In this document: positions 1 to 64,000 of the stretch, one piece after another
How the letters are laid out: every line of letters begins with the position of its first letter
How positions within the stretch are numbered: the first letter of the stretch is position 1
NCBI GenBank assembly: GCA_002708825.1
Contig: PAPF01000026.1
Location: forward strand, 62,001 to 126,000
Direction of reading: 5' to 3'
Origin: Phyllobacteriaceae bacterium
GTDB taxonomy: Bacteria; Pseudomonadota; Alphaproteobacteria; Rhizobiales; Rhizobiaceae
Length of the DNA: 64,000 nucleotides
Made by a program: the position numbers and the translations under genes
Notes under the pieces: model-generated
Database searches by the model: none
Told to the model about the DNA's origin: nothing
Seen by the model: only the letters and a program-made list of their open reading frames with translations

Positions 1-1056
1 CTGGGCGATGCCGGCGCGGCCATCCACATCCACCGCGACCCGACCGGGGAAAAGGCGAACCTGTTTGCCACCATAGGTCCGGACCGGCCGGGCGGCGTGG
101 TGCTGTCCGGTCACACCGATGTCGTGCCGGCGCTGGAACCGGAATGGGAAGGCGATCCCTTCGCCATGCGCATGGACGATGGGCGCCTTTACGGGCGGGG
201 GACATGCGACATGAAGGGCTTCATCGCCTGCATGCTGGCGATGGCTCAAACCTTCGCCGCCCGTGACCTGGCGCGCCCGGTCCATTTCGCGCTCACCTAT
301 GACGAGGAAGTGGGCTGCCTCGGCGCCCGCCAACTGGTGCGGGATCTGGCCGCCGCCGGCATCAGGCCGGCCGCCGCCATCATCGGCGAGCCGACAAACA
401 TGCGCATGATCGAGGGCCACAAGGGCTGCTGCGAATACACCACCCGTTTCAAGGGGCTGGAAGGCCATGGCTCCGACCCGGACGCCGGCGTCAACGCCAT
501 CGAATATGCCGTGCGTTACGCTGCCCGGCTTGCCGAACTGGGCCGCGGCCTGCGCGCCGAACCGGTGGAAGGGTCGCGCTTCCGCCCGCCCTTCACCACG
601 GTCCAGATCGGCCGCATCGAGGGCGGCGCGGCGCGCAACGTGATTGCCGGCGACTGCATGATCGAATGGGAAATGCGCCCCGTCCGTCCGGACGACGCGG
701 GAAAGGTCAAGCGCGCCTTGCAGCTTTTCTGCGACGAGGTGCTGCTGCCGGAAATGCGCAGCGTCTCGCCCGCCTGCTCCATCGAGACCGAGGTGATCGG
801 CGAGGTTGCCGGGCTGGAGCCGGTGACAGACAACGAGGCCCGCGACATCGTCGCCCGGCTGACCGGTGCCAACGACTGCGATGTGGTGGCGTTCGGTACG
901 GAGGCCGGGCTGTTCCAGGAATTCGGCATGTCGGCCATCGTCTGCGGCCCCGGTTCCATTGAACAGGCCCACAAGCCGAACGAATATGTGGCCCTGTCGG
1001 AACTGGAGAAATGCCTCTCCATGCTGGAAGGACTTGCCGCGACATTGTCGCGTTGA
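1..1056 (+). CDS. argE: Acetylornithine deacetylase, 5' end outside window
   Basis: M20 zinc peptidase family enzyme that removes the acetyl group from N2-acetylornithine in arginine synthesis, in the cytoplasm. The frame is open from base 1, so the true start lies upstream; 351 residues are visible of a family usual of about 385. Visible motifs in order are SGHTDVVP (metal His and Asp), GRGTCDMKG (bridging Asp), YDEEVGC (catalytic and metal Glu), GEPTNM, and the C-terminal CGPGSIEQAHKPNEY with the last metal His. The lid/dimerisation domain lies between GEPTNM and the C-terminal motif. A succinyl-diaminopimelate desuccinylase is the main alternative, but GEPTNM and the C-terminal motif favour ArgE. 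Confidence 0.85.
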   Translation: MGDAGAAIHIHRDPTGEKANLFATIGPDRPGGVVLSGHTDVVPALEPEWEGDPFAMRMDDGRLYGRGTCDMKGFIACMLAMAQTFAARDLARPVHFALTYDEEVGCLGARQLVRDLAAAGIRPAAAIIGEPTNMRMIEGHKGCCEYTTRFKGLEGHGSDPDAGVNAIEYAVRYAARLAELGRGLRAEPVEGSRFRPPFTTVQIGRIEGGAARNVIAGDCMIEWEMRPVRPDDAGKVKRALQLFCDEVLLPEMRSVSPACSIETEVIGEVAGLEPVTDNEARDIVARLTGANDCDVVAFGTEAGLFQEFGMSAIVCGPGSIEQAHKPNEYVALSELEKCLSMLEGLAATLSR

Positions 1057-1077
1057 GCCATGCGCAGCGGCGCAGGC

Positions 1078-1458
1078 CTATTGCGTCGCCACCCACCAGG
1101 TATTGCCATCCGGGTCGCGGAACCCGGCGCGCAGGTCGTCGTCGTCGCGTTTGCGAACCGGTTCCTGCACGCTGGGCGCGTCAAACGCCATGGCGCGTTC
1201 ATGGGCCGCCTGCGCGTCCTCCACATAGACATGCAGGTGTGTATCGCCGGAGCGCCATTCGCTCGCACCACCGCCGATCATGACCACGGAATCGCCGATC
1301 CTCACTTCCGCATGCATCAGTGACCCGTCCGGCCGGTCGAAACGGCGCAGAAGCGTTGCGCCGAATACGTTGCCCAGGAAATTGATCAGGCCCTGGGCAT
1401 CCGGACTGATGAGATAGGGGCTCACGCAGGTATAGCCTTCGGGCTTCCACTCGGGCAT
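1078..1458 (-). CDS. VOC family (glyoxalase / PhnB-like) protein
   Basis: A 126-residue single-domain member of the vicinal oxygen chelate superfamily, the fold shared by glyoxalase I, extradiol dioxygenases and antibiotic-binding proteins. It opens with the PhnB-type pattern CVSPYLISPDAQGLINFL, carries an HAEVRIGDSVVMIG strand-turn, and ends with FRDPDGNTWWVA, the usual closing motif. The motif order fits the PhnB/YdcG-like group, whose substrates are mostly unknown. It converges on argE with a 21-bp gap and lies downstream of the MFS gene on the same strand, about 65 bp away, so the two could be cotranscribed. No substrate can be assigned. Confidence 0.75.
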   Translation of the reverse strand: MPEWKPEGYTCVSPYLISPDAQGLINFLGNVFGATLLRRFDRPDGSLMHAEVRIGDSVVMIGGGASEWRSGDTHLHVYVEDAQAAHERAMAFDAPSVQEPVRKRDDDDLRAGFRDPDGNTWWVATQ

Positions 1459-1522
1459 GGCGGCACTCCTCTGCTGCTTCCCTCCACGGTGACATAGGGT
1501 GGCAATTCAGGCCAGCCACTCC

Positions 1523-2746
1523 TCAACGCAAGCCGCCAGCCATGCGCGCCGCTTCCGGGAATTGCCGCAATTTCAGCATCGCCACGGCGCCGAACACCGG
1601 GCCGGGCACGAGCACGAGAAACACCCAGCGCCAGCTTCCCGCCCATTGCGCGACCAGCGGAATGAGCCAGATGGCTCCGATGGTGATGGCAAAGCCCACG
1701 CCCATTTGCAGCGCCAGCGCCGATCCCACCCAGCCGGGTTCCGACAATTCGGTCACGGCGGCGGAAAACTGTGCGCTGTCGGCGATCACGCTCACGCCCC
1801 AGACCAGCGCGACGGCGGTGAATAGCCAGGCCGGACCGTCGAAGGTGAAGCCGATGGCAATGGCGCATGTGCCGGACAGGGCGAGTGCCAGCGCCGTGGT
1901 GTGGCAGCGCCCGATCCGGTCGGCGAGCCAGCCGCCGGCCGCAGCGCCGGCAAAGCCGATGGCGATGACGGCGAATGTCAGCGCCGAGGCATTGCCGCCG
2001 GCAAGCGGGTTGCCTGCCGCCTGTGCCGCCTGCGCATAGGCAAGGAACCAGCCCCAGACCGCATAGAGTTCCCACATGTGGCCGAAGTAACCGCCATTGG
2101 CGAGCATGACCGGCCGGTTGCGCAGGATCTCGCCGATCTGGCCGAGGCGGGCCGGCGCGCGCGGAAACGGGTAGGGGCCTTCCTTCAGCGCGAAGGCGAA
2201 GATCAGCGACGCGGCGAGGGCAAAGGCGGAACTGGCCAGGACGACCAGCCGCCAGTCGACCCCGCCGCCGAGCGCCCGCACCAGATGGGGCAGGGCGGAG
2301 CCGACCGTCAGCGCGCCGATCATGACGCCCATTGCGAGGCCCCGCCCGGTGCGGAACCAGGTGGCGATCAGCTTGACCGCCGGCGGATAGACGCCGGCCA
2401 GCGCAACGCCGGTCAGGATGCGCGCGGCGATGGCAAGCGCAATCCCCGGTTCCGCCAGCAGGAGGAGATTGGCGGCGCAGGCAAGCGCCGCCGCTCCGGC
2501 CATCATGGCCCCGTGCGGCCAGCGGTCGCCCAAGCCCAGGAAGGCTGACAGCAGCGCGCCGGTGACGAAACCGGCCTGCACGCCATTGGTGAGCCAGGCC
2601 GCCGCGCTTGTGCCCAGCGCCCAGCGGTCGATGAGAACCGGCAGCACCGCCGTGGCCGAAAACCACGTCGTCAGCGACATCAGGGTCGCCGCGCAGATCA
2701 GCGCCAGGAAGCGCCAGCGTCCTTGTGCCGCCGTGTCTTCGGCCAT
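1523..2746 (-). CDS. Major facilitator superfamily transporter
   Basis: A 407-residue inner-membrane carrier with twelve predicted hydrophobic segments. I chose the ATG at 2746 (protein begins MAEDTAAQGRWR) because AAGGAG stands a few bases upstream; a longer open frame reaches 2851 but has no such site and an untypical hydrophilic leader. The loop-2 region SAFLGLGDRWPHG is an MFS-like A motif, and LADRIGRCHTTAL is its repeat after TM8. Substrate cannot be told; the family has many drug and metabolite exporters. It is divergent from the metallo-hydrolase at 2934 across a 187-bp gap that must hold both promoters. Confidence 0.8.
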   Translation of the reverse strand: MAEDTAAQGRWRFLALICAATLMSLTTWFSATAVLPVLIDRWALGTSAAAWLTNGVQAGFVTGALLSAFLGLGDRWPHGAMMAGAAALACAANLLLLAEPGIALAIAARILTGVALAGVYPPAVKLIATWFRTGRGLAMGVMIGALTVGSALPHLVRALGGGVDWRLVVLASSAFALAASLIFAFALKEGPYPFPRAPARLGQIGEILRNRPVMLANGGYFGHMWELYAVWGWFLAYAQAAQAAGNPLAGGNASALTFAVIAIGFAGAAAGGWLADRIGRCHTTALALALSGTCAIAIGFTFDGPAWLFTAVALVWGVSVIADSAQFSAAVTELSEPGWVGSALALQMGVGFAITIGAIWLIPLVAQWAGSWRWVFLVLVPGPVFGAVAMLKLRQFPEAARMAGGLR

Positions 2747-2933
2747 GCGGTGATCTCCTTTTTCACTGCGAGACTTGGTGTCACGGCAGAGGGAGCGGGG
2801 CAAGTCCGTCAAGCATGGTGAAACGCTGCGTTCATTCACGTTCACGATCACAAAACGCGTGATGACCTTGCCGCCCGGAAAACCTTTGCCATCCTAGCTC
2901 CTGCTGAATGCAACAGCCAAAGGGAGATCGCTG

Positions 2934-3914
2934 ATGACCGCAAAGACCGACCGCCGTACCCTTTTCAAGATGGCCGGCCTCACGGCTGCCGCCGCGCTTG
3001 CCGCCCCTCAGATCATGGTTCGCAAGGCTTTCGCCGAAACGGCCGCCATGCCGGCGGCGACAGCGTTCAACCAGTTCAGGCTGGGTGATTTCACGGTTAC
3101 CACCGTCAATGACGGCACCACCGTGATGGAGAATCCCCAGGGCACGTTCGGCACCGACCAGTCCGTCGAGACGGTCTCCGAACTGCTCCAGGCGCACTAT
3201 CTGCCCACTGACAAGCTGGTCAACGGCTTCGCGCCCACCGTCGTCAATACCGGTTCCGATGTCGTCCTGTTCGATACCGGCCTTGGCGAGGGCGCGCGCG
3301 GCAACGGCATGGGGCAATTGTCGGCCCGCATGGCCGCCGCCGGAATCGCGCCCGAGGATGTGACGGTGGTCGTCCTCACCCACATGCATCCCGACCACAT
3401 CGGCGGCCTCATGGAGGGCGACAAGCCGGCCTTCCCGAACGCCCGCTATGTGACCGGCCAGGCCGAATACGACTTCTGGGCCGACGATGCGCGCGCCGGA
3501 ACGCCGGGCGAGCGGGTCCATAATCTCGTCAAGGCCAAGGTCGTGCCGCTGGCCGACAAGATGACCTTCATCGGCGACGGTGGCGAGGTGGTGCCGGGCA
3601 TCCCCGGCATGGCCGCCGCCGGCCACACGCCGGGCCACATGATCTACCGTCTCGAATCGGGCGGCCGTCAGCTTGTCGTCACAGCCGACACGGCCAATCA
3701 TTTCGTGCTGTCGCTGCAGCGCCCGGAATGGGAGGTGCGCTTCGACATGGACAAGGCCATGGCCGCGAAGAGCCGGAAAATGGTGTTCGACATGATCGCC
3801 GCCGACCGGCTGCCGTTCATCGGCTACCACATGCCGTTCCCCTCCGTCGGTTTCGTGGAGAAGATGGACACCGGCTACCGCTTCATCCCCGAGACCTACC
3901 AGTTCGATCTCTGA
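2934..3914 (+). CDS. Tat-exported metallo-beta-lactamase-fold hydrolase
   Basis: A 326-residue MBL-fold enzyme predicted to act in the periplasm. The N-terminus has a twin-arginine signal (DRRTLFKMAG followed by an alanine-rich stretch), so it should be exported folded with its metals. The metal signature THMHPDHIGG gives the HxHxDH set. A further His is in AAGHTPGHM, the bridging Asp is in VTADTANH, and a late His is in GYHMPFP. The overall pattern is that of quorum-quenching-type lactonases and AHL-lactonase-like proteins, but the substrate is not decided by these motifs. AGGGAG precedes the ATG. A strong hairpin with a T-rich tail follows the stop. Confidence 0.82.
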   Translation: MTAKTDRRTLFKMAGLTAAAALAAPQIMVRKAFAETAAMPAATAFNQFRLGDFTVTTVNDGTTVMENPQGTFGTDQSVETVSELLQAHYLPTDKLVNGFAPTVVNTGSDVVLFDTGLGEGARGNGMGQLSARMAAAGIAPEDVTVVVLTHMHPDHIGGLMEGDKPAFPNARYVTGQAEYDFWADDARAGTPGERVHNLVKAKVVPLADKMTFIGDGGEVVPGIPGMAAAGHTPGHMIYRLESGGRQLVVTADTANHFVLSLQRPEWEVRFDMDKAMAAKSRKMVFDMIAADRLPFIGYHMPFPSVGFVEKMDTGYRFIPETYQFDL

Positions 3915-3933
3915 TCGCCGGCACTGTGTTTCG

Positions 3934-3966
3934 AAAAGCCCCGGCCGCCGCGCCGGGGCTTTTCTC
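3934..3966 (+). terminator. Rho-independent terminator after the MBL hydrolase
   Basis: Perfect 11-bp stem (AAAAGCCCCGG at 3934-3944 with CCGGGGCTTTT at 3953-3963) around an 8-base loop, followed by TCT. It lies 20 bases after the stop of the hydrolase gene and before guaB. Confidence 0.8.
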
Positions 3967-4057
3967 TTGTGCATTGCAAAATCGGTCGTGCTGATGTCTT
4001 TCCATCGCCGCAAAGACGTGGTACCAGCCAGCGCCAATCCTGAAAGGGACTTCTTGA

Positions 4058-5623
<1,566 letters not shown>

Positions 5624-5728
5624 CGCGCCATCTCCGCCATGACAGGCTCCCTGCCGGGGGCTTGTCCTTGTTCGCCGGCCCGGTCTAGCGTGCAACAGGG
5701 GGCAGGCAGGTCACGGCAAGGATGACGA

Positions 5729-6148
5729 ATGAACCAGGCTCTCATATTCTGGCCCATGCTGGCCCAGGTGGCGCTCGTCTACGGCGTCTATGTCCTCATA
5801 TCGCGCCGCCGTATCGCCGCCGTCAAATCGGGCAGCGCCCAGCCCTCGCAGTTCCGGGAAAACCAGGTCGAGCCGCCCGAAAGCCTGTTCGTGCGCAACA
5901 ACCTCGCCAACCAGTATGAACTGCCTGTGCTGTTCTATGCCTGCTGCCTGTCCTTCTATGTGACGGAAGGCGTCGGCGCCGTGCCGCTGGCGCTGGCCTG
6001 GGTCTTCGCGGCCTCGCGCTATGCCCATGCCTGGATCCACATCACCACGAACCGCATACGCCACCGCCGCGCCATGTTCATCATGGGCTTCCTGGTGCTG
6101 GGCGCCATGTGGCTCTGGTTTGCCGCGCATGTCGCGGGGCTTGTCTGA
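5729..6148 (+). CDS. MAPEG family membrane protein
   Basis: A 139-residue protein with four hydrophobic segments and the MAPEG fold (membrane-associated proteins in eicosanoid and glutathione metabolism). The conserved centre is VRNNLANQYELPVLFYA, where the Asn/Gln-Glu-x-Pro pattern marks the family's glutathione-binding helix. Bacterial members are mostly uncharacterised; some have glutathione transferase or peroxidase activity. A second, distinct MAPEG gene is present at 55401. AAGGATG lies close before the ATG. It converges on the adenylate cyclase gene with only 10 bases between the stops. Confidence 0.8.
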   Translation: MNQALIFWPMLAQVALVYGVYVLISRRRIAAVKSGSAQPSQFRENQVEPPESLFVRNNLANQYELPVLFYACCLSFYVTEGVGAVPLALAWVFAASRYAHAWIHITTNRIRHRRAMFIMGFLVLGAMWLWFAAHVAGLV

Positions 6149-6158
6149 GCGGGGCCGG

Positions 6159-7532
6159 TCAGGCTTGCCTGGGGGCGATGCCGCGCAGGTAGTAGCAATC
6201 GGTCCGGCCAACGCCCTTCATGTCCACCATCCCGCGATGCTCGAAGACAAAGCGGCCCCGCAGTTCTTCTGCCACGGCCGCGCTGGCCTGGATGGCACCG
6301 GGCACGGAATATTCCTCCAGCCGCGCGGCGATGTTCACCGTGTCGCCCCAGACGTCATAGGCATATTTGCGCGTGCCGATCACGCCGGCCACCACCGGGC
6401 CGCAGTGAATGCCGATGCGCAGTTCGATCGTCTCGCCGGTCTCGTTGCCGATCAGCCGTACCGCTTCCATCATGTCGAGCGCCATGCGCGCTGAGGCCGC
6501 GACATGGTCGGTCTGCGGATCGGGCAGGCCGCCGGCCACCATGTAGGCATCGCCCACGGTCTTGATCTTCTCCAGCCCGTGCCGGGCCGCCAGGTCGTCG
6601 AAGGCGGAGAAGATGCGGTTGAGGAAATTGACCGTTTCGGCCGCCGGAAGCCGTCCCGCGCGTGGCGAGAAATCGACGACGTCGGCAAACAGGATGGTCA
6701 CCGTTGCAAGCCCGTCGGCAATCATCCGGTCAGGGCGGGTCTTGAGCCTCTGGGCGATGGACCCCGGCAGGATGTTGGCCAGCAGCCGTTCGGATCGCTG
6801 GTGCTCCATCTCCAGCGCGTCCTCGGCCCGCGCAGCCTCCCGGAAGGCGAAGAGCACGGTGGCATAGACGAGAAAGAAGGAGAACGGCACGGTGATGAAG
6901 AACATGATGTCGGAGAACACCGGGTCGTCGGGTATGAACGGGGCGGGCTTGGTGAAGAACTGCTCGGTCAGCACGAAGCCGGCAAAGGCGATCAGGGTGA
7001 CGGTCGCCGACAGGCGCAGGCGGTCCGCGCCGAAGACCAGCATGGAGGCCGCAACGCCCGGCAGGAAATAGAAATGCAGCCCGGAATCGCGGCCGAAATA
7101 CCAAGTGTAGAGCACGGCGAACAGGAGCCAGACGAGACAAAGGTGAAAACCCGAAGCCCAGTCGTTCATCCGGTTCCATAGCGGCGTGACGGCGAACAGC
7201 ACGATCTGCGGGGAAAGCGTGAGAGCCGGCAGCCACAGCGCTTTGGCGTCCCAGGCAAGATAGAGCGCGATATAGGGAACGGTCATCAGCGAGACCATCG
7301 CCGAAAGCACATTGATCACCGCCAGGCGCCGGGCCACGCGGGGTGGATAGCCGCCCGTGCCATAGGTCGCCCAGGCGCGGGTGAAACGCCAGAAGGCGCC
7401 TGCCGTCCTGCCAGGCAGAAGACCGGGCAGGCGGACGGGCTGCGCGACTTCCGGATACGCATTGCCTTTCTGATGCTTCAAGCCGTCATGCCCCTCTGGC
7501 TGCGAGCGCCACCATAGCCGCAAGATGACCAT
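6159..7532 (-). CDS. Membrane-bound class III adenylate cyclase
   Basis: A 457-residue protein predicted to make cAMP from ATP. Residues about 70-230 hold roughly six hydrophobic segments; a short helix (NILPGSIAQRLK) links them to the cyclase domain at about 275-440. LFADVVDFS carries the first metal Asp and DAYM in KTVGDAYMVAGG the second. The Lys of LEKIKTVG and the Asp of YAYDVWGD are the adenine-selecting pair, which argues for ATP rather than GTP. AARLEEYS supplies the Asn/Arg transition-state region. There is no HAMP or obvious sensor domain, so the membrane part may itself sense. The start is uncertain: the ATG at 7532 lacks a clear ribosome site. Confidence 0.85.
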   Translation of the reverse strand: MVILRLWWRSQPEGHDGLKHQKGNAYPEVAQPVRLPGLLPGRTAGAFWRFTRAWATYGTGGYPPRVARRLAVINVLSAMVSLMTVPYIALYLAWDAKALWLPALTLSPQIVLFAVTPLWNRMNDWASGFHLCLVWLLFAVLYTWYFGRDSGLHFYFLPGVAASMLVFGADRLRLSATVTLIAFAGFVLTEQFFTKPAPFIPDDPVFSDIMFFITVPFSFFLVYATVLFAFREAARAEDALEMEHQRSERLLANILPGSIAQRLKTRPDRMIADGLATVTILFADVVDFSPRAGRLPAAETVNFLNRIFSAFDDLAARHGLEKIKTVGDAYMVAGGLPDPQTDHVAASARMALDMMEAVRLIGNETGETIELRIGIHCGPVVAGVIGTRKYAYDVWGDTVNIAARLEEYSVPGAIQASAAVAEELRGRFVFEHRGMVDMKGVGRTDCYYLRGIAPRQA

Positions 7533-7703
7533 GCGTCACGTTTCAATTGAATGACACTTCAGCACCCGTCGGGCTCGCGTCCCCGGCCGGGCCGTGACCG
7601 GTGCGGGGGTACTGGCCGCCACCCTGGCAGGCAAGTGGCAAGCCTTGCATTTGACCGGTCCGGCCTGTAGCCAGACCGCTACAGACAGGAAGGCGGGCAA
7701 CGC

Positions 7704-8993
7704 ATGCGACTGGGCGGACGGCTGGCTGCGGCCATCGAGATACTTGACGACATGAACGCCCGGCGCCGGCCGGCGGCCGATGCCTTGCGCGACTGGGGCA
7801 TTTCCCACCGATTCGCCGGTTCGGGCGACCGTGCCGCCATCGGCAATATCGTCTACGATGCGCTGCGCTGGCGGGCGTCATCGCGCTGGCGTTTCGATGC
7901 GGAAACCGCGCGTGCGGAAGCCTTCGGCGCCCTGGTCAGCGGCTTCGGCATGACCCTCGCCGCCATCAATGCCGAACTGGAAGGCGACAGGTTCGCACCC
8001 GAACCGCTGTCCGGCGGGGAATGCAGCGCCTGGGAATCCCGGCCGCTGGAATCGGCGCCCGATCACGTGCGCGCCGAATGCCCGCAATGGTGCGCGCCGC
8101 TGTTTGCGGAGGCCTTCGGCGATGACTGGATCGGCGAGGCAAGGGCGCTTGCCGGAAGGCCGCCGCTGGATTTGCGGGTCAACACGCTGAAGGCGTCGCC
8201 GGACAAGGTGGCGCGCGCGCTGGCCAAGGTGGATGCCGCCCCAATCGAGGGGCTGGCCGGCGCCTTGCGCATACCGCCCGTCGAAGGGCATGGCCGCCAT
8301 CCCAACATCACCGCCGAACCGGCTTTCCAGAAAGGCTGGTTCGAAGTGCAGGACTGCGGCAGCCAGATCGTCGCGGCGCTGGCCGCGCCGGACGGGCCGG
8401 CGCAGGTCTTCGACCTGTGTGCCGGTGGCGGCGGCAAGACGCTGGCGCTGGCCGCCAGCCAGGGCAACAAGGGCCAGGTCCATGCCTGGGATGCCGACAA
8501 GGCGCGCCTTGCCCCGATCTTCGAGCGCCTGCGCCGCGCCGGTACGCGCAATGTCCAGGTTCACGCCGCCGATGCCGATCTCTCGGCGCTGGAAGGGCAG
8601 ATGGACCTTGTTCTCGTCGATGCGCCCTGCACCGGTTCGGGTACCTGGCGCCGCCGCCCCGACACGAAATGGCGGCTGGCCGAATCGTCCCTTGAAAACC
8701 GGATCGGCGAACAGGCCGGCGTGCTCGACAATGCCGTCCGGTTCGTGCGTCCGGGCGGGCGGGTCGCCTATGTGACATGCTCGCTGTTCCCGCAGGAAAA
8801 CACCCGCCAGGCAAGGGCATTCCTGGAGCGGCATCCCGAATTCGCCGCCATGGACGCAATGGCCACTGCCACGGTTCGCCTTCCCGCACTCGCCCCGGCG
8901 ATGCGGCCGGACGGCAATGGCGGCCTGCTGCTCACGCCCGCGCGCACCGCGACCGACGGGTTCTTCCTCGCCCTGTTCGAGCGGCGCGCCTGA
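7704..8993 (+). CDS. RsmB/NOP-family RNA (cytosine-C5) methyltransferase
   Basis: A 429-residue SAM-dependent methyltransferase predicted to make m5C in RNA. The first 130 residues resemble the NusB-like/ferredoxin-like RNA-binding part of RsmB. The SAM site is FDLCAGGGGKTLALAA, motif IV is VDAPCTGSGTWRRRPDTKW with one catalytic Cys, and motif VI is YVTCSLFPQEN with the second Cys, the two-cysteine arrangement of the family. Whether the target is 16S C967 (RsmB) cannot be said because the N-terminal domain is divergent. AGGAAGG stands about ten bases before the ATG. Confidence 0.88.
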   Translation: MRLGGRLAAAIEILDDMNARRRPAADALRDWGISHRFAGSGDRAAIGNIVYDALRWRASSRWRFDAETARAEAFGALVSGFGMTLAAINAELEGDRFAPEPLSGGECSAWESRPLESAPDHVRAECPQWCAPLFAEAFGDDWIGEARALAGRPPLDLRVNTLKASPDKVARALAKVDAAPIEGLAGALRIPPVEGHGRHPNITAEPAFQKGWFEVQDCGSQIVAALAAPDGPAQVFDLCAGGGGKTLALAASQGNKGQVHAWDADKARLAPIFERLRRAGTRNVQVHAADADLSALEGQMDLVLVDAPCTGSGTWRRRPDTKWRLAESSLENRIGEQAGVLDNAVRFVRPGGRVAYVTCSLFPQENTRQARAFLERHPEFAAMDAMATATVRLPALAPAMRPDGNGGLLLTPARTATDGFFLALFERRA

Positions 8994-9004
8994 GGCAGAC
9001 TGAC

Positions 9005-9030
9005 GGAACTGCGACCCGGCGGACTGCGTA
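9005..9030 (+). promoter_or_regulatory. Near-match to EcfG stress promoter upstream of tspO
   Basis: GGAAC at 9005-9009, 17-base spacer, CGTA at 9027-9030; the last base differs from the EcfG consensus CGTT. It would start transcription about 30 bases before the tspO ATG. Listed because better matches recur elsewhere in the window. Confidence 0.35.
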
Positions 9031-9065
9031 TCAGCATTGATTGCAACGAAGACTGCCGGTGTACC

Positions 9066-9518
9066 ATGGCCCGTTACCTGACCCTCGCATTGTTCCTGTT
9101 CTTCGTCATCGGAGGCGGCACGCTGATCGGTGCCTCATCGCCACCGGGCGAATGGTACGCGGCCCTGGAGAAGCCGGCCTTCCAGCCGCCGGGCTGGCTG
9201 TTCGGGCCGGTCTGGACCGTGCTCTACATCCTGATCGCCATTGCCGGATGGCGGACATGGCAGCGCCGCGCGGAGGGGCCGGCCATGCAGGTATGGTTCG
9301 CCCAGATGGCGGTGAACTTCATCTGGTCCCCGGCCTTCTTCGTCATGCACTTGCCGGGTCTGGCGCTGGTCATCGTCCTGCTGCTGGCGGTTCTGGTCGC
9401 GGCTTTCATTTCGCTGAACTGGAACCGGGACCGGACATCGGCCATCCTGTTCATGCCTTACCTCGCATGGGTCAGCTTCGCATCGCTGCTCAATGCCGCC
9501 GTCTGGTGGCTGAACTGA
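9066..9518 (+). CDS. tspO: TspO/MBR family protein
   Basis: A 150-residue protein with five transmembrane helices, the bacterial relative of the mitochondrial translocator protein. It binds tetrapyrroles such as protoporphyrin IX and is linked to stress and to light/oxygen control in alphaproteobacteria. Family marks are YAALEKPAFQPPGWLFGPVW (loop 1 and start of TM2), a WAW-type TM3 replaced here by NFIWSPAFF, the LNWNRDRTSA loop, and YLAWVSFASLLNAAVWWLN at the end, which matches the cholesterol-recognition-like segment. The ribosome site is weak. A near-EcfG promoter lies upstream. Confidence 0.9.
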   Translation: MARYLTLALFLFFVIGGGTLIGASSPPGEWYAALEKPAFQPPGWLFGPVWTVLYILIAIAGWRTWQRRAEGPAMQVWFAQMAVNFIWSPAFFVMHLPGLALVIVLLLAVLVAAFISLNWNRDRTSAILFMPYLAWVSFASLLNAAVWWLN

Positions 9519-9597
9519 TCCCTGTTGCGCTGCACAACTTCCTTTGCCATGATCGCGCCCGGATGTGCCTTCGGGCATGCAAGCGAGGGAAAATGGC

Positions 9598-10062
9598 ATG
9601 CGCATGCCGGGTGGCGATGAGGTGAATCCCGATTTCGAGGCGCGGGTGCGCGAGAGCTTCGCACGCCAGCAGGCCATGGCGACCATCGGTGCCGAACTGA
9701 CGCGCGTCTCGCCCGGTGTCATCGAGATCGAGATGCCGTTCTCCGATCACCTCACGCAACAGCACGGGTTCTTGCATGCCGGCGTGATCTCGACGGCGCT
9801 GGATTCGGCCTGCGGCTATGCCGCCTATTCGATGATGCCTGCCGACGCCGCCATCCTGACCATCGAATTCAAGCTGAACCTGCTGTCGCCGGGCCGCGGC
9901 GAACGCTTCCTGTTTCGCGGCGAGGTCACAAAGCCGGGCCGGACGATCATGGTCACCGACGGGCGTGCCTATGCCTACGATGCCGAAGGCGAGGTCCGCC
10001 TCATCGCCACCATGACAGGAACGATGATGACCGTGCGTGGCCGCGAGGGACTTGCCGGGTAG
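9598..10062 (+). CDS. PaaI-type hot-dog-fold thioesterase
   Basis: A 154-residue acyl-CoA thioesterase of the 4HBT/PaaI group. HGFLHAGVISTALDSACGYAA is typical of the family: the HGG-like element appears here as HGFLHAG, and the Asp/Ser helix follows. A second conserved strand is IEFKLNLLSPGRGE. GAGGG before the ATG at 9598 decides the start; a GTG at 9565 would add eleven residues with no conservation signal. The substrate is unknown; phenylacetyl-type or medium-chain acyl-CoAs are possible by family. It precedes the nucleosidase gene on the same strand by 27 bases. Confidence 0.82.
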   Translation: MRMPGGDEVNPDFEARVRESFARQQAMATIGAELTRVSPGVIEIEMPFSDHLTQQHGFLHAGVISTALDSACGYAAYSMMPADAAILTIEFKLNLLSPGRGERFLFRGEVTKPGRTIMVTDGRAYAYDAEGEVRLIATMTGTMMTVRGREGLAG

Positions 10063-10089
10063 ACACGCAAAAAGGGCAGGGGGGATTTC

Positions 10090-10728
10090 GTGCCGCATCG
10101 CTTGCTGAAACCCGTCGCGGGCAGACACGTGCTTTATGTCATGGCGGCCGAACCCGAATACGGTCCGCATCTGCAATCCCGCTTCACCCCGCTCGTTACC
10201 GGCGTCGGCCCGGTGGAAGCCGGCACGCGCATGGGTGTGGCGCTGGCGCGCCTCGAGGCGCGTGAAGCCCTGCCGGATCTCGTCGTCTGCCTCGGATCCG
10301 CCGGTTCGGCGAAGCTGGAGCAGACGGAGGTCTACCAGGCATCGTCCGTCTCCTATCGTGACATGGACGCGTCGCCTCTGGGCTTTGAAAAAGGCTACAC
10401 GCCCTTCCTCGACCTGCCGCCGGAACTGCCGCTTCCCCATCATGTGGCCGGCCTGCCCGACGCCCGCCTGTCCACCGGCGCCAACATCGTGTCCGGCGCG
10501 GCCTATGACGCCATCGACGCCGACATGGTGGACATGGAAACCTTCGCCGTGCTGCGCGCCTGCATGGCATTCGACATTCCGCTGATCGGCTTGCGCGGCA
10601 TTTCCGATGGTGTGGCGGAATTGAAGCATGTCGACGACTGGATGCAATATCTCCACGTCATCGACGAGAAACTGGCCGATGCGGTGGACCGCGTCGAACG
10701 CGCGCTCGAAGCCGGCCTTCTGGATTGA
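10090..10728 (+). CDS. 5'-methylthioadenosine/S-adenosylhomocysteine nucleosidase
   Basis: A 212-residue cytoplasmic nucleosidase that cleaves MTA and SAH to adenine and the thio-ribose. It has the phosphorylase/nucleosidase pattern: VTGVGPVEAGTRMG near residue 40, CLGSAGSAKL for the base site, VDMETFAVLRAC with the ribose-binding Met-Glu pair, and LRGISDG with the catalytic Asp. It is somewhat shorter than E. coli MtnN (about 230). The GTG start at 10090 follows a strong AGGGGG. It probably shares a transcript with the thioesterase upstream. Confidence 0.85.
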   Translation: MPHRLLKPVAGRHVLYVMAAEPEYGPHLQSRFTPLVTGVGPVEAGTRMGVALARLEAREALPDLVVCLGSAGSAKLEQTEVYQASSVSYRDMDASPLGFEKGYTPFLDLPPELPLPHHVAGLPDARLSTGANIVSGAAYDAIDADMVDMETFAVLRACMAFDIPLIGLRGISDGVAELKHVDDWMQYLHVIDEKLADAVDRVERALEAGLLD

Positions 10729-10762
10729 GGCCGGTGCAACCTGCGACCCGCGATCCGCGTGG

Positions 10763-10776
10763 TTGAAGTACATCAA
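10763..10776. promoter_or_regulatory. FNR/FixK-type box, one mismatch, with no assigned gene
   Basis: TTGAAGTACATCAA differs from TTGAT-N4-ATCAA at one base. It lies in the 242-bp gap between the nucleosidase stop (10728) and the end of the cytochrome b tail (10971). CAGAAT at 10797-10802 is a plausible -10 at class II spacing for plus-strand transcription, but no convincing reading frame follows. The gap otherwise holds only the stem-loop at 10924. Confidence 0.45.
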
Positions 10777-10923
10777 CCATTGTCTCCAGGCTTTGCCAGA
10801 ATGCTCGAGCGGATTGGCGCAGACGTGCGGCAACTGCCATCAACGCTTTGAAAAATGGAAGGAAAACCTGTGCCGACATGACGCCCGCTTGCCCTTCGAA
10901 ATCCGGGGCAGGCAGGACGGGGA

Positions 10924-10952
10924 CAAGCCGGCCCGCGGCCCGGACCGGCTTG
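10924..10952. terminator. Stem-loop after the octaheme reductase operon
   Basis: Perfect 8-bp stem, CAAGCCGG at 10924-10931 with CCGGCTTG at 10945-10952, around a 13-base GC-rich loop. It is just past the tail of the cytochrome b gene (minus strand). There is no T-run, so termination is only suggested. Confidence 0.4.
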
Positions 10953-10970
10953 CCCGCTCCCCCGGTCCCG

Positions 10971-11065
10971 TCAGTGCGTTCCCGGAGAAGGCTTGAGCGG
11001 CGCGCCCTGGCGTTCTTCCAGATAGGCGGCTTCCGCTTCCGTCAGTTCAACGTCGTCGCGGCCCC
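10971..11065 (-). other. Displaced C-terminal tail of the cytochrome b gene (frameshift)
   Basis: Reading on from the cytochrome b gene after skipping one base in the GGGG run (11062-11065, minus strand) gives 29 further codons and a TGA at 10971. The tail starts with RDDVELTEAEAAYLEER and ends KPSPGTH; it is acidic, helical in composition and uses GC-ending codons like its neighbours. In the frame as read, the protein instead ends in PRRR at 11047. One extra G in the run would restore a continuous protein of about 245 residues. Either a sequencing/assembly slip or a real recent mutation would explain it. Confidence 0.65.
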
Positions 11066-11703
11066 GTGATCATCGACCGGATATAGTGGGTCCATGGCTT
11101 GCCGGTCGTCGCCATGTAGACATGGATCACCACGAACAGCGCCATGCCCCAGGCCGCCGCCGTGTGAAGGAACACCACGAGGGTGAACGCATCCGCTGCC
11201 CAGGGCTGGTGCTCCCAGAAATTGTAGAGCAGGTAGGCGATGCCCGAGGCCCAGAGCGTGGAGCCGATGAACAGTGTCAGCGCCACATAGGTCAACGCCT
11301 GCAGCGGGTTCTGCTTGGAATGCAGGCGCTTGTGATAGGGCTTGGACGCGCCCTGCAGGATCCCCCAGGCGTAATAGGTCATGATCGTCCAGAGATTCTC
11401 GTTCTTCGGGAAGAACTGCTTCCATTCTCCCGTCGTGAACCACCAGAAGATGGTGAAGACCCACAGCATGATGAGCAGCACCGCCGCGCCCGTGTGCAGC
11501 GTGACGGCGAGACCGAAGGGAAGCAGGCCATGCAGCCCGTGCAGTCCGAAGCCGGTAAACAGCAATGAAAGGATCAGGAAGGCCTGGCTCCAGTGCCAGA
11601 ACCGCTCATAGCCCTTGTAGATGGTGATGCGGTAGCTCCTGACCGTGTCGCCATCCTTGCGCTCGGGCGCACCCTTGACGCCATTGGTGAACATGTCGGT
11701 CAT
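11047..11703 (-). CDS. Cytochrome b/b6-domain protein, partner of the octaheme reductase
   Basis: A 218-residue di-heme cytochrome b-type membrane protein predicted to take electrons from quinol and pass them to the octaheme cytochrome encoded just upstream. About five hydrophobic segments are seen. Candidate heme histidines are in YERFWHWSQAF, VTLHTGAAVL, FLHTAAAWG and FVVIHVYM, spaced as in formate-dehydrogenase-gamma-like b cytochromes. The ATG at 11703 shares one base with the TGA of the octaheme gene and has GGAGGAAGG before it, so the two are translationally coupled. The reading frame closes early at 11047; a 29-codon tail continues in another frame to 10971. Confidence 0.8.
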   Translation of the reverse strand: MTDMFTNGVKGAPERKDGDTVRSYRITIYKGYERFWHWSQAFLILSLLFTGFGLHGLHGLLPFGLAVTLHTGAAVLLIMLWVFTIFWWFTTGEWKQFFPKNENLWTIMTYYAWGILQGASKPYHKRLHSKQNPLQALTYVALTLFIGSTLWASGIAYLLYNFWEHQPWAADAFTLVVFLHTAAAWGMALFVVIHVYMATTGKPWTHYIRSMITGPRRR

Positions 11704-13343
11704 CAGGCCTTCCTCCGCGCGCTCATGACAATTCTCAGGAGACCGTGCCCGGCGACGCCGAGCGCCGCGGCGCCGACGGCCAGAAGCCCGATCAGGTCCA
11801 TCCATGCGAAGCCGTCGCGTCCCGGCAGGTAGAAGCCGGCCACATTGGCGAGCCTGCCGTCCTTCGCATGGCAGGAATCGCATTTCAGCGCCTCGTCGGC
11901 CGACGCCACCATGTGCGTGATCGGCCAGTACATGTAGGTGTCGACGAAGTCGAAAGACCCGGAGTATTCGCGTCCGGCGGCCTTCATGCCCGCATCGATG
12001 GCCTTGGCCCAGTCGAAATTTGTCCAGAAGGCGGTGTCGGACTCGGGTCCGAAGACATTGGTCATCACCAGCCGCTTGAACTGCGTGTCATAGGCCTGGC
12101 GGCCCTCCATGCGCTTGAACGGCCAGATGCGCGAGTCCGGGTCGGCGGGCGAGCCGGGAATGCGGTTGATCTCGACCACGCCCGACGGGTCGATCGTGTC
12201 TTCCTGCTTGGTGTAGCCAACCTGTCCGTTGAACCAGGCATAGTGCGGCGTCACGTCCTCGCCCCATTCGAAATCGCCCTTGGTCGACAGGTAGGTGTGC
12301 AAGTGGCGCCCGTCGCCCTGGGTGTAGTTCTCCTCGCCGTAGGGCTTGCCGTCCTTCATCTTGCCCGCCGTCGACCAGTCCCACTTCGTCTTGGTGGCGA
12401 TGCCGCCCTTGGCGAATTCGGGAATGTGGCAGGTCTGGCAGGCCACGCGGTCGGTGTGGTCGTTCAGCTTGATCGCCAGCAGCGGGTTCGACCCGTCATG
12501 CGGCGCGGTTCCGTGGCAGGATTCGCAAGTGGCCACATCGCGGCGCTCGCCGGGCTTGCGGGTCGTGCCATGGCCCTTCGATGTCTGGTCGCCGGCCGCG
12601 TTCACATGGTAGCGGCTGCCCGCCCAGTTGTGCGCCTCCGAGACGTGGCAGGTCGAGCATTGCATGTCCGCCCCGTCCTTTGCCATGTGCACGTCGACAT
12701 GCTTCGACGGGTCGAACAGCGCCGACGACAGGTCGCCATGCTTCACGTTGTCGCCGCCGCCGCCATAGAAATGGCACTGGCCGCAATTCTCCGCCCTTGG
12801 CAGACCGACGCTCATGGCAGCCTTTGACAGGTCGACCGCCCAGGCCTTGGCGCCGGTAATGGTGGAGCCCTTCACCGGTTCCGGCCCGGTTGCCACGTGG
12901 CCTGCCGCAGTGGCGATCTTGGTATACTGGCCGCTCTGGTCGTGACAGATCAGGCAGTCGACAGCCGTTTCCTGCTGTGGCGGCCCGGCCTTCATGTCGG
13001 TCCAGCCATAGCCGGCATGGCAGCTTGTGCAGCGCGGCTCGTTTGACGCCACATTGCCGCAGAACGAGTTGATGACCTCGGACTTGCCAAGCACCTGCCC
13101 GGTGACAGGATGCTGGTATTTCCAGGTCCAGTGGATCGAGCCCATCACCTGTTTCGATGCTTCGGTATGGCAGGCCAGGCAGGCCTTCGTCACCTCCGGC
13201 CCGGAGGTGAACGCCTGTTTCAGCGCTTCGAACTTCGAGTGATCTGCCGTCGCCGAGGATCCTTTCTCCGCCGCGGGAGCCGAAACGGCCGCCGCCACCA
13301 GAACAAGGAAGCCGAGGAATGCCTTTACGATTGTCTTCCGCAT
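11703..13343 (-). CDS. Octaheme tetrathionate reductase family multiheme cytochrome c
   Basis: A 546-residue periplasmic c-type cytochrome. After a signal peptide (MRKTIVKAFLGF to APAAE) there are exactly eight CxxCH motifs: CLACH, CTSCH, CLICH, CGQCH, CSTCH, CESCH, CQTCH and CDSCH. The eight-heme count and spacing match the octaheme tetrathionate reductase (OTR) family. Shewanella OTR reduces tetrathionate, and also nitrite and hydroxylamine in vitro, so the true substrate is open. A C-terminal hydrophobic helix (LIGLLAVGAAALGVAGHGLL) would anchor it to the membrane beside the cytochrome b. AGGGAGG decides the ATG at 13343. A perfect FNR box lies 72 bp upstream. Confidence 0.88.
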   Translation of the reverse strand: MRKTIVKAFLGFLVLVAAAVSAPAAEKGSSATADHSKFEALKQAFTSGPEVTKACLACHTEASKQVMGSIHWTWKYQHPVTGQVLGKSEVINSFCGNVASNEPRCTSCHAGYGWTDMKAGPPQQETAVDCLICHDQSGQYTKIATAAGHVATGPEPVKGSTITGAKAWAVDLSKAAMSVGLPRAENCGQCHFYGGGGDNVKHGDLSSALFDPSKHVDVHMAKDGADMQCSTCHVSEAHNWAGSRYHVNAAGDQTSKGHGTTRKPGERRDVATCESCHGTAPHDGSNPLLAIKLNDHTDRVACQTCHIPEFAKGGIATKTKWDWSTAGKMKDGKPYGEENYTQGDGRHLHTYLSTKGDFEWGEDVTPHYAWFNGQVGYTKQEDTIDPSGVVEINRIPGSPADPDSRIWPFKRMEGRQAYDTQFKRLVMTNVFGPESDTAFWTNFDWAKAIDAGMKAAGREYSGSFDFVDTYMYWPITHMVASADEALKCDSCHAKDGRLANVAGFYLPGRDGFAWMDLIGLLAVGAAALGVAGHGLLRIVMSARRKA

Positions 13344-13414
13344 GAAATCCTCCCTCCATGCCCGCCATGTCCGCGAGCATGAACACATTGAGAGATGAGC
13401 ATGGAAAAACCGGC

Positions 13415-13428
13415 TTGATCTGGATCAA
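13415..13428 (-). promoter_or_regulatory. Perfect FNR/FixK box upstream of the octaheme reductase operon
   Basis: TTGATCTGGATCAA fits TTGAT-N4-ATCAA exactly. Its centre is about 78 bp from the octaheme ATG, so a class II promoter would start near 13380 and leave a leader of about 37 nt. guaA starts 105 bp away on the other side and is a less likely target. Confidence 0.75.
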
Positions 13429-13532
13429 AATATTAGCGGGGCAGGGCGCGGCGAATTGATGCATCCGCGATGGCTCTTTGCGGTGAGAGCAATTCCATTG
13501 CGCCGCAGCAAGAATCCCACTAAAGCCTTGCC

Positions 13533-15095
13533 ATGACACAGACAGCCCATCCCGATACCGTTCTCATCATCGACTTCGGCTCCCAGGTCACGCAGCTGAT
13601 TGCCCGGCGCGTGCGCGAAGCCGGGATCTATTGCGAAATCGTTCCCTTCCAGTCGGCCGAGGAGGGCTTTCTCCGGCTGAAGCCGAAGGCGGTGATCCTG
13701 TCCGGCGGCCCTGCCTCGACGACCGAGATGGGCAGTCCGCGCGCGCCCCGGATGGTGTTCGACAGCGGCCTGCCGGTTCTGGGCATCTGCTACGGCCAGC
13801 AGACCATGTGCGGGCAACTGGGCGGCAAGGTGGAGAGCGGCCATCATCGCGAGTTCGGCCGCGCCTACCTGGAAGTGCACAAGCCTTGCGCGCTCTATGA
13901 AGGCGTCTGGGAAGTGGGCACCCGCCACCAGGTCTGGATGAGCCACGGCGACCGCGTGACGGCGCTGCCGGAGGGCTTCGAGGTGGTGGCGACATCGCCG
14001 AACGCACCCTTCGCGGCCATCGCCGACGAGGAGCGCCGGTATTACGCGGTGCAATTCCATCCGGAAGTGGTGCACACCCCTGACGGCGCGAAGCTGCTGT
14101 CCAACTTCGTCCACCGGATCGCCGGATTGAAGGGCGACTGGTCGATGGCCGCCTACAAGGATCAGGCCATTGCCGCCATCCGCGAACAGGTTGGGGACGG
14201 AAGGGTGATCTGCGGCCTGTCCGGCGGGGTCGACTCCTCCGTTGCCGCGCTGCTGATCCATGAAGCCATAGGCGACCAGCTGACCTGCATCCTCGTCGAC
14301 CACGGCCTGATGCGCAAGAACGAGGCGGCCGAGGTGGTCGCCATGTTCAGGGAGCACTACAACATTCCGCTCGTGCACGTGGATGCGGCCGATACCTTCA
14401 TCGCCGCGCTGGAAGGCGAGGCGGACCCGGAGGTCAAGCGCAAGACCATCGGCCGGCTTTTCATCGATGTCTTCGAGGCCGAGGCGAAGAAGCTGGGCGG
14501 GGCGGATTTCCTGGCCCAAGGCACGCTCTACCCCGACGTGATCGAGAGCGTCTCCTTCACCGGCGGCCCGTCCGTGACGATCAAGAGCCACCACAATGTG
14601 GGCGGCCTGCCGGAGCGCATGAACATGAAGCTGGTGGAGCCGCTGCGCGAACTGTTCAAGGACGAGGTGCGCAAGCTGGGCAGGGAATTGGGCCTGCCGG
14701 ACCATTTCATTGGCCGCCACCCGTTCCCCGGTCCCGGCCTTGCCATCCGCTGCCCCGGCGGCGTGACGCGCGAGAAGCTGCGCATCCTCCAGGAAGCGGA
14801 TGCGATCTATCTCGACGAGATCCGCAAGGCAGGCCTCTACGACGCCATCTGGCAGGCCTTCGCCGTGCTGCTGCCCGTCCAGACGGTGGGCGTCATGGGC
14901 GACGGGCGCACCTACGAGTTCGTCTGTGCGCTGCGCGCCGTCACCTCGGTCGATGGCATGACTGCGGATTTCTACCACTACGACATGGAATTCCTCGGCC
15001 GCGCCGCCACCCGCATCATCAACGAGGTGCGCGGCATCAACCGCGTCGTCTACGACGTCACGTCCAAGCCCCCCGGCACGATCGAATGGGAGTGA
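13533..15095 (+). CDS. guaA: GMP synthase (glutamine-hydrolysing)
   Basis: A 520-residue cytoplasmic enzyme aminating XMP to GMP with glutamine and ATP. The N-terminal class I amidotransferase has the nucleophile in [11 protein letters not shown] and the His-Glu pair in VQFHPEVVH. The ATP pyrophosphatase domain carries the P-loop [12 protein letters not shown] near residue 230. The C-terminal dimerisation domain ends [13 protein letters not shown], the invariant end of the family. Length is normal. It is a stand-alone gene: the upstream neighbour is divergent and the downstream region holds repeats. Confidence 0.98.
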
Positions 15096-15096
15096 G

Positions 15097-15174
15097 AACC
15101 CGGTTGGCACGTCAGTGCCAAGCCGATGATCCAGTGAATCATCGGCAGGGTTCGAACGCGGGGGAGCTGCGAAT
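15097..15174. repeat. Palindromic repeat element, copy 1
   Basis: A 78-bp unit starting two bases after guaA's stop. It contains two hairpins in a row: TTGGCAC/GTGCCAA with a 4-base loop, and CCGATGAT/ATCATCGG with a 7-base loop. These are followed by GGGTTCGAACGCGGG. A second copy starts 133 bp after the start of the first. The structure is that of a REP-like intergenic element; it could also help protect or terminate guaA mRNA. Confidence 0.85.
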
Positions 15175-15229
15175 GCAGCGGGCCCCCCGCAGCGGCAAGG
15201 TGCACGCGGAGCCATGGCGAAGCGCAGGC

Positions 15230-15306
15230 AACCCGGTTGGCACGTCAGTGCCAAGCCGATGATCCAGTGAATCATCGGCAGGGTTCGAACGCGGGGAGCT
15301 GCGAAT
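15230..15306. repeat. Palindromic repeat element, copy 2
   Basis: A 77-bp copy identical to the unit at 15097 except for one fewer G in the poly-G run. The 55 bp between copies is GC-rich and includes GCGGGCCCCCCGC, itself able to fold. The two copies and spacer fill most of the 279-bp gap between guaA and the next gene. Confidence 0.85.
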
Positions 15307-15374
15307 TCACGACCTGATGCCCGTGATTGCGGGGCGGGGGCCGGCGCGCGGGGGAAAAGCGCGTTGCCGCGCGT

Positions 15375-15722
15375 TCATTCGTTGCTGTGCTGGCTCCCGG
15401 CCGTGTCCGTATGTGTCTTCAGCGGATTGCGGATTTGGCCTGCCAGAACCGCCCGCGGCCCTTCCGCGGGAAACGGTGCATCGTGCATTTCGAGCACTTC
15501 GTAGAGCTTCTCGTCCCTGAAGGCGCTGGCGAAACGGGTCGAGACACCGTCGCCCGGCTTGGCACCGCTTTCCGGAAAATCGGCTTCGGCCTCGCTCGCC
15601 ACGATGCGCGCATCGGCCGGGGAATGTGCCCGGACGACGACCTCGCCCTGGTTGGGCGCCCGATCCCAGTTCGGATCGTAGTCGGCCGCAGCCGGGCGAA
15701 GCTTGAAGATTGCGGTTTTCAT
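15375..15722 (-). CDS. Conserved small hypothetical protein
   Basis: A 115-residue hydrophilic, probably cytoplasmic protein with no motif I can name. The conserved-looking N-terminal half is MKTAIFKLRPAAADYDPNWD followed by APNQGEVVVRA and SPADARIVASEAEADF, which suggests a compact alpha/beta fold. The last 15 residues look unstructured. The start at 15722 is chosen over an ATG nine codons upstream because the protein composition becomes regular there. It is last of a row of small minus-strand genes downstream of otsB. Function unknown. Confidence 0.6.
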   Translation of the reverse strand: MKTAIFKLRPAAADYDPNWDRAPNQGEVVVRAHSPADARIVASEAEADFPESGAKPGDGVSTRFASAFRDEKLYEVLEMHDAPFPAEGPRAVLAGQIRNPLKTHTDTAGSQHSNE

Positions 15723-15802
15723 GACGGGAAAACAACCATGGCGCGGCAATTGTTCCCCGGACAGACCGCACGGTCGGCAAGCCTATCCGGCCGGAACCGG
15801 CC

Positions 15803-16000
15803 TTACCCGCGCATGCTGTCTGGCGTGTCTCCGCCGGAGGCCGGGTTGGACCGGCGGCGCCGTGCCAGTGCCTGCTGCAGTTCCATTGCCAGTTCGAGGA
15901 GCCGGGCGGGAACCTGTTCCTGCTCGATCTCCCGCAGGATCAGGCGCAGTTCTCCAGGCAGGCTGGCCAGGCGGCCCTCGTCTTCGTCATTGCTTGCCAT
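15803..16000 (-). CDS. Small helical protein, possible NepR-like anti-sigma factor
   Basis: A 65-residue protein. Its core, LPGELRLILREIEQEQVPAR then LLELAMELQQAL, has the NepR-like layout: a short helix, a Val-Pro turn, and a second helix of Leu-rich heptads. NepR proteins sequester the EcfG stress sigma factor until PhyR mimics the sigma. Here the usual RxLY of helix 1 is missing, so the assignment is tentative. Support comes from context: an EcfG-type sigma gene lies about 6.9 kb away and EcfG promoters surround it. If not NepR, it is simply a small uncharacterised helical protein. The ATG at 16000 has a weak purine-rich ribosome site. Confidence 0.5.
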   Translation of the reverse strand: MASNDEDEGRLASLPGELRLILREIEQEQVPARLLELAMELQQALARRRRSNPASGGDTPDSMRG

Positions 16001-16136
16001 GGAGATTTTCCCGCCGTCGCGCTTGTTCCCTGGAGTCAGACTGCCGGACGCAGGCACCGTCATTCAAGCAAAACAAGCGGGAACAGGCGCGAAAAGATCG
16101 TCAGGGATTGCTGCCATTGGTGGCATGCAATGCCAT

Positions 16137-16304
16137 TCAGGGCCCGGAACGGTCGTCGTAGAGTTCGTGCACCTTGCGTTCCCGGCGCACCCTTTCTTCC
16201 CGGGTGAGCCGCCGGCGCCTCATCATCGCGTAGATGAAGACCGCGCCTAGCAGGACCGGACCAAGGGCCACCGTCACGAACCAGAGATAGTTTGAGATAA
16301 CCAT
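16137..16304 (-). CDS. 55-residue single-pass membrane protein
   Basis: A very short gene, easily missed. The protein begins MVISNYLWFVTVALGPVLL and continues through a single transmembrane segment to a very basic stretch (MRRRRLTREERVRRERK) and an acidic end, LYDDRSGP. The basic cytoplasmic side suggests an N-out, C-in helix. GAGG stands about eight bases before the ATG and the frame ends cleanly with TGA. Similar tiny proteins occur in rhizobia-like genomes without known function. It lies between otsB and the small helical protein on the same strand. Confidence 0.65.
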   Translation of the reverse strand: MVISNYLWFVTVALGPVLLGAVFIYAMMRRRRLTREERVRRERKVHELYDDRSGP

Positions 16305-16466
16305 GGTACGCCTCGCTTCCTTGGAAGGGAGAACAGGTCAGCGCCGTGCATTTTCCATGATTGTCCGGACGAGCAGGCAGAAGGTCCGGGCCTTCGGGTT
16401 TCCGGGCAAGAAGCCGCTGGAAGGGCGACGCGCATGAACGCGTCGTTCGCGGGCGTTGGCAAGCGG

Positions 16467-17228
16467 TCAGCAGCAGCGGGCACGGGCGGCAAGACGGGTA
16501 AGCCAGGCGTGGAGTGCGGCCGGATTCCGGAGCCGGTAGCGTGCCTGCGTGTCCCCGCTGCCGATCTTGACGGAGATGCCGTTCCACAGTTCCACTTGCG
16601 CAAAACCGGCTTCATCGGTCGTGTCATCGCCCGCGAAGACCGGAACACGCCCCGCGAAGGGTGGCCGCGCCATGAAGAAGGCCAGGGCATCGCCCTTCGT
16701 CCGCGCGCTCGCCTTGAATTCCACGACCATCTTGCCCTCGATGACATGAATGGATGGAAATCGCTGCCGGATGTCATGGGCAAATGCAAGGCAGAGGGGA
16801 GCGAGGTCCGGGCGCAGGCGGTAATGGAGGGAAAGCGAGCCGTTCTTGACTTCCAGGAAGATGCCATTGTGCCGGGTAGCCATGCCTTCTGCCGCGCGTC
16901 GCACGTCCGCAAGTGCCACGTCGTCGGTCCTGGCACGCGAAACCAGGCCATCCGGCATGCGCAATTCCAGGCCGTGAACACCGGCGGCGGCGGTACGAAG
17001 CGGAGAAAGGCGGCGGTCGAGATCGGTGATGTCCCGGCCCGACACGATCGCCAGTGCCCCGCCGCAAAGCCGGTGCAGCACCCGAAGGGTCGAAACTACA
17101 CCGTCCTCCACGCAGGCCGCGCCCGGATCATCGACAATGTCCGCAAGCGTACCGTCGAAATCCAGGAAGAGCGCGGCCTGTGTGACCTCGATGTCGTCCG
17201 GAGGTGCCGGAAGCCGGGTTGCGCGCAC
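16467..17228 (-). CDS. otsB: Trehalose-6-phosphate phosphatase
   Basis: A 253-residue HAD-superfamily phosphatase that releases trehalose from trehalose-6-phosphate in the cytoplasm. FLDFDGTLADIVDDP is HAD motif I with both catalytic Asp residues, AIVSGRD is motif II, the Lys of FKASARTKGDAL is motif III, and FAGDDTTDEAGF is motif IV. HGLELR and the central cap complete the OtsB pattern. Start is GTG at 17228 with AAGG upstream. Its partner otsA is about 3.5 kb away, separately promoted, so the pathway is split. A 205-residue membrane protein lies 73 bp upstream on the same strand. Confidence 0.92.
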   Translation of the reverse strand: MRATRLPAPPDDIEVTQAALFLDFDGTLADIVDDPGAACVEDGVVSTLRVLHRLCGGALAIVSGRDITDLDRRLSPLRTAAAGVHGLELRMPDGLVSRARTDDVALADVRRAAEGMATRHNGIFLEVKNGSLSLHYRLRPDLAPLCLAFAHDIRQRFPSIHVIEGKMVVEFKASARTKGDALAFFMARPPFAGRVPVFAGDDTTDEAGFAQVELWNGISVKIGSGDTQARYRLRNPAALHAWLTRLAARARCC

Positions 17229-17301
17229 GGTTCGCTAGCCTTGCCTTTCGCCGATGGTTTGGCGGATGAACGAACCGTGCCGGTGCAATGTTCCCCGCGC
17301 C

Positions 17302-17919
17302 TTACGGCTTCCGCTGCAAGTAGGCGCGGATGGACCGCAGTTCGGCGCGGGACCGGATCTGTTCGGCGGTATAGGTTTGCGGCTCCAGTTGCGTTCCCCT
17401 TTCCGTGCGGCGCAGGTCGAATGTGCGCCGCGCCGCCACGGGCGTATCGCGTGCTGTATAGGTGGCCACGATCGTCACGGTCAGTTCGTGGACGGTGTCC
17501 ACGATATCGCCCTGCTCCGTTGTCCGGTCGATCAACTGCCCATAGGAGCCGATGTCGATGAATTCGCTGCTGTCGAGCGGTCCCTGCATCCATTGCGGGC
17601 GGCGGTCTCCCTGATCGCTGACTTCGACATCCAGATCGCTCAGCGAACAGCGCGACCGGCGATACGTGGTTTCGTCGCCGGAACGGTAGCCGATATCGGT
17701 GATGATGGCTTCGAAATAAACGGGTTCGGCGCTCATGTTGGCGATCAGGCAATGGGCATGAAGGCTGTGCCCGGCACCCTGGTTGATCAGGATCTTGGGC
17801 CTTATCCTGTGACGGTAGTTGCCGAGCAGGAGCTGGAAATAAAGCGTCCACACGGCCAGCGTCGCGATGTTTGCCAAAGCGCTGACCGCCCCGTGATTGT
17901 CCTGCAGCCAGGTCCACAT
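17302..17919 (-). CDS. Membrane-anchored hypothetical protein
   Basis: A 205-residue protein with a single N-terminal hydrophobic helix (about residues 12-34, VSALANIATLAVWTLYFQLL) followed by a basic RHRIRPK and a soluble domain rich in beta-strand-like segments. The soluble part has HCLIANMSAEPVYFEAII, reminiscent of an immunoglobulin-like fold, but I recognise no family. It reads into otsB after 73 bp, so they may share a transcript. The 198 bp upstream hold a stem-loop and no gene. Confidence 0.6.
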   Translation of the reverse strand: MWTWLQDNHGAVSALANIATLAVWTLYFQLLLGNYRHRIRPKILINQGAGHSLHAHCLIANMSAEPVYFEAIITDIGYRSGDETTYRRSRCSLSDLDVEVSDQGDRRPQWMQGPLDSSEFIDIGSYGQLIDRTTEQGDIVDTVHELTVTIVATYTARDTPVAARRTFDLRRTERGTQLEPQTYTAEQIRSRAELRSIRAYLQRKP

Positions 17920-18004
17920 GATTGCCTTCCGGGTCGTTCACCTTACCGGGACGGGACGGCCCTTTCCCTCGGCGCGACCGTTCCGGATGCTGTCGTCAGG
18001 TAAC

Positions 18005-18032
18005 GGGACCGGCCCTGCGTTTGGCCGGTCCC
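18005..18032. terminator. Stem-loop after the BON-DUF3008 pair
   Basis: Perfect 10-bp stem GGGACCGGCC/GGCCGGTCCC with an 8-base loop, 86 bp past the DUF3008 stop (minus strand). No T-run on either side, so its role as terminator is inferred from position only. Confidence 0.45.
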
Positions 18033-18117
18033 GCGCGGTCTTCATCGCCAGGCCGCAGCGGACATGCGAAGGGGGCCACGAAGATCCGCTGCGGTTCGTG
18101 AAGACACGCGACTTGGG

Positions 18118-18303
18118 CTAGTCGTCCTTGCGCTCCGGCTTTCCCTTGCGCTTCGCCGAGGCCATCTCCTCAAGCTCCTTTTCCGACATGGAATCCGCCA
18201 TGTCCTTCGAGGCGCCTTTCAGTTCGCTTTTCTTCTTCTCGCCGCGCTTGGCGGCGAGTGCAGCGCCGGCTGCCATCTGCTGTGCCTTGGATTTGGCGGG
18301 CAT
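18118..18303 (-). CDS. DUF3008 family small basic protein
   Basis: A 61-residue, highly charged cytoplasmic protein beginning MPAKSKAQQMAAGAALAAKR, the signature of DUF3008. The rest (KGASKDMADSMSEKELEEMA then a Lys-rich tail) is the family's usual form. AAGGAG precedes the ATG at 18303. It follows the BON gene by 17 bp on the same strand and so is probably cotranscribed with it. Family members are widespread in rhizobia-like and soil bacteria and have no proven role; a stress-related function is inferred from the neighbours. Confidence 0.8.
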   Translation of the reverse strand: MPAKSKAQQMAAGAALAAKRGEKKKSELKGASKDMADSMSEKELEEMASAKRKGKPERKDD

Positions 18304-18320
18304 GGGGCCGCTCCTTCCCG

Positions 18321-18941
18321 TCACGGGTTTTCTGTTTCGCGCGGCATCTCGCGGATCCGCAGGTTGTTCTGCGTGTGCTTCACGCCGCTGACCGAATCGG
18401 CGCAATCCTCCGCGCGCCGCTTTTCGAAGCGGTCCGACACAAGGCCGGAGAGCGTGACCTCGCCCTCCTTCACCGAGACGTCGATGTCGCTGGCATCCAG
18501 CGCGCCGTCATCCATCATCCGGTCGCTGACGTCTTCGAGGATCCGGTCATCGGAACGCCGGTAGCCTTTCGGCCCCTTGCCCCTGTGCTTGTCGCGTTCG
18601 CGGCGCCTTTCGGCCTCTTCGTCGCCGAACCAGGAACTGATCTCGTCGCTGGCGCGGTCCCAGAAATCCCGGTCCCCGGCCCCATGCCGGGGCGCCCGGC
18701 GGTCCCAGTGCCCGCGCGGATAGCCGCCCTCGCGCGGTTGTCCGTACCAGCCGCCGATATATGGAATTCCGTAACCGGGCATCGGCCGGTCTGCGTAGTG
18801 CTCGCCCCACCAGGCGGTGGACCTCGGCTCACCGCGCCGGTGGTCTTCCCAGAAGGCGGGATCCGGGTAATCGCGCTCGGGGGCCTCTGCCCATGGACGG
18901 TCGATTCCCGGGCGCTGTCGTCTTGGGCGGTCATGGGGCAT
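18321..18941 (-). CDS. BON-domain stress-associated protein
   Basis: A 206-residue protein. The first 110 residues are low-complexity, rich in Arg, Asp, Gly, Pro and Trp (for example YGIPYIGGWYGQP). The middle has SSWFGDEEAERRRE and GPKGYRRSDDRI, a hallmark of SWFGD-BON proteins. The C-terminal 70 residues form a BON domain: ILEDVSDRMMDD, then VKEGEVTLSGLVSDRFEKR and the closing VSGVKHTQNNLRI. BON domains bind membranes or phospholipids in osmotically induced proteins such as OsmY. GGAGGAG decides the ATG at 18941. A near-EcfG promoter lies upstream. Confidence 0.85.
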   Translation of the reverse strand: MPHDRPRRQRPGIDRPWAEAPERDYPDPAFWEDHRRGEPRSTAWWGEHYADRPMPGYGIPYIGGWYGQPREGGYPRGHWDRRAPRHGAGDRDFWDRASDEISSWFGDEEAERRRERDKHRGKGPKGYRRSDDRILEDVSDRMMDDGALDASDIDVSVKEGEVTLSGLVSDRFEKRRAEDCADSVSGVKHTQNNLRIREMPRETENP

Positions 18942-18977
18942 GGCTTGCTCCTCCGTGTTTGGCTTCTCGGGGTCGTC

Positions 18978-19003
18978 AACCGCGAAGTGCCCGTTTTTGT
19001 TCG
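18978..19003 (-). promoter_or_regulatory. Probable EcfG promoter of the BON-DUF3008 operon
   Basis: On the minus strand CGAAC, 17-base spacer, GGTT; one base off the -35 consensus GGAAC. Start of transcription would be about 30 bases before the BON ATG. It shares the 315-bp divergent gap (18942-19256) with the promoter at 19107; I see no gene in that gap. Confidence 0.5.
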
Positions 19004-19106
19004 CCGTGGCAGGCAAAAAACCGGTGGGCCAGCCAATTTCAGGAACCGGACAGCACGGTGGAACCGGTCGGCCGGGCGCGTGGCGGTGCCGACCGATCGC
19101 GCTGCG

Positions 19107-19132
19107 GGAACATTCGCGCCGGCTTGACGGTT
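19107..19132 (+). promoter_or_regulatory. EcfG promoter of the YciE-like gene
   Basis: GGAAC at 19107, 17-base spacer, GGTT at 19129. Fits GGAAC-N16/17-(C/G)GTT. The predicted leader is about 118 nt. Confidence 0.6.
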
Positions 19133-19256
19133 GAGGCGGGCACTGCCGCCATGGCGGGTCAAGGGGCCACCTGTCACCCATGCAGGACGCCTTCCTGGAC
19201 GTCATCGGGCGGCATGTTTCGACCTGAACTTCATAGTGATCAAACGGAGCTGCACG

Positions 19257-19754
19257 ATGGCCAAAGAGAAAACCTTGTCCGATCTGTTCTACGACACCCT
19301 GAAGGACGTCTATTATGCTGAACGGAAGATCCTGAAGGCGCTGCCGAAAATGGCACGGGCCGCCGAGTCCGACGAACTGCGCAAGGCGTTCGAGCACCAC
19401 CGGGATGAAACAGAAGGCCAGATCGAACGCCTGCAGAAGGTCTTCGACATCCTCGACAAGCGAGCCCAGGGAAAGACCTGTGAGGCCATCGAAGGCATCA
19501 TCGGCGAAGGCGAGGAGATCATGGATGCCTTCGGCAAGTCGCCGGCACTGGATGCTGGCCTGATTTCCGCGGCCCAGGCCGTCGAGCATTACGAGATCGC
19601 CCGCTACGGAACGTTGAAGCGCTGGGCGAAGGAACTGGGCCTGGACGATGCGGCCAGACTGCTTGAAGAAACGCTGAAGGAGGAATCCAAGACCGACGAT
19701 TCGCTTACGAAACTCGCCGAGTCGGATGCCAACAGGAAGGCCAGGGCGGCCTGA
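19257..19754 (+). CDS. YciE/YciF-type ferritin-like protein (DUF892)
   Basis: A 165-residue, all-helical, ferritin-like protein. It begins KTLSDLFYDTLKDVYYAE, the family's first helix, with the pattern YAERKILKALPKMARAA next. Metal-type residues recur in HHRDET, EGEEIMDAF and VEHYEIARYG, giving the di-iron-like set of the DUF892 group. E. coli YciE and YciF are induced by osmotic stress, which agrees with the EcfG promoter here. The ATG at 19257 has GGAG upstream; the long upstream extension of the frame is not coding-like. A good terminator follows. Confidence 0.9.
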   Translation: MAKEKTLSDLFYDTLKDVYYAERKILKALPKMARAAESDELRKAFEHHRDETEGQIERLQKVFDILDKRAQGKTCEAIEGIIGEGEEIMDAFGKSPALDAGLISAAQAVEHYEIARYGTLKRWAKELGLDDAARLLEETLKEESKTDDSLTKLAESDANRKARAA

Positions 19755-19765
19755 TCAGACGAAGA

Positions 19766-19798
19766 GGGCCGCCTTTCGGGCGGCCCTTTTCCGTTTTT
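19766..19798 (+). terminator. Rho-independent terminator after the YciE-like gene
   Basis: Perfect 8-bp stem GGGCCGCC/GGCGGCCC with a 5-base loop, followed by TTTTCCGTTTTT. Confidence 0.85.
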
Positions 19799-19834
19799 CC
19801 AAGCCGGAGTCGCCCGGATGCCGGTTGTGGCCGG

Positions 19835-20083
19835 TCAATCCGTCTGCGGCTGTTCTTCCTCTCGGGGGATCTCGCCGCTGGTGGCCGCCTGCGGGTGGAT
19901 GGTCCGCTTTGTGGCGGTGTGGTCCTCGTCGCGAACGCCTTCGGTGATCTTTTCCGGCGGACGCTCGGCGACGGCGTCATCATCCGATTCCGAACAACCG
20001 GCCAGCGCCAGGAAGGGCAGGGCCAGTGCGAGGATCAGCAGCGGCCTGCTTGCTTCTGAAAGGCTGGCAAATGTACTGCGCAT
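19835..20083 (-). CDS. Small lipoprotein
   Basis: An 82-residue predicted lipoprotein. The signal peptide ends in the lipobox LALAGC, so the mature protein starts at a Cys near residue 30 and is short, acidic and probably disordered (SESDDDAVAERPPEK onward). No domain is recognised. AAGGAGG directly precedes the ATG at 20083 region and an EcfG promoter sits 56-81 bp upstream, so it is likely a stress-induced envelope lipoprotein. It converges on the YciE-like gene. Confidence 0.7.
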   Translation of the reverse strand: MRSTFASLSEASRPLLILALALPFLALAGCSESDDDAVAERPPEKITEGVRDEDHTATKRTIHPQAATSGEIPREEEQPQTD

Positions 20084-20138
20084 GATATCCTCCTTGCCGG
20101 TTCTTGCGATTGACCGCTCGTGGGAGCGCATGGGGGTC

Positions 20139-20164
20139 AACCCGCAGGCCGCCGGGCATGTTCC
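20139..20164 (-). promoter_or_regulatory. EcfG promoter of the small lipoprotein
   Basis: On the minus strand GGAAC, 17-base spacer, GGTT. Transcription would begin near 20132, about 50 bases before the ATG. Confidence 0.65.
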
Positions 20165-20171
20165 GGACAAG

Positions 20172-20213
20172 CCAGCCTTCGCCGGCCAGCCTTCGCCGGC
20201 CAGCCTTCGCCGG
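20172..20213. repeat. Three tandem copies of a 14-bp unit
   Basis: CCAGCCTTCGCCGG occurs three times head to tail with no change, in the gap between two divergent EcfG promoters. Each unit contains CCGGCC junctions and could fold. Copy number may vary between strains. Confidence 0.95.
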
Positions 20214-20230
20214 ATTGTCTGCGGATGGAG

Positions 20231-20255
20231 GGAACAACGCGCCGCCCTTCCGGTT
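20231..20255 (+). promoter_or_regulatory. EcfG promoter of the 117-residue tail-anchored protein
   Basis: GGAAC at 20231, 16-base spacer, GGTT at 20252. Predicted leader about 27 nt to the ATG at 20289. Confidence 0.65.
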
Positions 20256-20288
20256 GCACCCAGGAAGAAACAGCTTCGGGAGCCGACC

Positions 20289-20642
20289 ATGTCAGGCAGG
20301 AAAACCGGCAATCCGGCCCAGCTTCGCGGCGATATAGCGGCCGGTCGGGCCGGGGGCAAGCGGCCCGGCTTCGACCCCGCCGCCGTGCCGCTGGAAACCG
20401 ATTCCGAGGCAGGCGGGATGGCGCTTGACGGTCTGAGCGTGGAAACCGCCAGGCGTACACAGGCGCACAAGGGCAATCCCGAACCGGCGCGAGAACGCGT
20501 TGACGAAATTACCTATGGAACGGCCATGCGCCGGACACGGCCGCAATCCCGGGCCTGGAAGGCAGCCCCGCTTCTCATGTGGCTTGTCGTCGGCGCGGGC
20601 ATCCTGGCACTTCTGGCCGTCGTGCTGGCCGCAATCGGTTGA
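20289..20642 (+). CDS. Tail-anchored small membrane protein
   Basis: A 117-residue protein: a hydrophilic N-terminal 90 residues and one C-terminal transmembrane segment (APLLMWLVVGAGILALLAVV) with only three residues after it. The N-terminus, SGRKTGNPAQLRGDIAAGRA followed by PAAVPLETDSEAGG, resembles a group of unnamed rhizobial stress proteins with the GNPAxLRxDI opening. GGGAG precedes the ATG and an EcfG promoter lies just upstream. It would face the cytoplasm with a membrane tail. Function unknown. Confidence 0.7.
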   Translation: MSGRKTGNPAQLRGDIAAGRAGGKRPGFDPAAVPLETDSEAGGMALDGLSVETARRTQAHKGNPEPARERVDEITYGTAMRRTRPQSRAWKAAPLLMWLVVGAGILALLAVVLAAIG

Positions 20643-20712
20643 AGGTCGACAGCAAGCTTTCCGGCAGGCGGGACGGCTGCCGCCAAACCGGCTCGCACGG
20701 ACAAGCAGGGTC

Positions 20713-22179
20713 TCACGGCCAGGCGGCGGCCGTCGAGACGGGCGGCATGCTTCCGGCCTCCGATGTGCCCTCCTTGCCGGCCGTTGCCGATCCGGCGTCT
20801 GGGTGGCTCGAGGTATCCCTGGTTTGCAGGGCGGCAAGAAAACCGTCTGCCCATTCGTTCACGCCGGTGGCGCTGATGCGTTCCAGGAGCGCGCGATGAC
20901 GCTCGCGACGCTCCGACCGCGGCATGACGATGGCACGGTGGAGGGTGAGCGCCATCTCGTCGGTGTCATGCGGATTGACGATGAGCGCTTCCGCCATGTC
21001 TTCGGCTGCCCCGGCAAAGCGCGACAGGACGAGCACCCCCGGATCATCGGGGTCCTGCGCGGCGACATACTCCTTTGCAACGAGGTTCATTCCGTCGCGC
21101 AGCGGTGTCACCAATCCGATTTCGCTGCCCCGGAAAATGGCGGCCAGCCGGTCGCGGGCGACGGCCCGGTGGATGTACCTGATCGGAGTCCAGTTGAAAT
21201 CGGCGAAACGGCCATTGATCGCCCCGGCCAGCCCTTCGGTCTGGCGGCGGATCGCGTCATAGGCTCGAATGCCCTCCCGCGTGGGTGGCGCGATCTGCAA
21301 GAGGGAAACCGCGCCTTCCAGTTCGGGACGGTCTTCAAGCAGTTTCTCGAACGCCTGGAACCGCGCCGGAATGCCCTTGGAATAGTCGAGCCGGTCGACG
21401 CCGACGATCTGCTTGCGCTTGAGCATCCGCCGCCGCATGTCGTCGATGCGGATATCTTCGTGATTGCGCCGGGCCATCTTCCCGAAATCCTCGAAATCGA
21501 TCGCAATGGGAAAGCGGCCGCAACGGATGTCGCGCCCGCCCGACCGGATGACGGTGCTTGAAATCCGTTCGCCAAGCCCCTGGCTTTCGATGTTGCTGCA
21601 GAAATTTTTCAGGTCGCGCGATGTCTGGAAGCCGACGACGTCATGTTCGAGCAGGGATTGGAGCAGGCGGCGATGGCCGGGCAGGGCGGCCAGCACCTCC
21701 GGTGGCGGGAAGGGGATGTGCAGGAAAAACCCGATACGCATGCTCCGGCTCACGGCCTGGCGCAGGAACCCGGCAAAGGGCAGCAGGTGGTAGTCGTGCA
21801 CCCAGACCAGATCGTCATCCTGCAGGAAGGGTGCCAGTTCTTCCGCCAGCCGCCGGTTGACGTCGAGGTAACCGGAAAATTCCTGTTGGTGAAAGTCGAT
21901 CAGGTCGGTCCGGTAGTGAAAGAGCGGCCACAAAACGCTGTTTGAAAATCCGGCGTAATGGGACCGGTATTCCTGTTGCGACAATGGCACGGTGATCTGG
22001 CGGACATTGCCGTTGGCCGTCAGCGCATTGCGTGCCTGGCTGCCAGGTTCGCCGCTTCCGAACCAGATGCCGCCACGCTTTCGCAGGGTATCGGCAATGG
22101 CGACGGCCAGCCCGCCGGTCTGGGTCGACGTGTCGATGTCGCCCACGCGGTTCGATACGATCACGAGTCTGTTCGTCAC
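20713..22179 (-). CDS. otsA: Trehalose-6-phosphate synthase
   Basis: A 488-residue GT20 glycosyltransferase making trehalose-6-phosphate from UDP-glucose and glucose-6-phosphate. Family marks are IVSNRVGD at the start, WFGSGEPG, the HYAGFSNSVLWPLFHY segment, VWVHDYHLLPFAGFLR, GFFLHIPFPPPEVL, VGVDRLDYSKGIPARF and LRDGMNLVAKEYVAAQ. These cover the donor and acceptor sites. The last 40 residues are a variable tail. It starts with GTG at 22179, behind an EcfG promoter, which fits osmotic and desiccation induction. otsB is downstream on the same strand but separated by several unrelated genes. Confidence 0.95.
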   Translation of the reverse strand: MTNRLVIVSNRVGDIDTSTQTGGLAVAIADTLRKRGGIWFGSGEPGSQARNALTANGNVRQITVPLSQQEYRSHYAGFSNSVLWPLFHYRTDLIDFHQQEFSGYLDVNRRLAEELAPFLQDDDLVWVHDYHLLPFAGFLRQAVSRSMRIGFFLHIPFPPPEVLAALPGHRRLLQSLLEHDVVGFQTSRDLKNFCSNIESQGLGERISSTVIRSGGRDIRCGRFPIAIDFEDFGKMARRNHEDIRIDDMRRRMLKRKQIVGVDRLDYSKGIPARFQAFEKLLEDRPELEGAVSLLQIAPPTREGIRAYDAIRRQTEGLAGAINGRFADFNWTPIRYIHRAVARDRLAAIFRGSEIGLVTPLRDGMNLVAKEYVAAQDPDDPGVLVLSRFAGAAEDMAEALIVNPHDTDEMALTLHRAIVMPRSERRERHRALLERISATGVNEWADGFLAALQTRDTSSHPDAGSATAGKEGTSEAGSMPPVSTAAAWP

Positions 22180-22214
22180 GCGGCTGGCTCCCGGCTAGGT
22201 GGCGGCAAGGGGGG

Positions 22215-22240
22215 AACCGGGCGGGGTCGGGATTTGTTCC
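22215..22240 (-). promoter_or_regulatory. EcfG promoter of otsA
   Basis: On the minus strand GGAAC, 17-base spacer, GGTT. Transcription would start near 22208, about 30 bases before the GTG start. Confidence 0.7.
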
Positions 22241-22277
22241 TGCGTCCGGATCACAATCCGGCCGGAAACATGGCCGT

Positions 22278-22874
22278 TCACCGGTCCTGGATCGAGCGAA
22301 CCGTGAAGTCCTCGTCATGTTCGACGCTGGAAGCGGGCGTTTCCTCTCCCAGTTCCCTGAGCAGGCGCAGGCGAGCCCGGTTGAGCCGGCTTTTCACCGT
22401 GCCCATCGCGCAACCGAGCATGTCGGCTGCTTCCTCGTAGCTGGTGCCCATGACGCCGATCAGCACCAGGATTTCCCTTTGCGGGGCTGGCAGACGGTGC
22501 AACGCCGCGGAAAGCTCCTGTCCCTTGACATTCCACTCCTGCGTGGCATCCACCGCCGCCTTCAGCGATACGCAGTCGCCGGCCCCGGGCGCTTCCCGTT
22601 TCTGGATACGGATGCGCGTGTAGAAGGTGTTGCGCATGATGGTGAAAAGCCAGGATTTCATGCTGGTTCCCGGCGTGAACTGGTGGATTTTCGCAATCGC
22701 CTTCGTCAGCGTTTCCTGAACGAGGTCGTCGGCGTCGTTCGGATCGTAGTAGAAGGACCGGGCGAAGGCGCGCAGCGCCGGAATGAGCTTTATGACCTCG
22801 GCCTCCTCGCGCGGCATGAGCACGGTTTGTCTGGTCTCGGACTGTGCAGGACCGTCACCAAGGCGAGGTGGCAT
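22278..22874 (-). CDS. EcfG-type RNA polymerase sigma factor (general stress response)
   Basis: A 198-residue ECF sigma factor. Region 2 has LRAFARSFYYDPNDADDLVQ then ETLTKAIAKI and the -10-reading MKSWLFTIMRNTFYTRIR, the wording typical of alphaproteobacterial EcfG. Region 4 is LHRLPAPQREILVLIGVMG followed by the helix-turn-helix SYEEAADMLGCAMGTVKSRL. EcfG proteins direct the general stress response once NepR is titrated by PhyR. No phyR is in the window. GGAGG precedes the ATG at 22874; later in-frame ATGs would cut into region 2. Many promoters in the window fit EcfG. Confidence 0.88.
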   Translation of the reverse strand: MPPRLGDGPAQSETRQTVLMPREEAEVIKLIPALRAFARSFYYDPNDADDLVQETLTKAIAKIHQFTPGTSMKSWLFTIMRNTFYTRIRIQKREAPGAGDCVSLKAAVDATQEWNVKGQELSAALHRLPAPQREILVLIGVMGTSYEEAADMLGCAMGTVKSRLNRARLRLLRELGEETPASSVEHDEDFTVRSIQDR

Positions 22875-22920
22875 TCTGGCCTCCAGCGGCTGGCAGATTG
22901 AAACGCACCCCCTGTTGCCT

Positions 22921-22945
22921 AATGCGGTGGAAGGTGAGCGGTTCC
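22921..22945 (-). promoter_or_regulatory. Possible EcfG autoregulatory promoter of the sigma gene
   Basis: On the minus strand GGAAC, 16-base spacer, CATT; one base off CGTT. EcfG genes are often self-activated, which supports the call. It lies back to back with the perfect site at 23001. Confidence 0.4.
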
Positions 22946-23000
22946 AACACGGCCGTCTTGACCATTCGACATCACCCGCCTCCAATTTCATCGGCGGCAT

Positions 23001-23026
23001 GGAACGGTTTGGCGCCCTGCACCGTT
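23001..23026 (+). promoter_or_regulatory. Perfect EcfG promoter of the 80-residue hydrophilic protein
   Basis: GGAAC at 23001-23005, 17-base spacer, CGTT at 23023-23026; exact consensus. Transcription would start near 23033, leaving a short leader with GAAAGGAG before the ATG. Confidence 0.8.
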
Positions 23027-23048
23027 CGCCTTGCGAAAGGAGACCGGC

Positions 23049-23291
23049 ATGAACCAGCAAAAAGGCAAACGCCCCGAAGACCTGCAGGAAAGCGATTTCG
23101 CCGAAGAGCGGATGGGCAACAACCGCCTGCAAGGGAACGACCAGGAATCGGTTCACAACCAGCGCCACGCCGTGCCTGACGTGAAGCAGGAGGCCGACGA
23201 TGTGATGGAGAGCTTTGAGAAGCTCGACAAGGACAAGCGTGCCCGCGCCGACCTCAACAAGGGTGCTCGCGGGAACGGCAACAAGGATTGA
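23049..23291 (+). CDS. Small hydrophilic, probably disordered stress protein
   Basis: An 80-residue protein, almost entirely polar (Gln, Asn, Asp, Glu, Lys, Arg) with no hydrophobic core: it begins MNQQKGKRPEDLQESDFAEE and ends NKGARGNGNKD. The composition is hydrophilin-like, as in proteins that protect cells during drying or osmotic stress; this is inference, since no family is recognised. It has the strongest EcfG promoter in the window and is transcribed away from the sigma gene, as small EcfG target or regulator genes often are. GGAG precedes the ATG at 23049. Confidence 0.75.
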   Translation: MNQQKGKRPEDLQESDFAEERMGNNRLQGNDQESVHNQRHAVPDVKQEADDVMESFEKLDKDKRARADLNKGARGNGNKD

Positions 23292-23314
23292 AGACGCCGC
23301 CGGGACTGCCATGC

Positions 23315-23339
23315 GGAACCTTTGGCCGGCATGGCGGTT
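23315..23339 (+). promoter_or_regulatory. EcfG promoter of the DUF427 gene
   Basis: GGAAC at 23315, 16-base spacer, GGTT at 23336. Predicted start of transcription about 23 bases before the ATG at 23369. Confidence 0.6.
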
Positions 23340-23368
23340 TCCCGCAGTGGACAGCAGGGAGTGTGAAC

Positions 23369-23758
23369 ATGGTCACGCAATCGGATGACCGGATAACGGT
23401 TGAACCTTTCGACGGTGTCGTCAACGTGCGTTTCATCGACGCCATGCTTGCATCGACCGACAGGGCGCTCGTGCTGAGGGAGAAGGGGCACGATCCCGTG
23501 TTCTACATCCCCTTCGACGATATCTATTTCGAGATGATGCACGAGTCGCAGACGCGGACGCAGTGCCCGTGGAAGGGCGAAGCGCGTTACTGGAGCACCG
23601 GCGCGGTGGGCGAGGCCGCTGCCGATGTCATGTGGGCCTATGAGGAACCGCATGGCGCGGCGCGGCCGATCGCAGGCCATGGCGCATTCTACCCCGGCAA
23701 GGTCACGATCGACGTCACGCCGAATGACAGCCCGCGCCGCCTGCCGGATCAGGGATGA
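23369..23758 (+). CDS. DUF427 domain protein
   Basis: A 129-residue cytoplasmic beta-rich protein of the DUF427 family. The family pattern is clear: VRFIDAMLASTDRALVLRE, then PVFYIPFDDIYFEMM, CPWKGEARYWS with the conserved Cys-Pro-Trp-Lys-Gly, and the closing DVMWAYEEPH. The fold forms a barrel whose ligand is not known. Its own EcfG promoter marks it as a stress gene here. The AI-2E-type gene starts 91 bp downstream on the same strand and may be read through. Confidence 0.88.
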   Translation: MVTQSDDRITVEPFDGVVNVRFIDAMLASTDRALVLREKGHDPVFYIPFDDIYFEMMHESQTRTQCPWKGEARYWSTGAVGEAAADVMWAYEEPHGAARPIAGHGAFYPGKVTIDVTPNDSPRRLPDQG

Positions 23759-23849
23759 CCGGGAACGAGGGCGCGGCGCCCCGGCGGCAGGGCCGATGGT
23801 TGTCTGAATCATCGCTTGCCAGCGCCGGGCGGTCAGGGTGTGCCTCGTC

Positions 23850-24926
23850 ATGACGTCTGACATGAGGGAAGGCGAGCGGCTGCTGGTCCGCCTTGTGGCC
23901 CTTGTTGCCGCGATCCTGGTCTTCGCCGCGCTGCATGCGACCAGTTGGGTGACCTCGACCCTGGCACTGGCCTTCTTCGTGGCTGTGGCGGTATGGCCTG
24001 CCGACGCCTTTTTTCGCGACCGGCTTCCCGGGCGCTTGCGCTGGATCGGGCATGTGGCCGCCCTTGCACTGGTCATCCTGCTGTTCTCGCTTTTCCTGGC
24101 CGGCGTGTTCCTGGCGGCACGACAGATCGTCACCGGCCTGCCCGCCTACGAGGATGCCATTGCGAACACGTTGCAGCGGGGGGCCGAATGGGCCGGCGTC
24201 CCGAACATGGCCGCGGAGGCGGAAAGCCTGGAAACCGGCCGTCTCTTCGAGCGCCTGATGGGCATTGCCACGGGTATTGTCCGGTCGACCTCGAACCTCG
24301 CCGGCATCCTTTCGCTGATCTTCTTCCTTGTCCTGCTGATGCTGATCGAAGCCCCGTCCCTGGCATCCAGGCTGCAGTCGATGGCGGGGCGCCGGAACGG
24401 CGATGTCTACCGCTCGGCGGTTGTTGCGATTGCCACCCGTATCCGCTGGTACTTTGTCGTGCGCACCTTCATGGGTCTTGCGACAGGAATCCTCTACGCC
24501 TTGTGGAGCTGGGCCTGGGGCCTGGATTTCGTGTTCGTCTGGGGCCTGCTCGCCTTCCTGTTCAGCTACATTCCCAATGTGGGTTCGCTCGTGGCGGGCA
24601 TCCTGCCGGCGGCCTTCGCGTTTCTCCAGCTGGATCCGTTCTCCGCCGGCCTTTACGGGCTCGGGTTGCTGCTGATCGAACAGGTCATGGGCAACTACGC
24701 CGATCCGAAACTGCAGGGCAGGGAGCTTTCGCTTTCGCCGCTGGTCATCCTCGTCGCGCTGATGGTCTGGAGCTGGGTCTGGGGGATTGCCGGAACGCTC
24801 GTCGCGGTTCCCATGACGCTGGTCATGATGATCGTCTTTGCGCGGGTTCCGGCCTTGAGGTCCGTCGCCCTTTTCCTGTCGAACCACCGCGATGTGGACG
24901 AACTGATGCGCTCGGTGGACGCATGA
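23850..24926 (+). CDS. AI-2E family (PerM-like) membrane permease
   Basis: A 358-residue membrane protein with about eight hydrophobic segments in the usual AI-2E/PerM order: three at the start, a hydrophilic region (residues about 95-160), then five. The closing part has LFSYIPNVGSLVAGILPA and EQVMGNYADPKLQGRELSLS, both hallmark segments. Members export quorum signals or other small molecules, or act in osmotic/sodium tolerance; no substrate is clear. The start is uncertain: GTG at 23838, ATG at 23850 or ATG at 23862. Its stop overlaps the next gene's ATG (ATGA), so the pair is coupled. Confidence 0.85.
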   Translation: MTSDMREGERLLVRLVALVAAILVFAALHATSWVTSTLALAFFVAVAVWPADAFFRDRLPGRLRWIGHVAALALVILLFSLFLAGVFLAARQIVTGLPAYEDAIANTLQRGAEWAGVPNMAAEAESLETGRLFERLMGIATGIVRSTSNLAGILSLIFFLVLLMLIEAPSLASRLQSMAGRRNGDVYRSAVVAIATRIRWYFVVRTFMGLATGILYALWSWAWGLDFVFVWGLLAFLFSYIPNVGSLVAGILPAAFAFLQLDPFSAGLYGLGLLLIEQVMGNYADPKLQGRELSLSPLVILVALMVWSWVWGIAGTLVAVPMTLVMMIVFARVPALRSVALFLSNHRDVDELMRSVDA

Positions 24927-25909
24927 CCGGCCCCTTGCAGGACCACGCGCAGACCCATTCCCGCTCCCCGGATGACAAGCCGTCCGGTCGAACGGCGGCG
25001 GGCGTGAACTGGCGCCGCTGGCTGGTCAATGGTTTCGTGCTCGCGGTCGCCGCCCTTGCGGTCTATTTCATCGTGCGTACCGTCCGCCGGCACGGGATGG
25101 ACACCATCCTCGATGCGCTGGCACAGATGCCGGTGGCGAACCTGGCCGCTGCCGGCGGTTTTGCCGCCGCCTCCTATCTGTGCCTGTCCGGCTTCGACTA
25201 TTTCGGTTCCCGTTATGTGGACCGCCCGCTGTCCTGGCCCCGCGCCCTGCTTGGCTCCTTCGCCAGCCTTTCCATCGGCCACAATGTCGGCTTTGCCGGC
25301 TTCAGCAGCGGCGGCCTGCGCTATTATTTCTATTCGCACTGGGGCATGCGCGCGGCGGATGTGGCACGCCTTGTTGTCTTTTCCGGCATCGGCGTCGCGA
25401 TCGGCATTTCCACCATCGCCGGAACCGGCCTCCTGTTCTATCCGCGGCAGGCCGAGAGCCTGATCGGGCCGAACAGGGCGGCAGTCCTTGCCATCGCAAC
25501 GGTCTGCCTCACCTGGCCCTGGCTCTACCTGCTGGCAACAACGCGGTTTCGCCGTGCGTTGCGTTTGTGGAAATGGCATCTCACATTGCCGGCGCCGCGG
25601 CTCGCCCTGTGGCAGATCCTGCTCGGCAGCGCGAATTTCGCCTTTGTCGCCGCATGCCTTCACCAGCTCATCACCGGCCTGAAGGCCACGCCCTATTTCG
25701 AGGTTCTGGCTGTTTACGCGCTGTCGCAGGCCGCCGCCCTCCTCAGCCATGTGCCCGGCGGCCTTGGCGTCCTGGAAGCCTCCGTGCTGTTCCTGCTTCC
25801 CGGCGTCCTGTCACTGGCCGCCGTGATTGCCTTTCGCATCGTGTATTTCTTCATACCCTTGCCCTTCGACCTGGCCGCGCTCGCCCTGACGGTCCTTTTC
25901 AGGCGATGA
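24923..25909 (+). CDS. YbhN-like membrane protein (lysylphosphatidylglycerol synthase TM family)
   Basis: A 328-residue inner-membrane protein, with 8-9 hydrophobic segments, from the UPF0104 / MprF-flippase-like family. FDYFGSRYVDRPLSWPRALL, FGFSSGG-like AGFSSGGLRYYFYSHWG, and LLSHVPGGLGVLEASVLFLL are characteristic. In E. coli, ybhN adjoins clsB and ybhP; here the same partners lie convergently next door. The first 35 residues are hydrophilic and cytoplasmic. ATGA overlap with the permease upstream. The last 99 bases overlap the 3' end of the phospholipase-D gene on the other strand. Confidence 0.85.
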   Translation: MTGPLQDHAQTHSRSPDDKPSGRTAAGVNWRRWLVNGFVLAVAALAVYFIVRTVRRHGMDTILDALAQMPVANLAAAGGFAAASYLCLSGFDYFGSRYVDRPLSWPRALLGSFASLSIGHNVGFAGFSSGGLRYYFYSHWGMRAADVARLVVFSGIGVAIGISTIAGTGLLFYPRQAESLIGPNRAAVLAIATVCLTWPWLYLLATTRFRRALRLWKWHLTLPAPRLALWQILLGSANFAFVAACLHQLITGLKATPYFEVLAVYALSQAAALLSHVPGGLGVLEASVLFLLPGVLSLAAVIAFRIVYFFIPLPFDLAALALTVLFRR

Positions 25910-27361
25910 AGCCCCCTCCAGACCCAGCCATGAAAGGAAGCGTTGCCAGGGCCGCGCCGGGCCACGCGGGTCGAACAGGCTGGTGCCCGGCAGGGGCGTC
26001 ACCTTGCCATCAAGCGAGGGCGGATCGAGATCCTGAAGGTCGCGCCGCCCGCCGGAAAACCGGTCGACAGCGGCAAACATGGAACCCGTTTCCTCGACAA
26101 CCCGGGCGACGTCTTCGGCAGTGGTGCCCAGATGTTCCGCGAGCAGGTCGTTCCGAAGGGTTCCGATTGCCTGCCGGTGGCTGGCCTGCGCCGCCTCGAA
26201 GCCCAGGTCGCATTCGGTGTCGAGCCCCTCTGAACGGTTGTTGAGGTTGGATGAGCCGATCCGCACAAAGGTGTCGTCGACGATGATGATCTTGGCGTGG
26301 ACCAGCACTTCCTTCCGGCTGCCGTCGGCGGCCCGGGTGCTGGCGCACATCACGCGCAGCCGTCCGTGACGGTCTGCCCGGCGCAGGCGCCGCAACAGGC
26401 GGTTGCGGTTGTATTCCATCACGATGCGCTCGACCATGCCGCGCGACGTGCGTGTCACGACGATGAGGATTTCCGGGCCCTCATCGCGGCGCAATGATGC
26501 CTCCAGCCGGCGCGCCACCCGGAACGAGGCCAGGTACTGGGTCTCGATGTAAAGCGAAGTCCGGGCAGCCAGGATGGCATCGTCGGTCAGTTTCGCCGTT
26601 TCGTGACGCCTGCGCCGGCCGAAGCCTGGCGGAACCGTCCTGGCAATGGCCACGGGACAATCGCGCAGGGCCGGCGCGATGAAGTCCGGCCATTGTGCCT
26701 GGGCACCATCCAGCGGCAAGAGCGTATCCCCGGTCGCGCGCCGCCAGCGGTCTGCCGCCACATCGCAAATGGCCCCGGCAGCGGGGCCGCAAACCAATGC
26801 CTGCGCGTCGTGCACCGGTCCGTAGGGCGACCCGGACGGCGAGCGCCGCAGGTCCTGGTCGGCAAGGTGGCGCCGGTCGTCCCAGCGCTCCGATGTCAGG
26901 TCCATGCCGCCCGCAAAGGCCAGCGTCCCGTCGACGCAGATGATCTTCTGGTGCTGTGAGGCGCGCAGCGAGTGCCTTCGGTCGAAGGCGAGCGTGATGC
27001 GGGGGTGATCCGCCCATTCATGGTCCCGGAACAGGTCGAGCGTCTTGCGCGCATAGACAGGTCCGAGTGCCCAGACGAGGATTTTCAGTTCCAGGGCCGG
27101 ATTGCGGTCCACGAGGTCGCGCAGGAACGGTCCGAGTTCGCGGGTTTCTTCGTCGTCCGGTGTGAGGTCGATATTCGGATCGAGGTCCCAGCCGACGATG
27201 ACGATCCGTTGCCGGGCAAGCGGCAGCACGCGGACAAGCGCGTCATAGTAGGTTTTCGCGTCGATCAGGAAGGCTGCCCGGTCGCTGTTCCGGATCGCCT
27301 GGCAGTTCCTGCCTTCCCGCGCTATGGGCCCGGAAGGTTCCCCTCCATTCTTCATCTCCAT
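25811..27361 (-). CDS. Phospholipase D / cardiolipin synthase-like protein (ClsB-like)
   Basis: A 516-residue PLD-superfamily enzyme. Both HKD motifs are intact: HQKIICVDGTLAFAGGMDLT and HAKIIIVDDTFVRIGSSNLN. The two-domain layout with IVIVGWDLDPNIDL at the start is that of the ClsB/PLD-like group, which transfers phosphatidyl groups to make cardiolipin or related lipids. I place the start at the ATG at 27361; a longer frame to 27496 would overlap the upstream gene. The C-terminus is charged and low-complexity and overlaps ybhN by 99 bp tail to tail. Likely cotranscribed with the EEP gene 82 bp upstream. Confidence 0.87.
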   Translation of the reverse strand: MEMKNGGEPSGPIAREGRNCQAIRNSDRAAFLIDAKTYYDALVRVLPLARQRIVIVGWDLDPNIDLTPDDEETRELGPFLRDLVDRNPALELKILVWALGPVYARKTLDLFRDHEWADHPRITLAFDRRHSLRASQHQKIICVDGTLAFAGGMDLTSERWDDRRHLADQDLRRSPSGSPYGPVHDAQALVCGPAAGAICDVAADRWRRATGDTLLPLDGAQAQWPDFIAPALRDCPVAIARTVPPGFGRRRRHETAKLTDDAILAARTSLYIETQYLASFRVARRLEASLRRDEGPEILIVVTRTSRGMVERIVMEYNRNRLLRRLRRADRHGRLRVMCASTRAADGSRKEVLVHAKIIIVDDTFVRIGSSNLNNRSEGLDTECDLGFEAAQASHRQAIGTLRNDLLAEHLGTTAEDVARVVEETGSMFAAVDRFSGGRRDLQDLDPPSLDGKVTPLPGTSLFDPRGPARPWQRFLSWLGLEGASSPEKDRQGERGQVEGQGYEEIHDAKGNHGGQ

Positions 27362-27443
27362 CCGATTTGGCAGCTCCTGTTCAAGAGACGGTTGCGCTAG
27401 CCAAACTCCGGAACGCAGCAAAGGTTTCGTTTCGCCTGCTCTC

Positions 27444-28217
27444 TCAGCCGATGGCGCTGCGCCGGTCGACGCCTGGATGGATCTCGATGTCTGCAACCAG
27501 CGGCAGGTGATCCGATGCGACCGCCGTGGCGCCGTTGCGCACGGGCGCGATGGAATGAACGGTGATGTTTCCGCTCATGAAGATGTGGTCGAGGCGCAGG
27601 AAGGGAAAACGGCTGGGGAAGGTGGCACCGTGTTTTCGCCCGGCATTGGCGTCCTTCAGGTGGCGGACGAGCCGGCGATAGGCCCGCGAGCGCGGCACCG
27701 CGTTGAAATCTCCCATCAGCAGAACGGGCTTGTGGCACAGCGGATCGCCGAGCCATTCATGTCCCAGCAGCGCGTCCACCTGGATGGAGCGCTCGATGGC
27801 CAGAAGGCCAAGATGGGTGTTGACCACCTGCAGGCTGGCGGCCGGCGTTTCCACTTCCACCCAAAGCGCGCCGCGCCGTTCCAGTTCGCGCCGGCGAATG
27901 GGCGCGGGCAGCCCGCCGCGCCTGACCAGCCGGTTGGGCAGCGCTGTGAAGATGGCGTCGCCGAAATGTTCGTCCTGCACCTGGTAGGCCGGGTGAAAAT
28001 GCATCTCCATGCCCAGCATGCGGGCGATCTCTGCTGCCTGGTCCACCCCGCCGGTGCGTGCCCGCCGCACATCCAGTTCCTGCAGCGAGACGATGTCCGG
28101 ATTGCAGGCTTGGATAACCTTCGCGATGCGTTCGGGTGAAAGGACCCGGTCGGTGCCCACGCAGCGGTGCACATTGTAGCTCATGACGCGTATGGTGCGC
28201 GGCCCATGCCTTTCCAA
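27444..28217 (-). CDS. Endonuclease/exonuclease/phosphatase family protein (YbhP-like)
   Basis: A 257-residue EEP-fold phosphodiesterase. Conserved sites are MSYNVHRCVG (Asn), IVSLQELDV (metal Glu), VVNTHLGLL, LLMGDFNAVPRSRAYR (Asp-Asn pair) and VASDHLPLVADI (catalytic Asp-His). In E. coli the homologous ybhP precedes clsB and ybhN. I choose a TTG start at 28217: AAGGAG lies six bases before it, the predicted EcfG transcript starts at about 28240, and earlier in-frame ATG codons lie upstream of that. The first ATG inside, 28184, would remove little. Substrate could be nucleic acid or phospholipid head groups. Confidence 0.83.
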   Translation of the reverse strand: MERHGPRTIRVMSYNVHRCVGTDRVLSPERIAKVIQACNPDIVSLQELDVRRARTGGVDQAAEIARMLGMEMHFHPAYQVQDEHFGDAIFTALPNRLVRRGGLPAPIRRRELERRGALWVEVETPAASLQVVNTHLGLLAIERSIQVDALLGHEWLGDPLCHKPVLLMGDFNAVPRSRAYRRLVRHLKDANAGRKHGATFPSRFPFLRLDHIFMSGNITVHSIAPVRNGATAVASDHLPLVADIEIHPGVDRRSAIG

Positions 28218-28246
28218 ACCCGGCTCCTTCGTCCTGTTGCAACGCC

Positions 28247-28272
28247 AACCGTTGCAATGGTGCTTTGGTTCC
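28247..28272 (-). promoter_or_regulatory. EcfG promoter of the EEP-PLD operon
   Basis: On the minus strand GGAAC, 17-base spacer, GGTT. It sits 40 bases after the end of coxD and starts transcription just before the TTG-initiated EEP gene. Confidence 0.7.
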
Positions 28273-28311
28273 GGCTGCGGGCGCAAGCCGGAATCGCGTA
28301 TTTCCTGCGTT

Positions 28312-28563
28312 TCAGCCGATCAGCGTCAACCCGTAGAGAATGCCGAGCCAGAGCAGGGCGGCCGCAGCCGCGAGCCGTGGCAGGAGACCAGGTCCGGCCA
28401 GATGCATGAAGACAGTGGCGATGATGACGGCCTTGGCCGCCGCTATCGCCAGATTGAGCACCGGGTTGAAGATCCCGAGTTCGATGAAGGACAGCATGAC
28501 CGTTGCTGCCAGCAGGACCAGCAGACCAAGCACGGCCAGAATGGATTTGCGGATCTCGCTCAT
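28312..28563 (-). CDS. coxD: Cytochrome c oxidase subunit IV (caa3 type)
   Basis: An 83-residue membrane protein with three hydrophobic segments, last in the ACIII-oxidase operon. It matches the small prokaryotic COX4 / CtaF-like family by size, position and the central FIELGIFNPVLNLAIAAAKA followed by FMHLAG. Such subunits stabilise the oxidase rather than carry cofactors. ATGA overlap with coxC upstream shows translational coupling. Confidence 0.85.
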   Translation of the reverse strand: MSEIRKSILAVLGLLVLLAATVMLSFIELGIFNPVLNLAIAAAKAVIIATVFMHLAGPGLLPRLAAAAALLWLGILYGLTLIG

Positions 28564-29198
28564 CGGTCGATCAGGTAAAGCACGGGAAAGAGAAACACCC
28601 AGACCATGTCGATGAAATGCCAGTAGAGGCCGATGGCCTGCACGCGCCGCATGCGCCGCGCATTGTCTGACGATCGCCACAGCAGAAGAATGCCAAGCAC
28701 CGCGATGATGCCGGACAGAAGGTGCAGGGCATGCAGGCCCGTCATGGCGAAGTAGAGGTTGAAGAACAGTTCCGCTTGCGCGGCCGCCGGGCCGTCATGG
28801 CGGAAGGGCGCGCCAAGCACCGGCGCAAGCCCCTCGGCATATTCCATCGCATACTCGCTTGCCTTGATGGCAAGGAAGGCGGTGCCCAGAACGGCGGTGG
28901 CGGCCAGCAACCAGGCGGCCGGCCGTCCCTTGTGCGCGGCGGTGAATGTGTGCGCCAGCGCCATGGTGAAGCTGCTGGCGATCAATATGGTCGTGTTGAT
29001 GGTGCCCAGCGGCAGCGAGAGATGCCTTGCGGCTTCCGCAAAGGCCTCTGCGTGATCGAGCCGCGCGACGAGATAGACCAGCAGCACCGCGCCGAACAGC
29101 ATGGCTTCCGAGGCCATGAAGATCCACATGCCGAAGGCATCCGCCTGGCGTTCGCGTTCGGCTGACCGGAAGGCTTCGCTGGAGACGGACGGGTTCAT
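28560..29198 (-). CDS. coxC: Cytochrome c oxidase subunit III
   Basis: A 212-residue membrane protein with five hydrophobic helices, the short five-helix form of COX3. It has [18 protein letters not shown] with the conserved Glu, [40 protein letters not shown] with the conserved His, and [19 protein letters not shown] at the end. It lies between coxA and coxD with ATGA overlaps on both sides. Confidence 0.93.
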
Positions 29199-30805
29199 CG
29201 CTCGCCCTCCGGTGGCGGATAATCGTAGACGGGCCCGGTCGCCTCCGGCGTTTCCTCGAAATTGTGCGGCGGCGGCGGCGAGGGCGTTTTCCATTCCAGC
29301 CCGCTTGCCGCCCACGGATTGGCTCCGGCCCGCTCGCCCCTGAACAGCGACCAGGTGAGATAGCCGAGCGGCAGCAGGTAGCCGGCAGCCAGGATGACCG
29401 CGCCGGCCGAGGACAGCACGTTCCAGAAGGCGAATTCCGGCGGATAGGCATGGTAGCGCCGCGGCATGCCGAGATAGCCGAGGATGTATTGCGGAAAGAA
29501 GGTCAGGTTGAAGCCGGTGAAGGTCATGGCGGCGGCGATCTGCCCCCACAGTTCCGGATACATCCGGCCCGTCATCTTCGGCCACCAGAAGTGCAGCCCG
29601 CCCATGAAGGCCGAAACCATGCCGCCCACCATGATGTAGTGAAAATGGGCGACCACGAAATAGGTGTCGTGCAGATGGACGTCGACGGCGATGGCGGCGA
29701 CAAACAGGCCGGCCAGTCCGCCGAAGGTGAACAGGCCAAGGAAACCAAGTGCGTAGAGCATGGGTGCGGGAAAGCGGATATGCCCCTTGCGCAGGGTCAG
29801 GCTCCAGTTGAACACCTTGATCGCCGAGGGGATGGCCACGCAATAGGACAGGAAGGAGAAGACGATGCCCGCATAGGCCGATTGCCCGCTGACGAACATG
29901 TGGTGGCCCCAGACCAGAAAGCCGAACACGGCAATGGCCATGCTCGACAGCGCCACGGCCTTGTAGCCGAAGAGCGGCCGGCGGCTGAAGCAGGGGATGA
30001 GTTCCGACACCACGCCCATGCCGGGCAGGATCATGATGTAGACGGCCGGATGCGAATAGAACCAGAAAAGGTGCTGGAACAGCAGCGGGTCGCCGCCAAG
30101 CTGCGGATCGAACACGCCGATGCCGAACACGCGTTCCAGCACTATAAGGATCAGCGTTGCAGCCAGCACTGGCGTCGCCAGCACCATGACGAGGCTCGTC
30201 GCATACATCGTCCACACGAAGATCGGCAGGCGGAACCATGTCAGCCCCGGCGCGCGCAGCTTGTGAATGGTCACGATGAAGTTGATGCCGGTCATGATGG
30301 AGGAGAAGCCGACGATGAACACGCCGAAGGCGGCCGCGCTGACATGGGAATTGGTCAGGCTGGAGAGCGGCGTATAAAAGGTCCAGCCGGTATCCACCCC
30401 GCCGGCGACCACGGCGAACAGCGCGAAAAGGCTGCCGGCCATGAAGACGTACCAGCTTGCCAGGTTGAGCCGCGGGAAGGCCAGGTCGCGGGCGCCCAGC
30501 ATCAGCGGCAGCAGGAAATTGCCCAGAGTCGCCGGGATGGACGGCACCAGGAAGAACCAGATCATGATGATGCCGTGAATCGAGAACAGGCGGTTGTAGA
30601 TGTCGTCGCTGACGAGGTCGCCCGCCGGACTGGCCAGTTCCAGCCGCATTGCCACGGCCATCGCGCCGCCGATGAAGAAGAAGAAGGTCAGGGCGGCGAA
30701 ATAGAGCCAGGCCACGCGCTTGTGGTCGGTCGTCGCCAGCCAGGCGCGTGCGCCCCAGCCGTTCGAGAAGTAGGTTTGCGGGCGCCCGGCCGTCTCAATT
30801 GTCAT
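29195..30805 (-). CDS. coxA: caa3-type cytochrome c oxidase subunit I, A2 subtype
   Basis: A 536-residue heme-copper oxidase core subunit with twelve helices, reducing oxygen to water and pumping protons. Heme a ligand His is in [10 protein letters not shown], the Cu-B histidines in YSHPAVY and VWGHHMF, and the two heme His in VVAHFHYIM. The usual proton-channel Glu of HPEVY is absent: the motif is [14 protein letters not shown], the Tyr-Ser form of A2-type oxidases such as Rhodothermus caa3. The C-terminal 30 residues are Pro/Glu-rich and hydrophilic. ATG at 30805 is preferred over 30841; it overlaps coxB by 11 bases. Confidence 0.95.
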
Positions 30806-31736
30806 CGGCTTCGCTCCCGCCAAGGGACCGGATATGCGCAACCAGCATCTGCAACTCGCCCTCCTCGATCAGTCCGTCGAAACTCGGCATCACCGGTGCG
30901 TAGCCTGCCGCCACCTGCTTTTGCGGCATCAGGATGGAATCGCGGATATAGGCTTCGTCGGCGATCACGGTCTGTCCGCTTGCCAGTGGTACCGGCCGGC
31001 CGAACAGCCCCTTCAGCGAAGGCGCGCGCATCTCGGACGATTGGCCGTGACAGCCCGAACAGCCCAGTGCCCGGAACAGTTCCGCGCCCTGTTGGGCAAG
31101 CGAGGTGCTCTCACCCTGCCGCGCCAGCCAGCCGGTAAAGTCTTCCGGCTTCATCACCACGATCCAGCCACCCATGGCCGAGTGCTGGGTGCCGCAATAT
31201 TCCGCGCAGAACAGGCGGAACCGGCCTTCCTTCGTGGGCGTGAACCAGACACGGGTCGAGCGGCCCGGCACCGCGTCCTGCTTGACCCGGAAGGCGGGCA
31301 CGAAAAACGAATGGATCACGTCCTGGCTGCCCAGCGTCACCTGGACCGGCTGGCCGAGCGGCACATGCAGCGTGTTGATCTCGCGCTGTCCGCCGGGGTG
31401 GCGGAATTTCCACATCCATTGCTTGCCGATGGCCGAGATCCGCAGCGCATCGCCGGGCGGTCGCTGATGATCGACGAACAGGCGGGCGCCATAGGCGAAG
31501 ATGACGAAGGCAGTGACCACGCTTGCGCTGGTCCAGCCGATTTCCAGGGCCATGTTGCGCTTGCGCTGGCCCGACCGGTCGGCAGGCGAACCCTCGCGGT
31601 AGCGCACGGCATAGCCGATGACGAGCGCCGAGAGAAAGACGCCAAGCGCGCCGGAAAAGGCCACGAGCGCGAAGAACAGCACGTCGATTGACGGCGCGAT
31701 GGAGGAAGCCTGCTCGGGAAACCAGCGGAAGTTCAT
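30795..31736 (-). CDS. coxB: Cytochrome c oxidase subunit II with fused cytochrome c
   Basis: A 313-residue subunit. Two N-terminal helices (about 15-45 and 75-100) anchor a periplasmic cupredoxin with the Cu-A site: His in DVIHSFFVP, then [12 protein letters not shown] (Cys-x3-Cys-x3-His-x2-Met). A C-terminal cytochrome c domain follows with CSGCH and the axial Met in VMPSFDG, which makes the oxidase caa3-type. The fused heme would accept electrons directly, here probably from ActE or ActA of the neighbouring complex. ATG at 31736 overlaps the SCO stop as ATGA. Confidence 0.95.
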
Positions 31737-32491
31737 GGCCGCCTCCGCCGCATCAGGAGGCTGACCGCAACGGCCATGGCGATCAGCATGGCCACCGCCC
31801 CGGCGCGCACGCCGGCCCATATGGCCGGGGTGTATTGCCCCTTTGTCGCGTCGTAACCGGCGCATAGCAGGAAGACCCGGTCGGCCAGCGTTCCAAGCTG
31901 CCCTTGGGAGGCTTCCGCCATGGCCAGCCGCAGGTCGCGGGGCGTTGCGGTCAGGCCCGGCAGGGCTCGGGCGATCCGCCCGTCCGGCGTCAGGGCGATG
32001 ACGGCGACCGGATGCACGAACTGGCCTGCGCGCGGCCGTGCCATGACGTCCATGCCGGCCTCACCCGCCAGCACCGGCCCTGCGTCCCCGGTCAGGAAAC
32101 GCCATGCCGACAGGCCTTGCGCATCTGTGGCATCGGCCATGGCGTCCCTGGCGAAGGCGGCGTCCGCCGCACCTTCCGACGGATCGATGGACACGAAAAG
32201 CACACGGTAGCCGTCCGGGGCCAGACCGGACCGTTTCAGGTCCGCCGCGACGCCGCGCTGCGTCACGCCGCACAGGTTCGGGCACCGGTCATAGCCGAAG
32301 ATGAGAAAGGCCGGCCGGCCGTCCATGAAGGCCGACAGGGGCGCCTCGCGCGACTGCACATCCGTGAAGGCGAGGCTCGTGTCGAGCCGCTCCCCGATGG
32401 CCGGATCGAAGGCGGGGCGCGCAATGTCTTGGGCGCCCGCGTCCACCGGCAGCAGCATGAGGAAACCAAGGGCAACAACAGCCCGGTTCAT
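31733..32491 (-). CDS. SCO1/SenC-type copper chaperone
   Basis: A 252-residue thioredoxin-fold protein that helps insert copper into Cu-A of CoxB. The copper site is GYDRCPNLCGVT plus the distal His in QFVHPVAVIAL. A signal peptide (VVALGFLMLLPVDAGAQ) leads it out and a C-terminal helix (AVAMLIAMAVAVSLLM) with RRRRP re-anchors it; most SCO proteins are instead N-terminally anchored, so the topology is like the ScoC-type proteins found in ACIII clusters. Coupled by ATGA overlaps to the genes on both sides. Confidence 0.9.
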   Translation of the reverse strand: MNRAVVALGFLMLLPVDAGAQDIARPAFDPAIGERLDTSLAFTDVQSREAPLSAFMDGRPAFLIFGYDRCPNLCGVTQRGVAADLKRSGLAPDGYRVLFVSIDPSEGAADAAFARDAMADATDAQGLSAWRFLTGDAGPVLAGEAGMDVMARPRAGQFVHPVAVIALTPDGRIARALPGLTATPRDLRLAMAEASQGQLGTLADRVFLLCAGYDATKGQYTPAIWAGVRAGAVAMLIAMAVAVSLLMRRRRP

Positions 32492-32928
32492 GGCCTATCC
32501 TCCCGGCATTTCGCGGCCTGCGGTGCCCCCGGTACAGTGTCCGCCAGCCGTGCGCAGTCTTTCCCGGCCCGCTTCCGCACCTGATCCCCAAAGCGCGGAA
32601 GGCCACGTTCGGCGACGATCGCTATCGCTTCCTCGACCGGGATCCGGGCGATGCCCTTTTCGCGGTCCACCCATGCCAGTTCCTCGAACGCGCGGCGCTG
32701 GCGCGCTGCGAATGCCTTGTGATCGCCGCGCGGATCGCGCTGCAGGGCCGGCGAGGCGGCATTGCCTTGCGAGGCGCGGCCTTCCGGCTGCCATGGCGGT
32801 TCCGCGCCGAAGGTGAGGCGCAACAGGACAAGCGCCACCACGAGGAAGAGGACAAGCCCGCCGGCAAAGACCAGCACCGCGCGCGCGTTGACATCGCGGG
32901 TTTCATGCGGGCGCGCATTGTCAGCCAT
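32488..32928 (-). CDS. Uncharacterised 146-residue membrane-anchored protein of the ACIII-oxidase operon
   Basis: One transmembrane helix (AVLVFAGGLVLFLVVALVLL, about residues 16-37) with a short cytoplasmic N-terminus and a periplasmic remainder. The C-terminal half has FEELAWVDREKGIARIPVEE then AIAIVAERGLP, a pattern also met in proteins encoded beside ACIII and caa3 genes: Trp-Val-Asp-Arg, then an Ile-Pro and an amphipathic helix. A late Cys pair (KDCARLADTV, AAKCRED) is present. Translationally coupled to SCO (ATGA) and overlapping actF by 8 bases. A role in assembling or joining ACIII and the oxidase is my inference; I know no named function. Confidence 0.8.
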   Translation of the reverse strand: MADNARPHETRDVNARAVLVFAGGLVLFLVVALVLLRLTFGAEPPWQPEGRASQGNAASPALQRDPRGDHKAFAARQRRAFEELAWVDREKGIARIPVEEAIAIVAERGLPRFGDQVRKRAGKDCARLADTVPGAPQAAKCREDRP

Positions 32929-34060
32929 GGCGCACCTCCCTCTGGACAGCGCAAAGGAGGGCAGGACGGGTGAGGAGAAGTCCGAACAGCAGCGACCAGA
33001 GGCCGGCCGCCGTGTAAAGGGCAACCGCTTCGCCCCACAATTCAGGCGATGGCGTAACCGCAAGCGCAGGCCGCAAGCGCCACAGGGTCGCCAGCACTTG
33101 CCCGGCGAGGACGCAGGCCGCCAGCATGGCGATACCACGCCGCGAGCGCTTCACGCGGACCGAAAGGAAACCCGCGAAGGGCAGGGCGAAGCCGATGGCG
33201 ACGATGAGCCAGAGAACGATGCGCCATCCGCCCTCGACGCGGTGCAGATACCAGCGCGCCTCGTGCGGCAGGTCGCCGGCCCAGATGACGAGCCATTGCA
33301 TGTAGGCCAGATAGGCCCAGATCAGCAGGAAGCCGAACAGGATGCTGGCGATATCGCGCCCAGCCGTGGAACCGGATTCGCCGCCAGGCTCCCGCGTCAC
33401 CGGCCTCCGCCACGTTGTCACCAGCACCGCGAGCGCACAGGCCGACACCGCCTGCGATGCCATGACCAGCACAGGATGGATCGTGGAGATAAAGCCGGGT
33501 TCCAGCGACATCATCCAGTCGGTGACAAAGAAGAGCATCGCCACCGAATGGGCGATCAGCGCGGCGGCGGCGCCCCCCTGGTGGCGCAGCCGGTGCGCCG
33601 CTTCCCCCGGTGCCGTCCAGGTCAGCACGAGATGGCAAAGCCCCAGCCAGAGCGCGGCACAAAGGGCGAAGCGCGCCATGAAGAAGGGCAGGTTCAGATA
33701 GGCGAGCTTGTGGCGCACCGCTTCCGGCAGGTTGCCCGTATCCCCTTGCGCCCAGGGAAACAGGACGTCCGCGCCCGCAAGCAGCGGCAGGTGGAAAAGC
33801 AGGGCCAGTGGAATTGACCCGGTCATGGCCCTGAGCGCGGGCAGCAGGGCGCGGCCCCAGGCTCCCCCGGTGAGAAGATGCACAAGCAGCAGCGTCATGG
33901 CGCCGAGCCCAAGGCCGAGAACGAAGCTGGATGCGGTGAACCAGCCCGCCAGAAGCCCGTCAGGGCCCGCGAACACGGCCGCCAGAAGCAGCGCAAGCCC
34001 GGCCACGCCGGTGATCGCGGCCGCGATGGCGGGCCAGGGCCGGTTGCGCGGCCGGATCAT
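32921..34060 (-). CDS. actF: Alternative Complex III membrane subunit ActF
   Basis: A 379-residue integral membrane protein with about ten hydrophobic segments. ActF pairs with ActC in the quinol-oxidising membrane part of ACIII. Typical traits: FWTAPGEAAHR-like LTWTAPGEAAHRLRHQGG, FFVTDWMMSLEPGFISTIHP, a segment shared by ActF homologues, and WYLHRVEGGW. It binds no cofactor that I can see. It follows actE with an ATGA overlap. Confidence 0.9.
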   Translation of the reverse strand: MIRPRNRPWPAIAAAITGVAGLALLLAAVFAGPDGLLAGWFTASSFVLGLGLGAMTLLLVHLLTGGAWGRALLPALRAMTGSIPLALLFHLPLLAGADVLFPWAQGDTGNLPEAVRHKLAYLNLPFFMARFALCAALWLGLCHLVLTWTAPGEAAHRLRHQGGAAAALIAHSVAMLFFVTDWMMSLEPGFISTIHPVLVMASQAVSACALAVLVTTWRRPVTREPGGESGSTAGRDIASILFGFLLIWAYLAYMQWLVIWAGDLPHEARWYLHRVEGGWRIVLWLIVAIGFALPFAGFLSVRVKRSRRGIAMLAACVLAGQVLATLWRLRPALAVTPSPELWGEAVALYTAAGLWSLLFGLLLTRPALLCAVQREVRHG

Positions 34061-34596
34061 GACGCACCTCCCGCCGGACCCAGGCGGTCGCGCAGACGTT
34101 GGGGCAGGTTGTCCACCGGCGCGTGGCGGGAATACTGCAGCGCCCTGATATAGGCGACAATGGCCCAGCGGTCGTCCGGCGGCACGCGTGATGCATAGGG
34201 ATACATCACGCCGTAGCCGTCGGTGATGACGTTGTGGAAATGGCGGTCCGGGGCGGAACGCAATGCCGGCTGGTGAAAGCTGGGCGGAGCCGGAAAGCCG
34301 CGCTGCACGATCATTCCGTCGCCTTCACCGGTGCTGCCATGGCAGGGCGCGCAGAACACGTCGAAGCGCTCCTGTCCGCGCCGCAGCAGGTCGGGCGTGA
34401 TGGCGAACGGGATCCTGTCCGGGACCGGCGACAGGTCGGCATCGCGGGCAACCGTTCCTGTTACGGGCGTGCGTGCCGATGCGCCGTCGGGGAACAGGCC
34501 GCTGGCCTCCAGCGGGTCATGGCGTGGCGCATCCGCCATGTCCTGTTCGCAGCCGGAAACGAGAAGCGCGCAAAGAAGGAGGGCGGCCGTTCTCAT
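34057..34596 (-). CDS. actE: Alternative Complex III mono-heme cytochrome c, ActE
   Basis: A 179-residue lipoprotein cytochrome. The signal ends in LLVSGC, so the mature protein is anchored through a lipidated Cys. A single CAPCH is near residue 82 with the likely axial Met in YGVMYPYASRV. ActE carries electrons out of ACIII to the oxidase cytochrome domain. Coupled by ATGA overlaps to actD and actF. Confidence 0.92.
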   Translation of the reverse strand: MRTAALLLCALLVSGCEQDMADAPRHDPLEASGLFPDGASARTPVTGTVARDADLSPVPDRIPFAITPDLLRRGQERFDVFCAPCHGSTGEGDGMIVQRGFPAPPSFHQPALRSAPDRHFHNVITDGYGVMYPYASRVPPDDRWAIVAYIRALQYSRHAPVDNLPQRLRDRLGPAGGAS

Positions 34597-35120
34597 GGGG
34601 CCACCTCCGTCACATCCCGCGCACCGAGACGGCGCAGCAGGGCGCCCGTTTCGTCGCGGTCGAATACCGGATCGGCGGCCTCGACCAGCAGGCAGAAATT
34701 GCCACCGGATTCCGCCGAGAGCAGCGGGGAATGGAAGACCGGGTGGTAATATTGCGGCAGGCCGTTTGCCGCCAGCATTCCGAAAAAGGCCGCCAGGGCC
34801 GCGCCAAGGATACCGCCTTCAAAGGCAAGCACGATGAAGGCCGGCCAGGAATGCAGGCCGCGCCCGCCGGCATTGATCGGGTAGTCCACGAGGACGGAAT
34901 AGAGGATGAGCCCGTATGTTGCACCCGCGCCGGCAATCGCCCCCGCGAGGACGAGATAGGGCAGGCGCGTCGGCGCCATGCCCAGCGCCTCGGCAAGGCC
35001 GTCGACGGGGAAGGGCGAAAAGGCATCCATGCTCCGGTAGCCGGCAGTGCGCAGGCGCCGCACCGCCTCGACCAGGGGCTCGGGTCCGGAAAACGAGGCG
35101 ACGATGCCGAAACAGGTCAT
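34593..35120 (-). CDS. actD: Alternative Complex III subunit ActD (DUF3341)
   Basis: A 175-residue protein with two transmembrane helices in the middle (about 55-80 and 95-120). The N-terminal domain ECD-type pattern is IVASFSGPEPLVEAVRRL and YRSMDAFSPFPVDGLAEAL, the DUF3341 hallmark. The C-terminal HPVFHSPLLSAESGGNFCLL is also conserved. No cofactor. It lies between actC and actE, both joined by ATGA overlaps. Confidence 0.92.
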   Translation of the reverse strand: MTCFGIVASFSGPEPLVEAVRRLRTAGYRSMDAFSPFPVDGLAEALGMAPTRLPYLVLAGAIAGAGATYGLILYSVLVDYPINAGGRGLHSWPAFIVLAFEGGILGAALAAFFGMLAANGLPQYYHPVFHSPLLSAESGGNFCLLVEAADPVFDRDETGALLRRLGARDVTEVAP

Positions 35121-36484
35121 GGCACCGCCTCCTTCCGGTCGTGCGCCAGTTCCTCTACCTCGAAGATCGTGATGGCGGGCAGGATGCGCACGAACAGGAA
35201 AACGAGTGCGAAGAACGTGCCGATGGAGCCGAACAGGATGGCGAAATCGAGCCAGGTCAGCCAGCGCTCGTTCCAAGCCGCGGGCAGGAAGCCGCGGCTG
35301 GGTCCCGTCACCACGATCACGTAGCGTTCCAGCCACATGCCGATGTTGATGACAAGCGAGATGGCGAAAAGCGCCTTCATGTTCAGGCGGATGCGCCGGA
35401 GCCAGAGAAGCGGCAGCACGCCGGCATTGCAGGCGAGCATCGCCCAGAAGAGCCAGCCATAGGGGCCGAAGGCGCGCTCCCACATCATGGTGCGCTCGTA
35501 GGTCTCGCCCGAATACCAGGCGAAGAAGGCTTCCGAGAGGTAACCGTAGGCCACCACGAAGCCGGCCGCCATCATGATGCGCGCCGCGCTGTTCATGTGG
35601 CGCAGCGTGATGAGGTCCTTCACGCCGAAGAAATGGCGCAGCGGCACAGCGATGGTGATGACCATGGCGAAGCCCGAATAGAGTGCGCCGGCCACGAAAT
35701 AGGGCGGGAAGATCGTCGAGTGATAGCCGGGGGTAATCGCGAAGGTGAAGTCGATGGACACGATGGAATGGACCGAGATCACCAGCGGCGTGGCCAGCGC
35801 GGCCAGCAGGAAATAGCTGGCGTTGAAGCGCGCCCAGTGGAAGGCGGAGCCGCGCCAGCCCAGCGCCAGGATGCCGTAGAACCAGCGTGCCGCGCGGCGT
35901 TTCGCCCGGTCGCGCAGCACAGCGAGATCCGGCAGCAGGCCCATGTACCAGAACAGGAGCGACACGGTTGCATAGGTGGCAATGGCCGCGAAATCCCAGA
36001 CCAGCGGGCTGCGCCATTGCGGCCAGTGCATGTGCGTGTTGGGCAGCGGCAGCATCCAGTAGAAGAACCAGGGCCGCCCGAGATGGAGGATCGGGAAAAG
36101 CCCTGCCATGGCCACCGCGAAAAGCGTCATCGCCTCGGCGAAACGGTTGATCGAGGCCCGCCAGGGCTGGCGCAACAGCAGGAGCACGGCCGAGATCAGC
36201 GTGCCCGCATGGCCAATGCCGACCCACCAGACGAAATTGGAGATCATCGTGCCCCAGGCGACGGGAATGTTGATGCCATAGGCACCGACACCCGTTGCGA
36301 TGAGATAGACGATGGCGTGCAGGAAAACGAGCACGAGCAGGAAAGCGGCCAGGAAGGCCAGCCAGAAATGGCGCGGCAGGCGCCCGGCCAGCACGACCGA
36401 ACTGATCCGCCGGCTGATCTTCTCGCGGTCGTGCAGGCCGCGCAGGACCGGAAACCGCTCCTCCTTGCCCGGCGCGTCAGCCAT
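35117..36484 (-). CDS. actC: Alternative Complex III NrfD-family subunit ActC
   Basis: A 455-residue protein with about ten helices of the NrfD/PsrC family, which forms the quinol site of ACIII. Conserved parts are WWVGIGHAGTLISAVL with the key His, GRPWFFYWMLPLPN, VSIDFTFAITPGYHSTIF, and YSGETYERTMMW. The start at 36484 overlaps the actB stop by 8 bases; an earlier frame extension is not coding-like. The ATGA junction with actD couples translation. Confidence 0.94.
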   Translation of the reverse strand: MADAPGKEERFPVLRGLHDREKISRRISSVVLAGRLPRHFWLAFLAAFLLVLVFLHAIVYLIATGVGAYGINIPVAWGTMISNFVWWVGIGHAGTLISAVLLLLRQPWRASINRFAEAMTLFAVAMAGLFPILHLGRPWFFYWMLPLPNTHMHWPQWRSPLVWDFAAIATYATVSLLFWYMGLLPDLAVLRDRAKRRAARWFYGILALGWRGSAFHWARFNASYFLLAALATPLVISVHSIVSIDFTFAITPGYHSTIFPPYFVAGALYSGFAMVITIAVPLRHFFGVKDLITLRHMNSAARIMMAAGFVVAYGYLSEAFFAWYSGETYERTMMWERAFGPYGWLFWAMLACNAGVLPLLWLRRIRLNMKALFAISLVINIGMWLERYVIVVTGPSRGFLPAAWNERWLTWLDFAILFGSIGTFFALVFLFVRILPAITIFEVEELAHDRKEAVP

Positions 36485-39371
36485 CGGCCGTGTCCTCGCC
36501 CTGCGGCTTCGCAAGATCGGGATGCGGGTTTTTGATCTCCGCCAGGTAGGTCGTGCGCGGCCGCGTGCCGAGATGGGCAAGCAGCGCGTAATCGTGCGGC
36601 GCGGCCTTGTCCGCGACGACGCGCGCATCCGGGTCATTCAGATTGCCGAATGAAATCGCCTGCGCCGGACAGGCCTGCTGGCAGGCAGTGACCACGTCAC
36701 CGTCCGCGATCAGCCGGTTGTCGATCTTCGCGTCGATGCGCGCCCGGCTGATGCGCTGGACGCAATAGGTGCATTTTTCCATCACCCCGCGCGAACGCAC
36801 GGTGACATCCGGGTTGCGGCCCGCCTGCCTGAGGTCCGCATCCTCACCGAAATCCTGGTAGTCGAAAAAGTTGAACCGGCGCACCTTGTAGGGACAGTTC
36901 TGAGAGCAGTAGCGGGTGCCGATGCAGCGGTTGTAGACCTGTGCGTTCAATCCGTCATGGGTATGCACGGTCGCGTTGACCGGGCAAACGACCTCGCAGG
37001 GCGCCTTCTCGCAATGCATGCACGGCACCGGCTGGAAGTGGGTGCCGGGAGCCTCGGGCGGCCCCGTGTAATAGCGGTCGATGCGCAGCCAGTGCATTTC
37101 GTGGCCCGCGGCACATTCCTCCGGCCCGACGGCGGGAATGTTGTTTTCCGCCTGGCAGGCGCTGACACAGGCCATGCAGCCGATGCAGGCCGTCAGGTCG
37201 ATCGACATGCCCCAGGCTTCCTGCTCGTATTCCCATTCTGGATAAAGGGATTCCGGCTCGGGCTCCGGTTCCGGCAACCGGCCCTCGCGGAGGTCCGCCA
37301 GCGTCGCGGTTCGCAGGATGTCGCGCCCCTCCATCCGCTGATGGTGCTGCGTGGTCACGAGATCCATTTCACCGTCGCTTGGCTCGATGGCCGCGCCGGT
37401 GGCCAGCCAGGGGCTGCCAGCCTGGCGGAGCGGATAGGCGTCATGGCCGCGTGCATCGCGCGTGACCGTCTGGTCGCTGCTGCGGATGTGGCCGAGCGTC
37501 AGGGTGACCGTGCTGTCGGGTTGTCCCGGAACGATGAGCGCGGGCGCGGCCAGCCGCCTGCCGTCATGCGAGATGGTGATCGCCTGCCCATCGGAAATCC
37601 CGAGCGAGCTTGCCGTTGCCGGCGAAATGAAGGCGCCGTTGCCCCAGACGGTCCTGGTGACGGGATTCGGCAATTCCTGCAGCATGGCGCAATTGGCATG
37701 CCGCCCGTCCCCCAGGAAGGGATCGGCGACAAAGCGGATGTCCAGTCCGGACGTCCGCCTGTCCCTGCGAAGCGTCTCCGGCCTGCGTCCGGCCGGCCGC
37801 ACATCGGCCGGCGTCGCGGCACTGCCCTCTAACACGCCCCGCTTGAGCGCATGCTGCCATTCATCATCGTCAAGCGCCTGCCAGGTCTCCCGGACCAGGG
37901 CACGGGCATCGCCGGCCGGTTCCGGTGACAACACGGCCAGCATTTCCGGCAGCGTCTTTCCGCCGAAAAGGGGACGGATCATCGGCTGTTGCAGCGATGC
38001 GGTTCCGTCATGGCCGCGCAGATCGCCCCAGCTTTCCAGATCATGCGCCGCCGGAATGTGCCAGTCGGCCAGCACGGCCGTGTTGTTCCGGTAGAGGCCC
38101 CAATGGATGAGCAGGTCGAGGCCTGAAAAGGCCCCCGCAGCATCGGCATCCACCGGCGCGGTGGCAACCGGATCGTGCGCCAGTGCCAGGACGGACCGGA
38201 TCTGTTTCTCGCGTATCGCTTCGCACAGGTCGGCAAGGTCGCCGTCGAAACGGAAGGCACCGGGCCGCTCGATCAGCTCGACTGTATGGCCGAGGCTTCC
38301 GAGCGCCATGTTCGCGGCCAGCGCGGCGGCATGGACGTGGGCGCTCTGGTGCGAGCCGGCCACCACCAGCGCGTCGCGCCCGGCAGCGCGCATGTCCTCC
38401 GCCATGATGCGGATGAAGTTGGCATCGACCGGAAGATCGCCGGGAAGCGCCTCGCCCGACAGGGCGGAGGAGATGGCGGCGGCGGCCGCATCCGCATGGG
38501 ATGGCCGCATTGCAAGGCGGTGGTCGGCGGCGGCACCCGTGATGGTCGGCGTCGTCTCCAGCACGTAGAGCCGGTTCATCCCGTCGCCCTGCTTGCGCAC
38601 CCGCCTGTTTGCGGTGAAGGCACGGGCATGGGCAAGCCGGCCTGCGCCTTCTGCCAGAAAGTCGCTGTCCAGGCTGAGGATACGGCTGGCGCGGTCGAAC
38701 CTCGGCAGGACGGCAAGGTCGCGGCCGAAGAGATGACGCGTCGCCTCGCCTTCACCAGGGGTTGCCAGCGTGTCGTGCATGAAGATGCGCAATGCCGGAT
38801 AGGTTTTCCGCAGGGCCGAAAGCTGGTGCAGGACCGTGGGGGATGTCGTTGGTTCGATCAGCAATGCCGCCGAAGCGCCCTTGTCGGCGGCCATTTGCGC
38901 CCTCAGCCGCGCGGCGTCCGCCAGGAAGTCGGCGAACGGCGCGGTCGCACCGCGCTTCACCGGCGTGCGGGACCGGTCCGGATCGAACAATGTCCACACC
39001 GCCGCCTGCATGACCGCATCCGTTGCACCCAGCGAGGACGGATGGTCAGGATTGCCTTCCACCTTGACGGGCCGGCCTTCATGCGTCTCGACCAGTGCGC
39101 CGATGCCGAAACCCTGGCTGGAAAGCGTGGTCGCATAGGTGACCGGAATGCCGGGGACCAGCATTTCCGGCTGATCGACATAGGGGAGTATGGCCTCGGG
39201 GCGGCTGCAGGCTCCCAGTCCGGCCGCAGCGGTGGTGGCCGCCATCATCTTCAGCAGGCTGCGCCGCTCGATGCGCGGCGGTCCGTACTCCGTCAGCGGC
39301 GAGGGCGCCGTGCTGTCGCCGCTGCCGTCAATCTCGTCGAGGCTGCGCCAGGGTCTATCGGTGGCAGACAT
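36477..39371 (-). CDS. actB: Alternative Complex III iron-sulfur / molybdopterin-like subunit ActB
   Basis: A 964-residue fusion. Residues about 35-690 resemble the large molybdopterin subunit of CISM oxidoreductases but are thought to hold no cofactor in ACIII. Residues about 725-960 are a four-cluster ferredoxin: CIGCMACVSACQ, CMHCEKAPCEVVCPVN, CIGTRYCSQNCPYK and the late CTYCVQR with CQQACPAQAIS. The N-terminus has ERRSLLKMMAATTAAAGLG, a twin-arginine-like signal with a Cys just after it. It overlaps actA by 17 bases and actC by 8. Confidence 0.94.
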   Translation of the reverse strand: MSATDRPWRSLDEIDGSGDSTAPSPLTEYGPPRIERRSLLKMMAATTAAAGLGACSRPEAILPYVDQPEMLVPGIPVTYATTLSSQGFGIGALVETHEGRPVKVEGNPDHPSSLGATDAVMQAAVWTLFDPDRSRTPVKRGATAPFADFLADAARLRAQMAADKGASAALLIEPTTSPTVLHQLSALRKTYPALRIFMHDTLATPGEGEATRHLFGRDLAVLPRFDRASRILSLDSDFLAEGAGRLAHARAFTANRRVRKQGDGMNRLYVLETTPTITGAAADHRLAMRPSHADAAAAAISSALSGEALPGDLPVDANFIRIMAEDMRAAGRDALVVAGSHQSAHVHAAALAANMALGSLGHTVELIERPGAFRFDGDLADLCEAIREKQIRSVLALAHDPVATAPVDADAAGAFSGLDLLIHWGLYRNNTAVLADWHIPAAHDLESWGDLRGHDGTASLQQPMIRPLFGGKTLPEMLAVLSPEPAGDARALVRETWQALDDDEWQHALKRGVLEGSAATPADVRPAGRRPETLRRDRRTSGLDIRFVADPFLGDGRHANCAMLQELPNPVTRTVWGNGAFISPATASSLGISDGQAITISHDGRRLAAPALIVPGQPDSTVTLTLGHIRSSDQTVTRDARGHDAYPLRQAGSPWLATGAAIEPSDGEMDLVTTQHHQRMEGRDILRTATLADLREGRLPEPEPEPESLYPEWEYEQEAWGMSIDLTACIGCMACVSACQAENNIPAVGPEECAAGHEMHWLRIDRYYTGPPEAPGTHFQPVPCMHCEKAPCEVVCPVNATVHTHDGLNAQVYNRCIGTRYCSQNCPYKVRRFNFFDYQDFGEDADLRQAGRNPDVTVRSRGVMEKCTYCVQRISRARIDAKIDNRLIADGDVVTACQQACPAQAISFGNLNDPDARVVADKAAPHDYALLAHLGTRPRTTYLAEIKNPHPDLAKPQGEDTADG

Positions 39372-40011
39372 AGCAATCGGTCATGGTTTCGGGATGAATG
39401 TTCTCCTCCTTCATGAGAAGCGCGCGCAGCCGCGCGATGTCGTCCGGTGGCTGCCAGCCGGTCTCGAACACGGCCTCCTTCGGTCGCAGGTTCGGTTCCG
39501 GGTCGCGATGGCAGTCCAGGCACCAGCTCATCGTCAGGGGTTTGGCCTGCCAGGTCATCGCCATCCGGTCGATGCGGCCGTGGCAGGTGGTGCAGCCGAC
39601 CCCCTTGTCCACGTGAATGGCGTGGTTGAAATAGACGTAATCCGGCAGGTCATGGACACGGTTCCAGGCAATCGGCTTGCCGCTGGAAAGGCTCTGGCGC
39701 ACCGGCGCCAGCATCCCGGCATTCGTCCAGAGCTGCGAATGGCAGGTCATGCAGGTTTCTGTCGGCGGAAGTCCGGCAAAGGACGAAGTCTCCACGCCCG
39801 TATGGCAGTACCGGCAGTCGATGCCGAGTTCGCCGGCGTGATGCTTGTGGCTGAAGGGAACCGGCTGGGCGACGACCCTGTCCGTGCCGGTTACAAGCGC
39901 CGAACGCGGCAGGGCCGCGGCCACGGCGATGAGCACAAGCACGAGTGCCGCGCCGCCCCACAGGACGAAACGTGCGATGCCGTTGAAATGTGGTCCGAAA
40001 AGCTGGCTCAT
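39355..40011 (-). CDS. actA: Alternative Complex III pentaheme cytochrome c, ActA
   Basis: A 218-residue cytochrome that opens the operon. One N-terminal helix (LVLVLIAVAAALP region, residues about 15-35) anchors a periplasmic domain with five heme motifs: CRYCH, CMTCH, CTTCH, CLDCH and CYVCH. FSHKHHAGELGIDCRY and VYFNHAIHVDKGVGC are usual in ActA. The ATG at 40011 has GGAAGGGG immediately before it, closer than normal; an in-frame TTG at 40044 is possible but has no better site. The 203 bp upstream must contain the promoter of the 12-gene operon. Confidence 0.93.
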   Translation of the reverse strand: MSQLFGPHFNGIARFVLWGGAALVLVLIAVAAALPRSALVTGTDRVVAQPVPFSHKHHAGELGIDCRYCHTGVETSSFAGLPPTETCMTCHSQLWTNAGMLAPVRQSLSSGKPIAWNRVHDLPDYVYFNHAIHVDKGVGCTTCHGRIDRMAMTWQAKPLTMSWCLDCHRDPEPNLRPKEAVFETGWQPPDDIARLRALLMKEENIHPETMTDCYVCHR

Positions 40012-40214
40012 CCCCTTCCGTCGCGCGCGATCACGAAGGGCCAACTGGCCAACGTCCCGATTGTTCCCGGCGGGATGGCTGCGGACAGGCTTCCACGGCC
40101 GCTCACATGGATGAATGTTTCAACCGGCGTGGCAAACGTGATCGACGCAAGCCGTTTTGCGGACACTGTTTCGTGTCAGCGTCCGGCATTGACTGGAAGA
40201 GGGCGAAAGACACC

Positions 40215-40448
40215 ATGGCATTCGACGATATCAGGGTACTGGACATGCGCTGCAACCATTGTGGTTCCAGGAACCGCCTGACCTTCGATCATGGGAGCGA
40301 CAATTGCAGGCTCGATTGCTCGCATTGCGGCCGCACCATCGGCTATATCGACGCCATCGGCCGCTACGGCTTGCCTGACGGCAACGATGCGGCGCACGCC
40401 CTCCCGTCCTGGATTCATGGCCGTTTCCGGCCGGAAGCGGAAGCCTGA
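40215..40448 (+). CDS. Small zinc-ribbon protein
   Basis: A 77-residue protein with a four-cysteine ribbon: MRCNHCGSRNRL near residue 12 and LDCSHCGRTIGYID near residue 34. The C-terminal half is unstructured. Such ribbons bind zinc and often nucleic acid or protein partners; here no more can be said. GAGGG lies about 12 bases before the ATG, a loose ribosome site. Divergent from actA. Confidence 0.6.
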   Translation: MAFDDIRVLDMRCNHCGSRNRLTFDHGSDNCRLDCSHCGRTIGYIDAIGRYGLPDGNDAAHALPSWIHGRFRPEAEA

Positions 40449-40456
40449 CCAAACGA

Positions 40457-40480
40457 ACGGGGTGGAATCCACCACCCCGT
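40457..40480. terminator. Stem-loop between convergent small genes
   Basis: Perfect 9-bp stem ACGGGGTGG/CCACCCCGT with a 6-base loop, ending 54 bases before the next stop. No T-run; likely a bidirectional barrier between the zinc-ribbon gene and the gene at 40535. Confidence 0.5.
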
Positions 40481-40534
40481 CATGGACGCGTGATTGCGGG
40501 CGCCAACGCCCCTGCGGGACGTCTGCCAGCGTTG

Positions 40535-40777
40535 TCAGCGGCTCTCGTCCTTGCCGAACAGGTGCGGATAGTAGTCGTTGCGCAACCGCAGCCGTGGCGC
40601 CAGGACCCAGGCGACGGGAACCGTCAAGGCAAACGCCGCCACGATCACTGCCGGCATCGCGTATTCCAGATAGGGCCGCAATGCCGGGATCGACAGGACC
40701 AGCGTCGCCAGGCTGCCGAACAGGACGGCGTTGACGGGAAGGGCGAGCATTCCGGTCATGAATGTGCGTGTACGCAT
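40535..40777 (-). CDS. Small two-helix membrane protein, EcfG-controlled
   Basis: An 80-residue protein with two hydrophobic helices (about 14-32 and 43-63) joined by a short loop (SIPALRPYLEYAMP). N- and C-termini are basic and probably cytoplasmic: MRTRTFMTGM and LAPRLRLRNDYYPH. I recognise no family beyond a DUF2798-like look (short, two helices, Pro/Ala in the second). An exact EcfG promoter sits just upstream, so it is a stress gene. GGAG stands eight bases before the ATG. Confidence 0.7.
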   Translation of the reverse strand: MRTRTFMTGMLALPVNAVLFGSLATLVLSIPALRPYLEYAMPAVIVAAFALTVPVAWVLAPRLRLRNDYYPHLFGKDESR

Positions 40778-40808
40778 TGTCTTGACTCCGTTCTGTCTTC
40801 GCAATTGA

Positions 40809-40834
40809 AACGTCCGGCCTGCCGGGCAGGTTCC
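40809..40834 (-). promoter_or_regulatory. Perfect EcfG promoter of the small two-helix protein
   Basis: On the minus strand GGAAC, 17-base spacer, CGTT; exact consensus. Transcription would begin near 40802, 25 bases before the ATG. Confidence 0.8.
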
Positions 40835-40854
40835 GGCGGACGGGATCCTTGATG

Positions 40855-41433
40855 TCAATTGAATGCAGTCGCCACGAGCGCTACCGCACCGCCGGCGAGC
40901 AGCAGCCCGAGGCTGGCCAGCACACCGTCACGCGCAAGGATCGCCGTGGCGAAGGCGGCCACCGCGCCGCCCAGCACGGACGACGAAAAGGGCACGATCT
41001 CCAGGAAAGGCATCGCAAAGCCGCAGATCATGCACAGAAGCTGAAGCAGGATGCGCGCCGGCGGCCGGACCATGAAGGCAAGTCTCGGTCCTGTCAGCCG
41101 GTCCACGAAGCGGGCCGGGCGTCTGAGCGGCCGCAATGTTCGCACGAGTTTGCGGCTGCTCACCTTCTGCCTCAGGATCCAGCCGGGGAGCCACAGGCGG
41201 CGGCGCCCGGCGATCATCTGAAGCGAAATCAGCCCGATGGTGATGCCCATCACGCTGGAAAGCCCCGGAATGCCGCTCAGCGGTGTGACGACCACCAGTG
41301 CCGGAAGCAGGATCAGCGCCGCATGCGATGTATGCCCGAGCCCGTCGAGAACCTCGCCGACCGTCGTGGTTTCGCCGGTCGCGGCGGCGCTGGTGCTGTC
41401 GATGATGTGGAGAAGGGGGTGGGTATCGCTCAT
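40855..41433 (-). CDS. ExoD family membrane protein
   Basis: A 192-residue protein of the ExoD family, named for a Sinorhizobium gene needed for exopolysaccharide production and alkaline tolerance. TVGEVLDGLGHTSHAALILL, the opening, and LVVVTPLSGIPGLSSVMGI are characteristic; about four hydrophobic helices follow. FLEIVPFSSSVLGGAVAAFA closes the family region. The biochemical role is unknown. The ATG at 41433 is used; upstream frame is low-complexity. It is followed by the EcfG-controlled small gene on the same strand. Confidence 0.85.
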   Translation of the reverse strand: MSDTHPLLHIIDSTSAAATGETTTVGEVLDGLGHTSHAALILLPALVVVTPLSGIPGLSSVMGITIGLISLQMIAGRRRLWLPGWILRQKVSSRKLVRTLRPLRRPARFVDRLTGPRLAFMVRPPARILLQLLCMICGFAMPFLEIVPFSSSVLGGAVAAFATAILARDGVLASLGLLLAGGAVALVATAFN

Positions 41434-41519
41434 GACCGTCTTGTCAACCGGCCAGGACCGGGCAGGATCGCTTGCGGCCGGGCGGGATGGTTCAGGCCCG
41501 CCCGGCCGCAGGGGCGCGT

Positions 41520-41771
41520 TCAGCATTCGGCGCGGTAACGCCGGCCGTAACGGTCCTCGTAGATGCACATGCCGGGCTCGCTGGCGCGTCCGATCAATGC
41601 GCCGGCCGCAGCGCCGACCACGCCGCCGACAACCGCTCCTTCAACCGCATCGTCGTTGACCGCTGCGCCGATGGCTGCTCCCGACGCGCCGCCGACGGCC
41701 GCGCCACGTTCCGTCGCGGTGCATCCGGCCAGTGCAAGCACGCCGAGCGCTGCAAACAGGGCATTCTTCAT
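41520..41771 (-). CDS. Glycine-zipper outer membrane lipoprotein
   Basis: An 83-residue lipoprotein with lipobox LALAGC. The mature part is a glycine zipper: AVGGASGAAIGAAV and VVGGVVGAAAGALIG, as in the SlyB/OsmB-like group, where such segments insert in the outer membrane. It ends with a Cys-rich CIYEDRYGRRYRAEC, a tail seen in YMGG-type zipper proteins. Likely an envelope stress or structural lipoprotein. Confidence 0.82.
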   Translation of the reverse strand: MKNALFAALGVLALAGCTATERGAAVGGASGAAIGAAVNDDAVEGAVVGGVVGAAAGALIGRASEPGMCIYEDRYGRRYRAEC

Positions 41772-41940
41772 GTCGCAAACTCCTCTCTCGGTGACATGGC
41801 GACCAACACCGCAAGGCGGGAAATGTTTCATTCGGCTTTTCACGAGGGCCGACCGGCAGGCGGAACCCCGGCCTGGCTCCGGCATTGAATGGAAATGAAC
41901 CGCGCCGCCTTCCGGCGCGGCCTGCAAGGGAGCAAGGCTG

Positions 41941-42795
41941 ATGGCGGCGAGACCGGTCTGGAAAGGGCAGTTGCGATTGTCGCTGGTCTCGATTCCGGTC
42001 GAACTGTATTCGGCGAGAAAGACCGCGTCGAAAATCTCTTTCCGCCAGATCCACGAACCGAGCGGCAAACCCGTGCGCTACCAGAAGGTCGTCTCCGGTG
42101 TCGGTCCGGTGAAGAACGAGGACATCGTCAAGGGATATGAATATGGCGACGGCAAATACCTGCTGATCGATCCCGAGGATGTGAGCGAGATCCGGCTGGA
42201 GACGAAGAAGACGCTCGAACTCGTGCAATTCGTCGATGCGTGCGAAATCCCGCCTATCTATTTCGACAAGCCCTATTACATGGTTTCCGCCGATGAACTT
42301 GCCGAGGACGCTTACCGGGTCGTGCGCGATGCCCTGCGCGAAACCGGAATGGCGGGACTTGGCCAGTTGACCATGCGGGGCCGCGAATATCTGGTCGCCG
42401 TTCGCCCTTGTGGCGACGGAATGCTGCTGGAAACCCTGCACTATGCCGAGGAAATCCGTGATGCCGAACCGATGTTCGCGCAGGTCGAGGATCTGAAGGC
42501 GGATGACGAACTGCTGGAGGTCGCCACGACGCTGATCGAGCGCAAGTCCGCCCCGTTTGACGCCACGGTCTTTCGCGACAACTACGCCGAGGCGCTGCGC
42601 GATCTCATAGACCGCAAGACGAAGAGCAAGGCCACCGGGCGGGTGGAACTGGAAAAGGGCGGCGGCGACGGCGGCGGTCGCGAGAACGTGGTCGATCTCA
42701 TGGCCGCGCTCAGGCAGAGCGTTGAGAAGACCGGCAAGAAGGGCAAATCATCCTCCGGCAAGGGCAGCAGCCGCTCGCGCAAGAAATCTGCCTGA
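41941..42795 (+). CDS. ku: DNA end-binding protein Ku
   Basis: A 284-residue bacterial Ku that forms a homodimeric ring on DNA ends in non-homologous end joining. The opening WKGQLRLSLVSIPVELYSA, FRQIHEPSGKPVRYQKVV, VKGYEYGDGKYLLIDPED, and the ring segment MRGREYLVAVRPCGDGM are typical. The C-terminus after about residue 235 is Lys/Ser/Gly-rich (KKGKSSSGKGSSRSRKK), the extension that recruits LigD or threads along DNA. No LigD gene is in the window. AAGGGAG precedes the ATG. Confidence 0.94.
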   Translation: MAARPVWKGQLRLSLVSIPVELYSARKTASKISFRQIHEPSGKPVRYQKVVSGVGPVKNEDIVKGYEYGDGKYLLIDPEDVSEIRLETKKTLELVQFVDACEIPPIYFDKPYYMVSADELAEDAYRVVRDALRETGMAGLGQLTMRGREYLVAVRPCGDGMLLETLHYAEEIRDAEPMFAQVEDLKADDELLEVATTLIERKSAPFDATVFRDNYAEALRDLIDRKTKSKATGRVELEKGGGDGGGRENVVDLMAALRQSVEKTGKKGKSSSGKGSSRSRKKSA

Positions 42796-42881
42796 GGCCG
42801 CCGTCAGCCGGTCCAGGCGCCAGGCGTCATATCCGAAGCCCCTTATGTCGCAAACAGGCCCACATTCCGTGTCACTTTGGC

Positions 42882-42900
42882 ATTGATAGGATTTTCCAAT
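42882..42900. promoter_or_regulatory. LysR-type operator-like inverted repeat before the fds operon
   Basis: ATTG-N11-CAAT, a dyad of the T-N11-A type used by LysR-type regulators, 74 bp before fdsG. No regulator gene is next to the operon in this window. Confidence 0.4.
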
Positions 42901-42941
42901 CGCCTGACGGAACACCGTTATTGATCCGGCAGGGCGATCCC

Positions 42942-42955
42942 GCGACAATTGTCGC
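42942..42955. promoter_or_regulatory. 14-bp perfect palindrome in the fds leader
   Basis: GCGACAATTGTCGC, ending 18 bases before the fdsG ATG and just ahead of the AGGGAGG ribosome site. Could be an operator or a leader hairpin. Confidence 0.4.
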
Positions 42956-42973
42956 TTCACAGGGAGGAATCCG

Positions 42974-43453
42974 ATGCCTAAGCCCGGTCCGGCCAGCGAT
43001 ATTGTGGAACGCACGCGCGAGATCGTCGCCGGTCATGCCGGGCGTCTCGGGCCGCTCCTGCCGATCCTGCATGACGTGCAGCACGCTTTCGGCCATCTGC
43101 CGGACGAGGCGCTGCGCACTGTCGCCGACGGGTTGAACCTGAGCCGGGCGGAAGTGCATGGCGTCGCCAGTTTCTACCATGATTTCCGTGACGCGCCCGC
43201 CGGCCGTCACGTCCTGAAGATATGCCGGGCGGAGGCCTGCCAGGCATCCGGTGGCGATGCCATCGCCGAGCGTGCCGCGTCGCGCCTGAAGATCGCCTTC
43301 GGCGAGACCACGGCCGATGGCGCGGTCACGCTGGAAGCCGTCTATTGCCTCGGCCTGTGCGCCTGCGGCCCCGCCGCCATGATCGACGGAAGGGTTGCCG
43401 GGCGCCTTGATGACGCCAGGTTGGACGCATTGCTCGCGGAGGCAGGCCAATGA
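42974..43453 (+). CDS. fdsG: NAD-dependent formate dehydrogenase gamma subunit (NuoE-like)
   Basis: A 159-residue [2Fe-2S] protein. Four cysteine ligands are seen as KICRAEACQASGG and YCLGLCACGPA. It starts with the helical ILHDVQHAFGHLPDEAL of NuoE/HoxE-like subunits and passes electrons between FdsA and the FMN of FdsB. AGGGAGG lies before the ATG. The stop of this gene overlaps fdsB's ATG (ATGA). It opens the fdsG-fdsB-fdsA-fdhD-fdsD operon. Confidence 0.93.
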   Translation: MPKPGPASDIVERTREIVAGHAGRLGPLLPILHDVQHAFGHLPDEALRTVADGLNLSRAEVHGVASFYHDFRDAPAGRHVLKICRAEACQASGGDAIAERAASRLKIAFGETTADGAVTLEAVYCLGLCACGPAAMIDGRVAGRLDDARLDALLAEAGQ

Positions 43454-45006
43454 CCGTGACGGTTTACATACCCCGCGATGCCGCCGCCCTGGCCCTGGGC
43501 GCCGACGAGATCGCCGAAGCCGTCGCCCGCGAGGCGAAAGCCCGCGGCGCGGAAGTCGCGATCGTGCGCAACGGTTCGCGCGGCATGGTCTGGCTGGAGC
43601 CGCTGGTCGAGGTGGAGACGGCCGGGGGCCGCGTCGCCTATGGGCCGGTTGCCGCCGGTGACGTGGTGGGGCTCTTCGATTCCGGCTTTCTTGAAGGCGG
43701 CGATCACCCGCTCGGCCACGGCCAGACGGAGGAAATTCCCTTCTTCAAGCGCCAGACGCGGCTGACCTTTGCCCGCTGCGGCCTCATCGATCCGCTGTCG
43801 CTGGCCGATTACGAGGCCCATGGCGGCCTGGCCGGGCTGAGGAATGCACTGGACATGGACCCGGCGGCCATTGTCGCGCAGGTGACCGAATCCGACCTGC
43901 GCGGGCGCGGCGGCGCGGGCTTCCCGACGGGTATCAAGTGGAAGACCGTGCTGGAGGCGCCGGCCGACCGCAAGTTCATCGTCTGCAATGCCGACGAGGG
44001 CGACAGCGGCACCTTTGCCGACCGCATGATCATGGAGGGCGATCCCTTCGTGCTGATCGAGGGCATGGCGATTGCCGGGCTTGCCACCGGCGCGACCATG
44101 GGCTTCGTCTATCTGCGCTCCGAATATCCCCAGGCCATCGAGGTGATGAACGAGGCGGTACGCCTGGCCCGCGCGGCGGGCATCCTTGGCCCGGATGTGC
44201 TGGGTTCCGGCAAGGCCTTCGACATGGAAATCCGTGTCGGCGCGGGCGCCTATGTCTGCGGCGAGGAAACCTCGCTGCTCAACTCGCTGGAAGGCAAGCG
44301 CGGCGTGGTGCGCGCCAAGCCGCCGCTGCCCGCCATCGAGGGCCTGTTCGGCAAGCCGACGGTCGTCAACAACGTCATTTCGCTGGCGTCCGTGCCGGTC
44401 ATCATGGAGAAGGGCGCGGCATACTACCGCGACTTCGGCATGGGCCGCTCGCGCGGCACGATCCCGCTGCAAATCGCCGGCAACGTGAAGCATGGCGGCC
44501 TGTTCGAGACCGCCTTCGGCCTGACGCTGGGCGAGATCGTCGACGATCTGGCCGGTGGCACGGCTTCCGGCCGCCCGGTCAAGGCTGTGCAGGTGGGTGG
44601 GCCGCTTGGTGCCTATTTCCCCCGCACGCTGTTCGACACGCCGTTTGACTACGAGGCCTTCGCGGCCAGGGACGGATTGATCGGCCATGCCGGCATTGTC
44701 GTATTTGACGACACCGCCGACATGCTCAAACAGGCCCGTTTCGCCTTCGAATTCTGTGCGATCGAAAGCTGCGGCAAGTGCACGCCCTGCCGCATTGGCG
44801 CGGTGCGCGGGGTCGAGACGCTGGACAAGCTGGCCGCCGGCATCGAGCCGGAGGAGCAGAAGGAATTGGCCGAGGATCTCTGCAACACGATGAAATTCGG
44901 CTCGCTTTGCGCGCTGGGCGGCTTCACGCCCTATCCGGTGATGAGTGCGATGACCCATTTTCCGGACGACTTTTCGCCGCGAAGCATGAAGGAGGCCGCG
45001 GAATGA
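43450..45006 (+). CDS. fdsB: NAD-dependent formate dehydrogenase beta subunit (NuoF-like)
   Basis: A 518-residue subunit that reduces NAD. A thioredoxin-like N-terminal domain (about 1-110) is followed by the NuoF core: GRGGAGFPTGIKWK (NADH), CNADEGDSGTFADRM (FMN), GAGAYVCGEETSLLNSLEG, and CGKCTPCRIG for the [4Fe-4S] cluster near residue 440. ATGA overlap with fdsG. The stop is followed by a 38-bp spacer holding GGGAGG for fdsA. Confidence 0.95.
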   Translation: MTVTVYIPRDAAALALGADEIAEAVAREAKARGAEVAIVRNGSRGMVWLEPLVEVETAGGRVAYGPVAAGDVVGLFDSGFLEGGDHPLGHGQTEEIPFFKRQTRLTFARCGLIDPLSLADYEAHGGLAGLRNALDMDPAAIVAQVTESDLRGRGGAGFPTGIKWKTVLEAPADRKFIVCNADEGDSGTFADRMIMEGDPFVLIEGMAIAGLATGATMGFVYLRSEYPQAIEVMNEAVRLARAAGILGPDVLGSGKAFDMEIRVGAGAYVCGEETSLLNSLEGKRGVVRAKPPLPAIEGLFGKPTVVNNVISLASVPVIMEKGAAYYRDFGMGRSRGTIPLQIAGNVKHGGLFETAFGLTLGEIVDDLAGGTASGRPVKAVQVGGPLGAYFPRTLFDTPFDYEAFAARDGLIGHAGIVVFDDTADMLKQARFAFEFCAIESCGKCTPCRIGAVRGVETLDKLAAGIEPEEQKELAEDLCNTMKFGSLCALGGFTPYPVMSAMTHFPDDFSPRSMKEAAE

Positions 45007-45044
45007 ACGCGCCCCGCAAAACGACATCCGGGAGGTTCTGAACC

Positions 45045-47915
45045 ATGGGACTGGTCCACGAAATCGACTACGGAACGCCGGAATCGAAGTCTGAAAAGCA
45101 GGTCACGCTGACCATTGACGGCTTCGAGGTCACCGTGCCCGAGGGCACCTCCGTCATGCGCGCCTCCATGGAGGCCGGCATCCAGATCCCGAAACTGTGC
45201 GCCACCGACATGGTCGATGCCTTCGGTTCCTGCCGGCTCTGCCTCGTCGAGGTGGAAGGGCGCAACGGCACGCCGTCCTCCTGCACGCTTCCGGTCGCCG
45301 ACGGCATGGTCGTCCACACCCAGACCGGCCGCCTGAAGCGCCTGCGCAAGGGCGTGATGGAACTCTACATTTCCGACCATCCGCTCGACTGCCTGACCTG
45401 CGCGGCCAATGGCGATTGCGAGTTGCAGGACATGGCCGGCGCGGTGGGTCTGCGCGACGTGCGCTACGGCTACGAAGGCGACAACCACGTCAAGGCGCGC
45501 GACACGTCCGGCGGCATCAACATGCGCTGGATGCCCAAGGACGAGTCCAATCCCTATTTCACATATGATCCGTCCAAGTGCATCGTCTGCTCGCGCTGCG
45601 TGCGCGCCTGCGAGGAAGTGCAGGGCACCTTCGCCCTGACCATCGAGGGCAGGGGCTTCGGAAGCCGCGTCTCGGCCGGAATGCACGAGGCTTTCCTGGA
45701 ATCCGAATGCGTGTCCTGCGGCGCCTGCGTCCAGGCCTGCCCGACGGCCACGCTTCAGGAAAAGTCGGTCATCGAGATCGGCCAGCCGGAACATTCCGTG
45801 GTCACCACCTGTGCCTATTGCGGCGTCGGTTGCTCCTTCAAGGCTGAGATGCGCGGCGACGAACTGGTGCGCATGGTGCCGTGGAAGGATGGCAAGGCCA
45901 ATCGCGGCCATTCCTGCGTCAAGGGCCGGTTCGCCTGGGGCTATGCCAACCATCAGGACCGCATCCTCAACCCGATGATCCGTGACAGCATCGACGAGCC
46001 CTGGCGCGAGGTCTCCTGGGGCGAGGCGCTGACCTTCGCCGGCTCGCGCCTGCGCGCGCTGCAGGAAAGGCACGGCAAGGAATCCGTCGGCGTCATCACG
46101 TCCTCGCGCTGCACCAACGAGGAAACCTACCTGGTGCAGAAACTGGCCCGCGCGGTCTTCGGCAACAACAACACCGACACCTGCGCCCGTGTCTGCCATT
46201 CGCCGACCGGTTATGGCCTCGGCCAGACCTTCGGCACATCGGCCGGGACGCAGGATTTCGACAGCGTCGAGCACAGCGACGTGGTGATCGTCATGGGCGC
46301 CAACCCGACCGACGGCCATCCGGTCTTCGCCTCGCGGCTGAAGAAGCGCCTGCGCAAGGGCGCGAAGCTGATCGTCATCGATCCGCGCCGCATCGACCTG
46401 GTGAAGTCGCCACACATCCGCGCATCCCATCACCTCGCGCTGAAGCCCGGCACCAATGTTGCCGTGGTCACCGCGCTGGCCCATGTCATCGTGACCGAGG
46501 GCCTCTATGACGAGGCCTTCATCCGCGAGCGCTGCGACTGGGACGAGTTCCAGGACTATGCCGAGTTCGTCGCCGATCCGGCCCACAGCCCGGAGGCCGT
46601 GGAAGCGCTGACCGGCGTTCCTGCAGAGGAAATGCGCGCGGCCGCAAGGCTTTATGCGCGTGGCGGCAATGGCGCGATCTACTACGGCCTCGGCGTGACC
46701 GAGCACAGCCAGGGCTCGACCACGGTCATCGGCATCGCCAATCTCGCCATGCTCACCGGCAATATCGGCCGGCCGGGCGTCGGCGTGAACCCGCTGCGCG
46801 GCCAGAACAACGTGCAGGGTTCCTGCGACATGGGTTCCTTCCCGCACGAACTGCCGGGATACCGCCATGTGAAGAACGCCGATGTGCGCCGGCTTTACGA
46901 GGAGATGTGGAACGTCACCATTTCCGACGAGCCGGGCCTGCGCATTCCCAACATGCTGGACGCCGCGGTGGAAGGCACCTTCAAGGGCATCTACATCCAG
47001 GGTGAGGACATCCTGCAGTCGGACCCGGACACGAAGCATGTCTCGGCCGGCCTTGCCGCCATGGATTGCGTCATCGTCCACGATCTCTTCCTGAACGAGA
47101 CGGCGAACTACGCCCATGTCTTCCTGCCGGGCTCGACCTTCCTGGAAAAGGACGGCACCTTCACCAATGCCGAGCGCCGCATCAACCGCGTGCGCAGGGT
47201 GATGGCGCCGCGCAACGGTTATGCGGACTGGGAGATCACCCAGATGCTGGCCAATGCCATGGGCGCCGGCTGGGCCTACACCCATCCCTCCGAAATCATG
47301 GCGGAAATCGCGGCCACGACGCCGAGCTTCGCCAATGTGACCTATGACCTGCTCGACCGGAAGGGCTCGGTGCAATGGCCCTGCAATGACACGACGCCGG
47401 ATGGTTCGCCGGTCATGCATGTGGACGGTTTCGTGCGCGGCAAGGGCCGCTTCATCCGCACCGACTACGTGGCGACCGACGAAAAGACCGGCCCGCGCTT
47501 CCCGCTTCTGCTCACCACCGGGCGCATCCTCAGCCAGTACAATGTCGGCGCGCAGACGCGGCGCACGGCCAACACCGTCTGGCATGGCGAGGACCGGCTG
47601 GAAATCCATCCGCATGACGCCGAACAGCGCGGCATCAAGGATGGTGACTGGGTGAAGCTCGCCAGCCGTTCGGGCGAGACGAGCCTGCGCGCCGAGATCA
47701 CCGACCGCGTGGCGCCGGGCGTGGTCTACACCACGTTCCACCATCCCGGCACGCAGGCCAATGTCATCACCACCGACTATTCCGACTGGGCGACCAATTG
47801 CCCGGAATACAAGGTGACGGCGGTGCAGGTGTCGCCCTCCAACGGCCCGACCGATTGGCAACGGACCTATGAGGACTTCTCCGAACGGTCGCGGCGCATC
47901 GAGGCGGCGGAATAG
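45045..47915 (+). CDS. fdsA: NAD-dependent formate dehydrogenase alpha subunit
   Basis: A 956-residue molybdenum (or tungsten) bis-MGD enzyme oxidising formate to CO2. N-terminal [2Fe-2S] domain: CATDMVDAFGSCRLCLVEV; then a His-ligated cluster in HPLDCLTCAANGDCELQ, a two-cluster ferredoxin (CIVCSRCVRACEE, CVSCGACVQACPTAT), and the catalytic domain's own cluster in CAYCGVGCSFK. The active-site ligand is Cys, in CARVCHSPTGYG, not selenocysteine, and the His after it is kept. These features match the soluble oxygen-tolerant FdsA of Cupriavidus and Rhodobacter. GGGAGG precedes the ATG. Confidence 0.96.
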   Translation: MGLVHEIDYGTPESKSEKQVTLTIDGFEVTVPEGTSVMRASMEAGIQIPKLCATDMVDAFGSCRLCLVEVEGRNGTPSSCTLPVADGMVVHTQTGRLKRLRKGVMELYISDHPLDCLTCAANGDCELQDMAGAVGLRDVRYGYEGDNHVKARDTSGGINMRWMPKDESNPYFTYDPSKCIVCSRCVRACEEVQGTFALTIEGRGFGSRVSAGMHEAFLESECVSCGACVQACPTATLQEKSVIEIGQPEHSVVTTCAYCGVGCSFKAEMRGDELVRMVPWKDGKANRGHSCVKGRFAWGYANHQDRILNPMIRDSIDEPWREVSWGEALTFAGSRLRALQERHGKESVGVITSSRCTNEETYLVQKLARAVFGNNNTDTCARVCHSPTGYGLGQTFGTSAGTQDFDSVEHSDVVIVMGANPTDGHPVFASRLKKRLRKGAKLIVIDPRRIDLVKSPHIRASHHLALKPGTNVAVVTALAHVIVTEGLYDEAFIRERCDWDEFQDYAEFVADPAHSPEAVEALTGVPAEEMRAAARLYARGGNGAIYYGLGVTEHSQGSTTVIGIANLAMLTGNIGRPGVGVNPLRGQNNVQGSCDMGSFPHELPGYRHVKNADVRRLYEEMWNVTISDEPGLRIPNMLDAAVEGTFKGIYIQGEDILQSDPDTKHVSAGLAAMDCVIVHDLFLNETANYAHVFLPGSTFLEKDGTFTNAERRINRVRRVMAPRNGYADWEITQMLANAMGAGWAYTHPSEIMAEIAATTPSFANVTYDLLDRKGSVQWPCNDTTPDGSPVMHVDGFVRGKGRFIRTDYVATDEKTGPRFPLLLTTGRILSQYNVGAQTRRTANTVWHGEDRLEIHPHDAEQRGIKDGDWVKLASRSGETSLRAEITDRVAPGVVYTTFHHPGTQANVITTDYSDWATNCPEYKVTAVQVSPSNGPTDWQRTYEDFSERSRRIEAAE

Positions 47916-47916
47916 G

Positions 47917-48726
47917 ATGGACCCCGCGCGCGCATTCCCGGCACTCGCCTGGCGGCAGGGCCGCTACGAGACGGCGTCGCGCAATCTCGCCGCCGAGGCC
48001 GCCGTCGCGATCAGTTACAACGGCACCTCCCATGCCGTGCTCATGGCCTCGCCAGCCGACCTGGAGGACCTGGCGCTCGGTTTTTCCATTTCCGAGGGCA
48101 TTGCCACGCGCGATGAGGTCGAGGCGGTGGACGTGCTGGCCGATGAGCGGGGCTTCGACGTGCAGGTGCGCCTGGCGACCGATGCACAAGACAGGCTGGC
48201 CGCGCGCCGCCGCGCCATGGCCGGTCCGGTCGGCTGCGGTATGTGCGGGCTGGAGAGCATCGACGCGGCCTTGCGCGAACCTCCGCAAGTCGACGCAACC
48301 GCCCGCCTCCGTCCCGCCGATGTGGCGGAAGCCTGCGCCGCATTGACCCGCGCACAGGCGCTCAACCAGTCCACCCGTTCCGTGCACGGTTCGGGCTACT
48401 ATGTCGCCGGCCGGGGCCTGGTCGCCATCCGCGAGGATGTCGGCCGCCACAATGCGCTCGACAAGCTGGTCGGGGCCATGGCGCGCGCGGGCGGCATGGG
48501 CGAGGGCGCGGTCGTGACCTCGAGCCGCGTTTCCATCGAACTGATCCAGAAGACCGCCGCGTCCGGTTGCGGCATTCTCATCGCCGTTTCCGCGCCCACC
48601 CTGCTCGCCGTGCAGATGGCTGAGCGCGCCGGCATCACGCTTGCGGCCATTGCCCGCGGCGACGAATTCGAGATTTTCACCCATCCCGACAGGATCAAGG
48701 AGGGAGCCCTCCCGCATGTCGCCTGA
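47917..48726 (+). CDS. fdhD: Formate dehydrogenase sulfurtransferase FdhD
   Basis: A 269-residue chaperone (FdsC in fds operons) that moves sulfur from a desulfurase to the Mo-cofactor of FdsA, without which the enzyme is inactive. GPVGCGMCGLESID contains the functional Cys-x2-Cys loop. REDVGRHNALDKLVGAM and TSSRVSIELIQK are conserved. It starts one base after the fdsA stop, so translation is coupled, and overlaps fdsD by 11 bases. Confidence 0.95.
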   Translation: MDPARAFPALAWRQGRYETASRNLAAEAAVAISYNGTSHAVLMASPADLEDLALGFSISEGIATRDEVEAVDVLADERGFDVQVRLATDAQDRLAARRRAMAGPVGCGMCGLESIDAALREPPQVDATARLRPADVAEACAALTRAQALNQSTRSVHGSGYYVAGRGLVAIREDVGRHNALDKLVGAMARAGGMGEGAVVTSSRVSIELIQKTAASGCGILIAVSAPTLLAVQMAERAGITLAAIARGDEFEIFTHPDRIKEGALPHVA

Positions 48727-48934
48727 CAAGCTTGCCCGCATGGCCAACCAGATCGCCGCCTTCTTCCGCACGCGCCCGCATGCCGAGGCGGTGGAGGGGA
48801 TTGCCGGCCACCTGAGCGATTTCTGGGAACCGCGCATGCGCGCCCAGTTCTTCCAATTGCTGGCCGAAAAGCCGGACCTGTTTGATCCGCTGGTGCGCGA
48901 GGCGTCCGGCAAGGTGCGTCCGGTATCGGGATAA
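48716..48934 (+). CDS. fdsD: Formate dehydrogenase delta subunit
   Basis: A 72-residue all-helical protein that completes the FdsABG-type complex. KLARMANQIAAFFRTRPHAE and IAGHLSDFWEPRMRAQF fit the FdsD family. It overlaps the end of fdhD by 11 bases and has AGGAGGGAG before its ATG. It is the last gene of the operon; no clear terminator follows in the 95-bp gap. Confidence 0.9.
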   Translation: MSPDKLARMANQIAAFFRTRPHAEAVEGIAGHLSDFWEPRMRAQFFQLLAEKPDLFDPLVREASGKVRPVSG

Positions 48935-49029
48935 TCCCCTTGAAAATCAGGCGCCCAACTGGACGCCGCCCCGCCTTCCCGCTAGCGTCCCGGCCCTTGT
49001 GAAGGAATGAAGGCGCCGGGAGGAACGGG

Positions 49030-50151
49030 ATGCTGGACAGCAGTGAGATGAACGGCCTTTGGCTGGGCCGCGTCTGGCGCGATGGGGTTGGGCCGGCGGT
49101 CGTCACGCTGCGCGAGGGCCAGGTGGTGGACATCACATCGCGCGCCGCGCCGACCGCCCGCGACATCCTCGAATTCGACGATGCCGCCGCCTATGTGCGC
49201 GAGGCGCCGGGTGAGGTGATCGGCCCGCTGGACGGCCTGGCGGGAGCGGGCGCCCGCCTGCTCGCACCCTGTGACCTGCAGCCGGTCAAGGCCTGCGGCG
49301 TAACCTTCGCCCGTTCCATGGTGGAGCGCGTGATCGAGGAACAGGCGGCCGGCGATCCCGACAAGGCGCAGGCGATCCGTGTCCGCATTTCCGGGAAGAT
49401 CGGCGACACGCTGGACAATATCGAGGCCGGATCCGAACAGGCCGCGAAGGTCAAGCAGGAACTCATCGCGCTCGGCGTCTGGTCTCAATATCTCGAAGTG
49501 GGCATCGGCCCGGATGCCGAGGTCTTTTCCAAGGCGCAGGCCCTGTCATCCGTCGGTCACGGTGCCGAGGTTGGCCTCCATCCGGTATCCCGCTGGAACA
49601 ATCCGGAGCCCGAAGTGGTGCTCGCCGTCGACAGCCAGGGCCGCATCCGCGGCGCCACGCTCGGCAACGACGTGAACCTGCGCGACGTGGAAGGCCGCTC
49701 CGCGCTGCTGCTGTCCAAGGCAAAGGACAACAACGCCTCCTGCGCCATCGGCCCGATGATCCGCCTGTTTGACGAGACCTATTCCCTCGATGACGTGCGC
49801 AGGGCAGAACTGACGCTGACGGTGGAAGGCGAGGACGGCTTCGTGCTCAACGGCCGTTCCTCCATGCGCGAGATCAGCCGCGACCCGGAAAACCTCGTCG
49901 CCCAGACCATCGGCAGGCACCATCAGTATCCCGACGGCCTCATGCTTTTCCTCGGCACGCTGTTCGCGCCGACCGAGGACCGCGACCATCCGGGCCAGGG
50001 CTTCACCCACAAGCTGGGCGACCGCGTCACCATTGCCTGTCCGGGGCTCGGGCGGCTGCAGAACACGGTCCGCCTGTCCACCGAATGCGAGCCGTGGACC
50101 TTTGGCGCGGCAGCGCTGATGCGCAATCTGGCTGGCCGCGGCCTGTTGTGA
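49030..50151 (+). CDS. Fumarylacetoacetate hydrolase family protein
   Basis: A 373-residue FAH-fold enzyme. The metal set is seen in [17 protein letters not shown] (Glu) and [15 protein letters not shown] (Asp), with the family's Lys in [16 protein letters not shown]. The long N-terminal domain and the GPLDGLAG start resemble the GguC-like / 2-keto-3-deoxy sugar-acid dehydratase-type group more than the classic tyrosine-pathway enzyme. A sugar-acid or hydroxy-acid hydratase or hydrolase is likely. It stands alone between the fds operon and the ABC exporter. Confidence 0.85.
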
Positions 50152-50278
50152 CAGGGGCGTGGGGGCAGGGCGGTGTCCGCCTTGCCCTTTCCCTTTCCGC
50201 GCCTCGCACCATCTGCTACGCGGTGCCGAGGGCCGGCAACCGGCCGGAAAATGGGACAGCAGCAAAACGGGACGGCTC

Positions 50279-51205
50279 ATGACCCCGATTGTCGAAGTCG
50301 AAAATCTCTCCAAGGTCTATGATGGCGGATTCGAAGCCCTCAAGGGCGTGGACCTGACCATTCGCGACGGCGAAATCCTTGCGCTGCTTGGTCCGAATGG
50401 CGCCGGCAAGACAACGCTGATCTCGATCATCTGCGGGATCGTCACGGCCACGTCCGGCCGCGTGCGCGTCGGTGGACACGATATCGAACGAGACTACCGC
50501 GCCGCCCGCTCCATGATCGGCCTCGTGCCGCAGGAGGTGGCGCTGGAGCCGTTCGAAACGGTGATGTCCACCGTCCGGCTCACGCGCGGCCTGTTCGGCA
50601 GGAAGCGCGACGACGCCCATATCGAGAAGGTGCTGACCAGCCTTTCGCTCTGGGACAAGCGCGACACGCCGACCAAGGCGCTGTCGGGCGGCATGAAGCG
50701 CCGCGTGCTGATCGCCAAGGCGCTATCGCATGAACCGCGGGTCATCTTCCTCGACGAGCCGACCGCGGGCGTGGATGTGGAATTGCGCAAGGGCATGTGG
50801 GACATCGTCCGGCAGTTGAAGGCCGATGGCGCCACCATCATCCTGACGACACATTACATCGAGGAGGCCGAGGCCATGGCCGACCGGGTCGGCGTCATCA
50901 ACGGCGGCAAGGTGCTGCTGGTGGAGGACAAGGACAGCCTGATCCGCGATCTGGGCCGCAAGGACCTGACGCTGACGCTGGCCGAACCGCTGGCGAGCCT
51001 GCCGCCCGCCCTGTCAGGGCATGGCCTCGCACTGGTCGAGGATGGCTGCAAGCTGCGCTATTCCTTCGACAGCGCGGCCGGAAAGACCGGCGTTACCCGC
51101 CTGCTCAACGATCTCGCCACGGCCGGCCTGACCGTGACCGATCTCGACACGCGCCAGAGTTCGCTGGAGGAAATCTTCGTCGGGCTGGTCAAGGAGACGG
51201 CATGA
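50279..51205 (+). CDS. ABC-2 type transporter ATP-binding protein
   Basis: A 308-residue ATPase. Walker A is [10 protein letters not shown] near residue 38, the Q-loop LVPQEVAL, the signature [15 protein letters not shown], Walker [13 protein letters not shown], and the switch His in [10 protein letters not shown]. The C-terminal 80 residues are the regulatory extension of the YadG/DrrA-like exporter ATPases. Its stop overlaps the permease ATG as ATGA. Confidence 0.93.
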
Positions 51206-51963
51206 ACCTCACCGCCATCGCGGCCATCTACCGCTTCGAGATGGCGCGCACCGCGCGCACGCTGCTGCAATCCATCATCTCGCCGGTGCTTTCCACCGCG
51301 CTCTATTTCATCGTCTTCGGTGCGGCCATCGGCTCGCGCATCCAGCAGGTCGACGGCATCGATTACGGTGCCTTCATCGTGCCGGGCCTCATCATGCTCA
51401 CCGTGCTGACGCAGTCGGTGACCAATGCCGCCTTCGGGATCTATTTCCCGAAATTCATCGGCACCGTCTATGAATTGCTGTCCGCGCCGGTCTCATTCAT
51501 CGAGATCGTGATCGGCTATGTCGGCGCGGCGGCGACCAAGTCCTTCATCATCGGCTCGATCATATTCGCCACGGCCCATCTCTTCGTCACCCTGCCGGTC
51601 GCCCATCCGGTCTGGGCATTGGCCTTCCTTGTCGCCACCTGCGTCAGCTTCGCGCTGCTGGGCTTCATCATCGGCATCTGGGCGGCCAATTTCGAGCAGT
51701 TGCAGCTTGTTCCGCTGCTCATCATCTCGCCGCTGGTCTTTCTCGGCGGAAGCTTCTACTCGATCTCCATGCTGCCGCCCTTCTGGCAGACGGTCTCGCT
51801 GTTCAACCCGGTCGTCTACCTTATCTCCGGCTTCCGCTGGGCCTTCTTCGGTCTTTCGGATGTGCCGGTTGCCGCCAGTCTGGCGGCGATCCTTCTGTTC
51901 ATGACGCTGTGCCTGACCGTCATCTGGCTCATTTTCCGCACCGGTTGGCGGTTGCGGTCCTGA
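51202..51963 (+). CDS. ABC-2 type transporter permease
   Basis: A 253-residue inner-membrane protein with six helices. [20 protein letters not shown] is the conserved ABC-2 coupling segment, and [20 protein letters not shown] the conserved extracellular loop of the YadH group. It works with the ATPase just upstream as an exporter; the family handles drugs, lipids or polysaccharides and no substrate is evident. Confidence 0.92.
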
Positions 51964-51975
51964 ATGGCCGGGGCT

Positions 51976-52278
51976 TCAGGCCTTCACGAACAGGATGTCG
52001 GCGATGGCGCCATGGTCATAGACCCAGGCCGAACGGTCGCCGCGCTCCACGATCATGTCCGGCGGGCAGGCCTCGGCGTCCAGGTCGCCTGCATCGAACA
52101 GGAACTCGTCCGGCAGAAGGTCCAGCGGCGGCAGGTCTTCCGGCGCCAGCGGCGGCGTGTTGACGATCTGGATGCGGGCACGCGGGTCTGACTCGTCACG
52201 GACTGGCAACACGGCTTGGAACTCCTGCTTTCCGATGGTCGGCCGGAACGAATCGCCCGGCCCGTCGAAAGGGAGCAT
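51976..52278 (-). CDS. Hypothetical acidic protein next to yedE
   Basis: A 100-residue acidic, Pro- and Asp-rich cytoplasmic protein (NTPPLAPEDLPPLDLLPDEF in the middle) ending VYDHGAIADILFVKA. No family recognised. It lies 37 bp after yedE on the same strand and would share its FNR-controlled transcript, so it may serve sulfur uptake or reduction. Start uncertain: ATG at 52278 is the first; there is no clear ribosome site. Confidence 0.5.
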   Translation of the reverse strand: MLPFDGPGDSFRPTIGKQEFQAVLPVRDESDPRARIQIVNTPPLAPEDLPPLDLLPDEFLFDAGDLDAEACPPDMIVERGDRSAWVYDHGAIADILFVKA

Positions 52279-52315
52279 TTTCCCGCGCTGGTATCGGAAG
52301 CGTTAACGAGGGCCC

Positions 52316-53413
52316 TCAGGTGCCGAGCATGGCCGGCGCGGCCTCCGGCCGGTCCGCAGGCAGCGCGGTCTCGCGATGGTAATCGAGCAGGCGGTCGGTG
52401 ATGCCGGCTGAAAGCCACATGGCGCCGAGCGTCACCCAGGCCGTCAAGGCGAAGACGGAGCCGCCTGTCACGCCCGCGCCCACCGCGCAGCCGCCGGCCA
52501 GCATGCCGCCGAAACCCATCAGTGCCGCGCCGAGAATGTAGCGGCGCATCGAATAGCCGTCCTGCCAGCCCTGGATCTTCAACTCGCCAGAAAGCCATGC
52601 GGCGGTAAACGAGCCGAGGAAGACGCCCGGAACGAGCCCGACATCGAAATCCAGCTCCGAGGCTTCCAGGAAGAACATCAACGTCTTGGCCGAAGGGCCG
52701 GTGAAGGTCAGGCTGGTCATGTTGACCGGATCGAAGGCGATGGCCGAAAGCTGCGCCGTATACCACCATGCGGCTGGCACCATGAGCCCGGTGAGAATGG
52801 ATGCAAGCGCGATTGCCATGCGGGTGCGCTGGCGCCAGGCGAACCAGAGGCCGGCACCGAGCCAGATGGCGGAAAAGGCGATGGCGGCGCCCGTCGAGGC
52901 GCCAAAGCGCTCCAGCAGGTCGTTGCCGCCAATGGCGTTGCTCGTCATGCCCCCGGCGATCCAGTTGCGCAGCGGCGACAGGAAACCGTGCAGGCTTGCC
53001 TGCGCCACCACGGCGAAGACGAGGCCCGACAGAAGGGCGCGCAGGTTTCCCGTGGCCGAGAGAACCAGCAGGCGGGACGCGCATCCGCGCGCCATCACCA
53101 TGCCCGCCCCGAACAGCAACCCGCCGATGGCCGCGCCCGAGACCGACTGCGGCGAGGCAAGCTGGCGGGCTTCCTTGATGTTGACGTCTGCCAGCAGGTA
53201 AAGCGTCTGCGTCCCGATCAGCGCCGTCGCGAAGACAAGCAGCCAGACCGCGACCTTGGAGGTGATGTGGCCGCGGGCGAAATCCACTGTCGCGGCACGC
53301 AGGCAGAACCGGCTCTTCTGGGCAAAGGCACCGAAGAGAAAACCGATGGCAAGCGCGCCGGCTATCGCCAGCGTGGGCTCTCCATACCGGTCGGCAAGCG
53401 CGATCAGGTCCAT
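52316..53413 (-). CDS. yedE: YeeE/YedE family thiosulfate/sulfur-compound transporter
   Basis: A 365-residue membrane protein with nine or ten helices, of the TsuA/YeeE-YedE family that carries thiosulfate through a row of cysteines. The expected single Cys residues are present in FAQKSRFCLRAATVD, GMVMARGCASRLL and LAGGCAVGAGVTGGS, each in a helix turn. In the family these pass the thiosulfate along. A perfect FNR box stands 60 bp upstream, so uptake should rise at low oxygen. The start is the ATG at 53413. The small gene at 51976 follows it. Confidence 0.9.
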   Translation of the reverse strand: MDLIALADRYGEPTLAIAGALAIGFLFGAFAQKSRFCLRAATVDFARGHITSKVAVWLLVFATALIGTQTLYLLADVNIKEARQLASPQSVSGAAIGGLLFGAGMVMARGCASRLLVLSATGNLRALLSGLVFAVVAQASLHGFLSPLRNWIAGGMTSNAIGGNDLLERFGASTGAAIAFSAIWLGAGLWFAWRQRTRMAIALASILTGLMVPAAWWYTAQLSAIAFDPVNMTSLTFTGPSAKTLMFFLEASELDFDVGLVPGVFLGSFTAAWLSGELKIQGWQDGYSMRRYILGAALMGFGGMLAGGCAVGAGVTGGSVFALTAWVTLGAMWLSAGITDRLLDYHRETALPADRPEAAPAMLGT

Positions 53414-53472
53414 GCTGCACCCCCGTAGCATCTGAAGAATTGCAATGTTTGCATGTAATGGCGCGGCACGTC

Positions 53473-53486
53473 TTGATTGAAATCAA
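53473..53486 (-). promoter_or_regulatory. Perfect FNR/FixK box upstream of yedE
   Basis: TTGATTGAAATCAA fits TTGAT-N4-ATCAA exactly. Its centre is about 66 bp before the yedE ATG, giving class II transcription from near 53438. The BCCT gene starts 225 bp away on the other strand and is a less likely target. The rest of this 298-bp divergent gap shows no gene. Confidence 0.75.
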
Positions 53487-53711
53487 CCGCCCGGCGCAGA
53501 ACGCTTGTTTTGTTTCTTTATCGGGAACTGATGTGCGCGCCATGCATTGAACAGGCGCGGGGTTTGTTCCAAACGCGACAACTGCGGGGCTTGGAATGTC
53601 GCGAGCAGGAGACCATCGACCGCCGGTAGCGTTCAGTCTTTCCGGTCAGGGAGAAACGGGTCCGGGCGATGTCATGCGCGTTCCGGACCATGAAATGGGG
53701 AGGGTTATCTC

Positions 53712-55337
53712 ATGGCAGACGCTTTGCCGGAACCTGCGAATCCGGTCGACACCGACTACGAGATCGGTCAGGACAACGTCCAGGTTCTCGGCCTCGACAT
53801 TCACAATCCGGTCTTCTTTGTCTCGGCCGTCATCATCATCGCCTTCGTCATCCTGTCGCTGATGTTCCAGGAAGGCACGGCGGCCTTCTTCGGCTGGCTG
53901 CGCCCGGCTCTGACGGAGACCTTTGACTGGCCGCTGCTGATGTCGGCCAATCTCTTCGTGCTGTTCAGCCTGTTCCTCATCGTCAGCCCGCTCGGCAATG
54001 TCCGCCTCGGCGGCCAGGACGCGCGCCCGGACTACGGTTATGCCGGCTGGTTTGCCATGCTGTTCGCCGCCGGCATGGGCATCGGCCTGATGTTCTTCGG
54101 CGTGTCGGAACCCTTGTCGCACTACGCCTCGTCCTTCGGCGGAACGGCCGTGGAGAACGGTTTGCGCACGGACTGGGCGCCGCTGGGCGCGGCTGCCGGA
54201 AACACCGAGGCTGCCCGCGAACTGGCCATGGCGGCCACCATCTTCCACTGGGGCCTGCATCCCTGGGCGATCTACGCCATCGTCGCGCTGGCACTGGCCT
54301 TCTTCTCTTACAATCGCGGCCTGCCGCTGACGCTGCGCTCGGCCTTCTATCCGATCCTGGGCGAGCGCGTCTGGGGCTGGCCCGGTCACGTCATTGACAC
54401 GCTGGCAGTGTTCGCCACGCTGTTCGGCCTGGCCACATCGCTCGGTTTCGGCGCCGAACAGGCCATGGCGGGGCTCGATTTCCTGTTCGGCCTCGGCGTT
54501 TCGGACGTGGCCAAGGTCATCCTGATCATGGCCATCACCGGCGTTGCGCTGATTTCGGTGGTCGCCGGACTCGATGCCGGTGTGAAGCGCCTGTCGGAAA
54601 TCAACATGGTCCTGGCGGCCGCGCTGCTGCTGTTCATCCTGTTTGCCGGACCGACGGCGGTCATCGTCACCGGCCTGCTGGACAACACGGTGGCCTACGT
54701 CAAGGAACTCGTCCCGCTGTCCAATCCGTTCGGCCGCGAGGATACCAACTTCATGCAGGGCTGGACGGCCTTCTACTGGGCCTGGTGGATTTCCTGGTCG
54801 CCCTTCGTCGGCATGTTCATCGCCCGCGTCTCGCGGGGCCGCACGGTGCGTGAATTCATCACCTGCGTCATCCTGATCCCGACGGCCGTCTGCATCCTGT
54901 GGATGTCGACCTTCGGCGGTGCGGCGATTCACGAGACCGTTTCGGCCGGCCACCAGGAAATCGTCGACGCCGCGCAGGAACTCAAGCTCTTCGTGATGGC
55001 GGAATATTTCCCGCTGACCTCGATCATCTCCTTCGTCGGCATCGTGCTGGTGATCGTCTTCTTCGTCACCTCGTCGGACTCCGGCTCGCTGGTCATCGAC
55101 ACCATCACCGCCGGCGGCAAGGTGGATGCACCCGTCGCCCAGCGTGTGTTCTGGGCGCTGTTCGAGGGCCTTGTCGCCATTGTCCTGCTGCTGGGCGGAG
55201 GTCTTGGCGCGCTTCAGGCGGCTGCGGTGGCGACAGGCATCCCCTTCGCCTTCGTCCTGCTGGTGATGATGGTCGCGACCTACATGGGCCTGCGGCGTGA
55301 ACGGCTGATCGACACCGGCAAGCTCAAGACGGCCTGA
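53712..55337 (+). CDS. BCCT family betaine/choline/carnitine-type transporter
   Basis: A 541-residue sodium- or proton-coupled carrier with twelve helices. Signature parts are MGIGLMFFGVSEPL (TM3 glycine stretch), the Trp-rich FYWAWWISWSPFVGMFIARV that forms the substrate cage, SRGRTVREF, and SSDSGSLVIDTI in TM10. It should take up quaternary ammonium compounds as osmoprotectants or nutrients. A leading 30 residues are acidic and cytoplasmic. GGGAGG lies upstream. A strong terminator follows. Confidence 0.92.
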   Translation: MADALPEPANPVDTDYEIGQDNVQVLGLDIHNPVFFVSAVIIIAFVILSLMFQEGTAAFFGWLRPALTETFDWPLLMSANLFVLFSLFLIVSPLGNVRLGGQDARPDYGYAGWFAMLFAAGMGIGLMFFGVSEPLSHYASSFGGTAVENGLRTDWAPLGAAAGNTEAARELAMAATIFHWGLHPWAIYAIVALALAFFSYNRGLPLTLRSAFYPILGERVWGWPGHVIDTLAVFATLFGLATSLGFGAEQAMAGLDFLFGLGVSDVAKVILIMAITGVALISVVAGLDAGVKRLSEINMVLAAALLLFILFAGPTAVIVTGLLDNTVAYVKELVPLSNPFGREDTNFMQGWTAFYWAWWISWSPFVGMFIARVSRGRTVREFITCVILIPTAVCILWMSTFGGAAIHETVSAGHQEIVDAAQELKLFVMAEYFPLTSIISFVGIVLVIVFFVTSSDSGSLVIDTITAGGKVDAPVAQRVFWALFEGLVAIVLLLGGGLGALQAAAVATGIPFAFVLLVMMVATYMGLRRERLIDTGKLKTA

Positions 55338-55366
55338 CAGGGCCGGGCTTCAACCGGCAAACGGAA

Positions 55367-55395
55367 GGGCGGCGCAGCGATTGCGCCGCCCTTTT
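55367..55395. terminator. Bidirectional terminator between the BCCT and MAPEG genes
   Basis: Perfect 10-bp stem GGGCGGCGCA/TGCGCCGCCC with a 5-base loop, followed by TTTT. Sits between the converging genes. Confidence 0.85.
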
Positions 55396-55400
55396 CATGT

Positions 55401-55811
55401 TCAAGCAATGAGCAGGCGCGCCGCATGGGCCAGCAGGCCGACCGTCAGGACGATGAAGGCGAGGAAGGACAGCCCGAAGCCGGCGCCGCGCTGCCAGGCG
55501 GGGGCATCGGCCTGGATGAAATGCAAGGCATGCAGCGCCCGCCCGATCGTGAAGGGCAGCCCGATCGCGTGAACGGCGAAGGCGGGCGCACCGAGCAGCG
55601 CGGCGGTGGCCAGCATCACGAAGAACATCGGCATGGCCTCGATGGCGTTGGCATGGCCGCGCAACAGGCGGACGAGATGCAGGTCGCCCCCGTCACCCAT
55701 CATGATGCGGGTCCGGACGCGATGGCGCCCGGTCGCGCCGGTCAGAACGAGCAGGACGAGGGCATTGAGCGCGGCGTAGAGGGCCGTCGCGGCAAGGGCG
55801 CTGGTCGCCAT
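55401..55811 (-). CDS. MAPEG family membrane protein
   Basis: A 136-residue protein with four helices. The family core HLVRLLRGHANAIEAMPMFF has the Arg-x-His-x-Asn-x-x-Glu pattern. It is closer to the YecN-like glutathione-associated group than the paralogue at 5729, which lacks this exact string. GGAG lies before the ATG at 55811. Transcribed toward the terminator it shares with the BCCT gene. Confidence 0.85.
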   Translation of the reverse strand: MATSALAATALYAALNALVLLVLTGATGRHRVRTRIMMGDGGDLHLVRLLRGHANAIEAMPMFFVMLATAALLGAPAFAVHAIGLPFTIGRALHALHFIQADAPAWQRGAGFGLSFLAFIVLTVGLLAHAARLLIA

Positions 55812-55969
55812 GATGATCTCCAGGTTGATGATTGGACGGTACGCGCTGCGAACGCGCCGGATCATTCCCGCCACACGTCGACCGCGCAATCGGAAAAAAT
55901 GCCGCGTTGATCCGATGCATCAAAAAGGTGCAATTGTCCGCATGCCGGCTGACCTGCTAAGGGGCTCGC

Positions 55970-57136
55970 ATGACCGCGACTTTCTCCACCGGCCGTCGTC
56001 CGGATATCCTCTATGGCATAGGCGGGATGGCCGGCATGGCCGCCGGCATGGGCATCGCGCGGTTTGTCTATACGCCAATCCTGCCCTCGATGATGGATTC
56101 GCTGGGCCTGTCCGCCTCCGACGCGGGCCTGATCGCCTCGGCGAATTATCTCGGCTATCTTGCCGGTGCGCTGATGGCGGCCATTGGCAGCAGCCGGGGC
56201 GGTGAACGGGCCATCGCGCTTGCCTCGCTCGTCGCTTCGGCCGTGCTGTGCGCCGCCATGGCCTTTTCCGGCAGCCTTGTCGCCTTCCTGGTTGTCCGTT
56301 TCCTCGCCGGCGTCGCCAGCGCCTACACCATGGTTTTCCTGTCCTCCATCGTTCTGGGAAAGGCCGCCAGCGCCGGCCGCCCGGGAATCCAGGCGCTGCA
56401 TTTCGCCGGCGTCGGCATTGGCATCGGCGTTTCCGGTCTCATCACCGGCGCGGTGTTCATGGCAGGACTCGGCTGGCGCGAAAGCTGGCTGGCCGCCGGG
56501 ATCGTCTCCGCGGCGCTCGCCGCAGCGGCATTGCTGATCGAGCGCGCGCCGAAGGCCGCACCGCGCCCGGCACCTGAACCCCGTTTCAAATGGACCGCGC
56601 CGTTCGCGCGCATCATCGTTGCCTACGGCCTGTTCGGCGGGGGCTACATCGTCACCGCCACTTTCCTCGTCGCCATCGTTCGCCAGAGCGAAGGCGGACC
56701 GCTGTTCGAATCGGCGGTCTGGCTGGCGACCGGCATCGCGGCTGCCCCGGCTGTCTGGGCCTGGGGCTATGTCCAGCGCCGGCTTGGACTGACCGCGACA
56801 TTCGCGGTGGGATGCGTCGTCGAGGCCATCGGGGTCGGCGCATCGGTTTCCCTTGGCGGCCATGCCGGGCCGCTGATCGGCGGCATCCTGCTGGGCGGCA
56901 CCTTCGTCGCCATCACGGCATTCGGACTTCAGGCCGGACGGGCGCTTGCAGGCGATGCGCCGCGCCGTGCCTTCGCCTACATGACGGTCGCCTTCGGCAC
57001 CGGCCAGATCATCGGCCCGCTGCTGGCCGGCTACGCCGCCGACTGGACCGGCAGTTTCACGGTTCCGTCGCTCGGTGCTTCCGCCGTCCTCCTGCTGGCT
57101 GCCGCCGCGGCGTTGAGCGCGGGGAAGATCCGGTAG
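55970..57136 (+). CDS. YbfB/YjiJ family MFS transporter
   Basis: A 388-residue carrier with twelve helices, of the small YbfB/YjiJ group (MFS_4). GMGIARFVYTPILPSMM is the TM1 signature, GLIASANYLGYLAGAL TM2, and FAYMTVAFGTGQIIGP TM11. Substrate unknown. Stops 12 bp before the end of the deacetylase gene, which runs the other way. Confidence 0.88.
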   Translation: MTATFSTGRRPDILYGIGGMAGMAAGMGIARFVYTPILPSMMDSLGLSASDAGLIASANYLGYLAGALMAAIGSSRGGERAIALASLVASAVLCAAMAFSGSLVAFLVVRFLAGVASAYTMVFLSSIVLGKAASAGRPGIQALHFAGVGIGIGVSGLITGAVFMAGLGWRESWLAAGIVSAALAAAALLIERAPKAAPRPAPEPRFKWTAPFARIIVAYGLFGGGYIVTATFLVAIVRQSEGGPLFESAVWLATGIAAAPAVWAWGYVQRRLGLTATFAVGCVVEAIGVGASVSLGGHAGPLIGGILLGGTFVAITAFGLQAGRALAGDAPRRAFAYMTVAFGTGQIIGPLLAGYAADWTGSFTVPSLGASAVLLLAAAAALSAGKIR

Positions 57137-57148
57137 AAAACAGAGCGC

Positions 57149-58138
57149 TCAGTAGCGCAGTTCCGCGATGGCCGAATCGGCATTGCGCATCGCCACATGC
57201 GCGCCGATCGGCCGGCAGGTCACGTCGGCCTTGCCGCAGACTTCGCGGGCGAAGCGTTCCAGCGCCCGCCAATAGGCGCCGTCGTTCATCAAGGTGAAAT
57301 GGAAGCCGGCCTGGACCGGCTTGCGGCTCGCCTCGTGTGCGCGGACGAACTGCCCCATCATCGCCCGGTAGGCCCGTTCCTCGTAGGCGTCGGCATTGGC
57401 GGCATCTTCCTTCGCGCCGGAATGGCGGGCAAACCAGTTGTAGTCCATCGCGATGATGCGTTTGCCCCTTGGTCCTTCCGGAATCATCGGCAGCGGCAGC
57501 TGCCACAGGCCGTCCTTTTCCACCGCCGGTTCGGGGTCGCGGCCAACGGTCGAGGCGTCATAGCGAAAGCCCCGGGCCTTCAACGCGGCAAACAGGGCGG
57601 CGTTCGTCGACAGGTAGGGCGCGCGGAAGCCCAAGACGGCGGCCGCCATCTCCGACCACCCGTCCGGCGCCGGACCGAAGCCGTTGATCGTCCAGGCATC
57701 GCGAAGGATGCGGGCGAAATTGTCGAATTCCTGCTCCCAGTCGGACTGGCTCCAGGCCTTCCCGTCGAAATGGCCGCAGCCATGGCTGGCGATCTCGTGG
57801 CCCTCTCGCCAGGCCGTGAGGATATGGGTCAGGCGTTGGCGCACCTCGTCTGCCGTCTGCCCGAAACCGACATTGGAGGCCGCGCGTCCCATTTGCGGTG
57901 CGCGGTAGAGTGCCTTGCTGTCCGGTGTCAGCAGGAAGGTGCAGGACAGGAAGAACGTGAAGCGCGCACCGGTCTGGCGTCCCAGCGCCAGCGCGCGGTC
58001 CCATTGCGCATTGTCATGCGCTCCGTCGAACGAGATCAGCACCTCCTGCAGTTTCGGTCCCTGGCTCGCGCCGGATGCGCTGCCCGCCGCGACGGCGAGA
58101 AGGGAGAGGGCGGACAGGAGGAGGGAAACGGGACGCAT
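57149..58138 (-). CDS. Divergent polysaccharide deacetylase-like secreted protein
   Basis: A 329-residue protein with a signal peptide (LLLSALSLLAVAAGSASG). The NodB-like barrel is recognisable by VLISFDGAHDNAQWDRALAL at the start and by REGHEIASHGCGHFDG, the second motif. The first motif reads SFDGAHD rather than TFDDG, so the usual two-Asp pair is altered, and activity may differ. A third motif, GFRAPYLS, is kept. Substrate may be cell-wall or capsule sugar. Start at 58138 is chosen over an ATG nine codons upstream that lacks a ribosome site. Confidence 0.75.
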   Translation of the reverse strand: MRPVSLLLSALSLLAVAAGSASGASQGPKLQEVLISFDGAHDNAQWDRALALGRQTGARFTFFLSCTFLLTPDSKALYRAPQMGRAASNVGFGQTADEVRQRLTHILTAWREGHEIASHGCGHFDGKAWSQSDWEQEFDNFARILRDAWTINGFGPAPDGWSEMAAAVLGFRAPYLSTNAALFAALKARGFRYDASTVGRDPEPAVEKDGLWQLPLPMIPEGPRGKRIIAMDYNWFARHSGAKEDAANADAYEERAYRAMMGQFVRAHEASRKPVQAGFHFTLMNDGAYWRALERFAREVCGKADVTCRPIGAHVAMRNADSAIAELRY

Positions 58139-58238
58139 GAACGGGCTGACGCAGGACAATGGCAAGGGTTGCGGACGAATCGGAGACCGGATTTATCCGG
58201 TCAAATGTGGCGTCCATGCGGTCGTGTGCCGCCAGGCG

Positions 58239-58574
58239 TCAGCGGCCTGCGCAATGGACGCATTTTTCCGCCATGGGATCGATCGCCAGGCGGCCGTCCG
58301 GGATTTCCTCGCCGCATTCCGCGCACCATCCGTACTCGCCCTCGCGCAGCCGCCGTTCGGCCAGTTCGATGCGCGTCAGTTCGCGCTGGCGGGATCGCTC
58401 CGCCGCCTGTGCCATGGCCTGTTGCTGCATCGCATCCATCCGGCTCAGGCGCCCGACCGATTGCTGGTCGAGTTCCACGGGCCGCCGCGCCTCCGACGCG
58501 AGCGCCGATTGCGCTTCGAGTTCGGCCCTTTTGTTATCGAGCCGCGTCCGGGCTTTTTCCATGTCGATGGTCAT
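58239..58574 (-). CDS. DksA/TraR-family C4 zinc finger protein
   Basis: A 111-residue coiled-coil plus zinc-finger protein. Residues about 5-75 form a long helical coil rich in Gln and Arg; the C-terminus has WCAECGEEIPDGRLAIDP and EKCVHCAGR, a four-Cys zinc site. DksA-like proteins bind RNA polymerase's secondary channel; this one lacks the acidic tip DxxDxA of true DksA, so its regulatory role is unproven. Divergent from nnrU. Confidence 0.82.
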   Translation of the reverse strand: MTIDMEKARTRLDNKRAELEAQSALASEARRPVELDQQSVGRLSRMDAMQQQAMAQAAERSRQRELTRIELAERRLREGEYGWCAECGEEIPDGRLAIDPMAEKCVHCAGR

Positions 58575-58662
58575 GGAAGTCAGGCTATGTCTGCGTTAAG
58601 TATCCGGCAAGTGGGCACCGGCCGCTGCGGCAGCCGGGCGGATATGCGCAAAGGGGCTTTCC

Positions 58663-59238
58663 ATGGTTTTTCTCGTTCTGGGACTTGTGCTGTTTCTCGG
58701 CGTCCATTCGGTGCGCATTGCCGCGCCGGCCTGGGCGGACGCGAAGAAAGCCTCCATGGGCGAGGGGGCCTGGAAAGGGGTCTATTCGATCGTCTCCGTC
58801 ATCGGCTTCGTGCTGATCGTCTGGGGATATGGCGAAGCCCGCTGGTCCGCCCCCGTCCTGTGGTCCCCGCCCTTTTGGTTCGGACACATAACGGCGCTGC
58901 TCATGGTCTTCGCCATGATCGCGCTGGCCGCCTACATGCTGCCCGCCGGGCGCATCAAGGCTGCGCTGAAACATCCCATGCTGGTGGCGGTGAAGATCTG
59001 GGCGCTTGGCCATCTGCTGATCAACGGTGATCTCGCCTCCATCCTGCTCTTCGGCAGCTTCCTCGTCTGGGCCGTATTCGATCGCATCTCCGTCAAGCGC
59101 CGCGGCGTGGCCGTTCCCGCAGCCGGCCCTGTCCAATGGGATATCGCGACCCTCGTCCTCGGTCTTGCGCTCTACGGATTGTTCATCTGGAAACTGCATC
59201 TCTGGCTGTTCGGCGTGCTGCCCTTGACCACTCCTTGA
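58663..59238 (+). CDS. nnrU: NnrU family membrane protein
   Basis: A 191-residue protein with six helices of the NnrU/methanethiol S-methyltransferase-like family, linked in Rhodobacter to nitric oxide reduction. LFLGVHSVRIAAPAW and GEGAWKGVYSIVSVIGFVLI open the family; FGHITALLMVFAMIALAAYM and WALGHLLINGDLASILLFG, with the conserved His, close it. AAGGGG lies before the ATG. There are no denitrification genes nearby. Confidence 0.88.
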   Translation: MVFLVLGLVLFLGVHSVRIAAPAWADAKKASMGEGAWKGVYSIVSVIGFVLIVWGYGEARWSAPVLWSPPFWFGHITALLMVFAMIALAAYMLPAGRIKAALKHPMLVAVKIWALGHLLINGDLASILLFGSFLVWAVFDRISVKRRGVAVPAAGPVQWDIATLVLGLALYGLFIWKLHLWLFGVLPLTTP

Positions 59239-59289
59239 GCCGGGTGCGCCTTAAAAAGGCCATTCGCCCCCTTACATGGGCTGTAAAAT

Positions 59290-59311
59290 CCGCTAGAAAG
59301 CGGCAGTTTTT
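59290..59311 (+). terminator. Short hairpin with T-run before the TPR-der operon
   Basis: Five-bp stem CCGCT/AGCGG with an AGAA loop, then CAGTTTTT. Lies about 50 bases after nnrU; may terminate it. Confidence 0.5.
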
Positions 59312-59374
59312 CCCGCGTGGGCGCCAGGCAGAGGCCGGGTTGTCCGCAGCTTGCAAGCAGGTGTGATACCGGCC

Positions 59375-60040
59375 ATGTCCGACGACAGTTTCATTCGCGA
59401 GGTCAACGAGGAACTTCGCCAGGACCAGCTCAAGGCGATCTGGACCCGCTTCGGCGGCATCCTGATCGCCGTCGTCGTTGTCGCCGTGGCCGCGACCGCG
59501 GCATGGCGCGGCTATGTGTGGTATACCGAAAGCCAGGCCAATGCGTCGGGCGACCGTTTCCTGGCCGCCCTGAACCTGGCGGAGCAGGGAAACACCGGCG
59601 AGGCGATGGCCGCACTGGAGACGCTCCAGGCCGACGGTTACGGCTCCTACCCGCTTCTGGCCCGCATGCGCGCCGCCACGCTTATGGCCCAGGACGGAAA
59701 GACGGACGAAGCCGTCGCGGCCTTCGATGCCGTCGCGGCCGACGGCTCCGTGCCGCAATCGATCCGCGACATGGCCCGCCTGCGCGCCGCGTTCCTGCTG
59801 GTCGACCATGGCTCCTATGCCGATGTCGCCCAGCGTGCCGAACCCCTGTCTGCGGACAGCAACGAATTGCGCCATTCCGCCCGCGAGGCGCTTGGCCTTG
59901 CGGCCTGGAAGGCCGGCGATGCAACCGATGCGCTCGCGCTTTTTGAACAGATTGCCGCCGACCAGCAGGCGCCCGCCGGCCTGCGCCAGCGCGCCCAGGT
60001 CATGTCCGAACTCATCGCCGGTTCCGGCGAGGCATCCTGA
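59375..60040 (+). CDS. Membrane-anchored TPR-like protein (YfgM-like)
   Basis: A 221-residue protein with a cytoplasmic start, one helix ([18 protein letters not shown], about residues 28-46) and a periplasmic helical domain of tetratricopeptide-like repeats. The opening [18 protein letters not shown] is the DUF2133 / YfgM mark; YfgM assists periplasmic folding at the Sec translocon in E. coli. The ATG at 59375 is used; an upstream TTG would add eight residues. It precedes der by 17 bases, as this family commonly does. Confidence 0.85.
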
Positions 60041-60057
60041 GAGCGCAAAACGCCGCC

Positions 60058-61500
60058 ATGGGTTTCACCGTCGCCATCATCGGCCGTCCCAATGTCGGCA
60101 AGTCCACGCTCTTCAACCGGCTGGCCGGGCAGAAGCTGGCGCTTGTCGATGACACGCCCGGCGTCACCCGTGACCGGCGCATCCATGCCGCGCGGCTCTA
60201 TGACCTGAAATTCGACGTCATCGACACGGCAGGACTTGAAGAGGCGGGACCGGCGACGCTGGAAGGACGCATGCGCGCCCAGACCGAGACGGCGATGGAC
60301 GAGGCCGACCTCATCCTGTTCGTTGTCGACGCCAAGTCAGGCGTCATGCCCGCCGACCGCACATTCGCCGATCTGGCGCGCCGTTCCGGCAAGCCAACGG
60401 TTCTCGTCGCCAACAAGGCCGAGGCGCGCGATGCGCTGGGCGGCATGCTGGAGGCCTGGGACCTGGGTCTCGGCGAGCCGTGTCCCATCTCCGCCGAGCA
60501 CGGACAGGGCCTGCCCGACCTGCGCGAGGCCATGATCGAGGCCATCGGCGAGGAGCGTGCCTTCGCCGAGGACGCGGTGGAGAAGGTTCTGGAGGCCGCG
60601 CCGCCGCGCGACGGCCTCATCGGCGACGACATCGAGGATCCGGATGCCGAGGAGGTTCCGGCCTATGATGAGACGAAACCGCTCAAGATCGCCGTCGTCG
60701 GCCGTCCCAATGCCGGCAAGTCCACGCTGATCAATGCGCTCGTCGGCGAGGAACGCCTGTTGACCGGGCCGGAAGCCGGCATCACCCGCGATTCCATCTC
60801 CGTGGACTGGGAATGGCAGGGCCGCCGCATCCGCCTGTTCGACACCGCCGGTATGCGCCGAAAGTCGCGCGTCCAGGAGAAGCTGGAAAAGCTGTCGGTG
60901 GCCGACGGCCTGCGCGCCGTCCGTTTCGCCGAGGTGGTCGTGATCGTCCTCGACGTGACCATCCCCTTCGAGAAGCAGGACCTGCAGATCGCCGACCTGA
61001 TCGTTCGCGAGGGCAGGGCGCCTGTGATCGCCTTCAACAAGTGGGATCTGGTGGAGAACAAGCAGGAACTGCTGGCTGAATTGCGCGAGAAGACCGAACG
61101 CCTGCTGCCGCAGGTCCGCGGCATCCGCGCCGTCACGATATCGGCGGAATCCGGCAAGGGCCTTGACAAGCTGATGGAAGCGATCGCGCTCACCCACCGG
61201 GTCTGGAACACCCGCATTTCCACCGGGCGTCTCAACCGCTGGCTGGAAGGCGTGCTGACCCGCCATCCGCCACCGGCCGTGGCCGGGCGCCGGCTGAAGA
61301 TAAAGTACATCACCCAGGTGAAGACGCGGCCTCCGGGGTTCGTGGTTTCCTGTTCCAGGCCCGACGCCATGCCGGCCTCCTATGTGCGTTACCTGACCAA
61401 CGCGCTGCGCGAGAGCTTCGCCATGCCCGGCGTGCCGATCCGCCTTGCCCTGCGCGCGCCCGACAATCCGTTCGCACCCAAGGCGAAGAAGCGGAAATAG
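60058..61500 (+). CDS. der: Ribosome biogenesis GTPase Der (EngA)
   Basis: A 480-residue protein with two GTPase domains. Domain 1: [30 protein letters not shown]. Domain 2: [34 protein letters not shown]-like domain follows and ends basic, KAKKRK. Der is needed to mature the 50S subunit. Between the two G domains lies an acidic linker ([14 protein letters not shown]). A terminator is 36 bp after the stop. Confidence 0.97.
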
Positions 61501-61535
61501 CTCTCACCGGAGTGTTCTTCCGGCATTGGCGGTAT

Positions 61536-61575
61536 GGGCCGGCGCAGGATGCTGCACCGGCCCTTGCCTTTTTCT
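61536..61575 (+). terminator. Rho-independent terminator after der
   Basis: Stem GGGCCGG/CCGGCCC (7 bp, extended by GCA/TGC across a mismatch) and then TTGCCTTTTTCTT. Confidence 0.75.
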
Positions 61576-61622
61576 TGACAAGGCAAAGCGCATTAACGGG
61601 CTGTCAAGGTTAATCCTTCATT

Positions 61623-62846
61623 GTGGCGTTCAGTCGAGTTTGTACGCGTTTCCGGAGTCCCGTCTTGCGCCGTCCCCGTTCGAAGCACGCCAGCCTTCCG
61701 CGCTCCCGCCAGTCACTCCTCACACCGCTCGTTCTGGGCCTTGCGGCCTGGGTCGCCTTTCCCGCCACCGCCGCACGGCAGGACGTGACCGCCTTCGTGT
61801 CCGGTCTTGAAGGCGGAAGGGCCCAATGGAGCGCCGTTGTCGAGAAGTCGGTTGCAGGCTCCACCCACGCCGCGGAACTGCCATTCTCCGCCGACGGCCT
61901 GATGACCGGCTCCATCTCGGGGGCGGGACTGAATGCCCGGGGCATTGGCGAGGTGGCCTTTCGCGGCAAGGGCGGGCAGGCGCCTGCGACGCCGGACGAG
62001 GCCCGCATAAATCGTGCCGAGAAGCAGGGCAGGCTTGTCCAGGTCGTGCCCGTCGCGCCGCCAAAGGCCTTCAACGCGGGGACGGTCAATGAACGGACCT
62101 CCTCGCTGCTGCGGCCGGCCATCGACACCGGCGTGCGGATGGCGTTTGCCCGTCCCGAGATAGCCGGCAACGAACTGCGCCTGGCATCCACCTTCTTCCC
62201 GAAGAAGGAAAGGAAGGCCGCGCCCGACCTGCCGGTGATGATCGCCGCGCTCGTCAACAACGACACGCCCGATGTTCTGGCAACCGCCTACGCCCCCGCC
62301 AAGCCGGACTATGCGCGCCAGTCGCCCTTTGCCAGCCTCCTCAAGGAGGAGAAGAAGGAGACCGGCCGGTTCGTGCCGCCCGTGCCGCGCAACGATCACA
62401 ACTGGGCCGCCCGCCCGCTGCCTGCCCACGTCTTCACCGACCGCGAGCAGCAATGCCTCGCCGCCGGCATCTATTTCGAGGCGCGCGGCGAACCCGTGAA
62501 GGGCCAGGCCGCGGTCGCGCAGGTGATTCTCAACCGCGTCCGCAATCCCCAGTATCCGAACACGATCTGCGGCGTGGTCTATCAGAACGAAAACTGGCGC
62601 AACCGCTGCCAGTTCTCCTTCGCCTGCGACGGCATTCGCGACCGGATCGCCAGCCCCTCCCATTGGCAGACGGCCAAGGACGTCGGCATGGCCGTGACGG
62701 CCGGCCGAATCTGGCTGGAAGGCGTCGGATCCTCCACCCACTACCATGCCACCTATGTGAATCCGCGCTGGGCCCATACCATGAAGCGCATGAAGAAGAT
62801 CGGCCGGCACATCTTCTACCGCACCTATGGCGGCGGCTGGAGCTGA
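61623..62846 (+). CDS. SleB-type cell wall hydrolase
   Basis: A 407-residue exported protein. A basic start and hydrophobic helix (LLTPLVLGLAAWVAFPATAA) lead it out; a 230-residue low-complexity stretch follows, and the SleB-type lytic transglycosylase domain occupies residues about 275-405. Its key residue is the Glu of YFEARGEPVKGQ, with VILNRVRNP, CGVVYQ and THYHATYVNPRWA after it. It should cleave glycan strands of peptidoglycan. The start is a GTG at 61623. TTGACA at 61575 and an ATTAAC/GTTAAT dyad precede it, but no convincing -10 can be set. Confidence 0.9.
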   Translation: MAFSRVCTRFRSPVLRRPRSKHASLPRSRQSLLTPLVLGLAAWVAFPATAARQDVTAFVSGLEGGRAQWSAVVEKSVAGSTHAAELPFSADGLMTGSISGAGLNARGIGEVAFRGKGGQAPATPDEARINRAEKQGRLVQVVPVAPPKAFNAGTVNERTSSLLRPAIDTGVRMAFARPEIAGNELRLASTFFPKKERKAAPDLPVMIAALVNNDTPDVLATAYAPAKPDYARQSPFASLLKEEKKETGRFVPPVPRNDHNWAARPLPAHVFTDREQQCLAAGIYFEARGEPVKGQAAVAQVILNRVRNPQYPNTICGVVYQNENWRNRCQFSFACDGIRDRIASPSHWQTAKDVGMAVTAGRIWLEGVGSSTHYHATYVNPRWAHTMKRMKKIGRHIFYRTYGGGWS

Positions 62847-62870
62847 TCGGCAAATCCGGCACGGGTAAAA

Positions 62871-62902
62871 GGGCGCGGCACGACCGCGCCCTTTCCTCTT
62901 TT
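62871..62902 (+). terminator. Rho-independent terminator after the cell wall hydrolase
   Basis: Perfect 8-bp stem GGGCGCGG/CCGCGCCC with a 5-base loop and TTTCCTCTTTT. Confidence 0.85.
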
Positions 62903-63026
62903 CGGGCGCCGTTTCGGGGATTCGCCTGCCCGGACCTACAACTTCCGTGCTAAATCCGGCGGGCCGAATTCCCAAGTGATTGTTTTTGTTGAAAAAAGCA
63001 GTTCGTTTTGCACTGCGCAAGGCGTC

Positions 63027-63055
63027 TTGACTGGCAGGGGTCCCGTCACTATGGT
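63027..63055 (+). promoter_or_regulatory. Sigma-70-type promoter of the ATP synthase F0 genes
   Basis: TTGACT at 63027-63032, spacer of exactly 17, TATGGT at 63050-63055. Transcription would start near 63062, about 55 bases before the atpI ATG. Confidence 0.65.
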
Positions 63056-63116
63056 GCGCCCGACTTTGGAGCGGGCGGCCAGGCAAGGCCAGACCTGACG
63101 GGAGCGCGCAGCAGCC

Positions 63117-63509
63117 ATGGTGCAGGATCACGGCAAAAGCGGACGCACACCGCAGGAAGACGGCGGCAGGACTGCCCGCGATGAAGGCCTGGACCACCGC
63201 CTGAAGACGCTGGAGGAGAAACTCTCCGGTCGCCGAGTGGCGGAGCAGGAAAAGGAAGCCGCCCGGGCAGGCAAGAATACCGGCTGGGGCAATGCATTGC
63301 GGCTGTCGAGCGAGTTCATCGCGGCGGTGATCGTGGGTGCGGCGCTCGGATGGGTGCTTGACCGGTGGGCAGGGACGTCGCCCTGGGGGCTGATCGTCTT
63401 CCTGCTGCTCGGTTTTGCGGCCGGCGTCGTGAACGTCATGCGGGCGACGGGCCAGATGGCCGAGTTCGGCCAGCAGGGCGGTTCCGGGCGCGACGGCCGG
63501 GGCAAGTGA
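63117..63509 (+). CDS. atpI: ATP synthase assembly protein AtpI
   Basis: A 130-residue protein with two helices (FIAAVIVGAALGWVLDRWAG and GLIVFLLLGFAAGVVNVMRA) after a hydrophilic, coiled-coil start (HRLKTLEEKLSGRR). AtpI helps assemble the c-ring, and heads the F0 operon in alphaproteobacteria. GGGAG lies in the leader. The next gene is atpB, 84 bp on. Confidence 0.92.
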   Translation: MVQDHGKSGRTPQEDGGRTARDEGLDHRLKTLEEKLSGRRVAEQEKEAARAGKNTGWGNALRLSSEFIAAVIVGAALGWVLDRWAGTSPWGLIVFLLLGFAAGVVNVMRATGQMAEFGQQGGSGRDGRGK

Positions 63510-63593
63510 AGGTTTTGGCGCTTCGGCAACGGGCGCGGGTTATGGTTGAAACGGGTGCGGGGGACCGCGCCGCCGATAACGGGGTTACGAGAC

Positions 63594-64000
63594 GTGGCTG
63601 ATCCGAACAAGGTCGATCCGATCCACCAGTTCCACATCAACAAGCTGATCGATCTCCAGATTGGCGGCCTTGATTTCTCCTTCACCAATTCGTCCCTGTT
63701 CATGGTGGTCACCGTCGTGCTCACCGGTGCCTTCCTGGTGCTGACCACGTCCAGCCGCGGACTTGTTCCAAGCCGGATGCAGTCGGTTTCCGAGATGGCC
63801 TACGAGTTCGTCGCCAACATGCTGCGCGATGCGGCCGGCTCCCACGGGATGAAGTTCTTCCCGCTCGTCTTCTCGCTCTTCATGTTCGTGCTGGTTGCCA
63901 ACCTGCTGGGCATGTTCCCCTACTTCTTCACCGTCACATCGCACATCATCGTCACCTTCGCGCTGGCCATGCTGGTGATCCTGACGGTGGTGATCTACGG
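63594..64000 (+). CDS. atpB: ATP synthase F0 subunit a, 3' end outside window
   Basis: The first 135 codons of subunit a. It opens with [20 protein letters not shown], then [16 protein letters not shown], the usual rhizobial form; the first helices are [12 protein letters not shown] and [20 protein letters not shown]. The start is set at GTG 63594 because the conserved reading begins there; the ribosome site is poor. Catalytic Arg of the fourth/fifth helix is beyond the end of the window. Confidence 0.93.

Follow-up and report, generated by a model that had tools for sequence, protein, structure and literature searches.

The window analysed here is the whole stretch of 64,000 nucleotides. Around its position 15,000 the gene guaA is followed, on the same strand, by an array of palindromic repeats. 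The features are:

13533 to 15095, + strand: guaA, glutamine-hydrolysing GMP synthase (NF000848, E=1.6e-241)
15093 to 15196, + strand: element copy 1, full length, A type (positions 1-102 of 102 of covariance model R1)
15096 to 15153, + strand: three-way junction of copy 1 (unconstrained DNA fold and 43-copy consensus)
15096-15101 paired with 15148-15153, + strand: P1 stem of copy 1, 6 pairs
15104-15110 paired with 15115-15121, + strand: hairpin 1 of copy 1, 7 pairs
15122-15130 paired with 15138-15146, + strand: hairpin 2 of copy 1, 9 pairs, with the 7-nt loop CCAGTGA (15131-15137)
15154 to 15157, + strand: conserved GAAC joint of copy 1
15154 to 15190, + strand: GAAC joint and third hairpin of copy 1 (DNA fold and alignment)
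15158-15164 paired with 15184-15190 (outer) and 15166-15170 paired with 15175-15179 (inner), + strand: third hairpin, G+C-rich
15203 to 15228, + strand: remnant of the third hairpin of a sister subfamily (C type), between the copies (blastn)
15230 to 15309, + strand: element copy 2, lacking TGAG and truncated in the third hairpin (repeat comparison, blastn and R1)

Upstream, guaA adjoins a gene on the opposite strand for an octaheme c-type cytochrome of the tetrathionate reductase family (window 11706-13346, - strand; TIGR04315, E=1.4e-180). Beside the latter lies a gene that, judged by eye, looks like one of cytochrome b561 type.

The first-pass annotation had placed here a 78-bp double hairpin in two near-identical copies 133 bp apart. 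The duplication and its spacing were borne out: positions 15097-15163 are identical to 15230-15296 (67 bases), a difference of one G follows, and beyond it the match continues to 15309 (98% over 81 in blastn). The element itself is larger than had been thought, about 100 nt (15093-15196), and begins 4 nt earlier, at 15093, so that its first codon is the TGA stop of guaA (15093-15095). This anchoring on the stop codon is the main feature that had been missed. The guaA stop is native, because the NF000848 profile is matched through to its end position (512/512) at the final residue of the protein. The near-identity of the copies holds only as far as copy 2 extends, which has no TGAG and is broken inside the third hairpin. 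Because of this break copy 2 scores low against R1 (44.8 bits, E=1.2e-6), compared with 95.8 bits (E=3.4e-16) for copy 1, which is among the model's own 43 training rows.

Both palindromes noted earlier in each copy are real hairpins, although the P1 stem and the third hairpin had been left unlisted. The unconstrained single-stranded DNA fold of 15093-15196 has a z of -5.8 on the + strand and -7.0 on the - strand, and none of 200 shuffles folds as well. The fold of the window copy alone agrees with the consensus structure of 43 copies. These make up the alignment A1, drawn from 73 usable copies, those left out being for the most part nearly identical ones at lepA and members of divergent subfamilies, and from A1 the covariance model R1 (102 positions) was built. 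In A1, 98.1% of 1438 cells pair according to a five-helix structure that comprises P1, the two hairpins and the outer and inner parts of the third hairpin. Changes on both sides are seen in 24 of the 34 pairs, among them every one of the 21 pairs modelled in P1, hairpin 1 and hairpin 2. No measure of pairing or covariation is reached by any of 500 shuffles, and slid versions of the structure pair at 31-45%. The core of the third hairpin, GGGAGCTGC..GCAGCGGG, is invariant for the sole reason that the copies were gathered by it.

The element ends in TGAG..CCGG, with CCGG as the 3' end in most copies, and these ends are not inverted repeats. Its 5' boundary is sharp, a G-rich stretch giving way to TGAG: a G occupies positions -1, -2, -3 and -4 in 39, 38, 40 and 33 of the 43 copies, respectively.

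A search for further copies, as the first-pass annotation had proposed, found many in relatives and none elsewhere in the genome of the window. In that genome (4.7 Mb) the R1 matches at E <= 0.01 are the two window copies only, and blastn gives only weak short matches beyond the window locus. Blastn among 61 relatives found clear copies in two genomes, G025 and G030. With R1 at E <= 0.01, matches occur in 11 of the 61 relatives, the own genome counted, and reach 27 in one of them (G030); weak ones near the limit (G015, G041 and some in G031) could be chance matches or distant relatives. The same search matched 19 of 20 genomes that had been picked mostly as known carriers. When genome contigs were searched with the third-hairpin motif GGGAGCTGC N2-8 GCAGCGGGNCCC, at least 80 loci were obtained, of which by inspection at least 74 have the element, a variant or a part of it. 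Record titles name Mesorhizobium for at least 54 of these at least 74 loci and, for the others, other Hyphomicrobiales or Alphaproteobacteria, Proteobacteria or bacteria. Six of the at least 80 loci are matches to the core without the rest of the element. Excluded were L058, L062, L079, L089, L090 and L108, which lack the element, L093 and L112, which are cut by contig ends, and L123, whose 5' part is replaced. Among the matches listed, 73 copies were usable, the window included, with two contributed by L098. Tandem arrays of equal or different subfamilies recur (L119 4349-4600, L107 3851-4050, L364 and L168).

An origin from plasmids, phages or viruses was considered and rejected. Among 72,556 plasmid records neither of two queries had a match with E up to 0.01, a Mesorhizobium copy as the single query had none among 50,697 phage records, and the sole match in viral contigs is without the remainder of the element.

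Among the matches listed, the TGA of the element is the stop codon of a coding-like open reading frame on the same strand in 46 of the 73 copies. Judged by their C-terminal ends, 16 different genes are involved; 22 of the 46 copies are at lepA and were probably inherited. No coding-like frame enters the element in 25 of the remaining copies. In L072 the upstream frame reads into the element and stops at +8, and in L064 the stop was counted at +1 merely since the start had been set one base early. A second sample of copies found with the covariance model, which partly overlaps the 73-copy set, comprises 69 copies from five genomes, of which 23 are anchored on a stop. It was taken from 75 R1 matches, fetched from part of the places matched in the 20-genome search, by removing four matches duplicated between overlapping loci and two weak ones.

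By a crude rule for open reading frames, the GGTGAG sites with the element divide into 18 at stops, 18 intergenic and 4 coding, versus 12, 129 and 197 for GGTGAG sites without it in the same loci, these being loci chosen for carrying the element. The stop-to-intergenic ratios of 18:18 and 12:129 differ with a Fisher p of 1e-7. For GGGTGAG the enrichment is weaker (18:17 with the element versus 6:21 without, p=0.034).

The comparison of orthologous gene ends at guaA, lepA and pheT showed that these genes are mostly without the element. All 30 guaA loci, in relatives and the own genome, end in ..TIEWE*, and R1 finds the A type only behind that of the window's genome. At pheT, 29 of 30 loci were read; they end in ..LR plus one residue, with TGA, TAG or TAA as the stop. 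The element follows only the G030 copy according to R1, the 28 relatives without an R1 match have their stop at the corresponding codon, and the TIGR00472 profile is matched to its last position (798/798) at residue 299 of 300. The native stop has been kept, since both for guaA and for pheT the relatives that lack the element terminate at the same codon as the genes that carry it. The lepA relatives end in KMGD* or one codon later (KMGDN* and similar), and of 30 loci one (G031) has an R1 match; at this gene the element may have cost the protein one residue. guaA was rejected as a general hot spot, as no stop-anchored copy of the 46 other than that of the window has a guaA C-terminus. A loose core pattern was also set aside. 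It had flagged G024 and G031 at guaA, G015 and G018 at lepA, and G031 and G027 at pheT, none of the six being supported by R1, and it missed the true pheT copy of G030.

In a sister species (G001) the same guaA stop is followed by a tandem of the C-type subfamily, which has a short third hairpin and an 83-bp unit. This type, of which six sequences were collected, escapes R1. A pattern for it matched 10 of 61 genomes, the match in G003 being doubtful by its context. It has two matches in G001, both behind guaA, and none in the window's genome. Many C-type copies likewise begin on a stop codon. The remnant at 15203-15228 resembles the C-type third hairpin and agrees at 91% over 23 bases with the two G001 sites behind guaA (C55:73468 and 73551). 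The simplest history would be one ancestral array of both types that was trimmed differently, the window's genome having kept an A copy, a C remnant and a truncated A copy, and the sister species its tandem C copies.

Filled and empty sites point in two directions as to the origin of the TGAG. Several relatives without the element also have TGAG at the end of guaA, which suggests that the TGAG was in the target. In one clean pair (L254 versus L268) the element is nested within itself: a gene ending in ..IAAYTAGQ* is followed by an uninterrupted element copy in G062, and its ortholog in G030, ending in ..IAAYNAGQ*, by an interrupted one, in which 61 bases starting with TGAG replace the five bases between GAACGG and AGCTGC. 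Here the comparison suggests that the TGAG came with the element, at odds with the guaA site. The replacement of 5 bp in this pair involved no target-site duplication, and neither such a duplication nor a terminal inverted repeat was seen at the sites compared. The element also lies inside a host repeat, TCCTCGGG-ACAAG-CCCGAGGA, at five places in G030 (L262-L266) and two in G062 (L278 and L279), and it again replaces the five-base loop. The composites are near-identical, suggesting that element and host repeat multiplied as one unit. The host repeat itself looks like a CGTC REP, a label given from what is described of these repeats in PMC3733652.

The element has a length of about 80-110 nt; its 5' end lies on TGAG and is preceded by a G-rich stretch. 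It occurs at many unrelated sites with an exact 5' boundary, is present at some orthologous gene ends and absent at others, nests, forms tandems and has a compensated fold. Most probably it is an interspersed DNA element with several hairpins that is non-autonomous and belongs to the Hyphomicrobiales (Mesorhizobium and its kin); its copies would be spread by an activity supplied in trans. This activity would act on single strands or hairpins and would no longer be linked to the element, or may never have been. Insertions at gene ends would survive, since they leave the native stop codon in place. The 3' UTR would then open with the structure that directly follows the stop, and this may protect the 3' end of the mRNA or slow down ribosomes. 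As the own genome has one locus only, we infer the mobility in the window's genus, in which a single array remains behind guaA that would once have held both subfamilies.

Alternatively, the element might be a cis-acting RNA of the 3' UTR that is kept by selection at its sites and acts on termination, mRNA decay or the end of transcription, any mobility being minor or long past. Its placement next to the stop on the same strand and the maintenance of its fold by compensatory changes agree with such a role. The sense strand appears to matter somewhat, since at paired positions G.T exceeds A.C in A1 (18 versus 5, p=0.011) and in the larger set A2 (45 versus 27, p=0.044). However, the A1 cells comprise 1393 Watson-Crick pairs, only 18 G.T and 27 other mismatches, and G.T would seem too rare here for a structure held mainly as RNA. 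Moreover, the element is missing from most of the orthologous genes, and half of its non-coding copies borne by GGTGAG lie away from stops. No rho-independent terminator or terminator-like site was found at the element. Between 15000 and 15500, Rfam 15 gave three matches up to E=10, the best with 17.6 bits against a gathering score of 63, and no family was accepted. A cis-acting RNA is therefore regarded as unlikely.

The reading as a non-autonomous DNA element raises the question of its relation to known palindromic repeats. In PMC3733652, REPs are described as single hairpins of 20-40 bp with an unpaired GTAG or CGTC tag. The GTAG ends often supply a stop codon; the CGTC REPs, found chiefly in Alphaproteobacteria, seem to have no transposase of their own and show an 8-9 bp stem starting with AT and a loop of 4-5. 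The element shares with both classes that it is a short palindromic extragenic repeat found mostly downstream of genes. Unlike the GTAG REPs, it is about 100 nt long, has several helices, starts with TGAG and has no unpaired GTAG; nor was a Y1 tyrosine transposase flanked by the repeat found in the tested carriers. Unlike the CGTC REPs, it has no CGTC tag at either end and the loop of hairpin 2 has 7 nt, and in G030 and G062 a repeat that is CGTC-REP-like by description is instead its host site. It also differs from a MITE, its ends TGAG..CCGG not being inverted repeats and the one clean pair having no target-site duplication.

Other intergenic repeats of rhizobia are known and largely unexplained (PMC2573895 and PMC5082802). 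The RIME, the Sm-repeats and the A/B/C motifs (PMC2573895) are, like the element, interspersed rhizobial intergenic repeats with a shared sequence and structure and an unexplained function. The palindromic Br-REP1 and Br-REP2 of Bradyrhizobium are likewise found in 3' UTRs and are transcribed in part, Br-REP1 being the middle one of three stem-loops; by eye their consensus is unlike the element, and the sections of PMC5082802 at hand describe no anchoring on stop codons. The best R1 match in S. meliloti pSymB (1.68 Mb, of which 200 kb were covered) has E=0.88. The Bru-RS1 and Bru-RS2 elements of Brucella have a length of about 100 bp. They too are repeated palindromic elements, from the same order. 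No description of the element was found in Rfam or in searches of an open-licence library of papers.

The first-pass annotation had likened the repeat to a REP or small mobile palindromic element and had suggested looking for a linked REP-associated transposase. The likeness holds in that the element is palindromic, interspersed, in multiple copies in relatives, nested, and present or absent at orthologous gene ends; it fails with respect to the transposase and the tags. The REP-type transposase family PF01797 occurs in 9 of the 61 genomes and in none of the 14 that carry an R1 or C-type match, two of which (G003 and G015) are doubtful carriers. When six Y1 proteins were compared by phmmer with 180 loci, most of them element-bearing, one weak match was found (L085, E=0.0012), which looked spurious when its reading frame was judged by eye; the search recovered 3 of 5 control loci. 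Since PF01797 is missing from the tested carriers and the GTAG and CGTC tags are missing from the element, the latter is not to be counted among RAYT-linked REPs.

It might still be a classical REP/RAYT or TIR/TIRYT system, whose copies were moved by an IS200/IS605-like Y1 transposase. The element is indeed rich in hairpins and extragenic, with a fixed short motif at one end, and its consensus GGGGTGAG fits the degenerate GGGGWSAS motif that PMC3733652 gives for the TIRs beside TIRYT genes. Because the motif is degenerate the fit is weak, and the link to TIRYT is a lead only. The transposase may have been lost from these genomes, or PF01797 may be present in the high-copy genomes G062, G063 and G070, which lay outside the search. 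Nevertheless, the element lacks a GTAG end, its copies do not flank a Y1 gene as inverted repeats, and the enzyme search gave nothing in carriers beyond the spurious-looking match. The GGGGWSAS-like repeats that do adjoin a Y1 gene, in G037, read GGGGTCAGACCCC and are unlike the element. A classical system of this kind is accordingly thought quite improbable. In G037 itself, which belongs to the same order, the Y1 transposase gene (L159 1278-2120) is flanked by several such GGGGTCAGACCCC repeats, as described for TIRYT elements.

A local duplication that arose by chance or in the assembly and has no wider meaning might be argued from the array being the sole locus in its own genome, but this reading is refuted by the structure and by the copies in many genomes.

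Within the reading as a DNA element spread in trans, a more specific possibility may be put forward tentatively, as one that we hold to be doubtful: it could be a miniature element with homing to stop codons, its insertion machinery recognising a G-rich stretch followed by TRAG and relying on an enzyme other than a Y1 or a classical TIR transposase. The 46 copies on a stop versus one read into, the native stops of pheT and guaA, the 5-bp replacements and the Y1-less tested carriers are compatible with this. If so, copies would land on native stop codons and leave the protein unchanged. Rhizobial genomes are rich in intergenic palindromic repeats of unexplained function and origin. With its sharp 5' end on stop codons, its record of covariation, a pair of empty and filled sites and Y1-less tested carriers, the family offers a handle on what moves palindromic repeats that lack a transposase, and on whether a structure after the stop alters termination or mRNA decay.

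A tRNA relic or tRNA-derived repeat was rejected, the fold of the element having no cloverleaf; a resemblance to tRNA had rightly been dropped at the outset. The sole tRNA called in the window, by ARAGORN, is a tRNA-Gly(tcc) at 56627-56725 (+ strand), which at 99 nt is unusually long for a glycine tRNA.
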